Part shown: positions 1-64,000 of the stretch, piece after piece | Layout: every line of letters begins with the position of its first letter | How positions within the stretch are numbered: position 1 is the first letter of the stretch | Assembly: GCF_003751945.1 (NCBI RefSeq) | Contig: NZ_RJKL01000001.1 | Location: 682,001 to 746,000 of the forward strand | DNA length: 64,000 nt | Reading direction: 5' to 3' | From: Couchioplanes caeruleus | GTDB lineage: Bacteria; Actinomycetota; Actinomycetes; Mycobacteriales; Micromonosporaceae | Position numbers and translations under genes: made by a program | The notes under the pieces: generated by a model | Databases searched by the model: none | Told to the model about the DNA's origin: nothing | The model's input: only the letters and a program-made list of their open reading frames with translations

Positions 1-189
1 CCGGTATACATCCCCCGCAACCATCTCGTGGAGGAGGCTCTCGCCGCCGCGGACGAGGGTGACCTGGATCCGCTCACCCGCCTGCTGGACGCCGTGACCC
101 ACCCGTACGACGAACGGCCGGAGCTGGCGCGCTACGCGGCACCCGCACCGCCCGACTTCGGCACCTACCGCACGTTCTGCGGCACTTGA
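1..189 (+). CDS. selO: SelO/YdiU protein adenylyltransferase, C-terminal end (partial)
   Basis: The frame is open from base 1 to a TGA at 187-189 and encodes the last 62 residues of a protein that begins upstream of the window. It starts [14 protein letters not shown], continues with a PYDERPEL segment and ends TYRTFCGT. This tail is characteristic of SelO (UPF0061/YdiU), a pseudokinase-fold enzyme that transfers AMP to Ser/Thr/Tyr of target proteins. The kinase-like core lies outside the window, so catalytic residues cannot be checked. It converges on the aminotransferase at 284-1477. Confidence 0.85.
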
Positions 190-283
190 TCCGGAGCCGC
201 GCGTGCATGAAGGACGGGACGCCGCCGTCGGGCATGAGGCCGGCGACGACGAGCACGCCCCCGGGTGCCAGGCCTCGTTCGGG

Positions 284-1477
284 TCACCACGAACGATCCA
301 GGCCGGCGAGGACCGTCAGCAGCCGGTCCACCTCCTCGGGGGTGTTGTAGACGTGCAGGCTCACCCGTACGGACGCGGTCTTCTCGCCCTCGTCGCCCTG
401 GCCGTGACCGTCCGCGCGGACCAGGATTCCCTCGCTGGCCAGGATGAACCCCAGGTCGTGGGAGCCGATGGCGCGGTGGCGGAACGCGATGATGCCCTGG
501 CGCTGCGGCACGCCTGAGTCCGCGGTCAGGCTCTGCCGGCAGCCGAGGACCTCGTAGCTGGGCAGCGTCCGCAGGCCTTCGGTGAGCCGTGCACCGAGCG
601 CCGTGGTCCAGCGGGCGATGCGCCCCAGCCCGGCGGCGTCCAGCCAGTCCAGCGCCGCCGCCAGGCTGATGACGCCGGTGGTGTTCGGCGAGCCGCTCCA
701 GCCGGCCGGCACGTACGCCGGACCGCGGGTGTTGCGGGCCCAGATCGCCCCGATGCCGGGCAGCGCCATCGCCTTGTGCCCGGAGAACACGACGAAGTCC
801 ACGTCCAGCTCGGCGGTGGACAGCGGCAGGCGGCCGACCCCCTGGGCGGCGTCGAGGCAGATCGGGATCTCCGGCCCGGCCGCCGCGCGCAGCCGGGGGA
901 CGTCCATGTCGTTGCCATAGACGTGGTGCACGTGGGTGGCCGCGATGAACCGCGTCCGGTTGCTGACCAATGCGGCGAGCCGGTCGGCGTCGTAGTCGCG
1001 GGCCTCGTCGTACGGCATCGGCGTGACCCGGATGCGGGCACCCTGGCGGCGCAGTAGCTCCGCGGCCTCCAGCCACGGTTCGGCGTTGGCCGCATGGTCG
1101 GCGAACGGGACGATGATCTCGTCGCCGTCGTGCAACTGCGGGGCCAGCCAGTCCCGGGCGACGGCGCGCAGCCCGTCGGCGGCGCCGCCGACGAAGTGCA
1201 CCCCGGAGCCCTGCGGCAGAGGGTCGTCGAGGAAGCGGCGCAGCCGGTCGCGAGCCTGCTCGATGCGCGCGGTCGTGCGGTTCACCCACGGGTACGTGCC
1301 GCGGGCCGCATCGGCGTTGCCGGTGGTCAGGTAGCTCATGACGGCGTCGAGGACCGCCTGCGGCTTCTGCGCGGTGGCGGCGCTGTCCAGATAGGCCACG
1401 TCGGGGTTCGCGACGATCAGCGGGAACTGGGCGCGCAGCTCCCGCTGCCACCGCCGGAGCTGCTCGGGGAAGGCCAT
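284..1477 (-). CDS. PLP-dependent class V aminotransferase (cysteine-desulfurase-like, no catalytic Cys)
   Basis: The product is 397 aa, a fold-type I PLP enzyme of the SufS/Csd group. Visible landmarks are YLDSAATAQKP near residue 30, the PLP-ring aspartate in CLDAAQGVG (D209) and the Schiff-base lysine in FSGHKAMALPG (K235). The C-terminal SVRVSLHVYNT segment also matches the family. True cysteine desulfurases carry an active-site Cys in an HCA-type loop; here that loop reads ADGHGQGDEGE, with no Cys. It is therefore probably another class V enzyme (epimerase, lyase or aminotransferase) with unknown substrate. It stands alone with no suf genes nearby. The family is secure; the reaction is not. 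Confidence 0.8.
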   Translation of the reverse strand: MAFPEQLRRWQRELRAQFPLIVANPDVAYLDSAATAQKPQAVLDAVMSYLTTGNADAARGTYPWVNRTTARIEQARDRLRRFLDDPLPQGSGVHFVGGAADGLRAVARDWLAPQLHDGDEIIVPFADHAANAEPWLEAAELLRRQGARIRVTPMPYDEARDYDADRLAALVSNRTRFIAATHVHHVYGNDMDVPRLRAAAGPEIPICLDAAQGVGRLPLSTAELDVDFVVFSGHKAMALPGIGAIWARNTRGPAYVPAGWSGSPNTTGVISLAAALDWLDAAGLGRIARWTTALGARLTEGLRTLPSYEVLGCRQSLTADSGVPQRQGIIAFRHRAIGSHDLGFILASEGILVRADGHGQGDEGEKTASVRVSLHVYNTPEEVDRLLTVLAGLDRSW

Positions 1478-1777
1478 CTCAGTGCCGGACCAGCTCGGCG
1501 ACGAGCTCGTCGGCGATTACGGTCTCGATTCGCGGTCTGAGGTAAAGCGTCAAATGGACTCCCAAGCCGAGTCGTGGCGCCGTCATTGCCGCGGGGTCCG
1601 ACCATCACGCTAACCGATTTCCGATCGGGGTGGAATCCGCATACTCCTCGAATGTTCGTCAATACTTCTGTCCATTATTCGGCACGGATGGCGTGCAATT
1701 GCAGATTACGGGCCCGGTTCCCGGCTCAGCGCCGCCCGGCGTGCTGCCGATAGGACACGGGGAAGGGGGTCCGGCGG
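1478..1777. other. Intergenic region upstream of the receiver/kinase pair
   Basis: This is 300 bases without a credible gene. It separates the minus-strand aminotransferase from the plus-strand receiver gene, so both promoters should lie here. The part around 1610-1720 is less GC-rich than its surroundings. I could not pick out a convincing -35/-10 pair. Confidence 0.5.
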
Positions 1778-2152
1778 ATGGCGCGCCTGCTGGTGGTCGA
1801 CAACGAGCCGGACATCTGCGCCCTCATCGCCCGGCATCTCGTCCGCGCCGGGCACGAGGTGCTCTGCGCCCACGAGGCGGCGACCGCCCTCGCCGAGGTG
1901 GCGTTGCACGGCCCGCCCGACGCCGCCGTGCTGGACGTCGACATGCCCGGCGTGGACGGCTACGAGCTGCTCGAACGGCTGCGGACGGCGCACCCGCGGC
2001 TCCCGGCGCTGTTCCTGACCGTGCTGTGGGGCGCCGACGTGCAGACCAGGACCGAGGACTACGACGCCCGGTACGTCGCCAAGCCGTTCACCGCCGCCGC
2101 GCTCTGCGACGCCGTCGCCGACCTGCTCGCCCAGCCCGGGACGCCGCGGTGA
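1778..2152 (+). CDS. Single-domain response regulator (receiver only)
   Basis: The product is 124 aa and consists of one CheY-like receiver domain. It begins MARLLVVDNEPDI with acidic-pocket D8 (the second acid is Asn). The phospho-acceptor is D53 in AVLDVDMPGVDG, and the conserved lysine sits in YVAKPF. There is no output domain, so it probably works by protein-protein contact or phosphotransfer. The stop (2150-2152) overlaps the GTG start of the following kinase by 4 bases. This indicates translational coupling and makes that kinase the likely cognate partner. Confidence 0.85.
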   Translation: MARLLVVDNEPDICALIARHLVRAGHEVLCAHEAATALAEVALHGPPDAAVLDVDMPGVDGYELLERLRTAHPRLPALFLTVLWGADVQTRTEDYDARYVAKPFTAAALCDAVADLLAQPGTPR

Positions 2153-4242
2153 CCCCGGCGACGTCGCTGCTGCGCACGGCCGGCTTCGCGGCGCTGTATC
2201 TCGCCACCACCTGGCTGGGCCGGCAGACGATCATGGACGGCACCAACCTCAGCCTGGTGTGGCCCGCCGCCGGAGTCTCGGCGGTGTGGTTCCTGGTCCA
2301 GTGGCGGTCCCGCTGGCGGGCGTGCGACGCGCTGGCCCTGGCGGGCGTGACGCTCGTGGTGAACACGGCGACCGGAGCGCCGCCGGTGCTGGCCCTGATG
2401 TACGTGGCCGCCAACCTGGTCCAGGCGGGTGTGTTCGTTTACCTGTTCCGCCGCTGGCTACCCCATCTGTGGGGCGGCGGCGGCGACCAGCCGCTGGCGC
2501 GGCTCGCCGAGCTCTGGCGCCTCATCGGGTCGGCCTTCCTGGCCAGCGCGGCCGGGGCGCTGATCGGCCCCACCGCGGGCTGGGTCGTCCACGGCGTCCA
2601 CTCGTGGCCCGCGACCGCGGTGTGGCAGACCCGCAACACCGTCAGCATCCTGCTGATCGGCGCGGTGGGCCTGCGCCTGGGCCACCTGGTGCACCGGATG
2701 CGCGCCGGACCCGCGACGGGGGTGTGGACGAGGGTCCGGAGCCGGCTCGCCACGCTCACCTGGCCGCGCGCCTGCGAGTATGTCGCCGTCGTGGTGGTGT
2801 CGGCGTTCACCTACTTCATCGCGTTCGGCGCCGACCACGGGCTTCCGCTGGCCTTTCCGCTGCTGGCGATGACCGTCTGGGCGGCGGTGCGGCTGCGTAC
2901 CGGATTCGTGGTCCTGCACGATCTGGTCTTCGGCTCCGTGGCCGTGCTGTACACGCTGCACGGCGACGGGCCGTTCGCGCACGTCGGCGACAACGCCGGG
3001 CGTGCCCTGATCGCCCAGGCATTCGTCGGCATGGTCGCGATCGTCGGCCTCTCCCTGGCCCTGGGCCGCGACGAACGTTCCCGCCTGCTCGCCGATCTGC
3101 GCGCCTCCGAACGGGCCGCGGCCGACCAGGCGGCCACGCTCGGCACCATCGTCGACGGCATGGCCGAGGGTCTCGCCGTGCTCGACGAGCAGGGCAAGCT
3201 GATCCTGCGCAACCCGGCCGGCGTCCAGCTCCTGGGCGGCGCGGTGAGCAAGACCGGCCGCATCGCCGACAGCGAGTTCTACGGCCTGTTCCATCCCGAC
3301 GGCACCCCCGTCGACGCCGCCGACCTGCCCTTCCGCCGGGCGCTGCTGACCGGGGAACCGCACAGCATGGACATCGTCGTGCGCAACGCCCAGGTCCCGG
3401 ACGGGCGGGTCCTGCACGTGACCGCCACCCGGCTGCCGCATCTCATCGACGGGCGCCCGTGCGCGCTGAGCATCTTCAGCGACGTCACCGCCGAGCGCCG
3501 GCACCGCGACGAGCTGGCCTCCTTCGCCGGGGTCGTGGCCCACGACCTGCTCAACCCGCTCGCCACCGTCCAGGGATGGTCCGACGCGGCGCTGGTCGCC
3601 CTCGAGGACGCACCCGCGCACGACGCCGTCGAGGACGCGGTCGACGGGCTGCAACGGGTACGGCGCGCCGGCGCCCGCATGCGGAACCTCATCAACGACC
3701 TGCTGGCGTACACGACCGCCCGCGACGCCGCCCTGGCGCCGGCGGACGTCTCGCTGACCGCGCTGGTGTCCGAGATCGCCACCGCGCGCGCCGACCAGGC
3801 GGAGAGCGCCGGCGGCCCGGTGCCACGCTTCCACGTCGAGGACCTGCCCGGCGTGCACGCCGACCCCGTGCTCATCCGCCAGGTGCTGGACAACCTGATC
3901 AGCAATGCGGTCAAGTACGTGGCGCCGGGCGTCACCCCGGAGCTCGGGATCTCCGCGGCCGACGCCGGCAACGACTATGTCGAGGTGCGGGTCGTCGACA
4001 ACGGGATCGGCATCCCCGCCGGGCAGCACGGCAGGGTGTTCGACAACTTCCACCGCGCCCACCGGACCGCGGGCTACGTCGGCACCGGGCTGGGGCTGGG
4101 CATCTGCCGCCGGATCGTGGAGCGGCACGGCGGCACGATCGTCGCCGAGCCCGGCCCGGGCGGGCGCGGCACGTGCATCCGGTTCACGGTGCCGGCCTCG
4201 GTGGCCGTATCCGCACACCGGCACGCCACCTCGCCCGGGTGA
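2149..4242 (+). CDS. Membrane sensor histidine kinase with MASE1 domain
   Basis: The product is 697 aa if read from the GTG that overlaps the preceding receiver stop. The frame is open further upstream, but that part runs antisense-like through the receiver gene and looks non-coding. Residues 10-310 form several hydrophobic segments opening LATTWLGRQTI and LVWPAAGVSAVW, typical of the MASE1 integral-membrane sensor. A PAS-like region follows (about 330-440). Next come HisKA with H465 in VVAHDLLNPLATV and a HATPase with N-box NLISNAVKYV near 582 and G1 box DNGIGIP near 617. It should autophosphorylate at the membrane and hand phosphate to the upstream receiver. The ligand is unknown. Confidence 0.85.
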   Translation: MTPATSLLRTAGFAALYLATTWLGRQTIMDGTNLSLVWPAAGVSAVWFLVQWRSRWRACDALALAGVTLVVNTATGAPPVLALMYVAANLVQAGVFVYLFRRWLPHLWGGGGDQPLARLAELWRLIGSAFLASAAGALIGPTAGWVVHGVHSWPATAVWQTRNTVSILLIGAVGLRLGHLVHRMRAGPATGVWTRVRSRLATLTWPRACEYVAVVVVSAFTYFIAFGADHGLPLAFPLLAMTVWAAVRLRTGFVVLHDLVFGSVAVLYTLHGDGPFAHVGDNAGRALIAQAFVGMVAIVGLSLALGRDERSRLLADLRASERAAADQAATLGTIVDGMAEGLAVLDEQGKLILRNPAGVQLLGGAVSKTGRIADSEFYGLFHPDGTPVDAADLPFRRALLTGEPHSMDIVVRNAQVPDGRVLHVTATRLPHLIDGRPCALSIFSDVTAERRHRDELASFAGVVAHDLLNPLATVQGWSDAALVALEDAPAHDAVEDAVDGLQRVRRAGARMRNLINDLLAYTTARDAALAPADVSLTALVSEIATARADQAESAGGPVPRFHVEDLPGVHADPVLIRQVLDNLISNAVKYVAPGVTPELGISAADAGNDYVEVRVVDNGIGIPAGQHGRVFDNFHRAHRTAGYVGTGLGLGICRRIVERHGGTIVAEPGPGGRGTCIRFTVPASVAVSAHRHATSPG

Positions 4243-4384
4243 CGGACCGGCCGGCGCCGGAGCACCGAAACCCGGGTGACGGACCGGCCCGCGCCGGAGC
4301 ACCGAAACCCGGGTGACGGACCGGCCCGCGCCGGAGCACCGAAACCCGGGTGACGGACCGGCCCGCGCTGAAGCACCGAAAAGG
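4237..4384 (+). repeat. Four tandem copies of a 37-bp repeat
   Basis: Units start at 4237, 4274, 4311 and 4348, each opening GGGTGACGGACCGGC and closing AGCACCGAAA. Units 2 and 3 are identical, unit 1 has a single-base change, and unit 4 has a few changes. The kinase stop TGA (4240-4242) lies in unit 1. The array fills the gap before the next gene at 4412. It is not CRISPR because there are no spacers. It could be a replication-slippage product, a transcription-attenuation region or a protein-binding array. Confidence 0.9.
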
Positions 4385-4411
4385 GACGCTTCGTTCACCT
4401 AGGCTGATCGG

Positions 4412-5023
4412 GTGACGTGGCTGGACGTGATCGGCTGGACCGGTTCGGCGCTGCTGGTGTGGTCGCTGCTGCAGAGCAGGCTGCTGCGCCTGCGGGCGCT
4501 GAACCTCGTCGGCTGCCTGGTGCTCATCGGCTTCAACGCGGCCGTCGGGGTCTGGCCGATGGTCGGGCTGAACGTCGTGCTCTCCGTCATCAACGTGTGG
4601 TACCTGACCCGGATGATGATGAGCCGGCACGACGAGCGGGCGTACCGGGTGGCGGAGGTCCGTCCCGGCGACGAGGTCCTGGCGCACGTGCTGGCGCTGC
4701 ACCACGACGACATCGTCAGCTTCAACCCCGGCTTCCGGGCGGACGGCGGCGACGACCGGTGCGCGTTGCTCGTGCTGAACGGCGACGAGATCGTCGGCGT
4801 GGTCCTGTTCCGCGTCGCCGGCGACCGGGCGCAGGTGGAACTGGACTACGTCACCCAGCGGTACCGGGACTTCACGCCCGGGGAGTTCGTCTACCGCCGC
4901 AGCGACCTGTTCACCCAGCGGGGATGCCGGACCGTCGTCACCCCTCCGGGTATGGTCTCGCCCTACTACGACCGGCTGGGCTTCCGCCGCGACGGCGACT
5001 CCTACGTCCTCGACCTCGGCTAG
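4412..5023 (+). CDS. Membrane protein with C-terminal acetyltransferase-like domain
   Basis: The product is 203 aa from a GTG start. The first 70 residues hold three hydrophobic helices resembling YgjV-type small membrane proteins, with WSLLQSRLLRLRALNL and VVLSVINVWYLTRM. From about residue 75 the sequence is soluble. It ends TPPGMVSPYYDRLGFRRDGDSYVLDLG, and the YYDRLGF part resembles the last strands of a GNAT fold. The acetyl-CoA loop is not obvious, so enzymatic activity is uncertain. It follows the 37-bp repeats and lies between two signalling units with no overlap to either. Confidence 0.6.
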   Translation: MTWLDVIGWTGSALLVWSLLQSRLLRLRALNLVGCLVLIGFNAAVGVWPMVGLNVVLSVINVWYLTRMMMSRHDERAYRVAEVRPGDEVLAHVLALHHDDIVSFNPGFRADGGDDRCALLVLNGDEIVGVVLFRVAGDRAQVELDYVTQRYRDFTPGEFVYRRSDLFTQRGCRTVVTPPGMVSPYYDRLGFRRDGDSYVLDLG

Positions 5024-5142
5024 GCCTCGCGGATCCGTCAAATCATGAGGGGCGGCGCGAAATCGTCGCGCCCGTCCAGCCCTTCTTCCACCGCCGCCGC
5101 CGGGTCTACTCTGGGCACCGAGGTCCGAAGGAGGCGTGTGTC

Positions 5143-5949
5143 ATGTCCTCATGGCCCGGCCCGGGATCGGCCGAACCGGTCGAGTACATCTTCCCCGCAA
5201 CGCTGGCGGTGTTACGCGACATCCGGGCCTGCGTGACCCGGCTCGCGCGTGCGGCCGGCATCGCAGCCCCGGAAGTGGAACGCATCGTGCTGGTCGCCAA
5301 CGAGATGGCAGCCAATGCCGTCGAACACAGCGGCGCCGATGCGGTCACCCTGCGCTGGGAGACCACCGACGACGGCGTGTGGATCACCATGGCGGATGAC
5401 GGCGTGTTCGCGATCCGGGTGAGATCCCCCAGCGAGCGCGGCCTCGGGTTGAAGCTTGTCCTGGGCCTGGCCGACGAGGTCACCGTGCGGGCCGGGCGCC
5501 AGGGCGAGCGTGGCACCACGGTCCGGCTGCGCATGCGGGTGAGCTCCCGGCCGCGCGTCTCGCCGGCGGAGACCCCGGGGCCGTCCCGCATCCTCATCGT
5601 CGATGGTGACCGGTTCGCCGGGCGGTCGCTGTCCTTGTTCCTGGAGGCGGAGGGGTATCCCAACACCCTGGCCGGCTCCGCACAGGCCGGTCGCGCCGCG
5701 CTGACCGATCCGTTCCTGCTGGCGATCGTCGACCTCACGACCTCGAACGGGTCGACTCTGGCGCTGTGCGAGGAGATCACGCGGGTCGGGATCCCGGTTC
5801 TCACGCTGTCGAGCCTCCCGCCGCCCGCGACGCTGCGCCCGGACCGGTTCCTGCGCAAGCCGGTGCATCCCCTGGAGGTGTTGACGGCGGTCCGGCAGAT
5901 GATCGCATCGCTCGTGACGGGCGCGGCGGCGAAGGCGCCTCATGCCTAG
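5143..5949 (+). CDS. RsbW-type ATPase fused to a receiver domain
   Basis: The product is 268 aa. ATG at 5143 follows a good ribosome site (GAAGGAGG). Residues 10-130 form a GHKL ATPase of the anti-sigma RsbW/HATPase_c_2 class, with N-box NEMAANAVEHS (N53), DDGVF (85-89) and RGLGLKL (99-105). Residues 148-265 form a receiver with D197 as likely acceptor and K239 in FLRKP. In RsbW-type proteins the ATPase phosphorylates a STAS antagonist or binds a sigma factor; joining it to a receiver would let phosphorylation switch that activity. The 3' end overlaps the KaiC-like gene by 8 bases, so the two are probably co-translated. The STAS protein at 27881 is a possible but unproven client. Confidence 0.8.
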   Translation: MSSWPGPGSAEPVEYIFPATLAVLRDIRACVTRLARAAGIAAPEVERIVLVANEMAANAVEHSGADAVTLRWETTDDGVWITMADDGVFAIRVRSPSERGLGLKLVLGLADEVTVRAGRQGERGTTVRLRMRVSSRPRVSPAETPGPSRILIVDGDRFAGRSLSLFLEAEGYPNTLAGSAQAGRAALTDPFLLAIVDLTTSNGSTLALCEEITRVGIPVLTLSSLPPPATLRPDRFLRKPVHPLEVLTAVRQMIASLVTGAAAKAPHA

Positions 5950-7324
5950 TCGACGGCTGTCCAGCGGGCGGCCCCGGCTCGACGCGGTCCTCGGCGGGGG
6001 GTTCGTCGATCCGTCCATCGCCGTCATCGCGGGTCTGCCGGGTACGGGCAAGACCGTCCTGGCACAGCAGTACGCGTTCGCGAACGGGACCGAGGAACGC
6101 CCGGCGCTCTACCTGAGCACCGTGGCGGAACCGCTGAGCAAGATCCTCTTCTTCGCCGAGGCGCTGACCTTCTTCGATCCCGACCGCGTCGGCCGCGACG
6201 TGTTGTTCGACGACCTCGGCAACCAGCTCGACGGCGCGGGGCTCACCGACGCCCTCGACCGCATCGTCGGCCTGGTCGAGCGGCGAGCGTGGTCGGTGCT
6301 GGTCATCGACAGCTTCCGGGCGCTGCGCTATCGGGCATTGAGCTCCCGCGACATCGAGAGTTTCGTGCATCAGCTCGCCGGCCGGCTGTCCGCGACCGGC
6401 ACGATGGCACTGTGGCTCGGCGAGTACGACCGTGACGAGCTGGCGATCTGCCCGGAGTTCGCCGTCGCCGACGCCGCCGTCCTGCTGAGCATCGAGGACG
6501 ACGGGCAGCGCGGCAGCCGCGCGCTGCGGGTGCTCAAGCTGCGCGGCAGCGACTATCTCTCCGGCGCGCACGCGTACCGCGTGGCGGCCGACGGCCTCCA
6601 GGTCTTCCCCCGGCTCAGCTCTGTCGACCACGCGCCGTACGAGCTCGGCGAAGGCCGGGCGACCTCGGGCATCGCCGCCTTGGACACCTTACTCGCCGAC
6701 GGGTACTGGTCGGGATCGAGCACCCTGGTGATCGGCCCGTCCGGATCCGGGAAGACCGTGCTCGGGCTGCAGTTCGCCTTCGTCGGGGCGCGCATGGGCG
6801 AGCCGGCGGTGTTCGCCTCGTTGCAGGAGAACCGGGTGCAGCTCGAGCGGATGATCCGCGGATTCGGGTGGGACGTCGACGAACCCGGGACCATGCTGCG
6901 CTGCATGTCGCCCAACGACATCTACATCGACCAGTGGTACTACGAGCTGTTCGACACCATCGAGTCTCTGCAAGCGCGCCGGCTGGTCATCGACAGCCTC
7001 GGCGACCTCGCGGCAGCGTGCCCCGACCAGAAGCGGTTCCGGGAGTTCGTCTACTCCATGCTCAACCACTGTTCCCGCGAGGGAATCAGCGTGCTGCTCA
7101 CCTTCGAGACGCCGGAGTTGTACGGCCAGACCGCTCTGTCGGAATTCGGGGTGTCGCATCTGTCCGACAATGTGATCCTGCTGCAGTACCTGCGCAAGCA
7201 GTCCATGGCGGCACGGGCCCTGACAGTGCTGAAGACGCGGGCCAGCAGTCACCTCCCGCAGACCCACGAGTTCGAGATCACCGCCGATGGCGTCGTCATC
7301 GGGCAACCGGTCACCCCCGCCTGA
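5942..7324 (+). CDS. KaiC-like two-domain RecA-fold ATPase
   Basis: The product is 460 aa and contains two tandem KaiC/RadA-type domains, as in the cyanobacterial clock ATPase. Walker A motifs are GLPGTGKT (31-38) and GPSGSGKT (265-272). Walker B aspartates are D123 in LVIDSF and D351 in LVIDSL. The Glu residues after each Walker A strand lie in STVAEP and ASLQEN, a single Glu where KaiC has an EE pair. There is no kaiA or kaiB nearby. Non-cyanobacterial KaiC homologues often act as signalling ATPases near kinases and receivers, which fits this place behind the RsbW-receiver fusion. Clock function is not implied. Confidence 0.85.
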   Translation: MPSRRLSSGRPRLDAVLGGGFVDPSIAVIAGLPGTGKTVLAQQYAFANGTEERPALYLSTVAEPLSKILFFAEALTFFDPDRVGRDVLFDDLGNQLDGAGLTDALDRIVGLVERRAWSVLVIDSFRALRYRALSSRDIESFVHQLAGRLSATGTMALWLGEYDRDELAICPEFAVADAAVLLSIEDDGQRGSRALRVLKLRGSDYLSGAHAYRVAADGLQVFPRLSSVDHAPYELGEGRATSGIAALDTLLADGYWSGSSTLVIGPSGSGKTVLGLQFAFVGARMGEPAVFASLQENRVQLERMIRGFGWDVDEPGTMLRCMSPNDIYIDQWYYELFDTIESLQARRLVIDSLGDLAAACPDQKRFREFVYSMLNHCSREGISVLLTFETPELYGQTALSEFGVSHLSDNVILLQYLRKQSMAARALTVLKTRASSHLPQTHEFEITADGVVIGQPVTPA

Positions 7325-7333
7325 GAGGCATCG

Positions 7334-7347
7334 CGTCCCGAGGGACG
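7334..7347. terminator. Small hairpin between convergent genes
   Basis: CGTCCC and GGGACG form a perfect 6-bp stem with a 2-base loop. It lies in the 27-base gap between the converging KaiC-like gene and the AI-2E transporter. No T-tract follows, as is common in high-GC actinobacteria. It may terminate both strands. Confidence 0.4.
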
Positions 7348-7351
7348 GAAC

Positions 7352-8470
7352 CTACGCGGCGTCCGGTGCCGGGCCGGGTTCGGCCGGATCGGGAGCCTCG
7401 GGCGCGGCCGGGTCGCTGAGCTGCTCGCGCAGATAGTTCCACAGCACCGCGATCAGCGCGGCGACCGGCACGGCCAGCAGGCTGCCGACGATGCCCGCCA
7501 GGCTGCCACCGAGCGTCACCGCCAGCAGCACCACCGCCGCGTGCAGACCCAGGCCGCGGCTCTGCACGATCGGCTGGAAGACGTTGCCCTCCAACTGCTG
7601 GACCACGATGATGATCGCCAGCACGATCAGCGCGTCCGTCCAGCCGTTGGAGACCAGCGCGATGAGCACCGCGACGAAGCCCGCGAACAGTGCGCCGACG
7701 ATCGGCACGAACGCCGAGACGAAGGTCAGCACCGCCAGGGGCAGCACCAGCGGCACCCCCACGATCCACAGTCCGAGTCCGATGAAGACGGCGTCCAGCA
7801 GGCCGACGAACGCCTGCGAGCGGACGAACGCGCCGAGGGTGTCCCAGCCGCGGGAGGCCACGGTGGGCACGTCGGTGGAGAGCCGGCCGGGAAGCTGCCG
7901 GGTGAGCCACGGCAGGAAGCGCGGGCCGTCTTTCAGGAAGAAGAACATCAGGAACAGCGCGAGCACGGTGGTGACCAGGCCGTTGACGATGGTGCCGACC
8001 CCGGTCACGGTGGCCGAGACGATGCTGCCGACACTGCCCTGGATGCGCGCCACCGCGGCGTCCAGTGCGGAGGTCACCTGATCCTCGCCGATCCGCAGCG
8101 GTGGCCCGGCTGCCCACTCCCGCAATTGCTGGATGCCGTCGACGACGCCCTCGGCCAGCTCGCCGGACTGCGATGCGACCGGCACTGCGATGAGCACCAC
8201 GATGCCGGCACCGATCAGCAGGAACAGCACGGTGATCAGGGACGCGGCCAGGGCCGGGGGCCAGCCGTGCCGACGCAGGAAGCGGGCCGGTGGCCAGGTC
8301 AGCGTCGTGAGCAGCAGCGCCACCACCAGCGGCCAGAGGACCGACCACATCCGGCCGAGCAGCCACAGCGTGACCGCCGTCATGAGGAGGACGAGCAGCA
8401 TCTGCAGCGAGATGCGCGCCGACGTACGCAAGGCGGATCGGGTCTTCGCGGAACTCAGCGCGGAGGGCAT
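7352..8470 (-). CDS. AI-2E family transporter (PerM-like permease)
   Basis: The product is 372 aa with about eight hydrophobic segments. The N-terminal pair includes LLVLLMTAVTLWLLG and WPLVVALLLTTLTWP. The C-terminal half has the family signature PLAVLTFVSAFVPIVGALFAG, followed by GNVFQPIVQSRGLGLHAA. Members of PF01594 are membrane permeases linked to autoinducer-2 or small-molecule export, or to Na+/H+ exchange; the substrate here is unknown. The C-terminus is Pro/Ala-rich and cytoplasmic. It is convergent with the KaiC-like gene and is a single-gene unit. Confidence 0.85.
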   Translation of the reverse strand: MPSALSSAKTRSALRTSARISLQMLLVLLMTAVTLWLLGRMWSVLWPLVVALLLTTLTWPPARFLRRHGWPPALAASLITVLFLLIGAGIVVLIAVPVASQSGELAEGVVDGIQQLREWAAGPPLRIGEDQVTSALDAAVARIQGSVGSIVSATVTGVGTIVNGLVTTVLALFLMFFFLKDGPRFLPWLTRQLPGRLSTDVPTVASRGWDTLGAFVRSQAFVGLLDAVFIGLGLWIVGVPLVLPLAVLTFVSAFVPIVGALFAGFVAVLIALVSNGWTDALIVLAIIIVVQQLEGNVFQPIVQSRGLGLHAAVVLLAVTLGGSLAGIVGSLLAVPVAALIAVLWNYLREQLSDPAAPEAPDPAEPGPAPDAA

Positions 8471-8510
8471 GTGATCATGCTAGGCGAGGATGGTGCGGCA
8501 CGCTGGACGG

Positions 8511-10631
8511 TCAGCGTCCTGCCGCGTGGTGCCAGGAGATCTGCTGATCGCCGAGCTGGGTGGGATAGACCACCACCTCGTCGAGGGTGCCGACGAAGTA
8601 GTCGTTGGCGGGACGGTTCGGCCGGCCCCAGAGCTGTGCGCCACCCCATCGCCAGTATCCGGTGAACGCCGGTCCGGTCGTGACCGCGGGGTTGGTGGCG
8701 ACGCGGACGCCGTCCACGTACAACTTCAGCCCGGCGGGGCCCACGCTGGCGGCGGCATGGTGCCACTGCGCGTCGTCGTAGGCGACGGGACTGCGCACGT
8801 TGCCGGTGCCCACGCCGAAGCTGAGCCGCCCGCCGGAGTCAAGGTAGAGCATCCGGTCGGAGGTGCCCGTGTTCGGCGAGGTCGGGTGGGAGCTGAAGCC
8901 GACGAGATGTCCCCCGGCGCCGGTGCCGGCGCGGAACCACACCTCGACCGTGCAGTTTCCCGCGTCGGCGAACGCCGTGTTGTTGTAGGCGCTGATCCAG
9001 CCGCCGAAGGCGAGGGCGGAACCGGCGGCCTGCCCGCGCAGGGCACCGGGGACTCCGCCCGTCATGCCGGGTCCGGTCTGCACATCCCGGTCCTTGTACA
9101 GCCGGGTGATCTGGACCGCGCTGAGCGCCCGCGGGTAGACGCGCACCTCGTCGACGGCGCCGCGCCAGAAACCCAGGGGGCCGCCGTTGTTCAGCTGACG
9201 GCCGAAGCTCAGCCCTGCGGTGGCCTTCCAGGAGGCCGGCAGAGACTGCTCGTCCTCCTTCACCGTGTTGATGTAGAGCTGGCCGCTGGTCGGGGTGCGG
9301 ACCACGGCCACATGCGTCCACTGGCCCGCCTGCGGCACGGACGTGCCCTCCAGGCGCCCGCTGGCGGCGTCGGCCACGTCGCCGGCAGCGAACCGCACCC
9401 GCCAGGTCCGGGCGGCGGCGTTGGCCTGGATGGCGAAGGCGCTCTGAAGGCTGCCCTCGGCGGCGACCGCGTTGCGGTCGATCGAGGTGTCGGTCAGGTA
9501 GAGCCAGGCGGCGACGGTGTAGGTCTGCTCGGTGTCGATCGGCACGCTGGACGTCAGCGCGTAGTCGCCGTTCCCGTCGAGCTGCAGCGCGTTGCCGGCG
9601 TGGCCGGACCCGAAGGTCGCGTCGCCGGCCAGGGTCGCCGTCTGCCCGACCACGTCGGCGGCGGTGGTGGCGCCGGGCGCCTCGTTCATACCCCAGTGCC
9701 CGGTGGCGGCGTCCTCGTACAGGCCCTTGATGTCGGCGGCGCTCACCACCCGGTTGTAGGTGCGGACCTCGTCGACGGCGCCCTTCCAGAAGTTGGACCA
9801 GGCGCCGTTCGCCTTCACCCGGCCGACGGTGAGCGGTCCGGTCGCGTTCACAGTGGCGGCGTACGCGACGTTGGCCTCCGGCTTGCCGTTGACGTACAGG
9901 TGGACCCTGCCGGCGCCGATGTCGCGCACCGTCGCCAGGTGGACCCACGTGTTCAGCGCGACCGCGGTGGTGGAGTTGACCCGGACGCCGGTCGGGTTGT
10001 CGGTGTCGGCGACGTAGCGCACGGACCAGCAGCCGCAGGCCCCGGTGCCGCTGACGAAGGCGTGGATGCCGAAGACGCTCTGCCGGGCACCCTCCTGGCC
10101 CATGGCGTACCGGTTCTGCGAGGCGTCGGTCAGGTAGACCCAGGCCATCGCCGTGTAGCTGCCCGTGGTGGTGAGCGGGGGGACGTCGGACTCGACGTAG
10201 TCGTCGACGCCGTCCAGGGCGACGGCGGCGGTGCCCATCCGGCCCGGCTTCTGCCACGAGGCGCCGTGCAGGGTGCCCTGGTTCACGACGCCGGAGTTGT
10301 CGGCGGCGACGGTGCCGGAACCCTCCTCGAACGCCCACACGGTGCTGGGGCCGTTCGTGGCGCCCGTGTTCGTGCCGGGCCGGGCGTTACCCGAGCTGTC
10401 CGCCACGGTGCCGTTGAGAGACGAGGTGAGCGCCTCCTCCTGGCGGTGGTACAGCGCCGGCCCGTCGGCCGCGATCGACTGCGTGAACCCGGGGAAGCCG
10501 GAGGCCGCCGCGAAGGTGCTGGCGAAGGAGGAGGTGGCGGCGGTGAACGCGGCGTGGGTCGTACCGAGCAGCATCAGCGGGACGAGCAGCAGGGCCGTCA
10601 GGAGCGGAACGCGCACGCGTGAATCGCCCAC
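8511..10631 (-). CDS. Exported protein with three LamG (concanavalin-like) domains
   Basis: The product is 706 aa from a GTG start with GGAGGG upstream. It opens with a signal-type helix (LLTALLLVPLMLLGTTHA) followed by AAFTAATSSFASTF, a layout seen in actinobacterial proteins handled by SipW-like peptidases. Three laminin-G/concanavalin folds follow, at about 90-305, 310-500 and 530-700. Each shows the D.VDDYVE or NGDYALTSS, Y.VAAW.YLTD and GAVDEVR.Y pattern. LamG_3 domains usually bind carbohydrate or surface ligands, and no enzymatic domain is attached. It is likely an extracellular adhesin or carbohydrate-binding protein. It shares an intergenic region with the divergent PadR gene. Confidence 0.8.
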   Translation of the reverse strand: MGDSRVRVPLLTALLLVPLMLLGTTHAAFTAATSSFASTFAAASGFPGFTQSIAADGPALYHRQEEALTSSLNGTVADSSGNARPGTNTGATNGPSTVWAFEEGSGTVAADNSGVVNQGTLHGASWQKPGRMGTAAVALDGVDDYVESDVPPLTTTGSYTAMAWVYLTDASQNRYAMGQEGARQSVFGIHAFVSGTGACGCWSVRYVADTDNPTGVRVNSTTAVALNTWVHLATVRDIGAGRVHLYVNGKPEANVAYAATVNATGPLTVGRVKANGAWSNFWKGAVDEVRTYNRVVSAADIKGLYEDAATGHWGMNEAPGATTAADVVGQTATLAGDATFGSGHAGNALQLDGNGDYALTSSVPIDTEQTYTVAAWLYLTDTSIDRNAVAAEGSLQSAFAIQANAAARTWRVRFAAGDVADAASGRLEGTSVPQAGQWTHVAVVRTPTSGQLYINTVKEDEQSLPASWKATAGLSFGRQLNNGGPLGFWRGAVDEVRVYPRALSAVQITRLYKDRDVQTGPGMTGGVPGALRGQAAGSALAFGGWISAYNNTAFADAGNCTVEVWFRAGTGAGGHLVGFSSHPTSPNTGTSDRMLYLDSGGRLSFGVGTGNVRSPVAYDDAQWHHAAASVGPAGLKLYVDGVRVATNPAVTTGPAFTGYWRWGGAQLWGRPNRPANDYFVGTLDEVVVYPTQLGDQQISWHHAAGR

Positions 10632-10734
10632 GGTCGCACCCTCCCTCCGCGTGCCGGAACCAACCCGTCGAGGATTCCGCCCCCACCTCAGGCACGGCTC
10701 AAGCCCGTCTCTGGAGACGCGCAGCAGTCCTGCT

Positions 10735-10758
10735 TGCTATGCAACAAGTTGCATAGCA
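10735..10758. promoter_or_regulatory. Palindromic operator of the PadR gene
   Basis: Arms TGCTATGCAAC and GTTGCATAGCA are perfect inverted repeats separated by AA. The site ends 10 bases before the GTG start at 10769. PadR repressors typically bind ATGCAA/TTGCAT-type palindromes in their own promoters, so this is a strong autoregulation site. Confidence 0.8.
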
Positions 10759-10768
10759 GAATGCTCCT

Positions 10769-11320
10769 GTGGCGCTGGAGCACGCGATCCTGGTCTCCCT
10801 GCTGGAGCAGCCCGGGTCCGGATACGAGTTGGCCCGGCGCTTCGAGCGGTCCATCGGCCGGTTCTGGACCGCGACGCACCAGCAGATCTACCGCGTCCTG
10901 CGGCGGATGGAGGCCGACGGCTGGATCATTGCGGAGGAGGTCGACCAGGGTGGGCGCCCCGACAAGCGCTCCTACTCCGTGGTCGGCACGGGCCGGGAGG
11001 TGCTCGCCGCCTGGCTGCGCGACCCGGTGCAGCCGGAGGCCGTCCGGCACGAACTCGCGGTGAAGATCCGCGGGGCCGCGTTCACCGACGACGCCGGGCG
11101 CACCGCGCTCGTCGCCGAGGTCGAGCGCTACCGCGCCACGCACGAGGCGACCCTCGCCCGCTACCTGACCGGCGAGGTCCGCGACTTCCCCGCTGCTGCG
11201 CCGCTCGACGACCAGCACCGCCTGCAACACGTCGTGCTGCGGGGCGGCATCGCGTACGAGCGGATGGTCCTCGCCTGGCTCGACGACGTTCTCGACACGC
11301 TGCGCGGCCTCGGCCGCTGA
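10769..11320 (+). CDS. PadR family transcriptional regulator
   Basis: The product is 183 aa. The N-terminal winged helix reads LEHAILVSLLEQPGSGYELARRF, then THQQIYRVLRRMEADGW, the PadR recognition region. The C-terminal part (residues 95-180) is a dimerising helical domain of the Vir_act_alpha_C type. The GTG start is chosen because the operator palindrome ends just upstream. The stop is 16 bases before the acyl-CoA dehydrogenase gene, so both are probably one operon controlled by this protein. The effector is probably a phenolic or lipophilic compound, by family analogy only. Confidence 0.88.
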   Translation: MALEHAILVSLLEQPGSGYELARRFERSIGRFWTATHQQIYRVLRRMEADGWIIAEEVDQGGRPDKRSYSVVGTGREVLAAWLRDPVQPEAVRHELAVKIRGAAFTDDAGRTALVAEVERYRATHEATLARYLTGEVRDFPAAAPLDDQHRLQHVVLRGGIAYERMVLAWLDDVLDTLRGLGR

Positions 11321-11336
11321 GAAGGAAGGTGCCGAC

Positions 11337-13058
11337 ATGGCCGATCCCCTGCTGCTCAATCCGCACACCTACGACCCGGCGCACCTCGACGCCGAGTCGC
11401 GCCGGCTGCTGCGCGCCACCGTCGACTTCTTCGAGAGCCGGGGCAAGAAGGCGCTGATCGACACGTACATCGATCGCGAGTGGTACGCCGACTTCCTCGA
11501 GTTCGCCGCCAAGGAGGGACTCTTCGCCACCTTCCTCACCCCGGCGGCCGACGGCGGTGACGACGAGAACAAGCGCTGGGACACCGCCCGCAACGCGGCC
11601 CTCAGCGAGATCCTCGGCTTCTACGGCCTGGGCTACTGGTACGTCTGGCAGGTCACCGTCCTCGGCCTCGGCCCGGTCTGGCAGAGCGCCAACGCCGAGG
11701 CCCGCGCCCACGCGGCCCGGCTGCTCGACGACGGGCACGTCATGGCGTTCGGCCTGTCGGAGCGCACCCACGGCGCCGACATCTACGCCACCGACATGAT
11801 CCTCACGCCGGACGGCGAGGGCGGCTTCCGGGCCACGGGGCCCAAGTACTACATCGGCAACGGCAACGTCGCCGGCCTCGTATCGGTCTTCGGCCGCCGC
11901 GCCGACGTCGAGGGCCCCGACGGCTACGTCTTCTTCGCCGCCGACAGCCGCCACGAGAACTACCACCTGGTCAAGAACGTCGTGAACGCGCAGATGTACG
12001 TGAGCGAGTTCCGCCTCGAGGACTACCCGGTGCGCCCGCAGGACGTGCTGCACACCGGGCAGGCCGCGTTCGACGCCGCGCTCAACACCGTCAACGTCGG
12101 CAAGTTCAACCTCTGCACGGCCGCCGTCGGCATCTGCGAGCACGCCATGTACGAGGCCGTCACCCACGCCCACCGCCGGGTGCTCTACGGCAAGCCGGTC
12201 ACGAACTTCCTGCACGTGCGCCGCGAGCTGATGGACGCGTACGCCCGCCTCGTGGCGATGAAGCTGTTCAGCGACCGGGCGGTCGACTACTTCCGCTCCG
12301 CCACCGGAGACGACCGCCGCTACCTGCTCTTCAACCCGATGACCAAGATGAAGGTCACCACCGAGGGCGAGAAGGTCATCGACCTGCTCTGGGACGTCAT
12401 CGCGGCCAAGGGCTTCGAGGCCGACACCTACTTCGAGAAGGCCGCCAAGGACATCCGGGGCCTGCCCAAGCTCGAGGGCACCGTGCACGTCAACCTGGCG
12501 CTGATCCTCAAGTTCATGCCCAACTACCTGTTCCGGCCGGCCGAGTTCGCGCCGGTACCGACCCGGCACGACGCGACCGACGACGAGTTCCTCTTCCGGC
12601 AGGGACCGGCCCGGGGGCTCGGAAAGATCCAGTTCCACGAATGGCGGACCGCGTACGACAAGTACGCCGAGCTGCCCAACGTGGCGGTCTTCCGCGAGCA
12701 GGCCGACGGGTTCTGCGCCCTGCTGGCCGCCCACGCCCCCGACGAGGGTCAGCAGCGTGACCTCGACTTCCTGCTCGCGCTGGGCCAGCTCTTCGCGCTG
12801 ATCGTCTATGGCCAGCTCATCTGCGAGCAGGCCGAGGCGACCGGCCTCGACGCCGAGGTCCTCGACGAGATCTTCGCGATCCTCGTCCGCGACTTCTCCG
12901 GGTACGCGACGGAGCTGCACAGCAAGGCGGCCACCACCGAGGAGCAGGCGGCCTGGGCCCTGGCCCACGTGCGCCGCCCGGTCACCGACGGCAAGCGTGA
13001 CGCGGCGGTGTGGGAGCGGGTCGTGGCGCTCTGCGGGGCGTACGAGATGCAGCCGTAG
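11337..13058 (+). CDS. Acyl-CoA dehydrogenase family protein (long form)
   Basis: The product is 573 aa with a strong ribosome site (GAAGGAAGG) 7-8 bases before ATG. The ACAD core is visible: an N-terminal helical part, then GHVMAFGLSERTHGADIY and RATGPKYYIGNGN for the flavin-binding beta domain, and a helical C-terminal domain with HRRVLYGKPVTNFLHVRREL. It is about 190 aa longer than classical ACADs (about 380), with an extra C-terminal helical region from about residue 400. Long ACADs act on long or unusual acyl chains. The substrate is unknown. It is co-transcribed with PadR, so expression is likely induced by a PadR ligand. Confidence 0.82.
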   Translation: MADPLLLNPHTYDPAHLDAESRRLLRATVDFFESRGKKALIDTYIDREWYADFLEFAAKEGLFATFLTPAADGGDDENKRWDTARNAALSEILGFYGLGYWYVWQVTVLGLGPVWQSANAEARAHAARLLDDGHVMAFGLSERTHGADIYATDMILTPDGEGGFRATGPKYYIGNGNVAGLVSVFGRRADVEGPDGYVFFAADSRHENYHLVKNVVNAQMYVSEFRLEDYPVRPQDVLHTGQAAFDAALNTVNVGKFNLCTAAVGICEHAMYEAVTHAHRRVLYGKPVTNFLHVRRELMDAYARLVAMKLFSDRAVDYFRSATGDDRRYLLFNPMTKMKVTTEGEKVIDLLWDVIAAKGFEADTYFEKAAKDIRGLPKLEGTVHVNLALILKFMPNYLFRPAEFAPVPTRHDATDDEFLFRQGPARGLGKIQFHEWRTAYDKYAELPNVAVFREQADGFCALLAAHAPDEGQQRDLDFLLALGQLFALIVYGQLICEQAEATGLDAEVLDEIFAILVRDFSGYATELHSKAATTEEQAAWALAHVRRPVTDGKRDAAVWERVVALCGAYEMQP

Positions 13059-13065
13059 GACGGCG

Positions 13066-13104
13066 GCCGGCGGCGGTCACGGCTTGACCGCGACCGCCGC
13101 CGGC
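13066..13104. terminator. Strong bidirectional hairpin
   Basis: GCCGGCGGCGGTC (13066-13078) pairs perfectly with GACCGCCGCCGGC (13092-13104) across a 13-base loop. It begins eight bases after the acyl-CoA dehydrogenase stop. On the other strand it overlaps the last codons of the small gene at 13077-13205. It is a likely shared terminator. Confidence 0.65.
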
Positions 13105-13205
13105 ATGGATTCGGCCGGGTCGCCCGGCCACTCGTCGTCGGGATCCGGGCGACGCTCGGGCGCGTACACGAGCCCCGGCTCGACCGGATACACGTCGCCG
13201 GCCAT
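13077..13205 (-). CDS. Small acidic protein, 42 aa, unknown
   Basis: The product is a 42-residue peptide starting MAGDVYPVEPGLVYAPERRP and ending SMPAAVAVKP. A good ribosome site (GGAAGGGG) sits about 5 bases before the ATG on the minus strand. It is rich in Asp, Glu and Pro with no membrane segment or signal. It diverges from the hybrid kinase gene. I do not recognise a family. The clear ribosome site and biased third positions argue for a real gene, but the last codons lie inside a strong hairpin. Confidence 0.5.
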   Translation of the reverse strand: MAGDVYPVEPGLVYAPERRPDPDDEWPGDPAESMPAAVAVKP

Positions 13206-13336
13206 GGTGCCCCTTCCGGCAGTTTTGGCGAACCGTGAGCACCGGGGGTGCCCCTGACTTTACGTTGAGAAGGACGGGCCCCGCAGACGACAGCCGAACG
13301 GCGACGCGCGCTCCCGCGGGGCGCCGGGATCGAGGG

Positions 13337-15676
13337 ATGGTGCGCACGCTCGGATCGCTGACCGGTCAGCTCGTGGACGAGGCACCCGACGCGGTGATCG
13401 TCAGCCGGCAGGACGGGACGATCGCGCTGGCCAACCGCCGCGCCCACGAGATGTTCGGCTATCCCGCCGGGAGCCTGCTCGGCGAGTCCATCGACGCGCT
13501 CGTGCCCGACGAGGTGCGCCCGGGACATCCGGCGCAGCGCGCGGCGTATCTCGCCAGCGCCCATCCGCCGCTGCGGCGGCTGCCGCTGCGCGGGCAGCGC
13601 CGCGACGGCCAGGTGTTCGCGGTCGAGGTGTCGCTGGCGGCGGTCACCGCACCGGACGGCGAGATACTCGTGACCGCCGTGCTCCGCGACGACACGGCCC
13701 ACCGCGAGGCCGAGCAGGCGCGCACGCTGCTCGCCTCGATCGTGCAGTCGTCGCACGACGCCATCGTCACCACCGACCTCGACGGCGTGGTGCTGAGCTG
13801 GAACCCCGGCGCGGAGCTGCTCTACGGCTACCCCGCCGGCAAGATGGTCGGCCAGCCGATCGACCGGATCATCCCGCCGGACCGGCGCCCCGACGAGGCG
13901 GAGATCCTCGCCCTGGTCCGCATCGGCGGCCGGATGGACCGTTACCGCACCTCCCGCCTGCACGCCGACGGCACCGCGATCACCGTGTCCGTGCTGGTCT
14001 CGCCGCTGCGCGACGGCACCGGCACGATCATCGGCATGACGACCACCGCCCGCGACATCAGCGAACGCGAACACGCGGAGGCGCGTGTGCAGGCGGTCCT
14101 CGACGCCGCCCCCGACGCGCTGCTCGGCGTCGACGACACCGGCAACGTCGTCCTCGTCAACGCCGAGGCGGAGCGGTTGTTCGGCCATCCGCGCTACGAC
14201 CTGACCACGATGGCCGTGCGCCGCCTGCTGCCCGACGGGCTGCCCCCGGCCACGACGGTGCTGCGCATCGGCGGCGACTCGACGCCGCTGGGCACCGAGC
14301 CGGTCGGCGACCCGGGAGCCGGGCAGTCGGCGCCGCGGTGGGCCACCCTGACGGCACGCCGCAGCGACGGCGTCCGGCTCCCGGTCGAGATCTCGTGCAG
14401 CGCGCTGGACACCGGCGACGGCATCATCGTGGTCGCCGCCGTCCGCGACATCACCGACCGCCTCGCCGCCGAGGCCGAGCAGCAGGCGCTGCGCGAGGAG
14501 GCCGAACAGCGCAGGATCGAGGCCCGGTTACAGCGCGTCGAGCGGCTCGAGAGCCTCGGACAGCTCGCCGGCGGCGTCGCCCACGACTTCAACAACCTGC
14601 TCGCCGTGATCCTCAACTACGCGGCCTTCATCGTCGAGGACGCCGCGGGCACGCCGATGGCCGCCGACGCCGAGCAGATCGCCCGGGCCGCCCGGCGCGG
14701 CAGCGATCTCACGCACCAGTTGCTCGCCTTCGCCCGCCGGGAGGTGATCCGGCCGCGACCGCTCGACGTCAGCACGGTCGTCACCGAGGTGACGCAGATG
14801 CTGCGGCGCTCGATCGGCGAGCACATCGCGCTGACGGCGACGACGGCGCCGCTTCCGCCGGTCATGGCCGACCCCGGCCAGCTCGAGCAGGTCCTGGTGA
14901 ACCTGGCCGTCAACGCCCGCGACGCCATGCCCTCCGGCGGTCACCTCACCATCGACACCGCCGTGGTCGACGCCGACCAGGACCATCCGGCCGTGCTGTC
15001 GGGGCTCGAACCCGGCTGCTACGTGCGGATCCGGGTCTCCGACACCGGCACCGGCATGCCCCGCGACGTCATCGCGAAGGCCTTCGACCCGTTCTTCACC
15101 ACCAAGCCCAGCGGGCAGGGCACCGGCCTCGGGCTGGCCACCGTGTACGGCATCGTCACCCAGGCCGGCGGCACCGTGCAGATCTACTCCGAGCCGGGCT
15201 TCGGTACCACCATCACCATCCTGCTGCCGATCACCGACGCGGCCGTACCGGAGGACCGGCCCGCGCCGGCGCCGGCCGACCTGAGCGGGCACGGCGTCAC
15301 GGTCCTGGTCGTGGAGGACGAGACCGCCCTGCGCGAGGTGAGCGAGCGCATCCTGCGTCGCGGCGGCTACACGGTGCTGACCGCCGCCGACGGCCGCGAG
15401 GCGCTGCAGATCTGCGCGACCCACGAGGGCCCGATCGACGTGCTGCTCACCGACGTGATCATGCCGGGCATGCTCGGCAAGGACATCGCCGAGTCGGTCA
15501 CGGCGGCCCGGCCCGGCACCCGGGTGCTGTTCATGTCCGGGTACGCCCAGCCCGTGCTCACCACGCACGGCACCCTGGCCGCGGACGTCCACCTGCTGGA
15601 GAAGCCGTTCACCGGGGCCGAGCTCATGCAGGCCCTGCACGAACAGCTCCACGGCCCGCGCGGCGGCGACGGCTGA
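13337..15676 (+). CDS. Hybrid sensor histidine kinase: three PAS domains, HisKA, HATPase, receiver
   Basis: The product is 779 aa from ATG 13337; an in-frame GTG at 13235 would add 34 Arg-rich residues. PAS domains lie at about 10-130 (IVSRQDGTIALANRRAHEMF), 135-250 and 255-385. The H-box is GGVAHDFNNLLAVI with H416. The HATPase shows NLAVNARDAMP and a G2 box GTGLGLATVYG. The C-terminal receiver has D706 in LLTDVIMPG and a lysine in LEKPF. There is no membrane segment, so it is a cytosolic sensor of the kind that passes phosphate internally. A discrete output partner is not obvious; the receiver-HDOD protein at 17349 is a candidate. Confidence 0.85.
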   Translation: MVRTLGSLTGQLVDEAPDAVIVSRQDGTIALANRRAHEMFGYPAGSLLGESIDALVPDEVRPGHPAQRAAYLASAHPPLRRLPLRGQRRDGQVFAVEVSLAAVTAPDGEILVTAVLRDDTAHREAEQARTLLASIVQSSHDAIVTTDLDGVVLSWNPGAELLYGYPAGKMVGQPIDRIIPPDRRPDEAEILALVRIGGRMDRYRTSRLHADGTAITVSVLVSPLRDGTGTIIGMTTTARDISEREHAEARVQAVLDAAPDALLGVDDTGNVVLVNAEAERLFGHPRYDLTTMAVRRLLPDGLPPATTVLRIGGDSTPLGTEPVGDPGAGQSAPRWATLTARRSDGVRLPVEISCSALDTGDGIIVVAAVRDITDRLAAEAEQQALREEAEQRRIEARLQRVERLESLGQLAGGVAHDFNNLLAVILNYAAFIVEDAAGTPMAADAEQIARAARRGSDLTHQLLAFARREVIRPRPLDVSTVVTEVTQMLRRSIGEHIALTATTAPLPPVMADPGQLEQVLVNLAVNARDAMPSGGHLTIDTAVVDADQDHPAVLSGLEPGCYVRIRVSDTGTGMPRDVIAKAFDPFFTTKPSGQGTGLGLATVYGIVTQAGGTVQIYSEPGFGTTITILLPITDAAVPEDRPAPAPADLSGHGVTVLVVEDETALREVSERILRRGGYTVLTAADGREALQICATHEGPIDVLLTDVIMPGMLGKDIAESVTAARPGTRVLFMSGYAQPVLTTHGTLAADVHLLEKPFTGAELMQALHEQLHGPRGGDG

Positions 15677-15773
15677 GGCGGCGGGAAACCGCCCGGAACC
15701 TCAGATACGGCCCCGAACGGCCGATGAGCAACACGGGACGCTCCCGTCCCGGTCACCGAGGGGAAGGCCGACC

Positions 15774-17345
15774 GTGTCCATCGACGCCAGGGTACTCGCC
15801 GCGGTGCCGCACGGCATCTGGGTGATGTCGGCGTCGGGTGAGGTCGCCTACGCCAACCCGCGCGCCCAGCAGTGCGGCGCCGGGGAGTCCTGGTTCTCGG
15901 TGGTGCATCCCGAGGACGCCGAGGCCGTACGGCGCGAGGCGGCCGACCGCCACGCCCGCCTGGAGCCCTACGAACTCACCTGCCGGCTCCGCGCGCACGA
16001 CGGCACGTTCCGCCGGCACGAGGCGCACTTCGTACCCGTACGCGACGACGACGGCCTTCCCGTGCAGTGGATCGTGACGGCGACCGACATCAGCGACCGC
16101 GACGAGACGCACGCGCTGCTGGAGACCCTCGTCGCCGAACGGGGGCAGGCCCAGGCGTTCCGCTCTGTGATCATGGAGGACCTGGCCGAAGGCCTCTTCA
16201 CCGTCGACGGCGACGGCAACATCACCTCGATGAACCGTGCCGCCCGGGAGATGCTGGGCTGGGAGGAGAAGGAACTGCTCGGCCTCTCGGCGCACGCCGC
16301 CCTGCACGCGCCGGCCCGGTCCGGCACCGCGAGGCCCGAACGCGAGTGTGAGCTGCGGCGGATCGGCATGGCCGGCCTGTCGGTGCAGATGGTCGAGGAG
16401 ACCTTCACCCGCAGGGACGGCTCGACGTTCGAGGTGGTCTGCTCGATCGCGCCGCTGGGCCGCGGCGACTACGGCTCCGGAGCTGTGATCACCTTCCGCG
16501 ACGTGACGGAGGCGCGGCGCGCCGAGGTCGAGGTGCGCCACGACCAGAAGCTGGAGTCCCTGGGCCGGCTCTCCGCCGGCCTGGCGCACGAGATCAACAC
16601 CCCGATCCAGTTCGTCGGGGACAACACCCGCTTCCTCGCCGACGCCTACCGCGACATGCTGGAGCTGCTGCTGGTCTACCGGGCCTGCATGGAACCGAGC
16701 CTCGGCGAGGTGCAGTGGGACGAGCGCACCCGGCGCGCGTCGGAGGCCGAGGACAAGGCGGACATCGAATACCTCGCGGCCGAGATCCCCGCCGCGGTCA
16801 GCCAGAGCCTCGAGGGTGTCGAGCGGGTGGCGTCGCTGGTACGGGCGATGAAGTCGTTCAGCTACAAGGACTCCACCGAGAAGTCGTACGCCGACCTGAA
16901 CGAGGCGATCCGCACCACCTTCACCGTCGCCCGCAACGAGGTGAAGTACGTCGCCGACGTACGCCTGGAGCTCGGCGACCTGCCCGACGTGCTCTGCCAC
17001 CGCGGCGATCTCAACCAGGTGTTCCTCAATCTGCTCGTCAACGCCGCCGACGCCCTGAAGGACAAGGACGGCCGGGGCGAGATCAGGATCCGCTCGGCCG
17101 TCGACGGCGACACGGTGGTGATCGGGTTCGCGGACAACGGTCCGGGCATCCCGGAGGAGATCCAGCAGTCCATCTTCGAGCCGTTCTTCACCACCAAGGA
17201 GGTCGGCAAGGGCACCGGGCAGGGGCTTGCGCTGGCCCGGGCGGTGCTGGAGCAGCACGGTGGATCGATCGAGGTCCGCTCCACGGTCGGCGAGGGGACC
17301 GAGTTCGTCCTGCGCCTGCCGATCAACGGCGAGCCGGACGCCTGA
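15774..17345 (+). CDS. PAS-domain sensor histidine kinase (HEINTPIQFVGDN class)
   Basis: The product is 523 aa from GTG 15774, with GAGGGGAAGG upstream. Two PAS domains (about 1-115 and 125-245) are followed by KLESLGRLSAGLAHEINTPIQFVGDN-type sequence with H272. The HATPase shows LLVNAADALKD, DNGPGIPEEI and GKGTGQGLAL. There are no transmembrane helices. It is closely similar in the kinase core to the kinase at 25507-27687, and both are followed by a receiver-HDOD gene, so the two cassettes are paralogous. The next gene begins 3 bases after its stop, so they form an operon and probably a cognate pair. Confidence 0.87.
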   Translation: MSIDARVLAAVPHGIWVMSASGEVAYANPRAQQCGAGESWFSVVHPEDAEAVRREAADRHARLEPYELTCRLRAHDGTFRRHEAHFVPVRDDDGLPVQWIVTATDISDRDETHALLETLVAERGQAQAFRSVIMEDLAEGLFTVDGDGNITSMNRAAREMLGWEEKELLGLSAHAALHAPARSGTARPERECELRRIGMAGLSVQMVEETFTRRDGSTFEVVCSIAPLGRGDYGSGAVITFRDVTEARRAEVEVRHDQKLESLGRLSAGLAHEINTPIQFVGDNTRFLADAYRDMLELLLVYRACMEPSLGEVQWDERTRRASEAEDKADIEYLAAEIPAAVSQSLEGVERVASLVRAMKSFSYKDSTEKSYADLNEAIRTTFTVARNEVKYVADVRLELGDLPDVLCHRGDLNQVFLNLLVNAADALKDKDGRGEIRIRSAVDGDTVVIGFADNGPGIPEEIQQSIFEPFFTTKEVGKGTGQGLALARAVLEQHGGSIEVRSTVGEGTEFVLRLPINGEPDA

Positions 17346-17348
17346 GGC

Positions 17349-18542
17349 ATGAGCAAGCCCCGAGCCCTGTTCGTCGACGACGAACCGCGCATCCTGGACG
17401 GGTTGCGCCGCTCGCTGCGCGGCAAGCGCGGCGAGTGGGAGATGGAGTTCGTGTCCGACGGCGCCGAGGCCCTCGAGCTGATGACGGACAACCACTACGA
17501 CGTGGTGGTGTCCGACATGCGGATGCCGGGCATGGACGGCGCCGAACTGCTCACCCAGATCAGCCGCCGGCATCCGGAGGTCGCCCGGGTCGTGCTTTCC
17601 GGGCACATCGAGCCCGAGGCGACGGTGCAGGTGGCGGTCGCCGGACACCGCTTCCTCACCAAGCCGTCCGACGCCGAGACCCTGACCAGCGTGATCGACC
17701 AGTTGCTCGTGCGCACCTCCGCGCACCATCAGGAGGAGGCCCGGCGCATCGCCGGCGGGGTCCGTGCCATACCCACCCTGCCCGAGCACGCCGACCGGAT
17801 CGTCGCGCTGCTGGCGCCCGACGCCAGCCTCTCGGACGCGGTCTGCACCGCGATGCACGACGTGGGGCTGTCCGCCAAGCTGCTGCAGCTCTCCAACTCG
17901 CGATTCTTCGGTGCCCAGCCCCGCAACTCCTCGGTCGAGTCGATCGTCAACGCGATGGGCGTACCGATGGTGCAGGCCGTGGCCGGCGCCGGGCACGCGC
18001 TGCGCCCCTCCTCCACGTGGAGCCCGGCCGTCGAGGCGCACCTGCGGACGGCCTGGCGGCACGCGGTGGCGACGGCCTGCCTGGTCGACGTCGTGGCGTC
18101 GCCGGCGAACCGTCCGCACGCCCAGGCCGCCGCCCTGCTGCAGGACGTCGGACGGCTGGTCTGCCTGGCCGGGGTGCCGGACGGCGACGACTGCGCCGTC
18201 GACCTCCAAGCCCAGACCCGCGACGGCGTCCCCTTCCGGGACGTCGGCGTCGAGTTGCTGCACCTCTGGGGCCTGCCGGTGCCGATCATCACCGCGGTCG
18301 CCCAGCGGGACACGCCGCAGTCGCCCGACGCGTCGGGGCTCGGGGTCACGGCCGCCGTGCGGACCGCGCACCTGCTCATCCAGCGTACGGAGTCGGCCTG
18401 CCCGGACGGCGGGACGCACGAGGCCGAGCTGGCCCAGTTGCTGGCGCACCCGCAGTTGCGGGCGAAGGACGTCGACTGGGCCCGTGCGGCCGAGGAGGCA
18501 TCGGAGCAGGCGGCCTCGTGGGACCGGCCGCTACGGCTGTGA
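17349..18542 (+). CDS. Response regulator with HDOD output domain
   Basis: The product is 397 aa. The receiver (1-125) starts RALFVDDEPRILDG, with acceptor D56 in VVVSDMRMPGMDG and K105 in FLTKPSD. From about 135 comes an HDOD domain: LPEHADRIVALLAPDASLSD, AKLLQLSNSRFF and VESIVNAMGVPMVQ. HDOD is an HD-hydrolase relative without the metal-binding His/Asp set. It acts as a signalling scaffold, often linked to c-di-GMP or to stress and biofilm control. It lies directly after the PAS kinase, its likely phosphate donor. A paralogue is encoded at 24320-25510. Confidence 0.87.
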   Translation: MSKPRALFVDDEPRILDGLRRSLRGKRGEWEMEFVSDGAEALELMTDNHYDVVVSDMRMPGMDGAELLTQISRRHPEVARVVLSGHIEPEATVQVAVAGHRFLTKPSDAETLTSVIDQLLVRTSAHHQEEARRIAGGVRAIPTLPEHADRIVALLAPDASLSDAVCTAMHDVGLSAKLLQLSNSRFFGAQPRNSSVESIVNAMGVPMVQAVAGAGHALRPSSTWSPAVEAHLRTAWRHAVATACLVDVVASPANRPHAQAAALLQDVGRLVCLAGVPDGDDCAVDLQAQTRDGVPFRDVGVELLHLWGLPVPIITAVAQRDTPQSPDASGLGVTAAVRTAHLLIQRTESACPDGGTHEAELAQLLAHPQLRAKDVDWARAAEEASEQAASWDRPLRL

Positions 18543-18576
18543 TCCGGCGGTTCTGCACCGGGCGGAGGGAGAATTT

Positions 18577-18960
18577 ATGGCACGCATCCTGGTGGTCGAC
18601 GACGACCCGGCGATCCGGCAACTGCTGACCGACGTCCTCGAAATGGACGGGTACGAGGTGGACACCGCCGTGGACGGGCCCGCCGCGGTCCGTGCCGTGG
18701 AGGCGGCCGCCCCGGACTTCGTGGTCCTCGACGTCATGATGCCGGGCATGGACGGCTTCGGCGTGCTGCGCGCGGTCCGGGAGCTGCCCGGCGAACCGGT
18801 GCCGATCCTGATGCTCACCGCGGCGGCCGAGCCGGACACCAACAGCCGGGCGTGGGCCGGTGGCGTGGACTACTACCTGGCCAAACCGTTCACCGCGGAC
18901 GCCGTCCTGGACCTGATCGACGGGGTGCTGAGCAACCGGATCGACGTCACCGGAGGATGA
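18577..18960 (+). CDS. Single-domain response regulator
   Basis: The product is 127 aa, receiver only. ATG follows GGCGGAGGGAG. Residues include the acidic cluster DDD (8-10), acceptor D52 in VVLDVMMPGMDG and K103 in YLAKPFTAD, so it should be phosphorylatable. With no output domain it may be a phospho-relay intermediate or a CheY-like effector. It is 34 bases downstream of the receiver-HDOD gene in the same direction and may be part of the same transcript. Confidence 0.85.
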   Translation: MARILVVDDDPAIRQLLTDVLEMDGYEVDTAVDGPAAVRAVEAAAPDFVVLDVMMPGMDGFGVLRAVRELPGEPVPILMLTAAAEPDTNSRAWAGGVDYYLAKPFTADAVLDLIDGVLSNRIDVTGG

Positions 18961-19102
18961 CCGGGGCGGCTCCGCCTCAAGTCTTCCTCAAGTTGGCGCA
19001 CGTACTGCCGATAGTGCTCCCACGAGACGATGCCGGCCTCCACGGCCGGGGGGATCTTGCCAACTCGCTCAACTACTCTGAGTGAATGAAAGGTGGCAGC
19101 GC

Positions 19103-20770
19103 GTGAAGAATTCCTACCGCAGGACGTTCGGGGCCGCGGCCGCGACGGCTCTCGTGGTCGCCGGGCTTCCGGCTCCCGCGAGCGCGCACCCCACCCCGGT
19201 GGCGTGGCGCGAGGTCGTCGTGACCGGCACGGACGCCGAGGGAGCCGCACGCGCGGTGCGCGCGGCCGGCGGGCGGGTCGAGACCCTGCTGCCCGTCGTC
19301 CGCGGCGTCGCGGCGCGGCTGCCCGAGGGCAGCCGCCTCGATCCCGCGTGGCTGGTCGCCCCGCAGCGCGAGATCAAGGTCGCCGCCGCGGCGGCACCGG
19401 CGCAGTCCCGGACCGCGGAGACGATCCGCCAGATGCTCGGCCTGCCTGCGAAGGGCACCGAGGGCCGGGGCGTGACGGTGGCCGTGGTCGACACCGGCAT
19501 CGCCGACGTGCCCGACCTGGCCGGTCAGGTCGCGCACCGGGTCGACCTCAGCGGCACGGGCGCCGGCGACGGTTACGGTCACGGCACGTTCATGGCCGGC
19601 CTGATCGGCGCCACCGGCGCGGCCTCGGACGGCGCGCACCGGGGCGTGGCGCCGGGCGCGAAGCTCATCGACGTCAAGGTCGCCGACGCGCAGGGCCGCA
19701 CCGACCTCACCACCGTGCTCAGCGGACTCCAGTGGATCAGCGACCACCGCAAGGACGTCCAGGTGGTCAACCTGTCCCTGTCCTCGCACAGCCCGCTGCC
19801 GTACCAGATCGACCCGCTGACCCAGGCCCTCGAGTCGCTGTGGCACCAGGGCGTCATGGTCGTCGTGCCCTCCGGCAACGAGGGCCCCGGCGCGGGCACC
19901 GTGACCTCGCCGGGCAACGACCCGCTGCTGCTCACCACGGGCGGCCTGGACGTCTCCGGCACCAGCGACCGTGGCGACGACGTGGTCGGCACCTGGTCCG
20001 GGCGCGGCCCCACCTGGCAGGGCGACGCCAAGCCCGACCTGGTGGCCGCCGGCGGTCACGTGGTGAGCCTGCGCTCGCCGGGCAGCGTGGTCGACCAGGC
20101 CAACCCGCAGGCGCGCGTCGGCGACGGATACTTCCGCGGCTCCGGCACCTCGATGGCCGCCGCGGTCACCTCCGGCGTCATCGCCGGTGCCCTCGCCGTG
20201 CAGCCGAAGCTGCGCCCGGACGCGATCAAGAACCTGGTCACCAGCACCGCGTACGCCAGCAGCGGCCTGAGCCGGCAGAGCGGGGGCGGCGTGGGCGGCC
20301 TCGACGCCCCCGCGGTGCTCGCCGCGGCGGGCACCTGGAAGTCCAGCAAGGCGCAGAAGCGGTACGACGAGGACACCGCCACGGTGGCACGTGACGCCAA
20401 GCGCTGGGCGGCCTTCGCCAAGGCGGTGGCGGACGACGACCAGCAGGCCGCCGAGCAGGCGTGGAACAAGCTGAGCGCGGCGTCGCGCGACTGGTCGGCG
20501 CGCGCCTGGGCCGACCTGGACCCGGCCGCCCGCGCCTGGGCCGCTCGGGCATGGGCCGCACGGGCCTGGGCCGGCGACGACTGGGCCGCACGGGCCTGGG
20601 CGGCGCGGGCATGGGCCGCACGGGCCTGGGCGTCCGACGACTGGGCCGCGCGGGCCTGGGCGGACGCGGACTGGACCGCACGGGCCTGGGCCGGCGACGA
20701 CTGGGCCGCCCGGGCCTGGGCGGCGGATCGGTGGAGCGCCCGGGCCTGGGCGTGGATGCCCACGTCGTGA
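19103..20770 (+). CDS. Exported subtilisin-like serine protease (S8) with Trp-Ala-Arg repeat tail
   Basis: The product is 555 aa from GTG 19103, preceded by AAAGGTGG at proper spacing; a GTG seven codons upstream is also in frame but lacks a ribosome site. Residues 1-28 look like a signal peptide ending PASAHP. The catalytic triad is D130 (VVDTGIAD), H160 (GYGHGTFMAG) and S350 (GSGTSMAAA), with oxyanion Asn in PSGNEGP. Residues 463-551 are a low-complexity run of ARAWA units broken by GDDWA or SDDWA. The stop TGA overlaps the GTG of the next gene, a membrane histidine kinase, so synthesis of the two is probably coupled. Substrate and localisation after export are unknown. Confidence 0.88.
   Translation: MKNSYRRTFGAAAATALVVAGLPAPASAHPTPVAWREVVVTGTDAEGAARAVRAAGGRVETLLPVVRGVAARLPEGSRLDPAWLVAPQREIKVAAAAAPAQSRTAETIRQMLGLPAKGTEGRGVTVAVVDTGIADVPDLAGQVAHRVDLSGTGAGDGYGHGTFMAGLIGATGAASDGAHRGVAPGAKLIDVKVADAQGRTDLTTVLSGLQWISDHRKDVQVVNLSLSSHSPLPYQIDPLTQALESLWHQGVMVVVPSGNEGPGAGTVTSPGNDPLLLTTGGLDVSGTSDRGDDVVGTWSGRGPTWQGDAKPDLVAAGGHVVSLRSPGSVVDQANPQARVGDGYFRGSGTSMAAAVTSGVIAGALAVQPKLRPDAIKNLVTSTAYASSGLSRQSGGGVGGLDAPAVLAAAGTWKSSKAQKRYDEDTATVARDAKRWAAFAKAVADDDQQAAEQAWNKLSAASRDWSARAWADLDPAARAWAARAWAARAWAGDDWAARAWAARAWAARAWASDDWAARAWADADWTARAWAGDDWAARAWAADRWSARAWAWMPTS
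20489..20757 (+). repeat. Coding repeat: ARAWA units of the subtilase tail
   Basis: About 89 codons alternate near-identical CGGGCCTGGGCC-type units, giving ARAWA pentads at 5-7 residue spacing with interspersed DDW spacers. Trp recurs roughly every five to seven residues. The DNA is nearly as repetitive as the protein. This suggests expansion by slippage or unequal recombination and probable length variation between strains. Confidence 0.9.
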
Positions 20771-23031
20771 TTTCAGCCCCGTCCCACACCGGCCGCCCGG
20801 GAATCACCCGGGTGGCCGGCGTGGTGCGGGAAAATCTGCAGGACCCGATCCTGCGCCGTGTGGTGGCGGTGGCCCTGCTGGGAGGCGGGCTCGCCGCCGC
20901 CGTGGCGTTCGCGCTCGACGGGCACGCCAGCGTGCTGCGGGGACTCGGCGTACCGAACGCGTGGCTGCTGCCCGGCCTGACCGTGCTGAGCTGTCTCGCC
21001 GAGCTCACCGTGGTGCGGCTACGCCACGGCGACGCCGTCGAGGAGCTGACGCTCTACGAGGCGGCGCTCGTCATCGACGTCCTCCTGCTGCCGCCCCGCG
21101 ACGCCCTCGTCGCGGCCGCCGTGGGCCTGCTGGTCGCCAGCGCGATGCAGCGACGCCCGGTCATGAAGGCCGTCTTCAACCTCGGCACCTACACCGCCGC
21201 CGCGGCCGTACTGATCGCCATCGTGCACCTCGTCGGCGGCGCGCCGGGCGTGATGACGGCGGGCGTGCTGGCCGGCGTCGTGGTGGGTACCCTCGCCTTC
21301 ACCGGCGTCAACCTGTGCTGCCTGGCGCAGATCCTCGGCGTGATCACCAAGACGTCGCCGTGGCGGATCGTGCGCTCGGAGGCCCGGCTGTCCGCCTACA
21401 TGGCCGTCGGCACCGTGGCCACCGGGCTGACGACCGCGGAGATCGCGCTGCACACCCCGCTGCTGCTGCCCTTCATGGCGATGCCCGCCCTCGCCGTCAC
21501 GTTCGCCTACCGGGCGGCGGCGCGGGAGGCCGACGAGCGCGCACGGTCGGCGTGCCTGCTCCAGCTCTCCCATGCCCTCGCGGAGCGTGGCGACGTGGTA
21601 CGCCAGTTCCTCCTACTGGTCCGCGAGGCCTTCGGCGCCGACCTGGCCGTGGCGGTACTGGAGAACGGCGACGGGGCCCTGTCCGTGGAGGCCGGCGACC
21701 CCTCGACGGTACGGCAGGGCGTCGTGCCGCCGTACCTGGCCGCCCTGGGCGTGGTCGACGCTCCCGTGCAGCTCGCCGACGAGCTGCCGGAGGGCCTGCG
21801 CCGGATGATCGTCGTGCCGGTGCAGAGCGGCGGCCGCCGGCTGGGCACGGCCGCCTTCGCCATCCGTGAACGCGACCGCGGCTGGATGACCACCGGCGAC
21901 GTCACCCTGCTCGCCTCGCTCGCCAGCGCGCTCGCCGTGGCCATGCTCGGCGCCGAGCATCTCGAGCGGCTCGTCGACGAGACGAGCAAACTCCAGGCCG
22001 TGGTCGAGCAGTCCACCGAGGGCATCATGGTGGTGGACGGCGACGGGTCGATCCGGATGTGGAGCCGGGCGCTGGCCGAGATCACCGGCGTGGGCGCCGG
22101 CGAGGCCACCGGGCGTTCGCTCGCCGAGGTGCTCGATGTGCCCGTCGAGGACGAACGCGACCTGCTGATGCCGGTCACGGCCGAGCAACCCCGGGCCGTC
22201 GTCGAGCTGAGCGTGCGCCGCCGCGACGGCGAGCAGCGCCGGCTGCGGCTGGCGCACTCCGCGATCTTCACCGCCGGGACAGTGGGCCGCGACGTGGTCG
22301 TCATCAGCGACCTGACCCGGGAGTACCGCACCGAGCGGCTCAAGTCCGACTTCATCGCCATGGTCTCGCACGAGCTGCGCACGCCGCTGACGCCGATCAT
22401 CGGCTACATCGACCTGCTGCGCAGCCGGGGCGAACGCATGACCCCGCAGAAGCGGCTGGACGCGCTCAACCTCATCGGGGACCGCGCCGGGCATCTCTCG
22501 CGGCTCGTGGAGGACCTGCTGCTCGCCTCGCGCTTCGGCGACAACCCCGAGGAGATGGCACTGCACGTGTCCGTGGCGGAGCACGATCTGCACGCGTTGG
22601 TCGAGCAGGCCGCCCGCGACCTCGGCTCCTCCCGCGTCGTGCTGGACCTGCCGCCGGGGCCCGTCGCGGCGCGCTGCGACGACGGCCGCACGCTGCAGGT
22701 GCTCGCGAACCTCATCGGCAACGGCCTCAAGTACTCCGCGGAGGACACCGAGGTGGTGGTCACGATGCGGCTCGAGGCGCAGCGGGTGCACGTCGACGTC
22801 CGCGACAGCGGCCGGGGCATTCCGGCGGACCAGCTCGAGAAGATCTTCGAGAAGTTCCATCGCGTCGAGGACCCGATGACGATGAGCACCGGCGGCACCG
22901 GCCTCGGTCTGTTCATCGCCCGCCAACTGGCTCGCGCGATGGACGGCGACGTCACGGTGGAGTCCGTCTTCACCCGCGGATCGACCGCCACCCTCACGCT
23001 GACCCGAGCAACACCGGAAACAGGCGCTTGA
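20767..23031 (+). CDS. Membrane sensor histidine kinase with GAF and PAS domains
   Basis: The product is 754 aa if started at the GTG overlapping the protease stop; GTG 20821 is an alternative start. Residues 25-245 contain about seven hydrophobic segments. A GAF-like domain (about 265-400) and a PAS domain (410-520, VVEQSTEGIMVVDGDGSI) follow. HisKA has H535 in IAMVSHELRTPLTPIIGY. The HATPase shows NLIGNGLKYS, DSGRGIP and GTGLGLF. The SHELRTPL box places it among classical HPK1 kinases, unlike the HEINTPIQ kinases nearby. It is co-translated with the exported subtilase, so it may sense a product of, or damage related to, that protease. The receiver gene at 23085 follows within 54 bases. Confidence 0.87.
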   Translation: MISAPSHTGRPGITRVAGVVRENLQDPILRRVVAVALLGGGLAAAVAFALDGHASVLRGLGVPNAWLLPGLTVLSCLAELTVVRLRHGDAVEELTLYEAALVIDVLLLPPRDALVAAAVGLLVASAMQRRPVMKAVFNLGTYTAAAAVLIAIVHLVGGAPGVMTAGVLAGVVVGTLAFTGVNLCCLAQILGVITKTSPWRIVRSEARLSAYMAVGTVATGLTTAEIALHTPLLLPFMAMPALAVTFAYRAAAREADERARSACLLQLSHALAERGDVVRQFLLLVREAFGADLAVAVLENGDGALSVEAGDPSTVRQGVVPPYLAALGVVDAPVQLADELPEGLRRMIVVPVQSGGRRLGTAAFAIRERDRGWMTTGDVTLLASLASALAVAMLGAEHLERLVDETSKLQAVVEQSTEGIMVVDGDGSIRMWSRALAEITGVGAGEATGRSLAEVLDVPVEDERDLLMPVTAEQPRAVVELSVRRRDGEQRRLRLAHSAIFTAGTVGRDVVVISDLTREYRTERLKSDFIAMVSHELRTPLTPIIGYIDLLRSRGERMTPQKRLDALNLIGDRAGHLSRLVEDLLLASRFGDNPEEMALHVSVAEHDLHALVEQAARDLGSSRVVLDLPPGPVAARCDDGRTLQVLANLIGNGLKYSAEDTEVVVTMRLEAQRVHVDVRDSGRGIPADQLEKIFEKFHRVEDPMTMSTGGTGLGLFIARQLARAMDGDVTVESVFTRGSTATLTLTRATPETGA

Positions 23032-23084
23032 CCTCCGAATTCCGGATATATTGGGACTGATCTGGACAATCTCGAGGAGCTGGC

Positions 23085-24260
23085 ATGACGACCCCCGTCA
23101 CTCGTCCCCGGATCTTGCTGGTCGACGACGAGCCGAACCTCCTTGACGGACTCCGGCGCCAGTTGCGGAAAGAATTCACGGTGGAGACCGCGGTGGGTGC
23201 CGCGAAGGGACTCTTCGCCATGAAGGCGGTCGATCCCTTCGAGGTGATCGTCTCCGACTTCCTGATGCCCGGCATCAACGGGGCCGAATTCCTGGCCGCG
23301 GCCGCGAAGGCCTCGCCCACCAGCACCCGCATGCTGCTCACCGGCCACACCAGCCTCGCCGACGCCGCCGCGACCGTCAACCGGGGCCACGTCTTCCGGA
23401 TGGTGCTCAAGCCGGTCGACACCGAGACCATGATCGAAGCCCTGCACGACTGCGTGGCCCAGCACAGGTTGGTCGTGGCCGAACGGGAGCTGTTGGAACA
23501 GACGTTGCGCGGCAGCGTCAAGGCGTTGACCGACGTGCTGTCGCTGTCCAGTCCGCTCGCCTTCGGGCGGGCAGCCCGGATGCGCCGCGTGGCCACCGCC
23601 ATCCTGGACCAGATGGAGGTCCAGGACCGGTGGGCGGTGGAACTGGCTGTCGACATGTCCCAGCTCGGCGTGGTGGCGCTGCCGCCCAGCGTGGCGGAGA
23701 AGCTGGACAACCCCGCCGATCTGACCCCCGCGGAACAGGTGATGGTGGATCAGCTCCCCCACGTCGCCGAGCAGCTGATCTCCGGAATCCCGCGCATGGC
23801 ACCGGTGGCCGATGCCATCCGCTACTGCCGGAAGGGTTACGACGGCTCGGGCACACCGAAGGACGGCATCTCCGGCCACCAGATCCCGTTCGCCGGCCGG
23901 CTCCTTCGGTTCGTCCAGGACCACGACAGCCTGATCATGCACGGCCTGTCGCCCACGGTGACGCTCGCGACCCTGCGTGCCAGCGAGGACGAGTACGACC
24001 CGGAAGTCCTGGAGGCGTTCGAGGCCACCTCGATCTCCGAGACCGAGAAGGTCCGCGGCATCGCGCTGGCCGACCTCCAGGTGGGCATGGCGCTCGCCGC
24101 TCCCGTACGCAACAAGGCGGGCATGCTGCTGGTCAACGCCGGCCAGGAGATCACCATCAGCCTGATCACCCGGCTGAAGAACTTCGCCGCGCTCGAGGAC
24201 GGCGTCGCGGAGCCGCTGATGATCATCGACGAGGACCTCGGCCCGGACATGATCCGGTGA
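23085..24260 (+). CDS. Response regulator with degenerate HD-GYP-like domain
   Basis: The product is 391 aa. The receiver (1-125) has D58 in VIVSDFLMPGING and K109 in MVLKPVD. Residues 140-290 align by eye with HD-GYP phosphodiesterases such as RpfG, but the metal-binding signature is lost. The HD dyad is VDMSQLG (189-195), and the GYP part survives only as KGYDGSGTP (250-258). A C-terminal part to 391 has DLQVGMALAAPV, seen in HD-GYP/HDOD regulators. It is therefore unlikely to cleave c-di-GMP and may bind it or act as a scaffold. It lies downstream of the membrane kinase and converges on the second HDOD cassette. Confidence 0.8.
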   Translation: MTTPVTRPRILLVDDEPNLLDGLRRQLRKEFTVETAVGAAKGLFAMKAVDPFEVIVSDFLMPGINGAEFLAAAAKASPTSTRMLLTGHTSLADAAATVNRGHVFRMVLKPVDTETMIEALHDCVAQHRLVVAERELLEQTLRGSVKALTDVLSLSSPLAFGRAARMRRVATAILDQMEVQDRWAVELAVDMSQLGVVALPPSVAEKLDNPADLTPAEQVMVDQLPHVAEQLISGIPRMAPVADAIRYCRKGYDGSGTPKDGISGHQIPFAGRLLRFVQDHDSLIMHGLSPTVTLATLRASEDEYDPEVLEAFEATSISETEKVRGIALADLQVGMALAAPVRNKAGMLLVNAGQEITISLITRLKNFAALEDGVAEPLMIIDEDLGPDMIR

Positions 24261-24270
24261 CGATCCTCTG

Positions 24271-24289
24271 TCCTCGTGCGGGCCGAGGA
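24271..24289. terminator. Possible hairpin between convergent signalling genes
   Basis: TCCTCG and CGAGGA can pair across a 7-base loop in the 59-base gap between the converging receiver genes. The stem is short and no T-tract follows. Confidence 0.3.
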
Positions 24290-24319
24290 TGAGCCCGGCC
24301 CGGTCGGATGGGACCGCCG

Positions 24320-25506
24320 TCAGCCCTGCCGAGACTGTTGGCGCCGCCACCGCGTGATCGCCGCGCGCGACGGCTCGTCGAGCAGGCTCACGTCGAGGTT
24401 GGTAGCACCGGGCAGTCCGCACACCGGCCCGAGATCCGCCTCCACCACCAGATGGGACAGCACCACAGCGCTGGACGCGTCGACTGCCGCCTCCGGTTGC
24501 CCGGTGGTCGCGTGGCCGGCGACCGCCTCGATCACCGCGTCGGGAAGACCCCAGAAGCGCAGCAGGCCGGCTCCCGCGTCGACGTGGGTGGAGCCGAGCA
24601 CCGCCGACTCCACGGCGCACAGGAAGGTGGGATCCTGTTCCGGTTCACGCCACTGCTGCAACGCCTGCGCGAACTCCGCCGGCTGCAGGGAGGCGAGGAC
24701 TAGCTGGCCCACCTCGTGCAGCAGGCCCGCGGTGAAGGCGTTGCTCTCCCACTCGGCGCCCTCGGCGAACATCCGGCACAGCCGTGACGTCTCGATCGAG
24801 TGCACGGTCAACCCCTCGATCCACTCGACCGGGATCTCACCGGAGAGGTCGAAGGTGCGGATCAGGTCGTGCATGCAGATCAGGCCGCGGACGGTCGGCA
24901 GCCCGAGCAGCGCGACCGCCTGAGCGACGTTGCTGACCTTGCGCCCCATCGAGTACGCCGACGAGTTCACCAACTGCAGCACCTTCGCCGTGGCGGCCGG
25001 ATCCTCCTCGATCACCGATCCGACCGACTGCGCCGACACCTCGTCGCCGTCCAGGGCCTCGATCAACCGCGTCAGCGTGTCCGGTGGGCTCGGCAGCGAC
25101 TGCAGCACGGCCCGGTCCGCGCCCGGTCCGCCGCCCGTACGCACGTCGATGAGCCGCTCGACCGTGGCGACCAACTGCTCCGGCGAGCTCGGCTTGGTGA
25201 GGAACTCGTGCGCCAGCACCATGATGCTGAGCAGGTTGTCCTCGTTGGTCTGCCCGGACAGGATGACCCGGGCCGTACCCGGATATTCGATGCGGACGCG
25301 TTCCAGCAACTGCGCGCCGTTCATGCCGGGCATGCGGTAGTCGGACACGATCACGTCGCACGGCCGCTCGCGCAGCGCGGCCAGCGCCGCCTCGCCGCCC
25401 TCCGCGAAGGACATGTCCCAGCGGTCCCGGTGCGTCCTGAGCATCCGGCGCAGGCCGCCGAGGATGCGGGGCTCGTCGTCGACGAACAGCACGTGCGGCC
25501 GGCGGC

Positions 25507-25510
<4 letters not shown>
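24320..25510 (-). CDS. Response regulator with HDOD output domain (paralogue)
   Basis: The product is 396 aa from a GTG whose first bases overlap the stop of the upstream kinase (GTGA overlap). The receiver starts HVLFVDDEPRILGGL with D57 in VIVSDYRMPGMNG and a lysine in FLTKPSS. The HDOD domain (about 135-390) includes DPAATAKVLQLVNSSAY, AVALLGLPTVRGL and TAGLLHEVGQLVL. It is the same architecture as the protein at 17349-18542. Together with its kinase it forms the second, inverted copy of the kinase/HDOD module. The likely role is a phosphorylation-controlled signalling scaffold. Confidence 0.87.
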
Positions 25511-27687
<2,177 letters not shown>

Positions 27688-27823
27688 CGCCGTTCCCTTC
27701 GGCCGAGGTGCCTACCGGGCTGTGGGACCCATGGCGTATATCGCCATATTTTCGCAGGAGTCACGCGAAATCGGTCTGAAATCGCCCGCCTTCGCATGGG
27801 GCCAACGCTCAGACCTTTCGCGT

Positions 27824-27849
27824 GTTTGACCTGCCTTCCCACGGGGTAG
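27824..27849 (+). promoter_or_regulatory. SigB/SigF-type promoter of the STAS gene
   Basis: GTTT (27824-27827) and GGGTAG (27844-27849) are 16 bases apart, matching the GTTT-N14-17-GGGTA consensus of actinobacterial SigB/SigF-like stress sigma factors. The -10 lies 31 bases before the ATG at 27881. Confidence 0.6.
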
Positions 27850-27880
27850 CCGCGAACCGGAACCTCGGGAGGAAGACGGC

Positions 27881-28207
27881 ATGCCATTCGACTGCACCAT
27901 CCAGCGGGACGGCGACACCATCGTCGTGGTGCCCGAGGTCGACGTGGACGCGGACAACGCGGCGGTCCTACGCCAGGTGCTGCATCAGGTCGTCGACCGC
28001 CACGACTACACCCGCCTCGACGTCGACATGAGCGCGGTGACGTTCCTCGACTCATCGGGCCTCGGCATGCTGGTCGCCGCCCAGCGGGCGGCGAGCGCCC
28101 GGGGAATCACCCTGACGCTGCGCCACCCCGGACCGATGGTCCGCATGGTGCTCGAAGTGACCAACCTGCACGAGGTGCTGACCGAGGAGCCGCACACCCG
28201 GGCCTGA
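27881..28207 (+). CDS. STAS-domain anti-sigma factor antagonist
   Basis: The product is 108 aa and a single STAS domain of the SpoIIAA/RsbV type. The phosphorylation site motif is TFLDSSGLGML with S58. In this family the unphosphorylated antagonist binds an RsbW-type kinase and frees a sigma factor; phosphorylation at this Ser inactivates it. ATG follows GGGAGGAAGACGGC. No rsbW or sigma gene is adjacent, but an RsbW-type ATPase fused to a receiver is encoded at 5143. The promoter resembles that of a stress sigma regulon, suggesting positive feedback. Confidence 0.9.
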   Translation: MPFDCTIQRDGDTIVVVPEVDVDADNAAVLRQVLHQVVDRHDYTRLDVDMSAVTFLDSSGLGMLVAAQRAASARGITLTLRHPGPMVRMVLEVTNLHEVLTEEPHTRA

Positions 28208-28520
28208 GGATCACCGACCCCGGTTCCGGGGATGGTTGCGCGTGCTTCTCGAACCAGACCACGCCGACGAGGCCGGCGACCCACGCCAGCAGCGCCGGCG
28301 CGGCACCCCGCCGCACCGGCCCGGCATCTCGCAACCCGATCAGCCCGGCCCCTCGCAGCGCGACCAGCACGGCAAGGGAACCCGCCGCAAGCAGCAGCGT
28401 CGCGGCGTCGAAGGCCCAGCCGTTCGGCAGCAGCGCGTAGTGACTGATCGTGCGACGGCTCCAGTCCAGGTCCGCCGAGGGTGGCACGAGGTGCAACATG
28501 GCGTACAGGGCGAGGGACAC
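28208..28520 (-). pseudogene. DUF998-like membrane protein, truncated
   Basis: From GTG 28520 the minus strand reads SLALYAMLHLVPPSADLDW, then RRTISHYALLPNGWAFDAA and LLAAGSLAVLVALRG. This matches the N-terminal half of DUF998 membrane proteins (normally about 200 aa, six helices). After about 90 residues (VVWFEKHAQ) the family pattern ends. The frame runs on antisense through the STAS gene to a stop at 28107. The second half of the gene is missing, so this is probably a remnant cut at the STAS locus. Confidence 0.55.
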
Positions 28521-28885
28521 CGCCGCACGCGACGCCCAGCCCGGCGGGCGCGGGGACGGCCCGGTATCGGCTCTTCATCGGCTCCAGCCTGCCACGCGGT
28601 CCCGGCCGCACGAGCGGACGGCCGGGCCCGCTCAGGCCGGCCGCCGGCGTCGACGTGCAGGACCGCGCCGGTGAAAGGAGGGTCTCACCGCCGGTGCGCC
28701 GGGGTGGCCGCCCACCAGCCACTGGGCGAGCAACGCGAGCTCGACTCACGACGCCGCCCTGGTCGATTCCGGGCTGGAGGAATGGTCCGCACGGTACGCG
28801 GGTACGCGACGAGTTGCGCAACGCCAGAGGCGAGCCTCAGACCTATCCCTCCGGAGTCCGACCGAACGACGACAAGGGGATGGAC
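28521..28885. other. Intergenic region before the hydrolase gene
   Basis: About 365 bases with no convincing gene. It contains a purine-rich GTGAAAGGAGGG at about 28671-28682, not followed by a usable frame, and the upstream region of the dienelactone-hydrolase-like gene. I see no clear promoter. Confidence 0.4.
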
Positions 28886-29554
28886 ATGACCACCTGGACG
28901 ACGGCCAGCCGGATCAGCACGGCGGGAGTCCACCTCGACGGGGACCTCAGCCTGCCCGAGCATCCCGCTGGGCTGGTGCTGTTCGCCCACGGCAGCGGCA
29001 GTTCCCGGCATAGCCCCCGCAACCGCGCCGTCGCCGAGGCGCTGAACCGGCACCGGCTGGCGACCCTGCTGGTCGACCTGCTGACCGCCGACGAGGAGCG
29101 GGTCGACCTGCACACCGCCGATCTGCGATTCGACGTCGGTCTGCTCGCCGACCGGCTGATCGGCATCATCGACTGGCTCCGGGAAGAGCCCGAGACGGCG
29201 GCGCTGCCGATCGGCCTGTTCGGTGCGAGCACCGGCGCGGCAGCCGCGCTGGTGGCCGCCGCTGACCGGCCCGGCCAGGTGCACGCGGTGGTGTCCCGCG
29301 GCGGGCGCCCCGATCTGGCGGGACCGGCGCTCATCCAGGTCGCCGCGCCGACACTGCTGATCGTGGGCGAACGCGATCCGCGGGTCCTCGAGCTCAACGA
29401 GCAGGCCCGCAACACGATGCGCGCGGCCGCCGAACTGCGGATCATCCCGGCCGCGACCCACCTGTTCGAGGAGCCCGGCACCCTGGAGCAGGTCGCCGAG
29501 CAGGCGGCGCGATGGTTCGGCGATCACCTCGCGGCTCCGGCCGCACGCCGGTGA
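28886..29554 (+). CDS. Alpha/beta hydrolase of the dienelactone hydrolase family
   Basis: The product is 222 aa from ATG 28886 (ATG 28880 is two codons upstream; AAGGGG spacing favours 28886). The fold markers are LVLFAHGSGSSRHSPRN (oxyanion region), nucleophile elbow GLFGASTGAAAAL with its Ser, acid in VGERDP and His in PAATHLFEEPG, a complete Ser-Asp-His triad. Such small hydrolases often sit fused to or beside phosphoribosyltransferase domains; none is present here. The substrate is unknown. It is a stand-alone gene between signalling genes. Confidence 0.82.
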   Translation: MTTWTTASRISTAGVHLDGDLSLPEHPAGLVLFAHGSGSSRHSPRNRAVAEALNRHRLATLLVDLLTADEERVDLHTADLRFDVGLLADRLIGIIDWLREEPETAALPIGLFGASTGAAAALVAAADRPGQVHAVVSRGGRPDLAGPALIQVAAPTLLIVGERDPRVLELNEQARNTMRAAAELRIIPAATHLFEEPGTLEQVAEQAARWFGDHLAAPAARR

Positions 29555-29647
29555 GGGAAACGTACCAACAAGACGCGACCAACAAGACGCGACGCACAGA
29601 ACGCGACGAACGAGAGACCCGTCGCGCAGGACCAGCGCCGGGGCGGG

Positions 29648-31999
29648 TCAGTGCTGGGCGGGGGCGCTGAGCGCGCCCGCGAGGACGGCCGCGGTGCGGT
29701 CGGCGGAGGCCGGGCGGCCGTAGTGGAAGCCCTGACCCTTGTCGCAGCCGAGCGTACGCAGCACCGCGGTCTGCTCGTCCGTCTCGACGCCCTCGGCGAC
29801 CGCGGTCAGCCGCAGCGTGTGCGCCAGATCCACGATCGTACGGACGAGCGCCACCTGCTGGACCGCGTCCCCGGTTGCCGCGTCCGGCATGAACGAGCGG
29901 TCGATCTTCAGGATGTCGATGGGCAGGTCCCGCAGATACGCCAGCGAGGAGTAGCCGGTGCCGAAGTCGTCCACCGCCACCTGCACCCCGGCGCGGCGCA
30001 GGTCGCCCAGGTGCGCGATGCACTGCTCGGCCTGCGCGCCGGCCGCGACGAGCACTCCCTCGGTGATCTCCAGGATCAGCGCGGACGCGGGCAGGCCGGC
30101 GTCGCCGAGGGCGCGGCGTACCCGGGAGGCGAAGTCGGGCTCGGCGAGCTGGCGGGGTGAGACGTTGACGGTCAGCTTGGTGCCGTACTCGTGGTACCAC
30201 GCCGCGGCGTCGCGGCAGGCCTGCCGCAGGACCTGCTCGCCAAGTGGCACGATGAGACCGCTGTCCTCGGCGGCGGGGATGAAGTCGTCCGGGCCGATCG
30301 GGGCCTGGCCGGGCGGCACCCAGCGCACCAGCGCCTCCACGGCGGTGAACTGGCCCGAGCTCAGCGAGACGATCGGCTGGTAGTGCACCACGATGGCCTC
30401 GGTGCCGATGGCGGTGCGCAACCGGTCCACCACGTCGATCCGTTGGAGCTGGCGCTCGCGCAGCGTGACGTCGTACGCGACCACCCGGTCCTTGCCGGCC
30501 GCCTTCGCGGCGTAGAGAGCGAGGTCGGCGTCGCTGAGCACCTCGGTGCTGTCCGCGGCGCCGGCGAGGTTGCGCAGCCCGATACTCGCCGTGACGTGCA
30601 GGCGGTGACCGCGCACCTCGACCGGGTGCCGCAGCGTCGTCAGGACGGCCTGGGCCTGCGCCTCGGCCATCAGCTCGTCGCCGTCGTGCAGCAGCAGCGC
30701 GAACTCGTCGCCGCCGAGGCGGGCCAGCTTGGCCGCACCGGCGACCTCCTCCCGCAGCCGGCCGGCCACCTCGTAGAGCAGGGCGTCGCCGATGGGGTGG
30801 CCGAAGCTGTCGTTGACGTGCTGGAAGCCGTCCAGGTCCACGATGAGCAGGCAGCCCGGGCGGCCCTCGTCGACCGCCGTCTGGATCAGGCGGTCCAGGT
30901 ACAGACGGTTGGGCAGGCCGGTCAGGGCGTCGTGCATCGCCAGGTGGGTCATCTGCTCCTGCATCGCCGCCTGGTCGGTCAGCGCGGCCTGCAGGTCCGC
31001 GGCCCGCCGGTTGACCAGGGTGCTGGTGTGCGAGAGCCGGACGACCAGCAGGACCGCGGTGACGGCGGTGGCGCCCAACGGCAGGATGACGTCGGCGGCG
31101 GCGAACGCGCCTCGGCCGTGGTCCAGCCAGACCGAGTACGCGGTGACCGCCGGCCCGATCAGCACCACGACGGCGTACAGGGCGGTCATCCGTCGCGGCG
31201 AGCGCCAGTACCGGCCGATCGCGGTCGCGCCGTTGCCGGATGCGATCGAGGGGTGCAGCGCGGCCGCGCCGCAGAGCAGGTTGAAGAGCATCCAGCAGGC
31301 GACGCTGACGGCCGAGCCGGACCAGGAGCCGCCGGAGCCGTACCAGACGAAGTAGCCGATGTCGGCGACCATGAGCGTGCCGATGGCGAGCAGCACGATG
31401 CGGTGGGCGTGGGTGATCGCGCCGGCGGTGACGGCCAGACGGACGGCCATCGTCAGCAGGATCAGGTCGAGCATCGGGTACGCCAGCGCGCCGTAGCCGA
31501 TGTTCGTGCCGGTCCAGCCCTCGACGACCGGGTCCACCAGGAACACCCAGGCGAGCACCGCGGCGGTGCACCCGACGATCCCGGCCTCGGCCATGCCGAC
31601 CAGCGCGGAGCCCCGGCCGCGGGCCGCCAGCGAGGCGAGCGCGGCGGCGAGCAGCAGGTACATCGCGTAGTAGACCGCGTCGATGATCGAGACGCCGGTC
31701 GGCGGCATGTCCACGAGGAAGGCGATGCCCCACGCCAGATCGCTCACGGCCCCGCACGCCAGGCCCGCCGCCAGCAACTGCCAGGGCAGCTTCCGGACCG
31801 GGCGGTGTGCCCGGATGCCCAGGAGAACGGCGGTGATGGAGGCGGCGTCGAGCAGCACGTACACGGCCTGCTGGCCCGCCGGCCGCAGCCAGACGCCGGC
31901 GAGCAGGATCGGGAGGCCGCCGAGCAGAAACCACCACGATGCCCGGGCGCCGGCCAGCGCAGCCGGGAACGGAGCCCGGGCTCGCTGCTGAGCTGTCAT
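29648..31999 (-). CDS. Membrane GGDEF-EAL protein (c-di-GMP turnover)
   Basis: The product is 783 aa. Residues 20-330 contain about nine hydrophobic segments forming a membrane sensor. The GGDEF domain (about 355-515) has an intact active site GGDEF (429-433). The EAL domain (about 525-770) has an intact signature EAL (555-557), plus NVSPRQL, DDFGTGYSSL and EGVET. Both catalytic signatures look complete, so it could both make and degrade cyclic di-GMP. The surrounding HDOD and degenerate HD-GYP regulators suggest a local c-di-GMP-linked network. No operon partners; it diverges from a decayed GGDEF gene. Confidence 0.88.
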   Translation of the reverse strand: MTAQQRARAPFPAALAGARASWWFLLGGLPILLAGVWLRPAGQQAVYVLLDAASITAVLLGIRAHRPVRKLPWQLLAAGLACGAVSDLAWGIAFLVDMPPTGVSIIDAVYYAMYLLLAAALASLAARGRGSALVGMAEAGIVGCTAAVLAWVFLVDPVVEGWTGTNIGYGALAYPMLDLILLTMAVRLAVTAGAITHAHRIVLLAIGTLMVADIGYFVWYGSGGSWSGSAVSVACWMLFNLLCGAAALHPSIASGNGATAIGRYWRSPRRMTALYAVVVLIGPAVTAYSVWLDHGRGAFAAADVILPLGATAVTAVLLVVRLSHTSTLVNRRAADLQAALTDQAAMQEQMTHLAMHDALTGLPNRLYLDRLIQTAVDEGRPGCLLIVDLDGFQHVNDSFGHPIGDALLYEVAGRLREEVAGAAKLARLGGDEFALLLHDGDELMAEAQAQAVLTTLRHPVEVRGHRLHVTASIGLRNLAGAADSTEVLSDADLALYAAKAAGKDRVVAYDVTLRERQLQRIDVVDRLRTAIGTEAIVVHYQPIVSLSSGQFTAVEALVRWVPPGQAPIGPDDFIPAAEDSGLIVPLGEQVLRQACRDAAAWYHEYGTKLTVNVSPRQLAEPDFASRVRRALGDAGLPASALILEITEGVLVAAGAQAEQCIAHLGDLRRAGVQVAVDDFGTGYSSLAYLRDLPIDILKIDRSFMPDAATGDAVQQVALVRTIVDLAHTLRLTAVAEGVETDEQTAVLRTLGCDKGQGFHYGRPASADRTAAVLAGALSAPAQH

Positions 32000-32099
32000 T
32001 CGGCCGCCTTCTCGCCAGGGCAGGTGCTGAGTGCCTCAGCCTGGACCGTCTCGGGTGCCGTTCGGGAGCAGAAGGGGTTGCCTTTCGGTTGCAGCGCAC

Positions 32100-32443
32100 C
32101 GGGCCCGGCGAACGCTTACCCGCCCTTCTGGAATGGGCGCCGCGCCTGGAGCAGGTGCAGCGCACCGAGGAGGCCGCCGTCCTGGGTCGACAAGAGCGTC
32201 GCGTTGCTGAGCTCCTGGAAGGGCCGCGATGACTCGCCGCTGGGCGCGGCGACCGCCGCCAGTTCGACCGCCGCATGGCCGCGACAGACGGCGCCGGCAG
32301 CGCCCTGCTGCTGATCGACGTGGACCGCTTCAAGGACATCAACGTGGCGTTCCGGCGAAACGGGCCGCGAGCTCTACGACCGCGCCGACGCCCGGCTCTC
32401 CGCGGCCAGGCGCGCCGGCCGCAACTGCCTCGCCGCCGCCTGA
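32100..32443 (+). pseudogene. Decayed diguanylate cyclase (GGDEF) gene
   Basis: In one frame, a helical linker-like segment (VQRTEEAAVLGRQERRVAEL) ends at TGA 32230-32232. The same frame resumes DRRQFDRRM then ALLLIDVDRFKDINVAF, a clear GGDEF-domain start. Near 32355 the sequence jumps, in another frame, to GRELYDRADARLSAARRAG, the end of a GGDEF domain. The middle part, including the catalytic GGDEF loop, is gone. An in-frame stop, a large deletion and a frame change mark it as a pseudogene. Confidence 0.6.
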
Positions 32444-32459
32444 CGTCACTTGCCGCAGA

Positions 32460-32473
32460 TACCCCCCGGGGTA
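32460..32473. promoter_or_regulatory. Metal-regulator-like operator
   Basis: TACCCC and GGGGTA flank a CC spacer, 11 bases before the ATG of the DUF4396 gene. TACCCC...GGGGTA palindromes are typical of CsoR/RcnR/FrmR-family repressors that sense copper or other metals. No such regulator is encoded in the window, so the assignment is by motif only. Confidence 0.5.
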
Positions 32474-32484
32474 CGTGGGCAGCC

Positions 32485-32933
32485 ATGAACCATTCCTCGG
32501 ATGCCACCGGGGCGACCGCCGACCGGGCCACGCTGCACTGCCTCACCGGCTGTGCCATCGGCGAGGTGCTGGGCATGGTCATCGACACGGCCCTCGGCCT
32601 GCACGCCGCCGCCACCGTCGCCCTGGCGGTCACCCTCGCATTCGTCTTCGGCTATGCGCTGACGGTGCGCGGCGTGCTCCGCGCCGGCGCGGACCGGCGC
32701 ACCGCACTGAGGACCGCCCTCGCGGCCGACACGGTGTCGATCGCCGTGATGGAGGTCCTCGACAACGCGGTCATGCGCGCCGTGCCCGGCGCATGGAGGC
32801 GGGCCTGACCGGCATCACCTTCCGGGTATCCCTGGCATTCTCACTGCTGGTCGCCTTCGCTCTGACCCTCCCGGTCAACCGCTGGATGATCGCCCGCGGC
32901 AAGGGCCACGCCGTGGTGCACCACCACCACTGA
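32485..32933 (+). pseudogene. DUF4396 membrane protein gene with a frameshift
   Basis: From ATG 32485 the frame reads TLHCLTGCAIGEVLGMVIDT, AFVFGYALTVRGVL and ADTVSIAVMEVLDNAVM, then goes astray at about 32791 (PGAWRR, stop). In another frame, starting ATG 32793, it continues MEAGLTGITFRVSLAFSLLV and ends VNRWMIARGKGHAVVHHHH. The two parts together make the full 140-150 aa DUF4396 four-helix membrane protein, so a single base has been lost at the PGA/MEAGL joint. It is either a real inactivating mutation or a sequencing error. The metal-type operator upstream suggests a metal-responsive gene. Confidence 0.75.
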
Positions 32934-32964
32934 GGACGGAGCATCGCCGGGTGCGGCGGCGGCA

Positions 32965-33312
32965 CTAGGCCGGCGGCTTCGCCTGCGACAGTGTCTCCTC
33001 GACCGCGGCCGCATCCGGCGCATGATGCACCGCCACGACATCGTCGAGGGTCAGGCAGTCGTACAGGTGCGGGTACGGCCCCCCGTTGGGCATCATCTCC
33101 CACCGCAGCTTGTCGCCGAACGCGTCTGCCTCGACACCCAGCAGGACGAGCGCGCCCTCGTCGGCGAACCGCCGCTCGGCAGTGCCGGCAACCTGCTCGC
33201 GGGTGGACAGGTGGATGTATCCACTGGAGCGGTCGAACGGCGAGCCGTCGAAGCTTCCCGAGGCCTGGAACCGGCTCCACTCACCGGAAAGGAGGATCTT
33301 GTAGACGAGCAC
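32965..33312 (-). CDS. DUF952 family protein
   Basis: The product is 115 aa beginning VYKILLSGEWSRFQASGSF, followed by GYIHLSTREQVAGTAERRF and GPYPHLYDCLTLDDVV. These are hallmarks of DUF952, a compact domain related to the ADP-ribosyltransferase (ART) fold and found in actinobacteria and proteobacteria. Biochemical function is unknown. It is convergent with the DUF4396 gene, and no operon partners are visible. Confidence 0.85.
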   Translation of the reverse strand: MLVYKILLSGEWSRFQASGSFDGSPFDRSSGYIHLSTREQVAGTAERRFADEGALVLLGVEADAFGDKLRWEMMPNGGPYPHLYDCLTLDDVVAVHHAPDAAAVEETLSQAKPPA

Positions 33313-33950
33313 GACGCGATGGTGTCAGAACCGCGCACCGCCGAGTGGTGCCGCCTGCCGTCGAATACTCGGCCGCGGCTGAGGCCGGCGCTCCCACGCT
33401 TCCCACCGCTGCGCGGCGGTCCGAAGGTCACCTGGGGCGGCCCACCGTCGAGATCGGCCGCGCGCCGATGGCCGCTGTGAAAGCTTCATGAACATACGTG
33501 GCTCAAGGCGATGATCCCAATGCGGTGAGCACCCAGTCGCGCCGCGCTGCCGCGCCCATGCGGAGCCGGACGCCACCAGCCCGCCGCACCTCCCGGATGG
33601 ACGTCTCCCCGTTCGCCGCGTGAAATGTCGACGATCTGCCAATGTTGTGTCCCTGTCATTTCATATCGATGCTCGTCGAACTAGGAATTGACCGGACGGA
33701 AACGGCGACATAGCGTGTAGGCGATTGTTGTGGAGCGAATGGTGATTGCCGCCACCGCCGTGGGATTGCGGTCAGCACAGCGTCATGGACGAGGCGGAGC
33801 CATGAAGCAGAGCGGGGCCATGAGCAACAGGATCACGGTCGACACGGTCAGCCGGTTCCCACGGGCCGTCGGCAAGGCGATCGCCCAAAGGGTGGGTGAT
33901 CACCATCAGGAACCGATCCGTCTAGCCGCGTCCCTCACCAGGAGGATTTC
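33313..33950. other. Long intergenic region upstream of the protease inhibitor
   Basis: 638 bases with no convincing gene. A consensus-like promoter lies at 33688-33716. If that promoter serves the inhibitor gene, the leader is about 230 bases, unusually long. Short frames in the leader lack a ribosome site. Confidence 0.45.
33688..33716 (+). promoter_or_regulatory. Housekeeping-type promoter
   Basis: TTGACC (33688-33693) and TAGCGT (33711-33716) are separated by 17 bases, close to the actinobacterial sigma-70 consensus. It lies in the only relatively AT-rich patch of the gap and points toward the inhibitor gene at 33951. Confidence 0.45.
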
Positions 33951-34358
33951 ATGACCACTTTCCGGCGTACCGGCATTGCGTTGACATGCCTGTCCGCGAC
34001 GGCGGCCTGGCTGGCCGCCGCGACACCCGCCCAGGCCGGTCCCGCCGCAAGCGCATCGGCGAGTGCGTTCGCCCTCGCGGTGGTTCCGGAATACGGCGGG
34101 CCCACCCGTCTGGCGACACTTCGCTGCGAGCCCGCCGGTGGCACGCATCCACACCCGGTCGCGGCCTGTTCCCAACTCCAGGCCGCCGGCGGTGACTTCG
34201 CCGCCGTCCGGGGCACCCGGGGCCCGTGCACCCTGGAATATCTTCCCGTGACCGCCATTACGCACGGATATTGGCGGGGCACGCCGACGAGCTACAGCGA
34301 GACCTTCCCCAACCAGTGCGTCATGGAGCGCACAACGGGCGGCATTTTCGATTTCTGA
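33951..34358 (+). CDS. Secreted subtilisin inhibitor-like protein (SSI family)
   Basis: The product is 135 aa. A perfect AGGAGG lies at optimal distance before ATG. Residues 1-29 are a signal peptide ending ATPAQA. The mature part shows the SSI pattern: TRLATLRCEPAGGTHPHPV, AACSQLQAAGGDF, CTLEYLPVT, and NQC before a terminal GGIFDF. Four cysteines fit the two conserved disulfides. By alignment to SSI (CPM-VYDPV), the reactive bond is L95-E96, so P1 is Leu, favouring subtilisin- or chymotrypsin-like proteases. The exported S8 protease at 19103 is a possible but untested target. It stands alone. Confidence 0.9.
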   Translation: MTTFRRTGIALTCLSATAAWLAAATPAQAGPAASASASAFALAVVPEYGGPTRLATLRCEPAGGTHPHPVAACSQLQAAGGDFAAVRGTRGPCTLEYLPVTAITHGYWRGTPTSYSETFPNQCVMERTTGGIFDF

Positions 34359-34492
34359 GGCCTGGAGGCGAGTCGATCCTCGACACGAAAAACAGCACGA
34401 CCGCAGCCTCCGCACCAAGAGGAATGATCGGTCAGGAGCCGTCCCGATGATCGGCCGGAATCGATGCTGCCAGCCGCAAGTCGAAGATCGAG

Positions 34493-35638
34493 CTAGGCGG
34501 GCAGGCCGTCGAGGCGGGCGAGGACTTGGAGCATCACCTCGTCCGCTCCCGCGCCGATCGAGATCAGCCGGGTGTCGCGGAGCATGCGGGCCGTCCAGGT
34601 CTCCTCCAGGTAGCCCATCCCACCGTGGAACTGCAGGCACCAGTCGGCGACCTCGCGCTGCAGCCGGCCCGCCTTGAGCTTGGCGACCGTCGCCAGGCGG
34701 GTGATGTCCTCGCCGGCCATCCGGGCCTCGCAGGTGATCAGATTGTGGCTGCGCAGCAGGTCCACTTCGGCCTGCAACTCGGTGAGGCGGAAGGCGACAT
34801 ACTGCCGGTCGGCGAGCGGCCGGCCGAAGACCGTGCGGTCGTGGACGAACTGGCGGGTGCGGTCGAGGGCGTACTGGCATGCACCGACGGCGGTGTACGC
34901 GGCGAACATCCGCTCGGTGACGAACTGCTGCATCTGCTGCTGGAAGCCGCGGCCCACCCGGCCGATGGTGTTGGCGACCGGGACGCGCACCTCCTCCAGC
35001 ACCAGTTCGGCGGTGTCGGAGCAGCGGTGGCCGAGCTTGTCGAAGGTGCGGGCGACGCTGAAGCCGGGGGTGTCGGTGGGCACGACGATCTGCGACATGC
35101 CCTGGTAGCCGCCCTCGTCCGAGGTACGGGCGAGCAGGCAGAGCCAGTCGGCCTGGGCGCCGTTGGTGATGTAGAACTTGCGGCCGGTGATGACCCAGTC
35201 GTCGCCGTCGCGCACGGCCCGGGTGCGTAGGCGGGCGACGTCGGAGCCGGTGTCGGGCTCGGTGACGGCGATCGAGGCGACCGCGGTGCCGGCGATGGCG
35301 GGCGCGAGGTAGCGCTGCTTGAGCTCGTCGGACCCGTAGTCGTGCAGCGAGGGCGTCGCCATCATCGCTTGGACGCCCAGGGCCATGCCGACGCCGCCGG
35401 CGTGGATCCGGCCGTATTCCTCGGCGGCGACCATCTGGAAGCTGTGGTCGGCGCCCTCGCCGCCGTATTCCACCGGGTACTCCAGGCCGAGCAGGCCCAG
35501 GGCGGCGGCCTTGGGGAACAGGTCGTGCAGCGGCACCCGGCCGGCCGCCTCCCAGGCGTCGACGTGCGGGTTGACCTCGGTGTCGACGAAGCGGCGGACG
35601 CTGGCGGCGAAGGCGCGGTGGTCCTCGTTCAGGCGCAT
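34493..35638 (-). CDS. Acyl-CoA dehydrogenase
   Basis: The product is 381 aa, the classical ACAD length. Markers are IAVTEPDTGSDVARLRT, GRKFYITNGAQADW, DKLGHRCSDTAELVLEEVRV, RTVFGRPLADRQYVAF and LQFHGGMGYLEE. It diverges from atuA and the carboxylase genes across a 78-base region holding one palindrome, so all are probably under the TetR protein encoded at the end of the opposite operon. The likely role is alpha,beta-dehydrogenation of a branched or isoprenoid-like acyl-CoA before carboxylation, comparable to citronellyl-CoA or isovaleryl-CoA dehydrogenase. The exact substrate cannot be read from sequence. Confidence 0.87.
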   Translation of the reverse strand: MRLNEDHRAFAASVRRFVDTEVNPHVDAWEAAGRVPLHDLFPKAAALGLLGLEYPVEYGGEGADHSFQMVAAEEYGRIHAGGVGMALGVQAMMATPSLHDYGSDELKQRYLAPAIAGTAVASIAVTEPDTGSDVARLRTRAVRDGDDWVITGRKFYITNGAQADWLCLLARTSDEGGYQGMSQIVVPTDTPGFSVARTFDKLGHRCSDTAELVLEEVRVPVANTIGRVGRGFQQQMQQFVTERMFAAYTAVGACQYALDRTRQFVHDRTVFGRPLADRQYVAFRLTELQAEVDLLRSHNLITCEARMAGEDITRLATVAKLKAGRLQREVADWCLQFHGGMGYLEETWTARMLRDTRLISIGAGADEVMLQVLARLDGLPA

Positions 35639-35667
35639 GAGCCGACGCTAGCGAAGCCGACCCGCCG

Positions 35668-35691
35668 AAAACAAGCACGCTTGCTTGTTTT
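35668..35691. promoter_or_regulatory. TetR-type operator in the divergent promoter region
   Basis: AAAACAAGCA and TGCTTGTTTT are perfect 10-bp arms around CGCT. On the plus strand TTGCTT (35681-35686) plus CAATGT (35704-35709) has a 17-base spacer and would start transcription near the atuA ATG. On the minus strand TTGTTT and TAGCGT are 18 bases apart, near the dehydrogenase ATG. Binding would block both -35 elements. Confidence 0.7.
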
Positions 35692-35716
35692 TCTTCGCTG
35701 TGCCAATGTCACCGGC

Positions 35717-37422
35717 ATGACAGCCGCCCAGACGCTGCGCGTCGGCAACTGCTCCGGGTTCTACGGCGACCGCTTCGCGGCGATGCGCGAGATGCTCGAG
35801 GGCGGTGAGCTGGACGTGCTCACCGGGGACTACCTCGCCGAGCTCACCATGCTCATCCTGGGCCGCGACCGGATGGCCGACCCGGCCGCCGGTTACGCCC
35901 GCACCTTCCTCGCCCAGTTGAAGGACTGCCTGAAGCTGGCGCTCGACCGGGGCGTCCGCATCGTCGCCAACGCCGGCGGCGTCAACCCGCCGGGCCTCGT
36001 GGCCGCGATCCGCGACCTCGGCCTGGACGCCCGCGTCGCCCTCGTGCGCGGCGACGACCTCACCGCCCGGGCCCACGACCTCGGCCTCGGCAAGCCGCTC
36101 GGCGCGCACGCCTACCTCGGCGCCTTCGGCATAGCCCGGGCCCTCACGGCGGGCGCCGACGTCGTCGTCACCGGGCGGGTCACCGACGCCTCGCTGGCCG
36201 TCGGGCCGGCGATCGCCCACTTCGGCTGGGAGCGCACCGACCTCGACGCGCTCGCCGGGGCCACGGTGGCCGGCCACGTCATCGAGTGCGGCACCCAGGC
36301 CACCGGCGGCAACTACCCGTTCTTCACCGAGATCGAGGACCTGGGCCACCCGGGATTCCCGATCGCCGAGATCCGCCGGGACGGCTCCAGCGTCATCACC
36401 AAGCACTCCGGCACCGGCGGCGCGGTCACCGTCGGCACGGTCACGGCCCAGCTCGTGTACGAGGTGGGCGACGCGCGCTACGCCGGCCCCGACGTCACCA
36501 CCCGCCTCGACACCGTGGCGTTGCGCGCACACGGTCCGGACCGGGTCGAGATCACCGGCGTACGGGGTGAGCCCCCACCGCCCGAGGTCAAGGTCTGCTG
36601 CACCTCGATCGGCGGCTACCGCAACGAGCTGACCGTGGTGCTGACCGGCCTCGACGTCGAGGCCAAGGCCGCGCTGTTCCGCCGCCAGTTCGAGGCTGCC
36701 GCACGCGGCGCGGCCCCGGCCGAGCTGACCTGGAACCTGGCGCGGCTCGACACCGCCGACGCGCCGACCCAGCAGCAGGCGTCCGCCCTGCTGACCGTGG
36801 TCGCCCGCGACCCCGACGAGAAGATCGCGGGACGGGCGTTCACCAGTGCCGCCGTCGAGCTCGCGCTGGGGTCGTACCCGGGCTTCTTCAGCACGACACC
36901 GCCCGGCCGCGCCCACCCGTACGGTGTCTTCACCGCCGGTTTCGTCCCTCAGGCCGAGGCGCGGCACGAGGTCGTCCTGGACGACGGCGGCGTCGTGCCG
37001 ATCGATCCGCCGCCGCTGACCCAGGCCCTGGCACCGCATCCCGGCCCCGCCCCCGAGCCGGCGCCTGCACCTGCGGGCCCGGTCCGTCGGCTGCCGCTGG
37101 GCACGCTGGCCGGGGCGCGCTCGGGCGACAAGGGCGGCGACGCCAACGTGGGCCTGTGGGTGCGCGACGACGCCGCGTACCCGTGGCTGGTCTCTCTGAT
37201 CACCGAGAGTGCCGTCCGCGAGCTGCTGCCGGAGGCCGCGGAGCTGCCGGTGCGCATCACCCGGCTGCCGGCGATCCGGGCCGTGAACATCGTCGTCGAG
37301 GGGCTGCTCGGCCTGGGCGTGGCCTATCACGCCCGGTTCGACCCGCAGGCCAAGGGCCTCGGCGAGTGGCTGCGGTCGCGGCATGTGGACATTCCCGAGT
37401 CGCTGCTCCCCGAGGAGGCCCG

Positions 37423-37426
<4 letters not shown>
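35717..37426 (+). CDS. AtuA family protein (acyclic terpene utilisation, DUF1446)
   Basis: The product is 569 aa from ATG 35717. The N-terminal AtuA domain (about 1-450) starts LRVGNCSGFYGDRFAAMREML and has IVANAGGVNPPGLV, GADVVVTGRVTDASLAVGPA and ECGTQATGGNYPFF. The C-terminal region (about 465-560) is the AtuA ferredoxin-like domain: LGTLAGARSGDKGGDANVGL. AtuA proteins are required for citronellol/geraniol and related branched-acid catabolism in Pseudomonas, though the reaction is undefined. The start is close to the inferred transcription start. Its stop overlaps the carboxyltransferase start by 4 bases. Confidence 0.87.
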
Positions 37427-39011
<1,585 letters not shown>

Positions 39012-39021
<10 letters not shown>

Positions 39022-39074
39022 GGCCACGATGACGGATGTGAGGCCGACGATGACGGATGTGAGGCCGACGATGA
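39012..39074 (+). repeat. 21-bp direct repeat containing three start codons
   Basis: CGGATGTGAGGCC...ACGATGA occurs three times; copy 1 overlaps the carboxyltransferase stop and is 1 base shorter, copies 2 and 3 (39033-39053, 39054-39074) are identical. Each copy supplies GTGAGG followed by an in-frame ATG (39029, 39050, 39071). The biotin subunit gene therefore has three equivalent ribosome-site/start pairs in one frame. Confidence 0.85.
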
Positions 39075-41032
39075 CGATCACGAGCGTACTGGTCGCCAAC
39101 CGCGGCGAGATCGCCCGCCGGGTCTTCGCCACCTGCCGCCGGCGCGGCCTGGCCACCGTGGCCGTCTTCTCCGACGCCGACGCCGGCAGCCCGCACGTGC
39201 GCGAGGCCGACAGCGCGGTCCGTCTGCCCGGCTCCACGCCGGCCGAGACCTACCTGCGCGGCGACCTGATCATCGAGGCGGCCCGGCGCGCCGGCGCCGA
39301 CGCCGTCCACCCCGGGTACGGCTTCCTCGCCGAGAACGCCGGCTTCGCCCGGGCGGTCATCGAGGCCGGCCTCACCTGGATCGGCCCCGACCCCGACACG
39401 ATCGAGGTGATGGGCTCGAAGGTCGCCTCGAAGCGGCGGATGGCCGACGCCGGCGTACCCGTGCTGGGCCTGCTCGAGCCGGACGCCATCACCGAGGCGG
39501 ACCTGCCGGTGCTGGTCAAGGCGTCGGCCGGCGGCGGCGGGCGGGGCATGCGGATCGTGCGGACGCTCGCCGAACTGCCCGGCGCCGTGGCTTCCGCCTC
39601 CCGGGAGGCCGGCGCCGCGTTCGGCGATCCCACCGTCTTCTGCGAGCGGTATCTCGACGCCGGCCACCACGTCGAGGTGCAGATCATGGCCGACGCCCAC
39701 GGCGCGGTCTGGGCGCTGGGCGAACGCGAGTGCTCGCTGCAGCGCCGCCACCAGAAGGTGATCGAGGAGGCGCCCTCGCCGCTCGTCGACCGCCTCGGCG
39801 GCGACCTGCGCAAGCGCCTGCTCGCCGCCGGGCGCGACGCGGCGGCGGCCGTCGGCTACCGCGGCGCCGGCACCGTCGAGTTCCTCGCCGACGAGCACGG
39901 CGACTTCTGGTTCCTCGAGATGAACACCCGCCTGCAGGTCGAACACCCGGTCACCGAGTGCGTCACCGGCACCGACCTGGTGGGCCTCCAGCTCGACATC
40001 GCCGCCGGGCTCACGCTGCGCGGTCCGGAACCGGCCATGACCGGGCACGCCATCGAGGCCCGCCTGTACGCGGAAAGCCCCGTCGACGACTGGCGCCCGC
40101 AGACCGGCACCGTGGCCACCTTCGACGTGCCCGGCGTCACGGCCCGCTTCGGGCGTACCGCGGCGGACGGTATCCGTCTCGACTCCGGCGTCGAGGACGG
40201 CAGCGTCGTCGGCACGCACTACGACGCCATGCTCGCGAAGGTCGTCGCGTACGCGCCCACCCGGGACGCCGCGGCCCGCCAGCTCGCCGCCGCCTTGCGC
40301 CGTACCCGCATCCACGGCGTCACCACCAACCGTGACCTGCTGGTCGCCAGCCTGCTCCACCCGGTCTTCCTGGCGGGCACCGCCGACACGAGCTTCTACG
40401 TCACTCACCCGCCGGCGTCACTCACCGCCGGAGCCGGGCTCGACCCGGCCCTCGGCGCCGTGGTCGCGGCCCTGTCCGACGCCGCAGCCGGGCGAGGCCC
40501 GCTGCTGCGCGGCGTCACCAGCGGGTTCCGCAACATCCCGGTCGGCTACCGCAGCCGCACGTACGCCGCCGGCGACCGGGAGATCGAGGTCCGCTACCGC
40601 TTCGGCCGCGACGGCCTGGAGGTCGCCGGCATGAGCGGGCTCGCCCTGGTCGAGGCCGGTGCCGGGACGGTCGTCCTGGACGTCGACGGCGTCCGCCGGA
40701 CCTGGACGGTGGGCCGGTTCGACGACCACGTGGTGGTCGACGGCCCCCGGGGAACGGTGGAGCTGCGCCGCGTACCGCGCTTCACCGACCCGTCGGCGCG
40801 ACTCCCGGCAGGCGCACTGACCGCGCCGATGCCCGGCACCGTGGTGCGGGTGGAGGTGAAGAAGGGCGATACGGTCGTGGCCGATCAACCGCTGCTGTGG
40901 CTGGAGGCCATGAAGATGGAACACGTGGTGCGGGCCCCGGCGGACGGCACCGTGACGGACCTGCCGGTCACCGTCGGCCAGCAGGTCGGCCAGGGCACCA
41001 CCCTGGCCGTGGTGGCGGGCCCGGATGACTGA
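39071..41032 (+). CDS. Acyl-CoA carboxylase biotin carboxylase/BCCP (alpha) subunit
   Basis: The product is 653 aa from the third ATG (homologues begin near ITSVLVANRGEIARR); starts at 39050 and 39029 would add 7 or 14 repeat-encoded residues. The biotin carboxylase domain (1-450) shows ANRGEIARRVF, HPGYGFLAENAGF, KASAGGGGRGMR, ERECSLQRRHQKVIEE and FLEMNTRLQVEHPVTE. A linker is followed by a biotinyl domain with the lipoyl-type LEAMKMEHVV motif; K615 is the biotin site. It forms the holoenzyme with the upstream beta subunit. It overlaps the TetR gene by 8 bases. Confidence 0.9.
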   Translation: MTITSVLVANRGEIARRVFATCRRRGLATVAVFSDADAGSPHVREADSAVRLPGSTPAETYLRGDLIIEAARRAGADAVHPGYGFLAENAGFARAVIEAGLTWIGPDPDTIEVMGSKVASKRRMADAGVPVLGLLEPDAITEADLPVLVKASAGGGGRGMRIVRTLAELPGAVASASREAGAAFGDPTVFCERYLDAGHHVEVQIMADAHGAVWALGERECSLQRRHQKVIEEAPSPLVDRLGGDLRKRLLAAGRDAAAAVGYRGAGTVEFLADEHGDFWFLEMNTRLQVEHPVTECVTGTDLVGLQLDIAAGLTLRGPEPAMTGHAIEARLYAESPVDDWRPQTGTVATFDVPGVTARFGRTAADGIRLDSGVEDGSVVGTHYDAMLAKVVAYAPTRDAAARQLAAALRRTRIHGVTTNRDLLVASLLHPVFLAGTADTSFYVTHPPASLTAGAGLDPALGAVVAALSDAAAGRGPLLRGVTSGFRNIPVGYRSRTYAAGDREIEVRYRFGRDGLEVAGMSGLALVEAGAGTVVLDVDGVRRTWTVGRFDDHVVVDGPRGTVELRRVPRFTDPSARLPAGALTAPMPGTVVRVEVKKGDTVVADQPLLWLEAMKMEHVVRAPADGTVTDLPVTVGQQVGQGTTLAVVAGPDD

Positions 41033-41633
41033 TCCCAAACAGGAGCGCTCCCGGGCGACCCGCCAGCGCCTGCTGGAGACGACCATCCGGTGCCTGGCCG
41101 AGCACGGCTGGGAGGTCTCGACCGTCGGCTTCATCGCCGCCGAGGCCGGCATCAGCCGGGGGGCAGTGCAGCACCATTTCCGTACGCGTGAAGCCCTCAT
41201 CCTCGGCGCGCTGGAACACATGTTCGAGGAGCGGGCGGCCCTGCTCGACGCCCTGCCCGATCCGGAGTCCGGCCCGGACCGGATCCACACGGTGGTGACC
41301 GGCCTGGTCGAGGCCATCGGCGGCGAACTCTTCCGCGCCGCGCTCCAGGTGTGGACCGTGGCGGCCGCCGACCCCGAGCTGCGGTCGGCGGTGGTGCCCC
41401 TGGAGCGCCGCTTCGCCCGCGGGGTGCACCGGCGGGCCGTACGCCTGCTCCGGGTGAACGACTCCGACCCGGAGATGCGCGGCCTCATCCAGGCGACCCT
41501 GGACCTGGCGCGGGGCCTGGCCCTCGCCGACGTCCTGACCGACGACTCGCACCGCCGCGCCCGCGTGGTCCGCGCCTGGTCCACCCAGCTCGCCGCGGCC
41601 CTCGCCGCCGCGGGTGCGGCGCCGTCCCGCTGA
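41025..41633 (+). CDS. TetR family transcriptional regulator
   Basis: The product is 202 aa. The N-terminal HTH (about 8-56) reads RQRLLETTIRCLAEHGWEV, FIAAEAGISRGAVQHHF and TREALILGAL. The C-terminal domain is helical with no recognisable ligand signature. It is translated through an 8-base overlap with the biotin subunit gene, so it is the last gene of the atuA operon. The palindrome at 35668 between the two divergent transcripts is its likely operator, giving feedback control relieved by an acyl-CoA intermediate. Confidence 0.87.
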   Translation: MTDPKQERSRATRQRLLETTIRCLAEHGWEVSTVGFIAAEAGISRGAVQHHFRTREALILGALEHMFEERAALLDALPDPESGPDRIHTVVTGLVEAIGGELFRAALQVWTVAAADPELRSAVVPLERRFARGVHRRAVRLLRVNDSDPEMRGLIQATLDLARGLALADVLTDDSHRRARVVRAWSTQLAAALAAAGAAPSR

Positions 41634-41751
41634 ATCGGCGGGAAACCAGCCCGCTGCGTTATCGACGGCAGCCGCTTTTAGCGACGGTCAGGCGCCGCGT
41701 GAGCAACGACCGGAGTCAGTGTGCGCTTCCAGCATCTTTCCTGGTGGATGG

Positions 41752-43077
41752 TCAAGGGGTTTGAAGTCGTTCGGTCGCGGCGGCTTTGATATGGGAATGC
41801 TCAACGGGGTCGTCACGGAGTTCGACGAGCCGGCGCCGGGAGTCGTCGGTAAGCGCGGCGTGCCGGACAGCGAGCAGACGCACGTCAGCTTCGCAGTCGA
41901 GCAGGAAGATGGGCAGATGCTCCGCAGCACCCTCCGGATCCATGAGGATCAGGCTGCGGAGGTAGCTGGCGCGTTCGTAGGTGTGTGGTGAGCAGGCGGT
42001 CAGATGGATCAGCCGGCGTACGAGTCTGTCCTTTGCGTCGCGATGGGCCGTCGGTGGTGTGCCGGCGAGGGTCTGAGCGAGTTGCTCGGTGAGTAGGTCG
42101 TAGCCGCACCAGTCCCCGTCCTTGTCGCGGTCGAGTCGCTCGAGTGCGTCCGACAGCATCGCAATCTTCCGGCCGGCGGATACATCCGGAAACGTTCGGA
42201 GGGGCAGGCGCCCGGTTTCGGTCGTACGAATATGGAGGATCGCTGCCATTTGCGGGCCGAGTTCAAGGAGGACGCTGAACATGCCTGTCAGGCCTGGGGG
42301 TCCGAGTCGTTCCGCGAGGTTCAGCAGTTCCTGGAGCTGACGTCCCTGATGCCGAGCGGTCCCGAGCGTGAGGTTGAGGGTGCCGCTGTCGGTGCTGACG
42401 TCCAGCAGGAAGTTGAGAAGCCGCGCCTCGGAGTACGCCGCCAGATTCCCGCGAGGAGCAACAGCGGCGACCGGACGCTCGCGGACAGAGGCGTCGAAGG
42501 CTGCGTCGAGTCTCCGATCCCGGCCGTGCCAGCGTCGCCAGGGTTGCTCGGCCGGCCAGAACTCGGTCGCTTCAACGGTGCCGGCGCGCGCGGCCGCCTG
42601 GCGCCATAGGTCGTCCCACCAGGCCACGGGCCACCACCGGGCGATGATGGTCAGGGCATCAGTCCAGCGGGCGCCGCTGCGGACGTAGTCGCGTAGCGTT
42701 TCGCGGGCCTGTTCGTCACCGCCGAGCGCCAGCACCGCCAGGACCCCGGCAGGAGGATCGAACATGTCCGCATCGCTATCGGGGTCGAACGGCTCCGACA
42801 GGGGCGGCAAGGGGCCGCAGGCACGCAGCTGCGCGACCACGGGAGCCAGATCGAGGCGCAGCTCGCGGACCAGCCGCGCCAGATACACCTCACGGCTGTC
42901 GAGGAAGTGATTCCATCGGGTGTCACGACCGATGCACTCGTATACCAGCCCTGCATCTTCCGGCCGGTCACGAAGCCGGGCGGCGACGATCCCCCGGCCC
43001 CGTTCCAACGCCCCGAGCGTGCTGCGTGCCGAAGCGTAGTGCCAGTCGTGCTCGCAATCGCCGTCAGCGCAGTCCAC
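41752..43077 (-). CDS. Hypothetical HEAT-like helical protein
   Basis: About 441 aa from a GTG at 43077. The open frame reaches 43218, but the extra segment is Cys/Trp-rich and does not look coding. The protein is soluble and mostly helical, with repeated pairs such as ETLRDYVRSGARWTDALTII, LQELLNLAERLGPPGLTGMF and a terminal AVRHAALTDDSRRRLVELRD resembling HEAT/ARM units. No catalytic motif is visible. Such proteins often sit among toxin-immunity genes in actinobacteria, which fits the truncated Imm53-like gene next door. Function unknown. Confidence 0.6.
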   Translation of the reverse strand: MDCADGDCEHDWHYASARSTLGALERGRGIVAARLRDRPEDAGLVYECIGRDTRWNHFLDSREVYLARLVRELRLDLAPVVAQLRACGPLPPLSEPFDPDSDADMFDPPAGVLAVLALGGDEQARETLRDYVRSGARWTDALTIIARWWPVAWWDDLWRQAAARAGTVEATEFWPAEQPWRRWHGRDRRLDAAFDASVRERPVAAVAPRGNLAAYSEARLLNFLLDVSTDSGTLNLTLGTARHQGRQLQELLNLAERLGPPGLTGMFSVLLELGPQMAAILHIRTTETGRLPLRTFPDVSAGRKIAMLSDALERLDRDKDGDWCGYDLLTEQLAQTLAGTPPTAHRDAKDRLVRRLIHLTACSPHTYERASYLRSLILMDPEGAAEHLPIFLLDCEADVRLLAVRHAALTDDSRRRLVELRDDPVEHSHIKAAATERLQTP

Positions 43078-43244
43078 GCCACAATTCTCACCGGTATCCC
43101 AGCCCCGAACAGCCAAACAGCTTTGCCGGGACATCGCGGGCCACCTGCTGCAGTCTGGCCAAGCTCCGCCGCAGACCATGATGACGACCGGAAGGCCGCC
43201 GCACGTGCCCCGTGGCACGAGCGGACGTTCGACTGGGACGTTGG

Positions 43245-43466
43245 TCAGGAGCTACGTCGATCTTCGTCGGCAGCCCAGAGCCGGAACTGGTGGATGGCTT
43301 CACTGAGATTGAGTGGTCCGCAGGCGACCTCGAAGCGTTTGTCGACCACGCGGGCAACGAGCCAGTCGTGCTCGCTCCGATGGACTTCCTGCTTGGAGAA
43401 CGTCAGGCCGTCCATTGCAGTTGCCTGCAAGTCCACCTTCAGCAACCAGCCAGGATTGTCGAGCGT
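43245..43466 (-). pseudogene. Imm53-like immunity protein, N-terminally truncated
   Basis: The minus strand reads TLDNPGWLLKVDLQATAMDG, then RSEHDWLVARVVDKRFEV and GPLNLSEAIHQFRLWA. This resembles the last two-thirds of Imm53-family immunity proteins, which begin with a LQ.WY...CDGDWEH segment. That segment is absent: upstream of TLDNPGW the frame is Pro/Val-rich and has no ATG/GTG start. A TTG at 43445 could start a 66-aa fragment. It is probably a remnant left by rearrangement. Confidence 0.5.
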
Positions 43467-43517
43467 TCTGTCAAACGGCCTGACCGGCGGGGTGACGGGT
43501 ACGCCTACGCTGAGCCG

Positions 43518-44192
43518 ATGAGCTCGAAGCTGACCAGATGGCGGCGGCCGCGCCGGCTCGCGGCTACCGGTGTGGTGCTGGTGCTACTGGTCAGTGTGCC
43601 CTGGATCTGGACGACGACGGCAGCCGCCGGTCACATCCATGATGTGGCCGACGCGCCGGCCGCCGAGGTGGTCATCGTGCTGGGAACGACGGTCGGCGCC
43701 GGCGGGCAGCCGGAGGCACGACTGGCCGGGCGCCTACAGACCGCCGCCGAACTGGTCACGGCGGGCCGGGCACGGGTGGTGCTCGTCTCCGGCGACGGTA
43801 GCGGCGATTCCGGCGACGAACCGGCCGCGATGACGGCGTACCTGACCGGGCGACTCGGGGTGGACCCGGCGCGCGTGGTGGCCGACCCCGACGGACTGGA
43901 CACCTACGACTCCTGCGTCCGGGCACATGACGTGTACGGGGTGCGGCGCGCACTCGTCGTCACCCAGTCCTACCACCTGTCGCGCGCGGTGACGCTCTGC
44001 CGCAGCGTGGGCCTCGACGCGGACGGCGTCCCGGCAAGATGCGACGGCTGCGGTATGGCGCTGCTCGCGGAGAAATCGGTGCGCGACTACTTCGCCAGCG
44101 GCAAGGCCGCTTGGGACGCCGTACGACAGCGGCCACCAGCGGTCACCTCGCCACCGAGCCCCGCGATCCAGGCCGCCCTGTCCAAAGCCTGA
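43518..44192 (+). CDS. YdcF/SanA-like DUF218 membrane protein
   Basis: The product is 224 aa from ATG 43518. An N-terminal hydrophobic anchor (AATGVVLVLLVSVPWIW) is followed by a DUF218 domain: AEVVIVLGTTVGAGGQPEARL, RVVLVSGDGSGDSGDEPAAM, DGLDTYDSCVRAHDVYGVRR and VVTQSYHLSRAVTLCRSVGL. SanA-type members affect envelope barrier function and vancomycin sensitivity; the exact activity is unknown. It probably faces the periplasm or exterior. It is a lone gene immediately upstream of the IS-end palindrome. Confidence 0.85.
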   Translation: MSSKLTRWRRPRRLAATGVVLVLLVSVPWIWTTTAAAGHIHDVADAPAAEVVIVLGTTVGAGGQPEARLAGRLQTAAELVTAGRARVVLVSGDGSGDSGDEPAAMTAYLTGRLGVDPARVVADPDGLDTYDSCVRAHDVYGVRRALVVTQSYHLSRAVTLCRSVGLDADGVPARCDGCGMALLAEKSVRDYFASGKAAWDAVRQRPPAVTSPPSPAIQAALSKA

Positions 44193-44220
44193 CAGCGCCT
44201 TGCTCCTGCAACCCGGCCCC

Positions 44221-44280
44221 ATCGATCACTCTTCACGGGACAGAACCAGAGTGTGTTCTGTCCCGCGAAGAGTGATCGAT
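44221..44280. repeat. 60-bp palindrome made of two abutting ISL3-type ends
   Basis: Left arm 44221-44246 and right arm 44255-44280 are 26-bp inverted repeats with one mismatch, separated by 8 bases (CAGAGTGT). The inner 20 bases are CACTCTTCACGGGACAGAAC. Another copy of the left arm lies at 45350-45375 with one mismatch. ISL3 elements make 8-bp target duplications, so this looks like the right end of one copy next to the left end of another. Confidence 0.85.
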
Positions 44281-44331
44281 GATTTCCGTGATCGATCGTC
44301 GGGTGGATGGTGCGATGAGGTCATCGGCAAG

Positions 44332-44535
44332 CTGCTGCCGCATCTTGCCGGCGTAGAGGTCAATGAAGTCGCCAAGACCAGCATTGGCGTCGTTCTTCAT
44401 GCAGCAGCCCGCAGCGCCGAGCAAATCTGCCCAGCGTGCTCGGTGGCGTCGGGACGAGTGCACCCGCGGTATCAGCGTCGGCTGGCTGATCTGCCAGTTG
44501 CGGGGCGGCGGGTGGAACTATGCCTGACGGCCGAG
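44332..44535 (+). pseudogene. ISL3 family transposase, N-terminal remnant
   Basis: The frame reads LLPHLAGVEVNEVAKTSIGV, then AEQICPACSVASGRVHPRY and QRRLADLPVAGRRVEL. This is the N-terminal zinc-ribbon region of ISL3/IS1557-type transposases, with the first CPAC pair present. Similarity stops near 44530, before the second zinc pair, the HTH and the DDE catalytic domain. The following 200 bases have no recognisable gene. Confidence 0.75.
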
Positions 44536-44740
44536 CTGGCTTCGACCTACTCCGCAAACGGGTTCTGCTCGCCTCCTAGAAGCGGGCAGCACCTGTGGAC
44601 GATCGGGCGTCAGCACCGCGGTCGACACACTCGTCGGCACTGCCTCAATCGGCTCTATACCAATTCTGCACCATCGATGTATGTCAATCCCATAGCGGGG
44701 TCGCATCGTCGGGCTTGAATGAGGTATTAGTGTCCCCGCC

Positions 44741-45241
44741 ATGACTGATGACGCACTGGCCCAGGAATTGATCGATATGACGGAGCAGGACCGGAAGCTG
44801 CAAAGCGGCGCCCTCAGCGACGACTTCACCGCGCAACTGGCGCATCGCCGCGTCACCGTCCACAACGGCGATCGGCTGGCCAAGATCCTGGACAACCACG
44901 GATGGCCGACGATCAGTTCAGTCGGTGTCGAGGCGGCGCGCCGGGCCTGGTTGGTGGCCCAGCACGCCGACGGGCAGCTGGACCTGCAACGAAAAGCACT
45001 GACGCTGATGACCCAAGCCGTGGAAGCGGGTGACGCAGACCCGCAGCATCTTGCGATGCTCCGGGACCGAGTCATGGTCAACGAGGGACGACGACAGATC
45101 TACGGCACCCAGATCGCCGGCGTCGTTGACGGCGCACCGGTGCCGTGGCCATGCGAAGACCCGGAGCGCATGGATGAGCGGCGGGCAGAGGTAGGACTGG
45201 ATCCATTTCTCGTACACGTCACCAAGCACGCGCCCGCCTGA
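44741..45241 (+). CDS. DUF6624 domain protein inside the ISL3-ended element
   Basis: The product is 166 aa. It shows DNHGWPTISSVGVEAARRAW, VAQHADGQLDLQRKALTL, DPQHLAMLRDRVMVNEGRRQ, YGTQ and CEDPERMDERRAEVGLDPF, the conserved order of DUF6624 proteins. The His-rich and YGTQ motifs are conserved in the family, but the function is unknown. It lies between the truncated transposase and the right inverted repeat, apparently as passenger DNA. ATG was chosen as the first start after the transposase remnant; no strong ribosome site is visible. Confidence 0.8.
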   Translation: MTDDALAQELIDMTEQDRKLQSGALSDDFTAQLAHRRVTVHNGDRLAKILDNHGWPTISSVGVEAARRAWLVAQHADGQLDLQRKALTLMTQAVEAGDADPQHLAMLRDRVMVNEGRRQIYGTQIAGVVDGAPVPWPCEDPERMDERRAEVGLDPFLVHVTKHAPA

Positions 45242-45654
45242 TCGTCCTCTACTAGCACAGACAAACCCGCGGGGCACCCGCGGTCCTCGATATGCGTAAG
45301 CGAAGGACTGTTCGAAGCGAAGCGAGCTTGCTTGCCCGTTGATCTGAAGATCAATCACTCTTCACGGGACAGAACCCGAGAGTGACGAACATCTGGCTCC
45401 CGTTCTCGGATCTGGCGCACTTTCCGGGAAGCCACCCTGGACGCGCCCTTGCCTCGTGACCAGGTGTCTCGATCAGTCGCCGCAGAACCACAGGTACAGA
45501 TCAGGGTGTCTCCCTTAATCAGGAGTTACACCGAATTTCTTCAGTCCCGCCCGGAGCGACCAATCCGGCACCGGCCGTACCCGATCGGGGTAATCCGGCC
45601 GGGGGCTGCCCGACGGGGCGGCCCGGCCGGGCCGCCTCGCGGACGTCGTCGAGA

Positions 45655-46710
45655 TCAGATGACGGTGGTGGCACGCCGGCGACGCACCAGCACGAGGCTG
45701 GCGATGCCCGCGCCGATCAACGCCAGGCCGGCGACGATGTACAGGGCGATGCCGGGGCCGGTGAGCGGCAGGCCGGTCCCCTGGTCGTCATCTCCGCCCG
45801 TGGTGTTCGAGACCGGGGCGGTGTCCGTGTCGGTCGTCTCGCCGCCCGTGGTCGGAGTGGTAGCGCCAGGGCCGGGCGCCGTGCCGGTGTCCGTGCCCGG
45901 GTTTGTTCCGGTGCCCGGGTTGGTCCCGGTGCCGGGGTTCGTTCCGGTATCCGGGTTGGTGCCCGTGCCCGGGTTCGTGCCCGTGCCCGGGTTCGTGCCC
46001 GTACCCGTGCCCGGGTTGGTGCCCGTACCCGTGCCGGGGTTGGTGCCCGTACCCGCGTCGGTGCCCGTACCCGCGTCGGTGCCCGTACCCGTGCCGGGGT
46101 TGGTGCCCGTGCCCGGGTTGGTGCCCGTGCCCGTGCCGGGGTTCGTACCCGTCGGGGCCACGCACACGCCCGTGATCTTCAGCGCGATCGGCTTGACGGC
46201 GTCCTCGATGCTCTCGCCGTCGGCGAGGTTGCGGTTGTCGAGAGCGGAGTTCGCTCCGGCCAGCTTCCAACCGGTCGGGAGGGTCAGCGCGACGGCGTCA
46301 CGGTCGGCGCCGAAGGTGAGCGTCATGGCACCGTTGAGCGCCAGTTCGGCGGGGAGCGCGCCGAGGTCGCCGGTGAAGATGACCTTGCCGGGTGTCGTCG
46401 GGTCGATGCCCCAGCCCGCCGCCGCCACCTTCGTGATGTCGGTGGCCTTCACGAACGAGGCGCCGAAGGTCTTGAACTTGCCGTTCTGCGCGGTGTCGAA
46501 CTTCCAGGTCTCGAATCCGGCCTTGGGTGCCGCGACACCCGAGCAGTCGGCGGGAAGGTCCTTTGCCGCCACGGGTTTGGTGCTCGCGAAGACCGCGAAC
46601 ACGGGCACCTCCGGGCCGGCTGCGGCCGCCGCCGGCGCGGAGAGGGATATACCTCCAGCGATGGCGACGCCTGTGGTCAACGCGAAAGTGCCGAGACGGC
46701 CGATCCTCAT
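45655..46710 (-). CDS. Cell-wall-anchored surface protein with LPLTG sorting signal
   Basis: The product is 351 aa from ATG 46710 behind GGAGGA. Signal peptide at 1-30 ([20 protein letters not shown]). Residues 31-190 are an unrecognised extracellular domain with two Cys (DCSGV and GVCVAPTG). About 190-290 is a Thr/Gly/Pro/Asn repeat linker built from GTNPGTGT units. The C-terminus has LPLTG, a hydrophobic helix and RRRR: a sortase (class E-like in actinobacteria) substrate layout. No sortase gene is in the window. It is probably anchored to peptidoglycan, with the globular domain displayed outward. Confidence 0.85.
45893..46149 (-). repeat. Coding tandem repeat of the GTNPGTGT linker
   Basis: About 85 codons repeat units encoding GTNPGTGT, with occasional NPDTGT or TDAGT variants. 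At DNA level the unit is GTGCCCGGGTTGGTGCCC-like on the plus strand. Slippage should make the linker length variable. Confidence 0.85.
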
Positions 46711-47205
46711 GATTCCTCCGGTACATCGATGATCAGGCGCAATTTGGCAGAGTGGCCGCGGTGGCGCAAGACCTGCAAACCGTCGGCGATAAGCTGCGAA
46801 TCGAATCAAGGTGGACAGATCGATGTACCGCCCGGGCGCTGCCCGGCACCATGGCCGCCGCGCAGAAGCGCTGGTCAGCCCCCCGACAGCCGGAGCCATC
46901 AGCCGGAGCGCGATCGTCCACGCGCGGCCGGCTCCGCCGTTTCGGTTCGCCGGAACTTATAGGCGAACCCCCTATGCCCGCGGCGGGCGACGGGCAGGGG
47001 TCGATCGCTACCTCTGCACGCAACGTCGCGGGACTGCTCTCGCAAATCGAAGACCCGCCACTGTGGCCGTGCCGACCGACTCGGCGGGACGATCTCGACG
47101 GGTCCGAGCGGCAAGTCGGGCGACCGCGACTCGCCGAACCCGGCCATCAGCGCTCACGGCCGCTGGGTCGCCCTCGGGTCGCGACCGGGTGCCCGCAACG
47201 CGTGC
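46711..47205. other. Intergenic region between the surface protein and the LAL regulator
   Basis: 495 bases with no convincing gene on either strand. It contains the promoter region of the LPLTG protein gene and the downstream region of the large regulator. An AT-richer patch with an imperfect palindrome (ATAGGCGAACCCCCTAT) lies at about 46959-46975. No function is assigned. Confidence 0.4.
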
Positions 47206-50199
47206 CTACTCCGCGCTCGCCTCCGCCGCCCAGCGGCCGGCCAGCGCGGTGCGTCCGGAGACGCCGAGCTTCGCGTACACCCGGCTCAGATGCACCTCGA
47301 CGGTCTTGGGACTCAGGTGCAGGCGGCGGCCCACCTCGCGGTTGGTCAGCCCGGCCGAGACCAGCGCGGCAACCTCCCGCTCGCGTCCGGTGAGCCCGAA
47401 GCGTCCAGCCAGGGAGCCCGCCACCGGCGTGGCGTCGGCACCGGGCCGCGGGCGACGCGCGTTCATCCGCCGCTCCTCCCGTGCCACGTGAGGGAGGAAG
47501 AGCCGCGCGTCACATCGTAAGAAGAGGGTCCGGGCGGCGTCGAAGTGCTCCCGTGCCGTCCCCGTGCTCCCTCGGGTCGCGAACGCGACCGCGGCGAGGA
47601 GGTGGGCTCGCCCGGCCTCCACCGCCACCCCGACGCGGGCGAACGCCGCCGCGGCCGCGAGGGCGAGCGGGGCCGCCGCAGCCGGGTCCACCGGCATCAT
47701 GGCCATCACGCGGGCGAGCTGCGCGACCGCGCTTCGCACCGGCGAGGCCACCGCGGCCGCGGCCGCCTCGGCCCGGCCGGCCCAGTCGGCGGCAGCGGCG
47801 AACCGACCGCGCCGGACCTCGGCCTCGGTGAGGAGCTGGTACATCACGGGCCGGTTCAGTGCCTCGATGGTGGAGAGCTCGGCGCCTCCGCCGGCGGTGA
47901 GGAGCAGCTCGATGCAGGTGTGCGGGTCGCCGGAGTGCAACATCGCCTGGCCGAGCATCGCCGCGGCCTGCCCACTCCGCCAGGTCAGCCCCACCGTCAT
48001 ACCTTCCTCGGCGGCCAGCGCCTCCTTGCCGAGCCGCAACGCCTCGTCGAGGTCGCCGCGCCAGGTGGTGATCCAGCAGCCGAAGGTCAGCGCCATGGTC
48101 CGCAGCTCGTCGCTGCCGGTCAGCTCCGCCGACTCCAGCCCGTCGGCGAAGCAGGCCATCGCCTCGGCCAGCTCACCGAGGTACGCGTGGACCATCCCGT
48201 GCACGGCGTTCAGCGCGGTGATCACATGGGTCTGTCCGCCGGCCCGGGCCAGCTGAAGGCCGCGCTCCAAGTGCCGGCTCGCCGCGGTCAGACGGTCGGC
48301 GGACGCCTCGGCCCAACCCAGCCACAGTACGGCCTCGAGGTTCCGGACCAGCTCCCCATCGGGCAGGGCGTCCACGAGCGCGGCCGCCTCGTCGAGACCC
48401 GTCCCGATCCCCGGCGCGGCCGGGTCCGCCCGCGGGGCTAGCGCGGCGATCGACAGCGCCATGGCGAGCAGCGCGTGATCATCGGTGCGCCGGGCGGCCT
48501 CGATCGCCTCCAGGGTCCGGGTACGCCGCGCGCCCGCTCCGCGTTCGACGACCTCGCCGGCGGCGAGAGCGACGACGAGGCCGGCCGCGGCATGGGGATC
48601 GTCATCGGCGGTCCGCCGCCACTCGCCCTCGAGCATCGCCCGGGCCTCGATGTGGCGGCCGAGAAGGCGCTCCACCGTCGCGCAGAACCGGACCGTCTCG
48701 GCGCGCAGACTGGTGAGCTGGGCCGGCAGGAGCCGTAGCACCTCGTGCAGCGTCATCCGGGCCCCGCGCAGGTCGCCTGTCGCCGCCCTGGCCTTGGCCA
48801 GCCTGCCGAGCAGATACAGGCGCTGGGGGGTAGTGGGTCCGGCGTCGGGCAGCAGCCTCAGGGCAGCCCGCAGGAAATGCCCGGCATCCGACGGTGTGGT
48901 GTGCAGCGTCGCCTCGGCGGCCTCCGCAAGCACCGCGACGGCCTCCAAGTCGCCGTCGACGGCGGACCGCTCGACATGGTGCGCGAGCTCGACGCCTGCC
49001 GCGCCTCGGGAGCGCAGTGCAGCCGCGGCGCGGCCGTGAGCCCGCAAACGCCAGCCCGGACCGGCGTCGCGGTAGGCGACGGCGCGCACCAGCGGATGCC
49101 GGAACCGGAACAGTCCGGCCGCCCGGCCCGGCCGCACGAGATCGCGGTGAACGAGCTCGTCGAGCGCCTCCAGCACCGGCTCCGTCGCCAGGGCGGCGGC
49201 CTCTGCCAGCAGCCCGGCATCGAAGTCGTCGCCGACCACCGCCGCAGCGTGCGCGACGGTGCGCTGGTGCGGGTCCAGCGCCGCCAGCTCGGCCGTGAGC
49301 GCCGCGTGGACCGCCGCCGGTAGCTCCCCGTCGCTGCCCGGCGGCGCCTCACCCGGGGCAGGGCCGTCGCGGTCCGCGCGCACCAACGCATCGAGGTAGA
49401 ACGGGTTCCCGGCGCTGGCCCGGTACAGGTCTTCCCGTCGGGCGCCGCTCAGCTCCGCCGGCAGCAGCGGTTCGGCCTCGGCGCGGCTCAGCGGGGCGAG
49501 CTCGAGCAGTTCGGCGGTTCCATCGGCCACCGCCCGACACAACGCCTGCCACAGCCTGGGACTGACCTGCCGGTTGCGACAGGACAGCGCGAGGACGAGC
49601 CGGGCGCGGGGCGGATGGCGCAACAGGTGATCGAGCAGCTCCACGGTGCCCTCGTCCGCCCAGTGCAGGTCGTCGAGGGCGAGTACCAACCCCGTCGGTC
49701 CAGCCGCGAGCTCGAGCAGGGAGCGGATCGCCCGGTGGAGCCGGTACCGCTCCACGTCGACCAGGTCGATCCGGGCGGCGGCGGAGATGGCCGGGAATGC
49801 GGCGGCGAGAAGCGTGAGCTGCGGTTCCCCCAGCTCGGCGAGGCGTTCCGGGCCCAGCTCGGCGAGGAGGTCGTCGAGGGCGTCGACGAAAACCCCGAAG
49901 GGCACATGGAGCTCGAACTCGGACGCCCGCGCCGAGCACAGAGCCAAGCCGGCTCTGCCGGCCAGCTCACCGAACTCGGACAACAGTCGGCTCTTCCCGA
50001 TCCCGGGGTCGCCGGCCACGCCGACACACCACGACCCGCCGGGCTCGACAAGCGCGCGGCGCAGGATGCCGAGCTCGCGGTCTCGACCGGCCAACAGACC
50101 GGTCGGCGCGCCGCCCCCCTGTGCATCCACCAGCGTCGCCCGCTCTTCCTGGTCCCGATCCGTCGATAGCGCCGCCCGCACGCGGCGGTAGCCACGCAC
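47206..50199 (-). CDS. Large ATP-binding LuxR-family (LAL) transcriptional regulator
   Basis: The product is 997 aa. The N-terminal AAA domain has Walker A GDPGIGKS (63-70) and a Walker B-like LVLALDDLHW. The middle is a long helical, TPR-like region. The C-terminus is a LuxR helix-turn-helix: FGLTGREREVAALVSAGLTN, REVGRRLHLSPKTVEVHL and SRVYAKLGV. LAL (MalT-like) regulators are ATP-dependent activators often tied to secondary metabolism or sugar use. It lies between the surface protein and the lanthipeptide remnant on the same strand; a link to the latter is possible only by position. The exact start is uncertain. Confidence 0.88.
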   Translation of the reverse strand: MRGYRRVRAALSTDRDQEERATLVDAQGGGAPTGLLAGRDRELGILRRALVEPGGSWCVGVAGDPGIGKSRLLSEFGELAGRAGLALCSARASEFELHVPFGVFVDALDDLLAELGPERLAELGEPQLTLLAAAFPAISAAARIDLVDVERYRLHRAIRSLLELAAGPTGLVLALDDLHWADEGTVELLDHLLRHPPRARLVLALSCRNRQVSPRLWQALCRAVADGTAELLELAPLSRAEAEPLLPAELSGARREDLYRASAGNPFYLDALVRADRDGPAPGEAPPGSDGELPAAVHAALTAELAALDPHQRTVAHAAAVVGDDFDAGLLAEAAALATEPVLEALDELVHRDLVRPGRAAGLFRFRHPLVRAVAYRDAGPGWRLRAHGRAAAALRSRGAAGVELAHHVERSAVDGDLEAVAVLAEAAEATLHTTPSDAGHFLRAALRLLPDAGPTTPQRLYLLGRLAKARAATGDLRGARMTLHEVLRLLPAQLTSLRAETVRFCATVERLLGRHIEARAMLEGEWRRTADDDPHAAAGLVVALAAGEVVERGAGARRTRTLEAIEAARRTDDHALLAMALSIAALAPRADPAAPGIGTGLDEAAALVDALPDGELVRNLEAVLWLGWAEASADRLTAASRHLERGLQLARAGGQTHVITALNAVHGMVHAYLGELAEAMACFADGLESAELTGSDELRTMALTFGCWITTWRGDLDEALRLGKEALAAEEGMTVGLTWRSGQAAAMLGQAMLHSGDPHTCIELLLTAGGGAELSTIEALNRPVMYQLLTEAEVRRGRFAAAADWAGRAEAAAAAVASPVRSAVAQLARVMAMMPVDPAAAAPLALAAAAAFARVGVAVEAGRAHLLAAVAFATRGSTGTAREHFDAARTLFLRCDARLFLPHVAREERRMNARRPRPGADATPVAGSLAGRFGLTGREREVAALVSAGLTNREVGRRLHLSPKTVEVHLSRVYAKLGVSGRTALAGRWAAEASAE

Positions 50200-50398
50200 G
50201 TCGGGCGATCATGCCCGGTTCACCGTCCGCGGGGCAACGCCTTTGCCACGGTCCCACCGCCCATGGTCCGGGCGCGCGATCAGGAGCGGCCATGCTGATC
50301 CCGGGGGGCGGCGAAGTGGGCGTGGCGCACATGACCGCCGGCCCCGTCGTCGTGGCGGGGCCGGCGGCCGAAGTGCGGCTATGGAAAGCGCGGCGTGC

Positions 50399-50497
50399 TC
50401 AGGCAAATGACGTCTTGCAGGTCATCGGGCACGGGAACAGGCCGTTCTCGGGCTCCGGCTCCTCCAGCATCTGCAGGGCTTCGACATCGATCTCCAT
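50399..50497 (-). CDS. Lanthipeptide-like precursor peptide (32 aa)
   Basis: A 33-codon frame with an excellent ribosome site (AGGAGGT, 9 bases before ATG). The leader is acidic, with VEALQMLEE, the D/E-x-LQ-x-L type recognition seen in actinobacterial LanA leaders. The last 14 residues, GLFPCPMTCKTSFA, carry two Cys and three Thr/Ser able to form lanthionine rings. It lies downstream of a degraded LanC-like cyclase and a degraded radical-SAM gene on the same strand. The peptide itself looks intact, but its processing enzymes here are not. It is too short to be found by length-based gene calling. Class assignment is uncertain. Confidence 0.65.
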   Translation of the reverse strand: MEIDVEALQMLEEPEPENGLFPCPMTCKTSFA

Positions 50498-50632
50498 CGT
50501 CAATCACCTCCTCGTTCGGTCGTCGCGGACAGGGCGACATCGCAGTCGGCACACGGGGTGCTCGAACATGCGACGACGTCGGCTCACCGGGCGGTGTCGT
50601 GGTCACGGGATGCCGGAGCGCGCGTTCGCCTG

Positions 50633-51017
50633 TCAATCACTCCCCACGGCGGTGTACGAGGCCGGGAGCCACATCCGGTCACCACCGAACTCCAGCCGCA
50701 GGAGGAAGGCGACCACGCCGGCGAGGCCGGTGTTGTAGTCGGCGGTCACCGCGTTCAGGACCTCGTCCGGGGCGAGCATCCGCCCGTCGCGCAGGGCATG
50801 CCGGCGACACCGTGGGCGAAGCCGTAGTGAAAGAGACCGGCCAGCGTCGAGCTGAAGTCGGTGGGAATCGGCCAGACCAGGCGGTCGTCACGGTCGTCGG
50901 CCATGCCCAGGAGAGCGACGGCGACCTGCGGGGCGCGCTCCAGGAAGGCCGGGACCCCGGTGATTTCGTACGCCCGGAGCAGCGTGAAACCGCAGCCGGC
51001 CATGCCGTGGCAGACGT
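50633..51017 (-). pseudogene. LanC-like lanthionine cyclase domain, collapsed
   Basis: Reading the minus strand: DVCHGMAGCGFTLLRAYEIT, DRDDRLVWPIPTDFSS and LHYGFAHGVAGM are LanC-type alpha/alpha-barrel repeats. At about 50799 the frame changes to LRDGRMLAPDEVLNAVTADY, GLAGVVAFLLRLEFGGDRMW and a stop at 50633. The piece between, which should contain the WC.G zinc-ligand repeat, is deleted. The 5' part (dehydratase/kinase or earlier cyclase repeats) is missing too, replaced by a radical-SAM fragment joined at about 51018. It cannot encode a working enzyme. Confidence 0.7.
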
Positions 51018-51284
51018 CTAGAGCGTGACCGAGATACCGGACCGGGAGAAGCGTTCCGCGACCGCGAAGAGGTCCGGGACGACCAGCGGCTCACCGCCCG
51101 CGATGGCGATGTCACTCGGGCGCATGGCGATGAGGGCGTCGGCGACCCGCAAGAGGTCAGGCGCTCCGAGCTGGCGGGTGGGGCGGCGGCCGGACTCGGA
51201 GTAGCAGTGGATACAGCGCAACGGGCACGCGTACGTGATGTCCCAAATGACGTCCGACGGGACGCAGACCATCTCCACGAGCAT
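51018..51284 (-). pseudogene. Radical SAM peptide-modifying enzyme, N-terminal fragment
   Basis: From ATG 51284: VIWDITYACPLRCIHCYSES contains the CxxxCxxC iron-sulfur motif (CPLRCIHC) of radical SAM/SPASM maturases. Next comes DIAIAGGEPLVVPDLFAVAE, the GGEP motif. The frame stops with TAG at 51018-51020, right where the LanC-like sequence begins. Only about 88 of an expected 350-400 residues remain. The gene was probably fused to the cyclase remnant by one deletion. Confidence 0.7.
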
Positions 51285-51913
51285 TCCTCACAGGACCGGA
51301 ACGAGAGGTGCGTACCGGCGTTTCCAGAGTGCCGAAGGGTGCCACGCGCGGGTATAAGGAATCTCCCTACAAACCGACGTCGTCGATCTCCGCCACGCTT
51401 ACTGTGCCGAACAGGTCACCGACCTCGCCCTTCGACCGGCGTCACGGCGCCGAAGCGGCGGCGCCGGCCCAGTGGATACCCCCACCAAGGTCATTGCATG
51501 ATCGGCACACATCGAGCTAGGAGTCGCTCACCGCTTCGGCTTTGTTCGTCGGCAGCCGAGGCGTTCCAGGGCGCGGGTACGGGTGTACCGCCCGAGAGCC
51601 GACTCGGCCACCACGCTCGGCTCGGGAGGATCGGCGTACGGCCACGGCTCGTGCGGAGGCGCGGGATCGGTGCCTGGCCGTCGTTACCGTCGAACAGCAG
51701 ACCGTATGGGTCCGGGATACTGCCCCAACCCCGGATCGCCAGCGGCCGCTGCGGCACGGCGCCCCATCAGCTATCTTGGCCCGCCGGTGATGGGTCTGGC
51801 CCGGGCCGCCGCGACGACGGCTGGCCGCTTCGATGAATCTCAACGTCGCGCTTAGGTCGGCGGCCACCGAACCGGACGAGCATGCAGCAGCGAGGTTGCG
51901 CCGGTAGTTCAGA
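51285..51913. other. Intergenic region upstream of the lanthipeptide remnants
   Basis: 629 bases without a gene I can support. Frames on both strands are Arg/Pro-rich and resemble out-of-frame coding. It may hold the promoter of the former lanthipeptide operon and additional gene debris that I cannot identify. Confidence 0.4.
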
Positions 51914-52585
51914 ATGACGCAGCTCCATATTTCACTGTGCCCGGAGGCCGATTTGTCCGCTCCACCCATAAGACTCCGCGTCGGATCACCACAAGCCCAG
52001 CGGGTGCAGCAGGGCGCCCTCTATGGCCTGATGGGCGTGATCGGGATCGGCATGATGGCCGCCAGCGTTCCCCTGTTCTTCGTGGACCTGATGATGCCCG
52101 GCGCCAACATCTTCATCGGCGTCTTCGGCCTGCTGGTCAGCCTGTTCTTCGTGCTGGCGAGCGGATACAAGATCATTGAGGCGGTGCGGCTCGGTGTCGT
52201 GCTCGACGGCACGGTCTTGCGAGTCGTGCGGGCACTGAACCACCGCGACTGGGACCTGTCGAGCTGCGAGGTGCGGATCGACTCCGTCGCGGCGATCAAC
52301 CGCACGCACCAGAGCACCCCGAACGGCTTCGCGATCGCGCAGTCGGTCGTCGGCCAGGCACCCGTGCTGCGTTACCGCGGCCAGGGCGACGACGACTGGC
52401 AGGTGCTCGGGCTGCATGATCCGAGCGGCCAGATGCTGCCGCCACGACAGCTGCGGGCGCTCGCCGCAGCCGTTTCAGCCCGGTACACGACCGGCCAGCA
52501 CGGGGACGCCGCCGCGGCGCTGCGGCACCTCGCTGAGAGTGAGGTGCTTTTCGGTCAGCTGCCAGCCGGCTGGCCGCAGCCCTGA
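51914..52585 (+). CDS. Membrane protein with two helices and a PH-like cytoplasmic domain
   Basis: The product is 223 aa. Two adjacent hydrophobic segments (GLMGVIGIGMMAASVPLFFV and IFIGVFGLLVSLFFVLASGY) are followed by a soluble beta-rich part: VVLDGTVLRVVRALNHRDWD, VRIDSVAAINR and WQVLGLHDPSG. The arrangement resembles bacterial PH-domain membrane proteins. No known family is certain and no catalytic residues are seen. It is monocistronic. Confidence 0.7.
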   Translation: MTQLHISLCPEADLSAPPIRLRVGSPQAQRVQQGALYGLMGVIGIGMMAASVPLFFVDLMMPGANIFIGVFGLLVSLFFVLASGYKIIEAVRLGVVLDGTVLRVVRALNHRDWDLSSCEVRIDSVAAINRTHQSTPNGFAIAQSVVGQAPVLRYRGQGDDDWQVLGLHDPSGQMLPPRQLRALAAAVSARYTTGQHGDAAAALRHLAESEVLFGQLPAGWPQP

Positions 52586-52717
52586 CCGACCACTGTCGCG
52601 GTGCCTCAGCGCCGGCGGTACGGTATTTCCGCACGCTCGCGCCGAGCAGCGCTGGGTCGCCAGGTCCCGGGCCCCCGGCGGTTCGGACTGTGGCGCCGAA
52701 ACTGAGCGACAGCAGTT

Positions 52718-53203
52718 TCAAGGGCGCTGCATGTGGGGGCAGGCCCCCTCGTGGTCCTCGGGGAGCCGGACCGCGGCCCAGAAGGTGCCGTTGGTCGGGT
52801 ACTGAGCAGTGGTGGACCACCGGTACCCGTCACGTCCGCGGCGGGCGACGCGGATCGCTCGCGTGCCCAGGCCGAGACCGCGGTATCGGTCGCTAACGTC
52901 GAGCTGGCGTACGTACCCGCATCGGCATTGGTCGCACACTTGGTAGTCCAGCCTGCCCACGGTCGCCGCGCCCAGACGGAGAAGTAGCAGCTGATGGGCG
53001 CCGGGATGCGGTGGTGGCTGCCGCCGCCACCGCAGCCGGGCGTGTACCCACACCCGCCGTTGCCACCGGCGCTCGGGGGCGACCCGGTTCGCCCAGGTGA
53101 ACGGCTCCGGCTCCGGAAACATCTCCTCCCGAAGCCGGGTAGCGAACTGCGCCGCCGCCTGCTCGTCGCGGTCCGCGCCGGCGTCGCGTAGCCGCTGCAG
53201 CAC
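52718..53203 (-). CDS. GNAT-like acetyltransferase, probable
   Basis: About 161 aa from a GTG. The central part has an antiparallel strand pattern ending VRQLDVSDRYRGLGLGTRAI, in which RGLGLGT resembles the Q/RxxGxG/A acetyl-CoA loop. It continues YRWSTTAQYPTNGTFWAAVR, as in other GNAT proteins of actinobacteria. The N-terminal 70 residues are Arg/Trp-rich and less certain. An in-frame stop lies just upstream of the chosen GTG. No operon. The substrate is unknown. Confidence 0.55.
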   Translation of the reverse strand: MLQRLRDAGADRDEQAAAQFATRLREEMFPEPEPFTWANRVAPERRWQRRVWVHARLRWRRQPPPHPGAHQLLLLRLGAATVGRLDYQVCDQCRCGYVRQLDVSDRYRGLGLGTRAIRVARRGRDGYRWSTTAQYPTNGTFWAAVRLPEDHEGACPHMQRP

Positions 53204-53308
53204 CTGCTCCAGCAGGGCCGCGGCCTCATCTCATCCCGGCGCGTCGCGGTCGGCGTGACGGGCCCGGCAGACGGCGTTGCTGTGATCCGGAGCAGGCGAG
53301 GTCCGGGC

Positions 53309-53647
53309 TTATGGCGTGGCGCGTCTCTCCCACTTTTCACGCGCTTTGGCCCATTTCTGGTCAATCTCCGGGGGACGCTGATGGCCGCACTCGACGAGAC
53401 CTCCATTGTCGTCAGTCACTTCGGCATCGGGGTTTCCGCGCTCGATGCTGACCGTCACGTTCGCGATGCCGGCCGCGCGATCTTCGTCATCGACCCAGAA
53501 GTCGACCACGAAGTCCCGTTCTTCGCCGTCGTAGTCAGACCGGATCCGGAACGTCTCTCCGGGCCGCAGCCACCGATCTTCCCCCAAGGGCTCGAGCCAC
53601 AGCGTGAGCCATCCCGCATAGCTGTTCGTGATGTCCAAGATCCCCAC
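53309..53647 (-). CDS. Hypothetical acidic protein, immunity-like
   Basis: About 112 aa from GTG 53647; the frame extends to 53791, but that part is Gly/Pro-rich and looks non-coding. The protein opens GILDITNSYAGWLTLWLEPL and contains LRPGETFRIRSDYDGEERDF and VVDFWVDDEDRAAGIANVTV. It is small, acidic, soluble and single-domain. It is next to another small acidic protein gene, the layout of orphan immunity genes of polymorphic toxin systems. No family is recognised. Confidence 0.6.
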   Translation of the reverse strand: MGILDITNSYAGWLTLWLEPLGEDRWLRPGETFRIRSDYDGEERDFVVDFWVDDEDRAAGIANVTVSIERGNPDAEVTDDNGGLVECGHQRPPEIDQKWAKAREKWERRATP

Positions 53648-53820
53648 AGCCGCGCAGTCTATGCAAGAGGGCAAAAGACCGGCGTCCCTGAAGGCGTGGC
53701 CACCTCCGGGCAGCAAGGCTTCGACCGGAGGATGAGGGGCCCCCGGGTCCCCAAGCGCGAGGACCACCCTGCCGCGGGATGGGCAGGCCACCTGGCACGC
53801 GCGTCTGTGTGGAGCGGGAT

Positions 53821-54339
53821 TCAGGCGTCATGCCACGCTGGCTGGGTCCAGGCATGCTCGCCGCCGCTGGACGGCGTGAGCGCCAGGACGAAGTCCGGCA
53901 GAATGCGCTCGCCCTCCTCATCGAGGTCCGGATCGCGCATCTGCACGATCTCGCAGTGCCAGTCATCCGCTGGGACCTCGAAGCTCAGGTGCAGGTCATG
54001 CGGCTCGGGCAAGCGCGTATCGGGGAATTGCGCCGCCATCGTCAGTGCCTCGTAGTTGGCCAGGTACAGCCGGCCGCCGCTCACCCGGATCGGCCCGGCG
54101 GCACGCCGGAAGCCACTGGGCGGCGCCGGCTCGCCGATGAGGACGTCGACCGTCCATGTGTCTTCCCTGCCGGTGCCCCAAAGCAATAGAGACTGCCTCA
54201 TCATGGCCTTCCGGAAATGCTCGAAGATCGAGTCGTATGTCCAATTCTCGGCGACGAAGCCCGCGTAGGCATCGGGATCCAGGAGCGCCAGAAACCCGGA
54301 GTCGTCGCTCTGCTCAAACCTGTGCCGGTTATGGTTCAT
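53821..54339 (-). CDS. Hypothetical acidic protein
   Basis: The product is 172 aa from ATG 54339 (GAGGGCAGG upstream); the frame begins 17 codons earlier without a ribosome site. Features: FLALLDPDAYAGFVAENWTY, FEHFRKAMMRQSLLLWGTGR and LRDPDLDEEGERILPD-like acidic stretches. It is soluble, with no signal or catalytic motif. It resembles cytosolic immunity-type proteins in composition and context, but I do not recognise a family. Confidence 0.6.
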   Translation of the reverse strand: MNHNRHRFEQSDDSGFLALLDPDAYAGFVAENWTYDSIFEHFRKAMMRQSLLLWGTGREDTWTVDVLIGEPAPPSGFRRAAGPIRVSGGRLYLANYEALTMAAQFPDTRLPEPHDLHLSFEVPADDWHCEIVQMRDPDLDEEGERILPDFVLALTPSSGGEHAWTQPAWHDA

Positions 54340-54592
54340 GTCGCCTGCCCTCGGATCGTGGGATGAGAGTGCGAGCGTAGTGAGTGCCATCTACGGGAGT
54401 CGTACTTCCGACGCACTCAACTCGGCATGTTGGGGCGTAGGCACGGTGAGTGCCACGCCTCGCCAACCACGCCATGCAGCAGCCGGTACGGCGGCGCCTC
54501 GTTCTGGTGATCAGATGCCGCGGAACCCGGCCAGGAATCTCGCGAAGTTGACCGATGCTAAGCCGGCCTGTCCTGCGCGTCACCTTGCCCCC

Positions 54593-54938
54593 ATGGGTGA
54601 GAGCGCGGAAACGATGGTGCGGCTGGACCTCAACAGCGCTGACATCGAAGCCCTCGCCGGGAAGCTGACGGAATTTCTGTTGTCCCGCGGCGTCATCGTC
54701 GCCAGCCCCAACCGGGATGACCTTCTGCAACCGAGTCACTGGAGCCCTGGTCCCGCTTGGTTCTCGGTGCTGGAGCCACATCCCGAGCACTGGCGGGATC
54801 TCGCGAACCCCTGTCGGCGCTCCGGCCAAGGTGTTCAACAACTGGCCGACCTTGACCCAGTCCTTCATCACGGAGCTGTTAACCGTCGTGGGGGCCGTAC
54901 CCGGATCGTTCGGTCGAAAGAGGTCGGTTCAAAAATAG
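54593..54938 (+). pseudogene. Hypothetical gene, probably frameshifted
   Basis: From ATG 54593 the frame reads MVRLDLNSADIEALAGKLTE, then SRGVIVASPNRDDLLQPSHW and FSVLEPHPEHWRDLAN. After about 54805 the codon usage becomes poor in this frame and good in the next one (TPVGAPAKVFNNWPTLTQSF, ITELLTVVGAVPGSFGRKR), which stops at 54938. A single indel near 54805 would restore one protein of about 115 aa. The family is unknown. Confidence 0.4.
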
Positions 54939-55006
54939 TCGACTCAGTGTCTGGCGATGCCCGGTCGACGGGTCAGACGCTGGCACCGGTCCACGTCGAC
55001 CGGTGG

Positions 55007-55558
55007 ATGGTCGAGAATGCGGCCATGCTCTTCGACATCCTGTTCCCCCGGTGGCAGTTCCGTGAGGTGCACCGGCTGGCCTTCGATGCCGCCCCAGGCG
55101 ACGTGCTGCAGGCCATCGAGTCGGCGACGTGGCGGGATTTTCCGATGCTCCGCACGCTGATGACGCTGGCGTCGCTGGGTCGTTGGCGCCCACCGCGTGA
55201 CGGTCTGGTCTTCGACGACTTCCTCGGTACCGGTCCGGCGTTGGCCCGCGCCGACGACGAGATCGTCTTCGGCTGGGTCAACCGGTTGCAGCGTGACGGC
55301 GACGGATCGCCGTTGGTCCGGATGGCGCCGGAGCAGTTCACCGGCTTCGCCGAGCCTCGACACGCCAAGGTGGGATTCAACTTTCGGTACCGCGATGGCG
55401 AGCTGAGCACGCAGACGCGGGTGCTGGTCACCGATGCCCGCACGCGGTGGCTCTTTCGGCTGTACTGGCTGAGCATCCGCCTGCCGGGCGGGCTGGTGCG
55501 CCGCGAGTGGCTGCGCGGCATCCGTCGACGGGTAGCCCAGGCGCAGCGGACGGGGTAA
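55007..55558 (+). CDS. Conserved hypothetical protein, SRPBCC-like
   Basis: About 183 aa from ATG 55007 (ATG 55025 also possible). The frame is open upstream but there belongs to the preceding remnant. It opens AMLFDILFPRWQFREVHRLA and shows FDAAPGDVLQAIESATWRDF, FDDFLGTGPALARADDEIVF and TRVLVTDARTRWLFRLYWLS. The alternation of strands and a long C-terminal helix resembles polyketide-cyclase/START-type proteins, though similarity is weak. No catalytic residues are assignable. Monocistronic. Confidence 0.6.
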   Translation: MVENAAMLFDILFPRWQFREVHRLAFDAAPGDVLQAIESATWRDFPMLRTLMTLASLGRWRPPRDGLVFDDFLGTGPALARADDEIVFGWVNRLQRDGDGSPLVRMAPEQFTGFAEPRHAKVGFNFRYRDGELSTQTRVLVTDARTRWLFRLYWLSIRLPGGLVRREWLRGIRRRVAQAQRTG

Positions 55559-55661
55559 ACGGTCACCGCCCCATGCGCTGCGCTGGGGCGAGGGCCGCGC
55601 GGTGACGCGCTCGGGTGACGGCGCGGCCGGGCGGCGTACCGGACGCGGTTAGGGTCCAGGG

Positions 55662-55970
55662 GTGGAGACGATGCATCGGCCCGCCGCGCGGGTGGTCTGC
55701 CTGGACGCCGTTGATCGGGTTCTGCTGCTGCACTGGCGGGATCCGTTCGACGGGTCCTCACTGTGGGAGCCGCCGGGAGGCGGTATCGACGCCGGGGAGA
55801 CACCGCTGCAGGCGGCCCGGCGTGAGCTGGCCGAGGAGACCGGGTTGGACCCAGCCTCGGTGCGCGACCGGTCGATACCGGGCCTGCCGGACCGGGTCGA
55901 GCCGCCGCACCTGGCGGCCGTGGTCGCGACGCTGGCACCGGACAGCGCCTGGGGTGCCGGGCCATGCTGA
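55662..55970 (+). CDS. NUDIX hydrolase with internal deletion
   Basis: The product is 102 aa (normal NUDIX domains are 130-160). The NUDIX box is intact: GGGIDAGETPLQAARREL followed by AEETGL. The first strand region (RVVCLDAVDRVLLLHW) is also normal. After RDRSIPG the sequence jumps to LPDRVEPPHLAAVV, which in relatives is the last helix, so about 45-50 residues of the central sheet are missing. The reading frame is kept. Activity is doubtful. The stop overlaps the next gene by 7 bases, suggesting co-translation. Confidence 0.7.
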   Translation: METMHRPAARVVCLDAVDRVLLLHWRDPFDGSSLWEPPGGGIDAGETPLQAARRELAEETGLDPASVRDRSIPGLPDRVEPPHLAAVVATLAPDSAWGAGPC

Positions 55971-56473
55971 GACGCCATCTGTGCGTGGTTCTGGCCGGGC
56001 CGGCGGCCGCGCGGGTGCAACGGTGGCGGCGCGCCTGGGACCCGGTAATGGCGGCCGTCGTGCCGGCCCACGTCACCGTCGCCTACCCCGAGGAAATCGT
56101 GGATGAGGAGTTGTTCCTGCGCCGCGCGCAGTCCCAGCTCGGTCAGGTGGCGCCGTTTCGGCTCCGACTGGGCGAGGTCTTCGCCGCCGAGCATGGACGT
56201 GGTGGGGTTTTCCTCGCGGTCAACGACATTGACGGGGGATGGTCCCGCCTCAGACGACTGCTGCTGACCGCACCCATGACCGCCCTTGACTTTCCGCCCC
56301 ATGTGACGATGGCCCATCCCCGCACCTGCACGCGAGGCGAGAAGTGCCACCGGGCGCTCGCCGGCCAGCGCCTCAACAACGAATTTCGGATACCGGAGGT
56401 GCTCTACACCGAGACCACCGCCGACACATTCACCATCCTGCGCCGCTTCCGACTGGCCACCACCGCCGGATAG
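55964..56473 (+). CDS. 2H phosphoesterase (2'-5' RNA ligase family)
   Basis: The product is 169 aa. Two HxT motifs, PAHVTVAYP and PPHVTMAHP, about 80 residues apart, define the 2H superfamily active site (LigT/ThpR, cyclic phosphodiesterase). It is soluble. Such enzymes hydrolyse 2',3'-cyclic phosphates or related nucleotide products. It overlaps the NUDIX gene, so both may act on nucleotides; the NUDIX partner seems damaged. Confidence 0.85.
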   Translation: MLRRHLCVVLAGPAAARVQRWRRAWDPVMAAVVPAHVTVAYPEEIVDEELFLRRAQSQLGQVAPFRLRLGEVFAAEHGRGGVFLAVNDIDGGWSRLRRLLLTAPMTALDFPPHVTMAHPRTCTRGEKCHRALAGQRLNNEFRIPEVLYTETTADTFTILRRFRLATTAG

Positions 56474-56714
56474 CAGCCACCTGGTGGCGAGTAGGCATGC
56501 GGCTCACCCGCCCAGTTCGCCGTTTAGCCTCTGGCTCCAGCCCAGTGCCGCGGTAGGCAAACGCGCTTCGCTATCCAGCCTCCACTAGGTATCGTGGTCG
56601 GGCGGATGAGCCGGAGGCAGTGGAGGCGGGCTTTCCCCACCCGGACTGCGGCAGGTCAGCACATCACACATCGAGCTCAATGAGTGGATGCGCCGATGGA
56701 AGCACTCAGTCAAC

Positions 56715-57227
56715 TCATGCCGTCGTACGATCCGACACCGTCTCGGCCGTCTCTTTGGCCTTGTGGCCGTAACTGGCCACCAGGAAGGTGATCCCACCAA
56801 CCGCGAACCAGGGATTCCACAGGACGAGGGTCCAGAACCTGTGCGCCGGGCCCACAGTGTCGTCCAGAGTCGGCCCCACGAGCAGGAGAATCTCCACAGA
56901 GGCGGCGCGTACTAGGAGGATCAGGCCCGCAAACCAGCCAGCGCTTCTGGCCAGCACCCTCGCGAAGCCGCGGAGTCGGCTTCGCGTGAGTTCACGCCCC
57001 ACGATCGCTCCCGCCACGCACAGCATGCCGATGCCCCAGAGGCCTCCAGCGACGAACCATGCCGGACGCTCGGCCGCGAGCTCAGGGCCGGCGGATACCG
57101 CCAGTCCTAGATTGCCGCCGAGTGCCCAGTAGAAGTGCAGCACGGCGAAGGCGCCGGCCCAGACAGTTGCCGCCCAGGCGCAACGTCGGTACCAGACAGC
57201 TCGCGCTACAACGCTGGGAAGGCTCAT
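56715..57227 (-). CDS. DUF3995-like membrane protein
   Basis: The product is 170 aa with four hydrophobic segments: AATVWAGAFAVLHFYWALGG, ERPAWFVAGGLWGIGMLCVA, SAGWFAGLILLVRAASVEIL and NPWFAVGGITFLVAS. The HFYWALGG motif in helix 1 and the four-helix layout match DUF3995. The function is unknown. It is the last intact gene before a mobile-element graveyard at 57.3-57.7 kb. Confidence 0.8.
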   Translation of the reverse strand: MSLPSVVARAVWYRRCAWAATVWAGAFAVLHFYWALGGNLGLAVSAGPELAAERPAWFVAGGLWGIGMLCVAGAIVGRELTRSRLRGFARVLARSAGWFAGLILLVRAASVEILLLVGPTLDDTVGPAHRFWTLVLWNPWFAVGGITFLVASYGHKAKETAETVSDRTTA

Positions 57228-57299
57228 CAGCAGAGGCTACAAGGAACGATCCCGGAGCAGACATCCGCTCATTCTGAACTGACCCTCTTATAGCAACAT

Positions 57300-57595
57300 G
57301 GGAACGGCGGTCGGGCCCAAATCGACCAGGCCTTCGCCGCCGCCCGCGTCCACCGGGAGGTCACCTTCGAGGTGACCACCGTCGACATCGTATGAAATCG
57401 AGGCTGGCCGTCAACGCCCTGCACAACGCCGTAGCCCGACGCGGTTACGTGGCGGGCTGCGTGCTGCACACCGACCGCGGGGCGCAATTTCGCAGCCGGA
57501 AAATCTTCGCGCCCTCCACCAGCACCACCTGATCGGATCAATGGGCAGAGTCGGTGCCGCCGGCGACAATGCCGCCATGGAATCCGCGGCTCTCA
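57300..57595 (+). pseudogene. IS3 family transposase remnant
   Basis: One frame has SRLAVNALHNAVARRGYVAG, VLHTDRGAQFRSRKIF; another continues LIGSMGRVGAAGDNAAMES. These are consecutive parts of the IS3 orfB integrase core (second Asp in HTDRG, catalytic Glu in NAAMES), interrupted by at least one frameshift. The segment before them shows only weak similarity. The rest of the element is missing and no terminal repeats are seen. Confidence 0.65.
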
Positions 57596-57740
57596 CGCAA
57601 GGAGCTGCCTTCACGCCTCATTGGCTTGGCCGCTTACCTGGCTCGGTACCGGGGTGAGTCCCGGTTGCACACCGGCTCGGACCTGAAGATCTTCCTGAGC
57701 TGGTGCAGCGGGCGGCCTTCACGTTCGTGGGCGGAGGATA
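57596..57740 (+). pseudogene. Tyrosine recombinase (integrase) N-terminal fragment
   Basis: The frame encodes LIGLAAYLARYRGESRLHTG followed by SDLKIFLSWCSGR, the SAM-like core-binding domain found at the N-terminus of phage-type integrases. The catalytic domain is absent. It directly follows the IS3 remnant, so it may have been split by that insertion. Confidence 0.5.
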
Positions 57741-57749
57741 GCGGGCCGA

Positions 57750-58562
57750 TTATGCGGCGCTCGTTCTTGCCTCTCTCCGGTCGCCCGGCGCGACGGCCGG
57801 CGGGGCGGCGAGGTCGATGCCGAAATGCTCCCGGTACGCCACCAGCGCGTCGTCGTCGCCCGCCAGATCGTGCTCGGCGCGGCCGCCGACGCCGGTGACC
57901 GTCAGGCGACGCCCACTGAGGGAGACCCGCCCGTCGGCCGTCAGCCGGGAGCAGACGGGGCCGCGGCGGAAGTGCGAGTCCGGGCTCGTCGCGTGCCACC
58001 AGCAGGCGGGGACGAAGTCGGCCAGGGTGCGTTCGCGCCGCTCCACGCGGTACTGCGCCGTGCCGTTCAGGAGCACGTCGACGTCGCCGTGGTCGCGCTC
58101 CACGAGCGTGAACTGGCCGCCCGGGTCGTGCTGCTCCGCCCGCTCGGCGAAGTGCAGCGGGTACACGCTGTGCCGGCCGAACCCGACATCGACCAGCCAG
58201 GGGCCGCTGCCGTCGACGGGCCGGGCCACCAGCGCCAGATGGTCGAAGGGCGGCGTTAGCTGGTCGCCGTCGAACACCCGGGCCGCCACGCGGGTGACGC
58301 GGCAGCCCAGCGCCTCCAGCAGCAGCGCGAACGCGCCGTTGAGCTCGTAACAGAAGCCGCCGCGGTGCCGGCGTACCAGCTTGTCGACCAGCGCGTCGGG
58401 GTCCAGGGAGACCGCCTCGCCCAGGTGGATGCTCAGGTTCTCGAACGGGACCGCCGTGAGGTGCGCCCGGTGCAGGCGGCGCAGCGCGGCGGCGTCCACG
58501 ACCGCCGGGGGCTCGCCGCCGATCCGGTCCAGGTACGCCGCCACTGCATTCCTATCGATCAT
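57750..58562 (-). CDS. nat: Arylamine N-acetyltransferase
   Basis: The product is 270 aa, the normal length for prokaryotic NATs. The catalytic triad is visible: Cys in RGGFCYELNGAF, His in PFDHLALVA and Asp in LVDVGFGRHSVYPL. The start region reads VAAYLDRIGGEPP, also typical. NATs transfer acetyl from acetyl-CoA to arylamines or hydrazines; in actinobacteria some act as amide synthases in antibiotic assembly. It stands alone beside mobile-element debris, so horizontal acquisition is possible. Confidence 0.9.
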   Translation of the reverse strand: MIDRNAVAAYLDRIGGEPPAVVDAAALRRLHRAHLTAVPFENLSIHLGEAVSLDPDALVDKLVRRHRGGFCYELNGAFALLLEALGCRVTRVAARVFDGDQLTPPFDHLALVARPVDGSGPWLVDVGFGRHSVYPLHFAERAEQHDPGGQFTLVERDHGDVDVLLNGTAQYRVERRERTLADFVPACWWHATSPDSHFRRGPVCSRLTADGRVSLSGRRLTVTGVGGRAEHDLAGDDDALVAYREHFGIDLAAPPAVAPGDRREARTSAA

Positions 58563-59543
58563 GCAGTCAGCCTGCGAGTTGAACCCTGGTTGAGGTCAAG
58601 TCCGTCTGCTGTGCCGCCGCCCTGCGCGAGCCGTCATGGCTGCGAGGCGGAATGCCTCGCCGATCTGGTGGCGACTGGTGTCAACTTCCCGTGGTCGCAC
58701 GCACGCGTCGACCGCCGAGAGGGATTCGAGGAGGTGCTGCCGCTCTTCGCTGAAGAATGTGCCTGCTCGACCGTATCGATGACGACATCCAGGACTGGCA
58801 GGACGCATACGAGGCAGTCCGAAGCGTCGTGACACTGCGGTACGCGCAGGGTAGCGACGTTCCGGCGTCCCTTCTCCACATCGATGACGATGAGGCTGCC
58901 CGTCGCTCAGCCGCTCGCCGTCCCGGAGCAGATCACCTACGACGTTGACGATGCTCATCGCGGTCTCGGCCGGCAGCCCGAACACACACACCTCAGGACT
59001 GCGTAGGGTGTGCCAGATTCCGATGGAGTACGCCCAGTCCGGCGTCGACCAGCCCGAGATTCCGTTAACGTTCCAACCGACCCGGTCCGACGTGATTTGG
59101 AGAAGCGCGAGCGTGGCGCCTTGCGTCGGGGGCCGCCACCGCGCCGAGCTCAGGGTCGTCCAGCACCGCCGCGAGTTCGTCGGCGGCCAGCCGGGACGCG
59201 GTCAGGGACGCCGCCACCGCGCGCAGCGCCGCCGACCGAGCCTCGGACGGCTTCTCGCTGAGCAAAGTGGTCAGCATCGGCGTCAACCGGCCGGGCGCGG
59301 CGCGCCACTTGCGCTGATCACGGCGTGTGACGGCCTGCGCTGCTCGGCGAGCACGGAGCCAGATCAGTGCGTGGGATCAGGATCCGGGCGGCTCGATCAA
59401 TAACCAGTCCGATACCCGTCTGCATTGATCGCCTTCGCAACGGGACCCGCAACTGCCGCCTTTCAGATCGCCGACCGAGCCCGGCGCCCTTGCCAAGCCA
59501 GTGTTCCTGCGTGATCATGACGGAATGCGTATCGACAGGAGCC
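58563..59543. other. Gene-poor region with unassignable coding scraps
   Basis: 981 bases without an intact gene. Coding-like scraps: minus-strand VEKGRRNVATLRVPQ near 58.8 kb, and minus-strand RSAALRAVAASLTASRLAAD (59.1-59.3 kb), reminiscent of a helical-repeat protein. All are short, in conflicting frames and without ribosome sites. It is probably degraded coding DNA. Confidence 0.45.
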
Positions 59544-59999
59544 ATGCCGCGTAAGCCGCCAGCGAGTTTGCGACAGGAACTCCTCCCATACACCTGGTAT
59601 CCGTCAGTACAGCGCCGCATCCCAGGCCTGTCCAGCGCGGGTGAGAGTGCCATCGCAACGTTGGAACGAGACCGGTTCGATCCTGGCGAGATCGGATCGG
59701 CCTACTGGCTTTGGCGTCGGACGGCTACGGGGCCGCTCTCCGAGTGGGAACAGGCCGTAGCAGCGGACGGTTGCGACACCTTCGCCGACGATTTCCGTTG
59801 CCCCTGCTGCGACGCCACCGACCGAGGGCGTTCGACACTTCACCAAGCCATCGTGATGTTGCCCTCTCGTGCCGCTAGGGAGCTACGTCGTCAAGTCGGA
59901 CTGATCGACGGCTCCATATGGGGGAAAGCGCGGCAGGCGGGAGCAACCTATCGCCTTCTCGAATGGTCGAGATACAGGGGATTTGAATGGCATTGTTGA
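59544..59999 (+). CDS. Hypothetical protein with CPCC-type cysteine pair
   Basis: The product is 151 aa from ATG 59544 (AGGAGCC upstream); the frame is open earlier but that part is low-quality. It contains LRQELLPYTWYPSVQRRIPG, then FRCPCCDATDRGRSTLHQAI with a CPCC motif, then LPSRAARELRRQVGLID. CPCC pairs occur in small zinc-ribbon or redox proteins of toxin-immunity neighbourhoods, but no family is assigned. Soluble. Confidence 0.6.
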   Translation: MPRKPPASLRQELLPYTWYPSVQRRIPGLSSAGESAIATLERDRFDPGEIGSAYWLWRRTATGPLSEWEQAVAADGCDTFADDFRCPCCDATDRGRSTLHQAIVMLPSRAARELRRQVGLIDGSIWGKARQAGATYRLLEWSRYRGFEWHC

Positions 60000-60151
60000 C
60001 CACTGGCTGTACGAATCGCCACCGCACTCAATTCAGCAAAGTCGCACACCCGACCTCAACCGGTGTCACGGACCGTCACCACGGCCAAGCCGGCAACCGC
60101 GATCGGGGCAGATGTGCGTTGGCGTGAAGCCTCCGGTCGCGTTCAGGCGTA

Positions 60152-60646
60152 TTACTGCGCCGCAGCGGAGGACTGCCGGAATTCTTGCCAGCGTTTGCCA
60201 AGCTGATCCCATATATTTTGGTACTCGTCAAACATCGATTTGATCTTTGCGGGATCGACTTGACTCGGTTCAGTGGAGGCAATGTAGTAGGTAAGCTCAT
60301 CGCGCAACCGATAGAATTGATACTGAGTCTCCTCCATCAAAACCCATCTGGACCGCCACGCAAAGAACGGTTCGAGCGTGTTGACCACTGTCACCACGGC
60401 AACGAGGGAAAACCCGAGGCCGGCCCAGAAATCCAGATCTTGCAAACCAAGAATGATGGTAGAGGCCACGAGCAACGCCAGGGTCGTGAGGCGGACAACG
60501 GCTGAGCTTCGCCGAAAGCGCCTCTTACGGGTCCGCGCGTACGTATTGGCTCGCTCAATTCGCGACAGCAGGTCCTGTGCCAACTCGATGGGTGCAAGCC
60601 CGGGCGCGGGGACGGCCGACTGGATGGGTGAGCCCTTGTCATTCAT
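60152..60646 (-). CDS. SLATT/DUF4231 two-helix membrane protein
   Basis: The product is 164 aa. A helical N-terminal part is followed by two membrane helices (VVRLTTLALLVASTIILGL and FWAGLGFSLVAVVTVVNTL), then a long charged helix, FFAWRSRWVLMEETQYQFYR and a helical tail. This is the SLATT (DUF4231) layout, a predicted pore-forming effector used with nucleotide-sensing partners in conflict systems. No SMODS or SLOG partner is encoded next to it, so it is an orphan here. GC content is clearly lower than in flanking genes, consistent with transfer. Confidence 0.8.
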   Translation of the reverse strand: MNDKGSPIQSAVPAPGLAPIELAQDLLSRIERANTYARTRKRRFRRSSAVVRLTTLALLVASTIILGLQDLDFWAGLGFSLVAVVTVVNTLEPFFAWRSRWVLMEETQYQFYRLRDELTYYIASTEPSQVDPAKIKSMFDEYQNIWDQLGKRWQEFRQSSAAAQ

Positions 60647-60694
60647 GCGGCGGATGGTAGCCGCTCGCAGCGACGCCTATCGAGAGAAGTCGAC

Positions 60695-60890
60695 TATGGA
60701 CCGCTGTGGATCGTGGGGTCCGGCATGGTCTTCGTGCAGGGCGGCCCGGATCGCAAGCTCACCGTGTACGGCGCCCGCGACGGGGCGGTGCGCTGGACGA
60801 GCGACAAGCCGAGCGAGGCGCCGTGGATGGAGGTGGAGTCCGGGGTGCTGCTCGTGCCCGCCTCGGTGGAGACGAGAGCGGAGAACGACG
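60695..60890 (+). pseudogene. PQQ-type beta-propeller fragment
   Basis: The frame reads LWIVGSGMVFVQGGPDRKLT, VYGARDGAVRWTSDKPSEAP and WMEVESGVLLVPASVE, matching one to two blades of a PQQ/WD-like propeller (VYGARDGAVRW is typical). It has no start and degrades after about 60890. It is the only content of the 416-base gap between the SLATT and hydrolase genes and appears to be a remnant. Confidence 0.5.
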
Positions 60891-61062
60891 GCCACGGCGA
60901 CCTCCGGCCTGCCCGAGTCGGACGCGGCGACGGCCGGTCCACCCCGGCAGCGGACAGTGACCTCGAAGCATCTCAAGGCCGGCAGGCTGTCAGGGTGGCT
61001 GATCGAGCCGCCGGCGCCGCGGAGGGCCCGCACCTCACTCAGAGCGCGGCCTGCCGCCGCCC

Positions 61063-62262
61063 TCAGCCGAATGCGGCACCGATGATCTGCTCGACGCGAC
61101 CGGGCAGTTTGCCGCCCATGTGCAAGGTGTTCACCGAGTAGACGAGCCGGCGGCTCAGGTCGCGCGTGGCACCCATCCCGCTCGTGTAGCCGGGCCGGTC
61201 GCCCGTCTTCCCCCACAGCGTCAGCGAGCCCACCTGGAATTTGCCGAGCCCCATACCGTACGCCGCGGGCGGGTTGTTGTTCGGATCCTTGTCGCCGTCG
61301 TAGGTGGTGGTGTTCGGCGGAACGGTGAACATGAGCTCGAGCTGTGCGGGTGGCAGGAGCCCTCCGCCGAACAGCACCACCATGAAGCGATCCAGGTCCT
61401 CCGCGGTCGACACGATCCCCGCGGCCGACCACTGCAGCGACGGGTTGGCCGCCGTGACATCCACCCAGCCGTCGTCGGTGGCCTCGTATCCGTGTGCGTG
61501 CGGACCGGCGATCCGAGCATTGTCCGTGGGCGTACTCGTGCCGCGCAGGCGCAGCGGGCGAATGATTCGGTCGTGGATCTCCTTCTCCCAACTGTTCCCG
61601 GTGACGTTCTGGATCAGCAGGCCGGCCATCCAGTAGTCGGCATTGCCGTACCGCTGGTATTTTCCCGGATCGAACGCGAGCGGGACCGTCAGATCGAGCT
61701 GGCTACCGTCCGCCCAGTGGTCGTAGCGGTGCTCGAAGAACCAATCCGGCGTCTTGTGCGGCACCCCCACGCCGTTGAGCCCGCTCGTGTACGTCAACAC
61801 CTGCCGCACGGTGATCGGCGGATAATCGGCCGGTAGCAATCCCGGCTGATAGTGCTGCACCGTACGCTCCAGGTCGAGACGTCCCTCAGCGACGAGCTGG
61901 AGAGCGACCACCGCGGTGAAGGCCTTGGTCATCGAGCCGATCCTGAACCGCCCGTTCTGCGGCACGCCCGCCCCGGTGCGCACGTCGCCCACGCCGGCGG
62001 TGCCCTGCCAGCATCCCGCGCTGCCACGGATCTGCACCAGCGCGCCGCTCGCTTCCGCATCCGGCAAGCGGCCTGTCTCGGCGGACGCATCTCCGATCGC
62101 CGCCTTGAGCTTGCTTTCGGACAACAAGGGCAATGTCGTCGGCGCGGAGGGCGGGAGAGGGCATTCTTGTGGTTCGGCAGCCGCCGCCGACGGTACGCCG
62201 ACAGCACCGGCCACGATTGCCGTCGCGGCGACAACAGCGAAGATACGAGTACGTTTACGCAT
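61063..62262 (-). CDS. Exported serine hydrolase, beta-lactamase/DD-peptidase fold
   Basis: The product is 399 aa. Signal peptide at 1-29 (VVAATAIVAGAVGVPSAAAA). Catalytic motifs of class C-type serine hydrolases: SxxK as SMTK in FRIGSMTKAFTAVVALQLVA, YxN as YGN in KYQRYGNADYWMAGLL, and KTG in LTLWGKTGDRPGYTSGMGA. These match D-alanyl-D-alanine carboxypeptidases of the R61 type. It is probably secreted and acts on peptidoglycan or on related amides and esters. It is a stand-alone gene. Confidence 0.88.
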   Translation of the reverse strand: MRKRTRIFAVVAATAIVAGAVGVPSAAAAEPQECPLPPSAPTTLPLLSESKLKAAIGDASAETGRLPDAEASGALVQIRGSAGCWQGTAGVGDVRTGAGVPQNGRFRIGSMTKAFTAVVALQLVAEGRLDLERTVQHYQPGLLPADYPPITVRQVLTYTSGLNGVGVPHKTPDWFFEHRYDHWADGSQLDLTVPLAFDPGKYQRYGNADYWMAGLLIQNVTGNSWEKEIHDRIIRPLRLRGTSTPTDNARIAGPHAHGYEATDDGWVDVTAANPSLQWSAAGIVSTAEDLDRFMVVLFGGGLLPPAQLELMFTVPPNTTTYDGDKDPNNNPPAAYGMGLGKFQVGSLTLWGKTGDRPGYTSGMGATRDLSRRLVYSVNTLHMGGKLPGRVEQIIGAAFG

Positions 62263-62615
62263 ATCCGCACTCTGCCCGTCCTCACTGGACGATCACTCCG
62301 GCGGATTCCCTCCCCTGACCCTGGTTTTGCATCCGGCACAACCCTGATGCCGCTCGCCGAGCGTGACGACGGCTTCTCAAGCCGCTACCGGCAGGCCGCC
62401 CGTCGGTCATGCCCTCCGTCGTCAGCCCCACCCGAAGCGCCCGAGCGGGGCATCGACCAGTTGGTCGGCGAAGGCGGTGAGCGTGCCGGCACCTTGCCAG
62501 ACGTCGTCCGGGCCATACGCGAAGTGCTCCGCGGCCGGCTTCCCCCGCCTCGCGGTGATGTGACGGTGGCTCTGCGGCGCTCTCCTCGGTGATGTACACA
62601 TCGCAGACGAGATAG
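62263..62615. other. Intergenic region with one short frame
   Basis: 353 bases. A minus-strand 59-codon frame at 62422-62601 ends HFAYGPDDVWQGAGTLTAFA then DQLVDAPLGRFGWG and looks protein-like, but has no ribosome site or identifiable family, so I do not call it. Otherwise it holds the upstream region of the hydrolase gene. Confidence 0.4.
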
Positions 62616-63674
62616 TTAGCTCGTCGGGAGCTGCGACATGAGGTGGCGGAGTTCGGCGACGTCCTTGACGCGCTCGGCGCGGGTGGCCGCCAGTGGTGAC
62701 GCCAGCAGCGTGGTGACTCCGGCCGCGGCGAACTCGGTCAGCCGGTCCCGGATCTCGTCGGCCGGGCCGACCAGCGAGGTTTCCCGGACGAGATCGTCCG
62801 GGACCGCCGCCACAGCCTCGGCCCGGCGGCCGCCGAGGAAGAGATCCTGGATGCGCGAAGCCTCGCGCGCATAGCCGTAGCGGCGGACCAGGTCGTTGGA
62901 GAAGTTCCGGCCGCGGGCGCCCATCCCGCCGATGTAGAGCGCGAGCTGCGCGCGGTGGCGGTCGAGCAGCGCCGGGTCGGGTTCGGCCACGGCGAACGGG
63001 ACGGGGACCATCACGTCGAGCGGGCCGAGGTCGGGCCGGCGTCGGGCCAGGCCCTCGGCGAGTGGCTCGGCGAAGACCCGCGACGCGATGCGGGGGGCGA
63101 GGAAGAGCGCCTGCCAGCCCTCGGCGATCTCGGCGGCCAGGGCGACGTTGCGCGGGCCCATCGCCGCCAGCAGGATCGGGATGCGGTCCCGCACCGGCCG
63201 GTTGATCAGCTTGAGCGGCTTTCCCAGGCCGGTCCCCCGTTCCACCGGCAGCGGGATCTGATACTTCTCCCCCTCGAAGACCAGCGTCTCGCGGCGCCAG
63301 ACGCGCCGGCAGATCTCGACCACTTCCCGGGTACGGGCGAGCGGCGCGTCGTAGGGCACCCCGTGGAAGCCCTCGATCACCTGCGGGCCGGAGGCGCCCA
63401 GCCCCAGCGAGAAGCGGCCGCCCGAGACGTAGTCGAGCCCCGCCGCGGTCATCGCGGTGAGCGCCGGGGTCCGGGTGTAGAGCTGCATGACTCCGGATGC
63501 GAGCGTCATCCGCCGGGTCCGGGCCGCGAGGTAGCCGAGCTGGCTGACCGCGTCGAAACTGTACGCCTCCGGCACGACGACCATCTCGGCGCCGGCCGCC
63601 TCGTGCTCGACGACCTCCTCGACGGCGGCGGCGAAGCCCTCGCCGCTGTATCCGAGCTGGATTCCCAGGCGCAT
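62616..63674 (-). CDS. LLM class F420-dependent oxidoreductase
   Basis: The product is 352 aa, a luciferase-like TIM barrel. It begins MRLGIQLGYSGEGF and shows VVVPEAYSFDAVSQLGYLAA, LASGVMQLYTRTPALTAMTA and RFSLGLGASGPQVIEGFHGV, the F420-type LLM pattern common in actinobacteria. The cofactor assignment is by family; FMN use cannot be excluded. It is 3 bases downstream of the alcohol dehydrogenase gene stop, so the two are an operon, probably acting on the same alcohol or ketone pathway. Confidence 0.87.
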   Translation of the reverse strand: MRLGIQLGYSGEGFAAAVEEVVEHEAAGAEMVVVPEAYSFDAVSQLGYLAARTRRMTLASGVMQLYTRTPALTAMTAAGLDYVSGGRFSLGLGASGPQVIEGFHGVPYDAPLARTREVVEICRRVWRRETLVFEGEKYQIPLPVERGTGLGKPLKLINRPVRDRIPILLAAMGPRNVALAAEIAEGWQALFLAPRIASRVFAEPLAEGLARRRPDLGPLDVMVPVPFAVAEPDPALLDRHRAQLALYIGGMGARGRNFSNDLVRRYGYAREASRIQDLFLGGRRAEAVAAVPDDLVRETSLVGPADEIRDRLTEFAAAGVTTLLASPLAATRAERVKDVAELRHLMSQLPTS

Positions 63675-63677
63675 GTG

Positions 63678-64000
63678 TCAGAGGTCCGTGTCGTGGACGA
63701 TCACCTGGCGGATCACGTCGCCGCGGCCGAGTGAACCCAGGGCGTCGTCGAGTTGGTCGAGCGGCAGCCGGTGGCTGATCATGCCCTCGATGTCGAGCCG
63801 GCCGGAGCGCCAGAGGGCGAGCAGGCGGTCGAAGTCGCGCGGCGGGTCGGCGGAGCCGTACAGCGAAGGGATGATCCGCTTGCCCTCGAAGAGCAGCTCG
63901 AAGGGGCTGAACTCGACCCGGTGTTCGGCGCTTCCGGCGCCGACCACGACGACGGTGCCGCCGCGGCGCGCCGCGGTCCACGCGGTGCGCAGCGTCGGCG
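63678..64000 (-). CDS. Zinc-type alcohol dehydrogenase (MDR), C-terminal part
   Basis: The gene runs off the right end of the window; 107 codons including the stop are present. Visible are the end of the Rossmann fold (LRTAWTAARRGGTVVVVGAG), then FELLFEGKRIIPSLYGSADP and LDIEGMISHRLPLDQLDDAL, standard for the MDR family (S-(hydroxymethyl)mycothiol or aryl-alcohol type). The zinc ligands lie outside the window. Co-transcribed with the LLM oxidoreductase. Confidence 0.85.
   Translation of the reverse strand, partial: PTLRTAWTAARRGGTVVVVGAGSAEHRVEFSPFELLFEGKRIIPSLYGSADPPRDFDRLLALWRSGRLDIEGMISHRLPLDQLDDALGSLGRGDVIRQVIVHDTDL

Follow-up and report, generated by a model that had tools for sequence, protein, structure and literature searches.

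Background

When the precursor gene of a ribosomally made peptide looks intact while the enzyme genes beside it lie in pieces, which pathway has been lost, and what did its enzymes do to the peptide? This question is raised by a short locus of Couchioplanes caeruleus, contained in the 64,000-nucleotide stretch of DNA that was analysed here and is called the window below. On its minus strand, the N-terminus of a radical-SAM (rSAM) gene, a cyclase-domain piece of a LanL gene, a LanL C-terminus and a precursor gene follow one another from 5' to 3' (Table 1). LanL enzymes dehydrate Ser and Thr residues and close (methyl)lanthionine rings. A first-pass annotation of the sequence described a decayed lanthipeptide cluster that had once joined lanthionine cyclisation with radical-SAM chemistry, considered this combination uncommon and the precursor family perhaps undescribed, and expected intact versions in relatives.

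According to a 2020 survey, radical-SAM enzymes occur among lanthipeptide clusters generally, whereas for class IV no secondary modification had been reported (PMC7268733). The pairing and the motif described below were not found in the excerpts of the open-access papers to which our literature search was limited (PMC7268733, PMC10206099, PMC11002830, PMC10373908, PMC8326336, PMC9576775, PMC10673953), and an rSAM family travelling with one short motif across lanthipeptide classes is apparently undescribed.

Results and discussion

Precursor and enzyme remnants

Table 1. Features of the relic, in order of transcription (coordinates of the window)
Feature	Position	Strand	Basis
rSAM N-terminal remnant with CxxxCxxC, start ATG 51284	51021..51284	minus	PF04055, 36.9 bits
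Deletion junction 1, where the rSAM piece runs into LanL sequence at a TAG stop	51018..51020	minus	sequence and alignment
LanL cyclase-domain remnant, model positions 600-674	50797..51018	minus	NF038150, 70.7 bits; PF05147, 28.2 bits
Deletion junction 2, two LanL parts joined out of frame	about 50794..50803	minus	alignment to intact LanL
LanL C-terminal remnant, model positions 808-851 of 851	50633..50800	minus	NF038150, 43.2 bits
Ribosome-binding site AGGAGG, 9 nt before the precursor ATG	50507..50512	minus	sequence
ALQxL class IV lanthipeptide precursor, intact-looking, 32 aa	50399..50497	minus	NF038157

The precursor, whose start codon is the ATG at 50497, is matched by the NCBIfam model NF038157 (ALQxL) with 26.3 bits against a cut-off of 19 and is therefore not a chance open reading frame. 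The idea of an undescribed precursor family in the first-pass annotation has to be given up, the leader being that of a catalogued class IV family; on sequence grounds the peptide is of this known type. Its core begins with FPC (NGL-FPC-PMTCKTSFA).

The rSAM fragment (51284-51018, 88 aa), which reaches 36.9 bits with the Pfam Radical_SAM model (cut-off 29.5), is 55-70% identical to intact relatives. Its frame ends exactly where LanL sequence begins, the TAG at 51020-51018 sharing its G with the codon GAC that opens the LanL stretch DVCHG. Because the rSAM enzyme of the intact cluster of Actinophytocola xanthii (L036) has Tyr at this position, the stop codon was probably created by the deletion. 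Measured against the same cluster, the gap at junction 1 comprises rSAM residues 87-348 and LanL residues 1-621 (about 2.65 kb) and the gap at junction 2 LanL residues 697-832 (about 135 codons, about 0.4 kb). The second gap takes in the motifs WCSG (749) and CHG (795), which we take, from NisC, to be zinc-ligand motifs, and with both segments gone the presumed zinc site of the cyclase is absent from the window. Only two cyclase-domain pieces of LanL are retained, in different frames, and the class IV model NF038150, with which the LanL of an intact relative (L046) reaches 944 bits, scores best for both; this speaks against a class I or class II LanC and marks the enzyme remnant, to judge by these matches, as a probable class IV LanL. 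The C-terminal piece matches the LanL of L036 at 62%.

The comparison upholds what had first been read from the letters, namely an rSAM frame stopping exactly at the start of LanC sequence (about 51018), LanC parts fused out of frame (about 50799), a domain deprived of its (presumed) zinc ligands and at least two deletions. The putative original order of the cluster is rSAM - lanL - lanA. An assembly collapse instead of true deletions may underlie the junctions; the assembly amounts to 8.43 Mb in 2 contigs and is listed as 100% complete.

State of the relic in its own genome

A search of the own genome with PF05147 (E up to 0.001) gave four matches at three places, the relic and two class III LanKC genes, and no other LanL or free-standing LanC. 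The window precursor is therefore without a partner of its class, and for this reason the relic is in all likelihood dead. The same genome holds an intact-looking class III cluster (L057, C1:1442500-1462400) with an rSAM gene, a LanKC scoring 1004 bits with NF038151, a precursor carrying AWPC (9561-9659, minus strand) and a pair of genes grouping with the L046 ABC transporters. It is conceivable, and very improbable, that this cluster modifies the orphan precursor in trans: an intact-looking rSAM gene and LanKC with an AWPC precursor exist in the genome and the reading frame and ribosome site of the window precursor are intact, but its class IV ALQxL leader differs from the class III leader, and the search just described found no LanL to take the place of the broken one.

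No S9-peptidase or ABC-transporter remnants were found in the window with the L046 proteins as queries (E 0.01). A remnant at 51571-51764 (ORF 51491-51757, minus strand) resembles the 3' portion of a gene that is whole in genome G006 and encodes a PRiA4_ORF3-like protein of 202 aa; its DNA identity is 86% to G006 and 78% to another site of the own genome. The stretch around the relic looks like a zone of gene decay. A large LuxR-type regulator with an AAA_16 domain (47206-50199, minus strand) directly adjoins the relic, and relatives of it grouped by blastp adjoin LanL in L043 and L050. Beyond it, a secreted-looking protein (45655-46899, minus strand) with a long PGTGTN-type repeat and an LPLTG-like C-terminal end had no Pfam match.

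Intact relatives and spread of the rSAM family

Among 354 genomes of the host family, the own genome being one of them, the LanL piece was found in 26 (E up to 1e-8) and the rSAM piece in 32 (E up to 1e-10). LanL and rSAM share one cluster in six genomes, and A. xanthii makes a seventh, so that the expected intact versions do exist; together with the relic pieces they substantiate a pathway that once united lanthionine and rSAM enzymes. A scan of genome contigs for relatives yielded two loci, and no relative of the rSAM enzyme was found among viral contigs or plasmids. With a profile built from 17 members, the family was detected in five of the 394 genomes, the own one among them, that represented the class at large, in 26 of 297 genomes of a second family and in 1/150 and 1/35 genomes of two others. 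The combination is thus uncommon across the class, as had been supposed, yet it recurs, as in that second family.

A typical intact cluster, according to family scans on L046, contains rSAM, LanL, the precursor, an S9 prolyl oligopeptidase and ABC transporters, in an order that is not fixed between clusters. These clusters resemble the class IV ALQxL systems (NF038157/NF038150; venezuelin, SflA type) in leader, LanL, S9 peptidase and transporters, and differ from them by the additional rSAM gene and by a core starting with an aromatic residue, Pro and Cys; the window differs further in that its LanL and rSAM are broken. Members of the rSAM family have class IV LanL or class III LanKC as neighbours and, in one case, class I LanB/LanC (L098). 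LanL or LanKC lies within 10 kb in 35 of the 50 rSAM loci examined and LanB/LanC in one further. The class III lanthipeptides (LanKC, NF038151) share the rSAM family and the motif with the relic in 12 loci, one of them the cluster of the own genome, but have another leader and another class of synthetase.

Fifteen rSAM loci showed neither LanL nor LanKC in the stretch fetched: L098 is the class I case, L162 has a motif-bearing precursor, and no precursor was found in the other 13 (L102-L110, L153, L172, L174, L176). L103, L109, L110, L174 and L176 form a separate, more distant rSAM clade, in which the rSAM genes of L103 and L110 adjoin adenylation-domain (NRPS-type) genes. L102 belongs to the same clade as L104-L108, six loci without a recognised precursor, and its rSAM gene adjoins two ABC transporter genes (gene families were tested in L102 only). 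L036 has two rSAM genes, 59% identical; the recognised precursor follows the first of them, at a distance of 4.6 kb from LanL.

Sampling of loci and precursors

The hypothesis that a core-start motif accompanies the rSAM gene was first formulated as Phe/Tyr-Pro-Cys from the initial precursors and later widened to F, Y, W and H. Afterwards, 29 further rSAM loci and class III controls were fetched and their precursors sought by leader pattern; six of the 29 gave no precursor and one (L164) only a motif-directed one, which leaves 22 counted. Candidates were short open reading frames with the leader pattern, a ribosome site, few Arg and a leader not more basic than acidic; at least one Cys was demanded, except in class III controls, and L040 and L049 came from a search demanding at least two. 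Likely precursors were picked by eye from the candidate lists. One row each of L054 and L156 and nine further rows, none with the motif, were dropped as unlikely, as was a 21-residue hydrophobic ORF of L171 ending in RFPC, which came from a motif-directed search. For L194, L195, L199, L200 and L203 one peptide each was typed, the remaining listed peptides being also without the motif; the control peptide of L203 has no Cys at all. Of 41 LanKC matches listed, 30 were made into loci and examined. The 24 counted class III controls that had 1.5-kb flanks were free of rSAM by a search at E up to 1e-10 in which no more than 15 candidates were scored in any genome. The search for precursors gave none in 15/50 rSAM loci, 5/19 class IV loci without rSAM and 2/27 class III loci without rSAM. 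The motif-blind set leaves out the window, L098, L164 and L099, which were known beforehand or came from motif-directed or mixed searches.

A tripeptide motif that follows the rSAM gene

A precursor was recognised in 36 loci with rSAM, the window among them, and in 35 of these the motif [FYWH]PC stands at the core start; it does so in none of the 39 loci without rSAM. The contrast persists in the motif-blind set (31/32 versus 0/39) and among the loci fetched after the hypothesis had been noted (21/22 versus 0/24); Fisher values for this association ignore relatedness and are not to be taken as probabilities. After deduplication at 60% identity, 14 of the 16 peptide clusters with rSAM carry the motif throughout, one is mixed and one is without it, compared with 0/27 peptide clusters lacking rSAM. 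Taken separately, class IV gives 22/23 against 0/14 and class III 12/12 against 0/25, with leaders and synthetases that differ between the two classes. The class I locus L098 also carries the motif, having been retrieved by a motif-directed search. The ring residue is Tyr 14 times, Trp nine times and Phe six times in class IV; His nine times, Trp twice and Phe once in class III; and Tyr once each in class I and in L162 (class presumed IV).

L171 is the one locus that has rSAM but not the motif; its core retains Trp-Pro, followed by Gln instead of Cys. One of three paralogous peptides of L157 is also without the motif (LMAC). Partial forms occur in the absence of rSAM: four such peptides have Pro-Cys without a preceding ring residue and three have [FYWH]P without Cys, among them that of L037 (YPP), whose LanL is close to that of L036. 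What distinguishes the rSAM clusters is therefore the complete tripeptide. An S9 match is present in 18 of the 21 class IV rSAM loci having a precursor, but the motif cannot be put down to this peptidase, since none of the eight class IV loci with S9 but without rSAM carries it. The motif follows the rSAM gene, and neither the lanthipeptide class nor the S9 peptidase.

How often the two were gained or lost together was examined on quick trees without bootstraps. The LanL tree, which spans 35 loci, shows six changes of the rSAM label and five of the motif; the labels differ only at L171, and well-supported branches force only two of the six rSAM changes. The LanKC tree (37 loci) has one change of each. 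At least five switches of lanthipeptide class are seen on the rSAM tree, few of them being forced by supported branches. Independent evolutionary co-changes are thus few, and an independent-pairs test on supported branches is out of reach of significance. The paucity of such changes suits another explanation, in which a sub-lineage uses the motif as a protease or export signal and the motif only hitch-hikes with the rSAM gene, as does the presence of S9 prolyl oligopeptidases in many class IV clusters. We regard this as decidedly improbable: besides the class IV loci with S9 but without rSAM, which all lack the motif, the 12 class III rSAM loci all have it and show no S9 match, and three lanthipeptide classes whose leaders differ possess it. 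The strongest argument for a functional link is indeed that lanthipeptide classes with different leaders have the motif in common only where they have the rSAM enzyme in common, the class I part of this argument being the one motif-directed case. We conclude that the rSAM enzyme most probably acts on the aromatic/His-Pro-Cys motif. That the window holds a class IV relic with such an action on the motif, whatever its chemistry, is likewise probable, if a little less firmly so.

Features of the rSAM enzyme and its possible chemistry

Lengths of 333-365 aa were measured for the 51 rSAM proteins collected. Among the 46 outside the divergent clade, the Cys triad of the cluster is present in all 46 and C175 in 44, 27 have a further Cys at position 161 (L036 numbering), and SPASM cysteines are not conserved. 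The conserved ligands expected of the SPASM/twitch auxiliary clusters of triceptide and sactipeptide enzymes are thus absent from the family. Three members gave sub-threshold NCBIfam matches only, the best being mycofactocin maturase (85-112 bits versus a cut-off of 265), and the nearest solved sequence is that of the sactisynthase SkfB (6efn).

In the mechanism we favour, the LanL of an intact cluster would make (methyl)lanthionine rings, and the dedicated rSAM enzyme would modify the tripeptide at the core start by linking the ring of residue i, be it aromatic or imidazole, to the Cys at i+2; in the window, deletions took most of both enzymes and spared the precursor. The analogy is with the three-residue cyclophanes of triceptides: their rSAM enzymes are described as joining a ring carbon (of Trp, Phe, Tyr or His) to the beta-carbon of the residue at i+2, and the F/Y/W/H set and the i/i+2 spacing of our motif agree with these known cross-links (PMC11002830). 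The middle residue is here Pro, the partner Cys and the peptide a lanthipeptide, unlike in triceptides. Moreover, three-residue cyclophane enzymes are described as containing SPASM or SPASM/twitch domains (PMC11002830), whose ligands the present family does not have; at most it may therefore be said to work like them, and it does not belong to the triceptides. A ring-to-Cys cross-link as the product is put forward tentatively, at somewhat less than even chances. A little more guarded is the wider proposal that an undescribed rSAM family free of auxiliary clusters makes this cross-link on the motif in class I, III and IV clusters alike, giving lanthipeptide-cyclophane hybrids.

The main rival to the cross-link is epimerisation, in which the enzyme would abstract an alpha-hydrogen within the motif and the lone conserved Cys would return hydrogen from the other face, leaving a D-residue. 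This reaction requires no auxiliary cluster, and the one near-invariant Cys beyond those of the cluster would suit it; proteusin epimerases are described as having a single cluster and depending on a critical Cys (PMC8326336). The family shares with PoyD the lack of auxiliary-cluster ligands (EpeE has a second cluster), and its one further near-invariant Cys may be the counterpart of a critical Cys in PoyD and EpeE/YydG; it departs from them by its aromatic-Pro-Cys substrate motif and by the want of any sequence match seen to an epimerase model. So strict a choice of F, Y, W or H is unexpected for chemistry at an alpha-carbon, no epimerase model was among the best 25 of the 39-46 NCBIfam families matched by each of three members, and C175 may, from its sequence position, sit on an outer helix. 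Epimerisation appears rather unlikely, though less so than the other alternatives.

A thioether of sactionine type, joining the sulphur of the Cys to a carbon close by, might be suspected from the constancy of Pro-Cys in nearly every motif, from SkfB as the nearest solved relative and from the sactipeptide maturase StsB among the weak NCBIfam matches. However, the SkfB and StsB matches span only the common rSAM core, far under the curated cut-offs, auxiliary-cluster ligands are absent, and the L171 core has Trp-Pro with Gln for Cys; we consider this chemistry improbable.

Conclusions

The relic is real but ordinary: alone, it is a pseudogene cluster of small importance, and the valuable part is the recurrent rSAM system that it exposed. 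The lanthipeptide class (IV), the intact class III sister cluster of the same genome and the tie between the aromatic-Pro-Cys motif and the rSAM go beyond the first-pass annotation. The recurring rSAM-lanthipeptide pairing offers a three-residue signature, readable from sequence, that names both an enzyme and its likely substrate. The chemistry of an rSAM enzyme on Pro-Cys without auxiliary clusters is a mechanistic question of its own, and a tailoring enzyme effective across lanthipeptide classes would be useful for making bicyclic peptides. If true, the ring-to-Cys cross-link would be a secondary modification in a class, IV, for which none had been reported up to the 2020 survey (PMC7268733).
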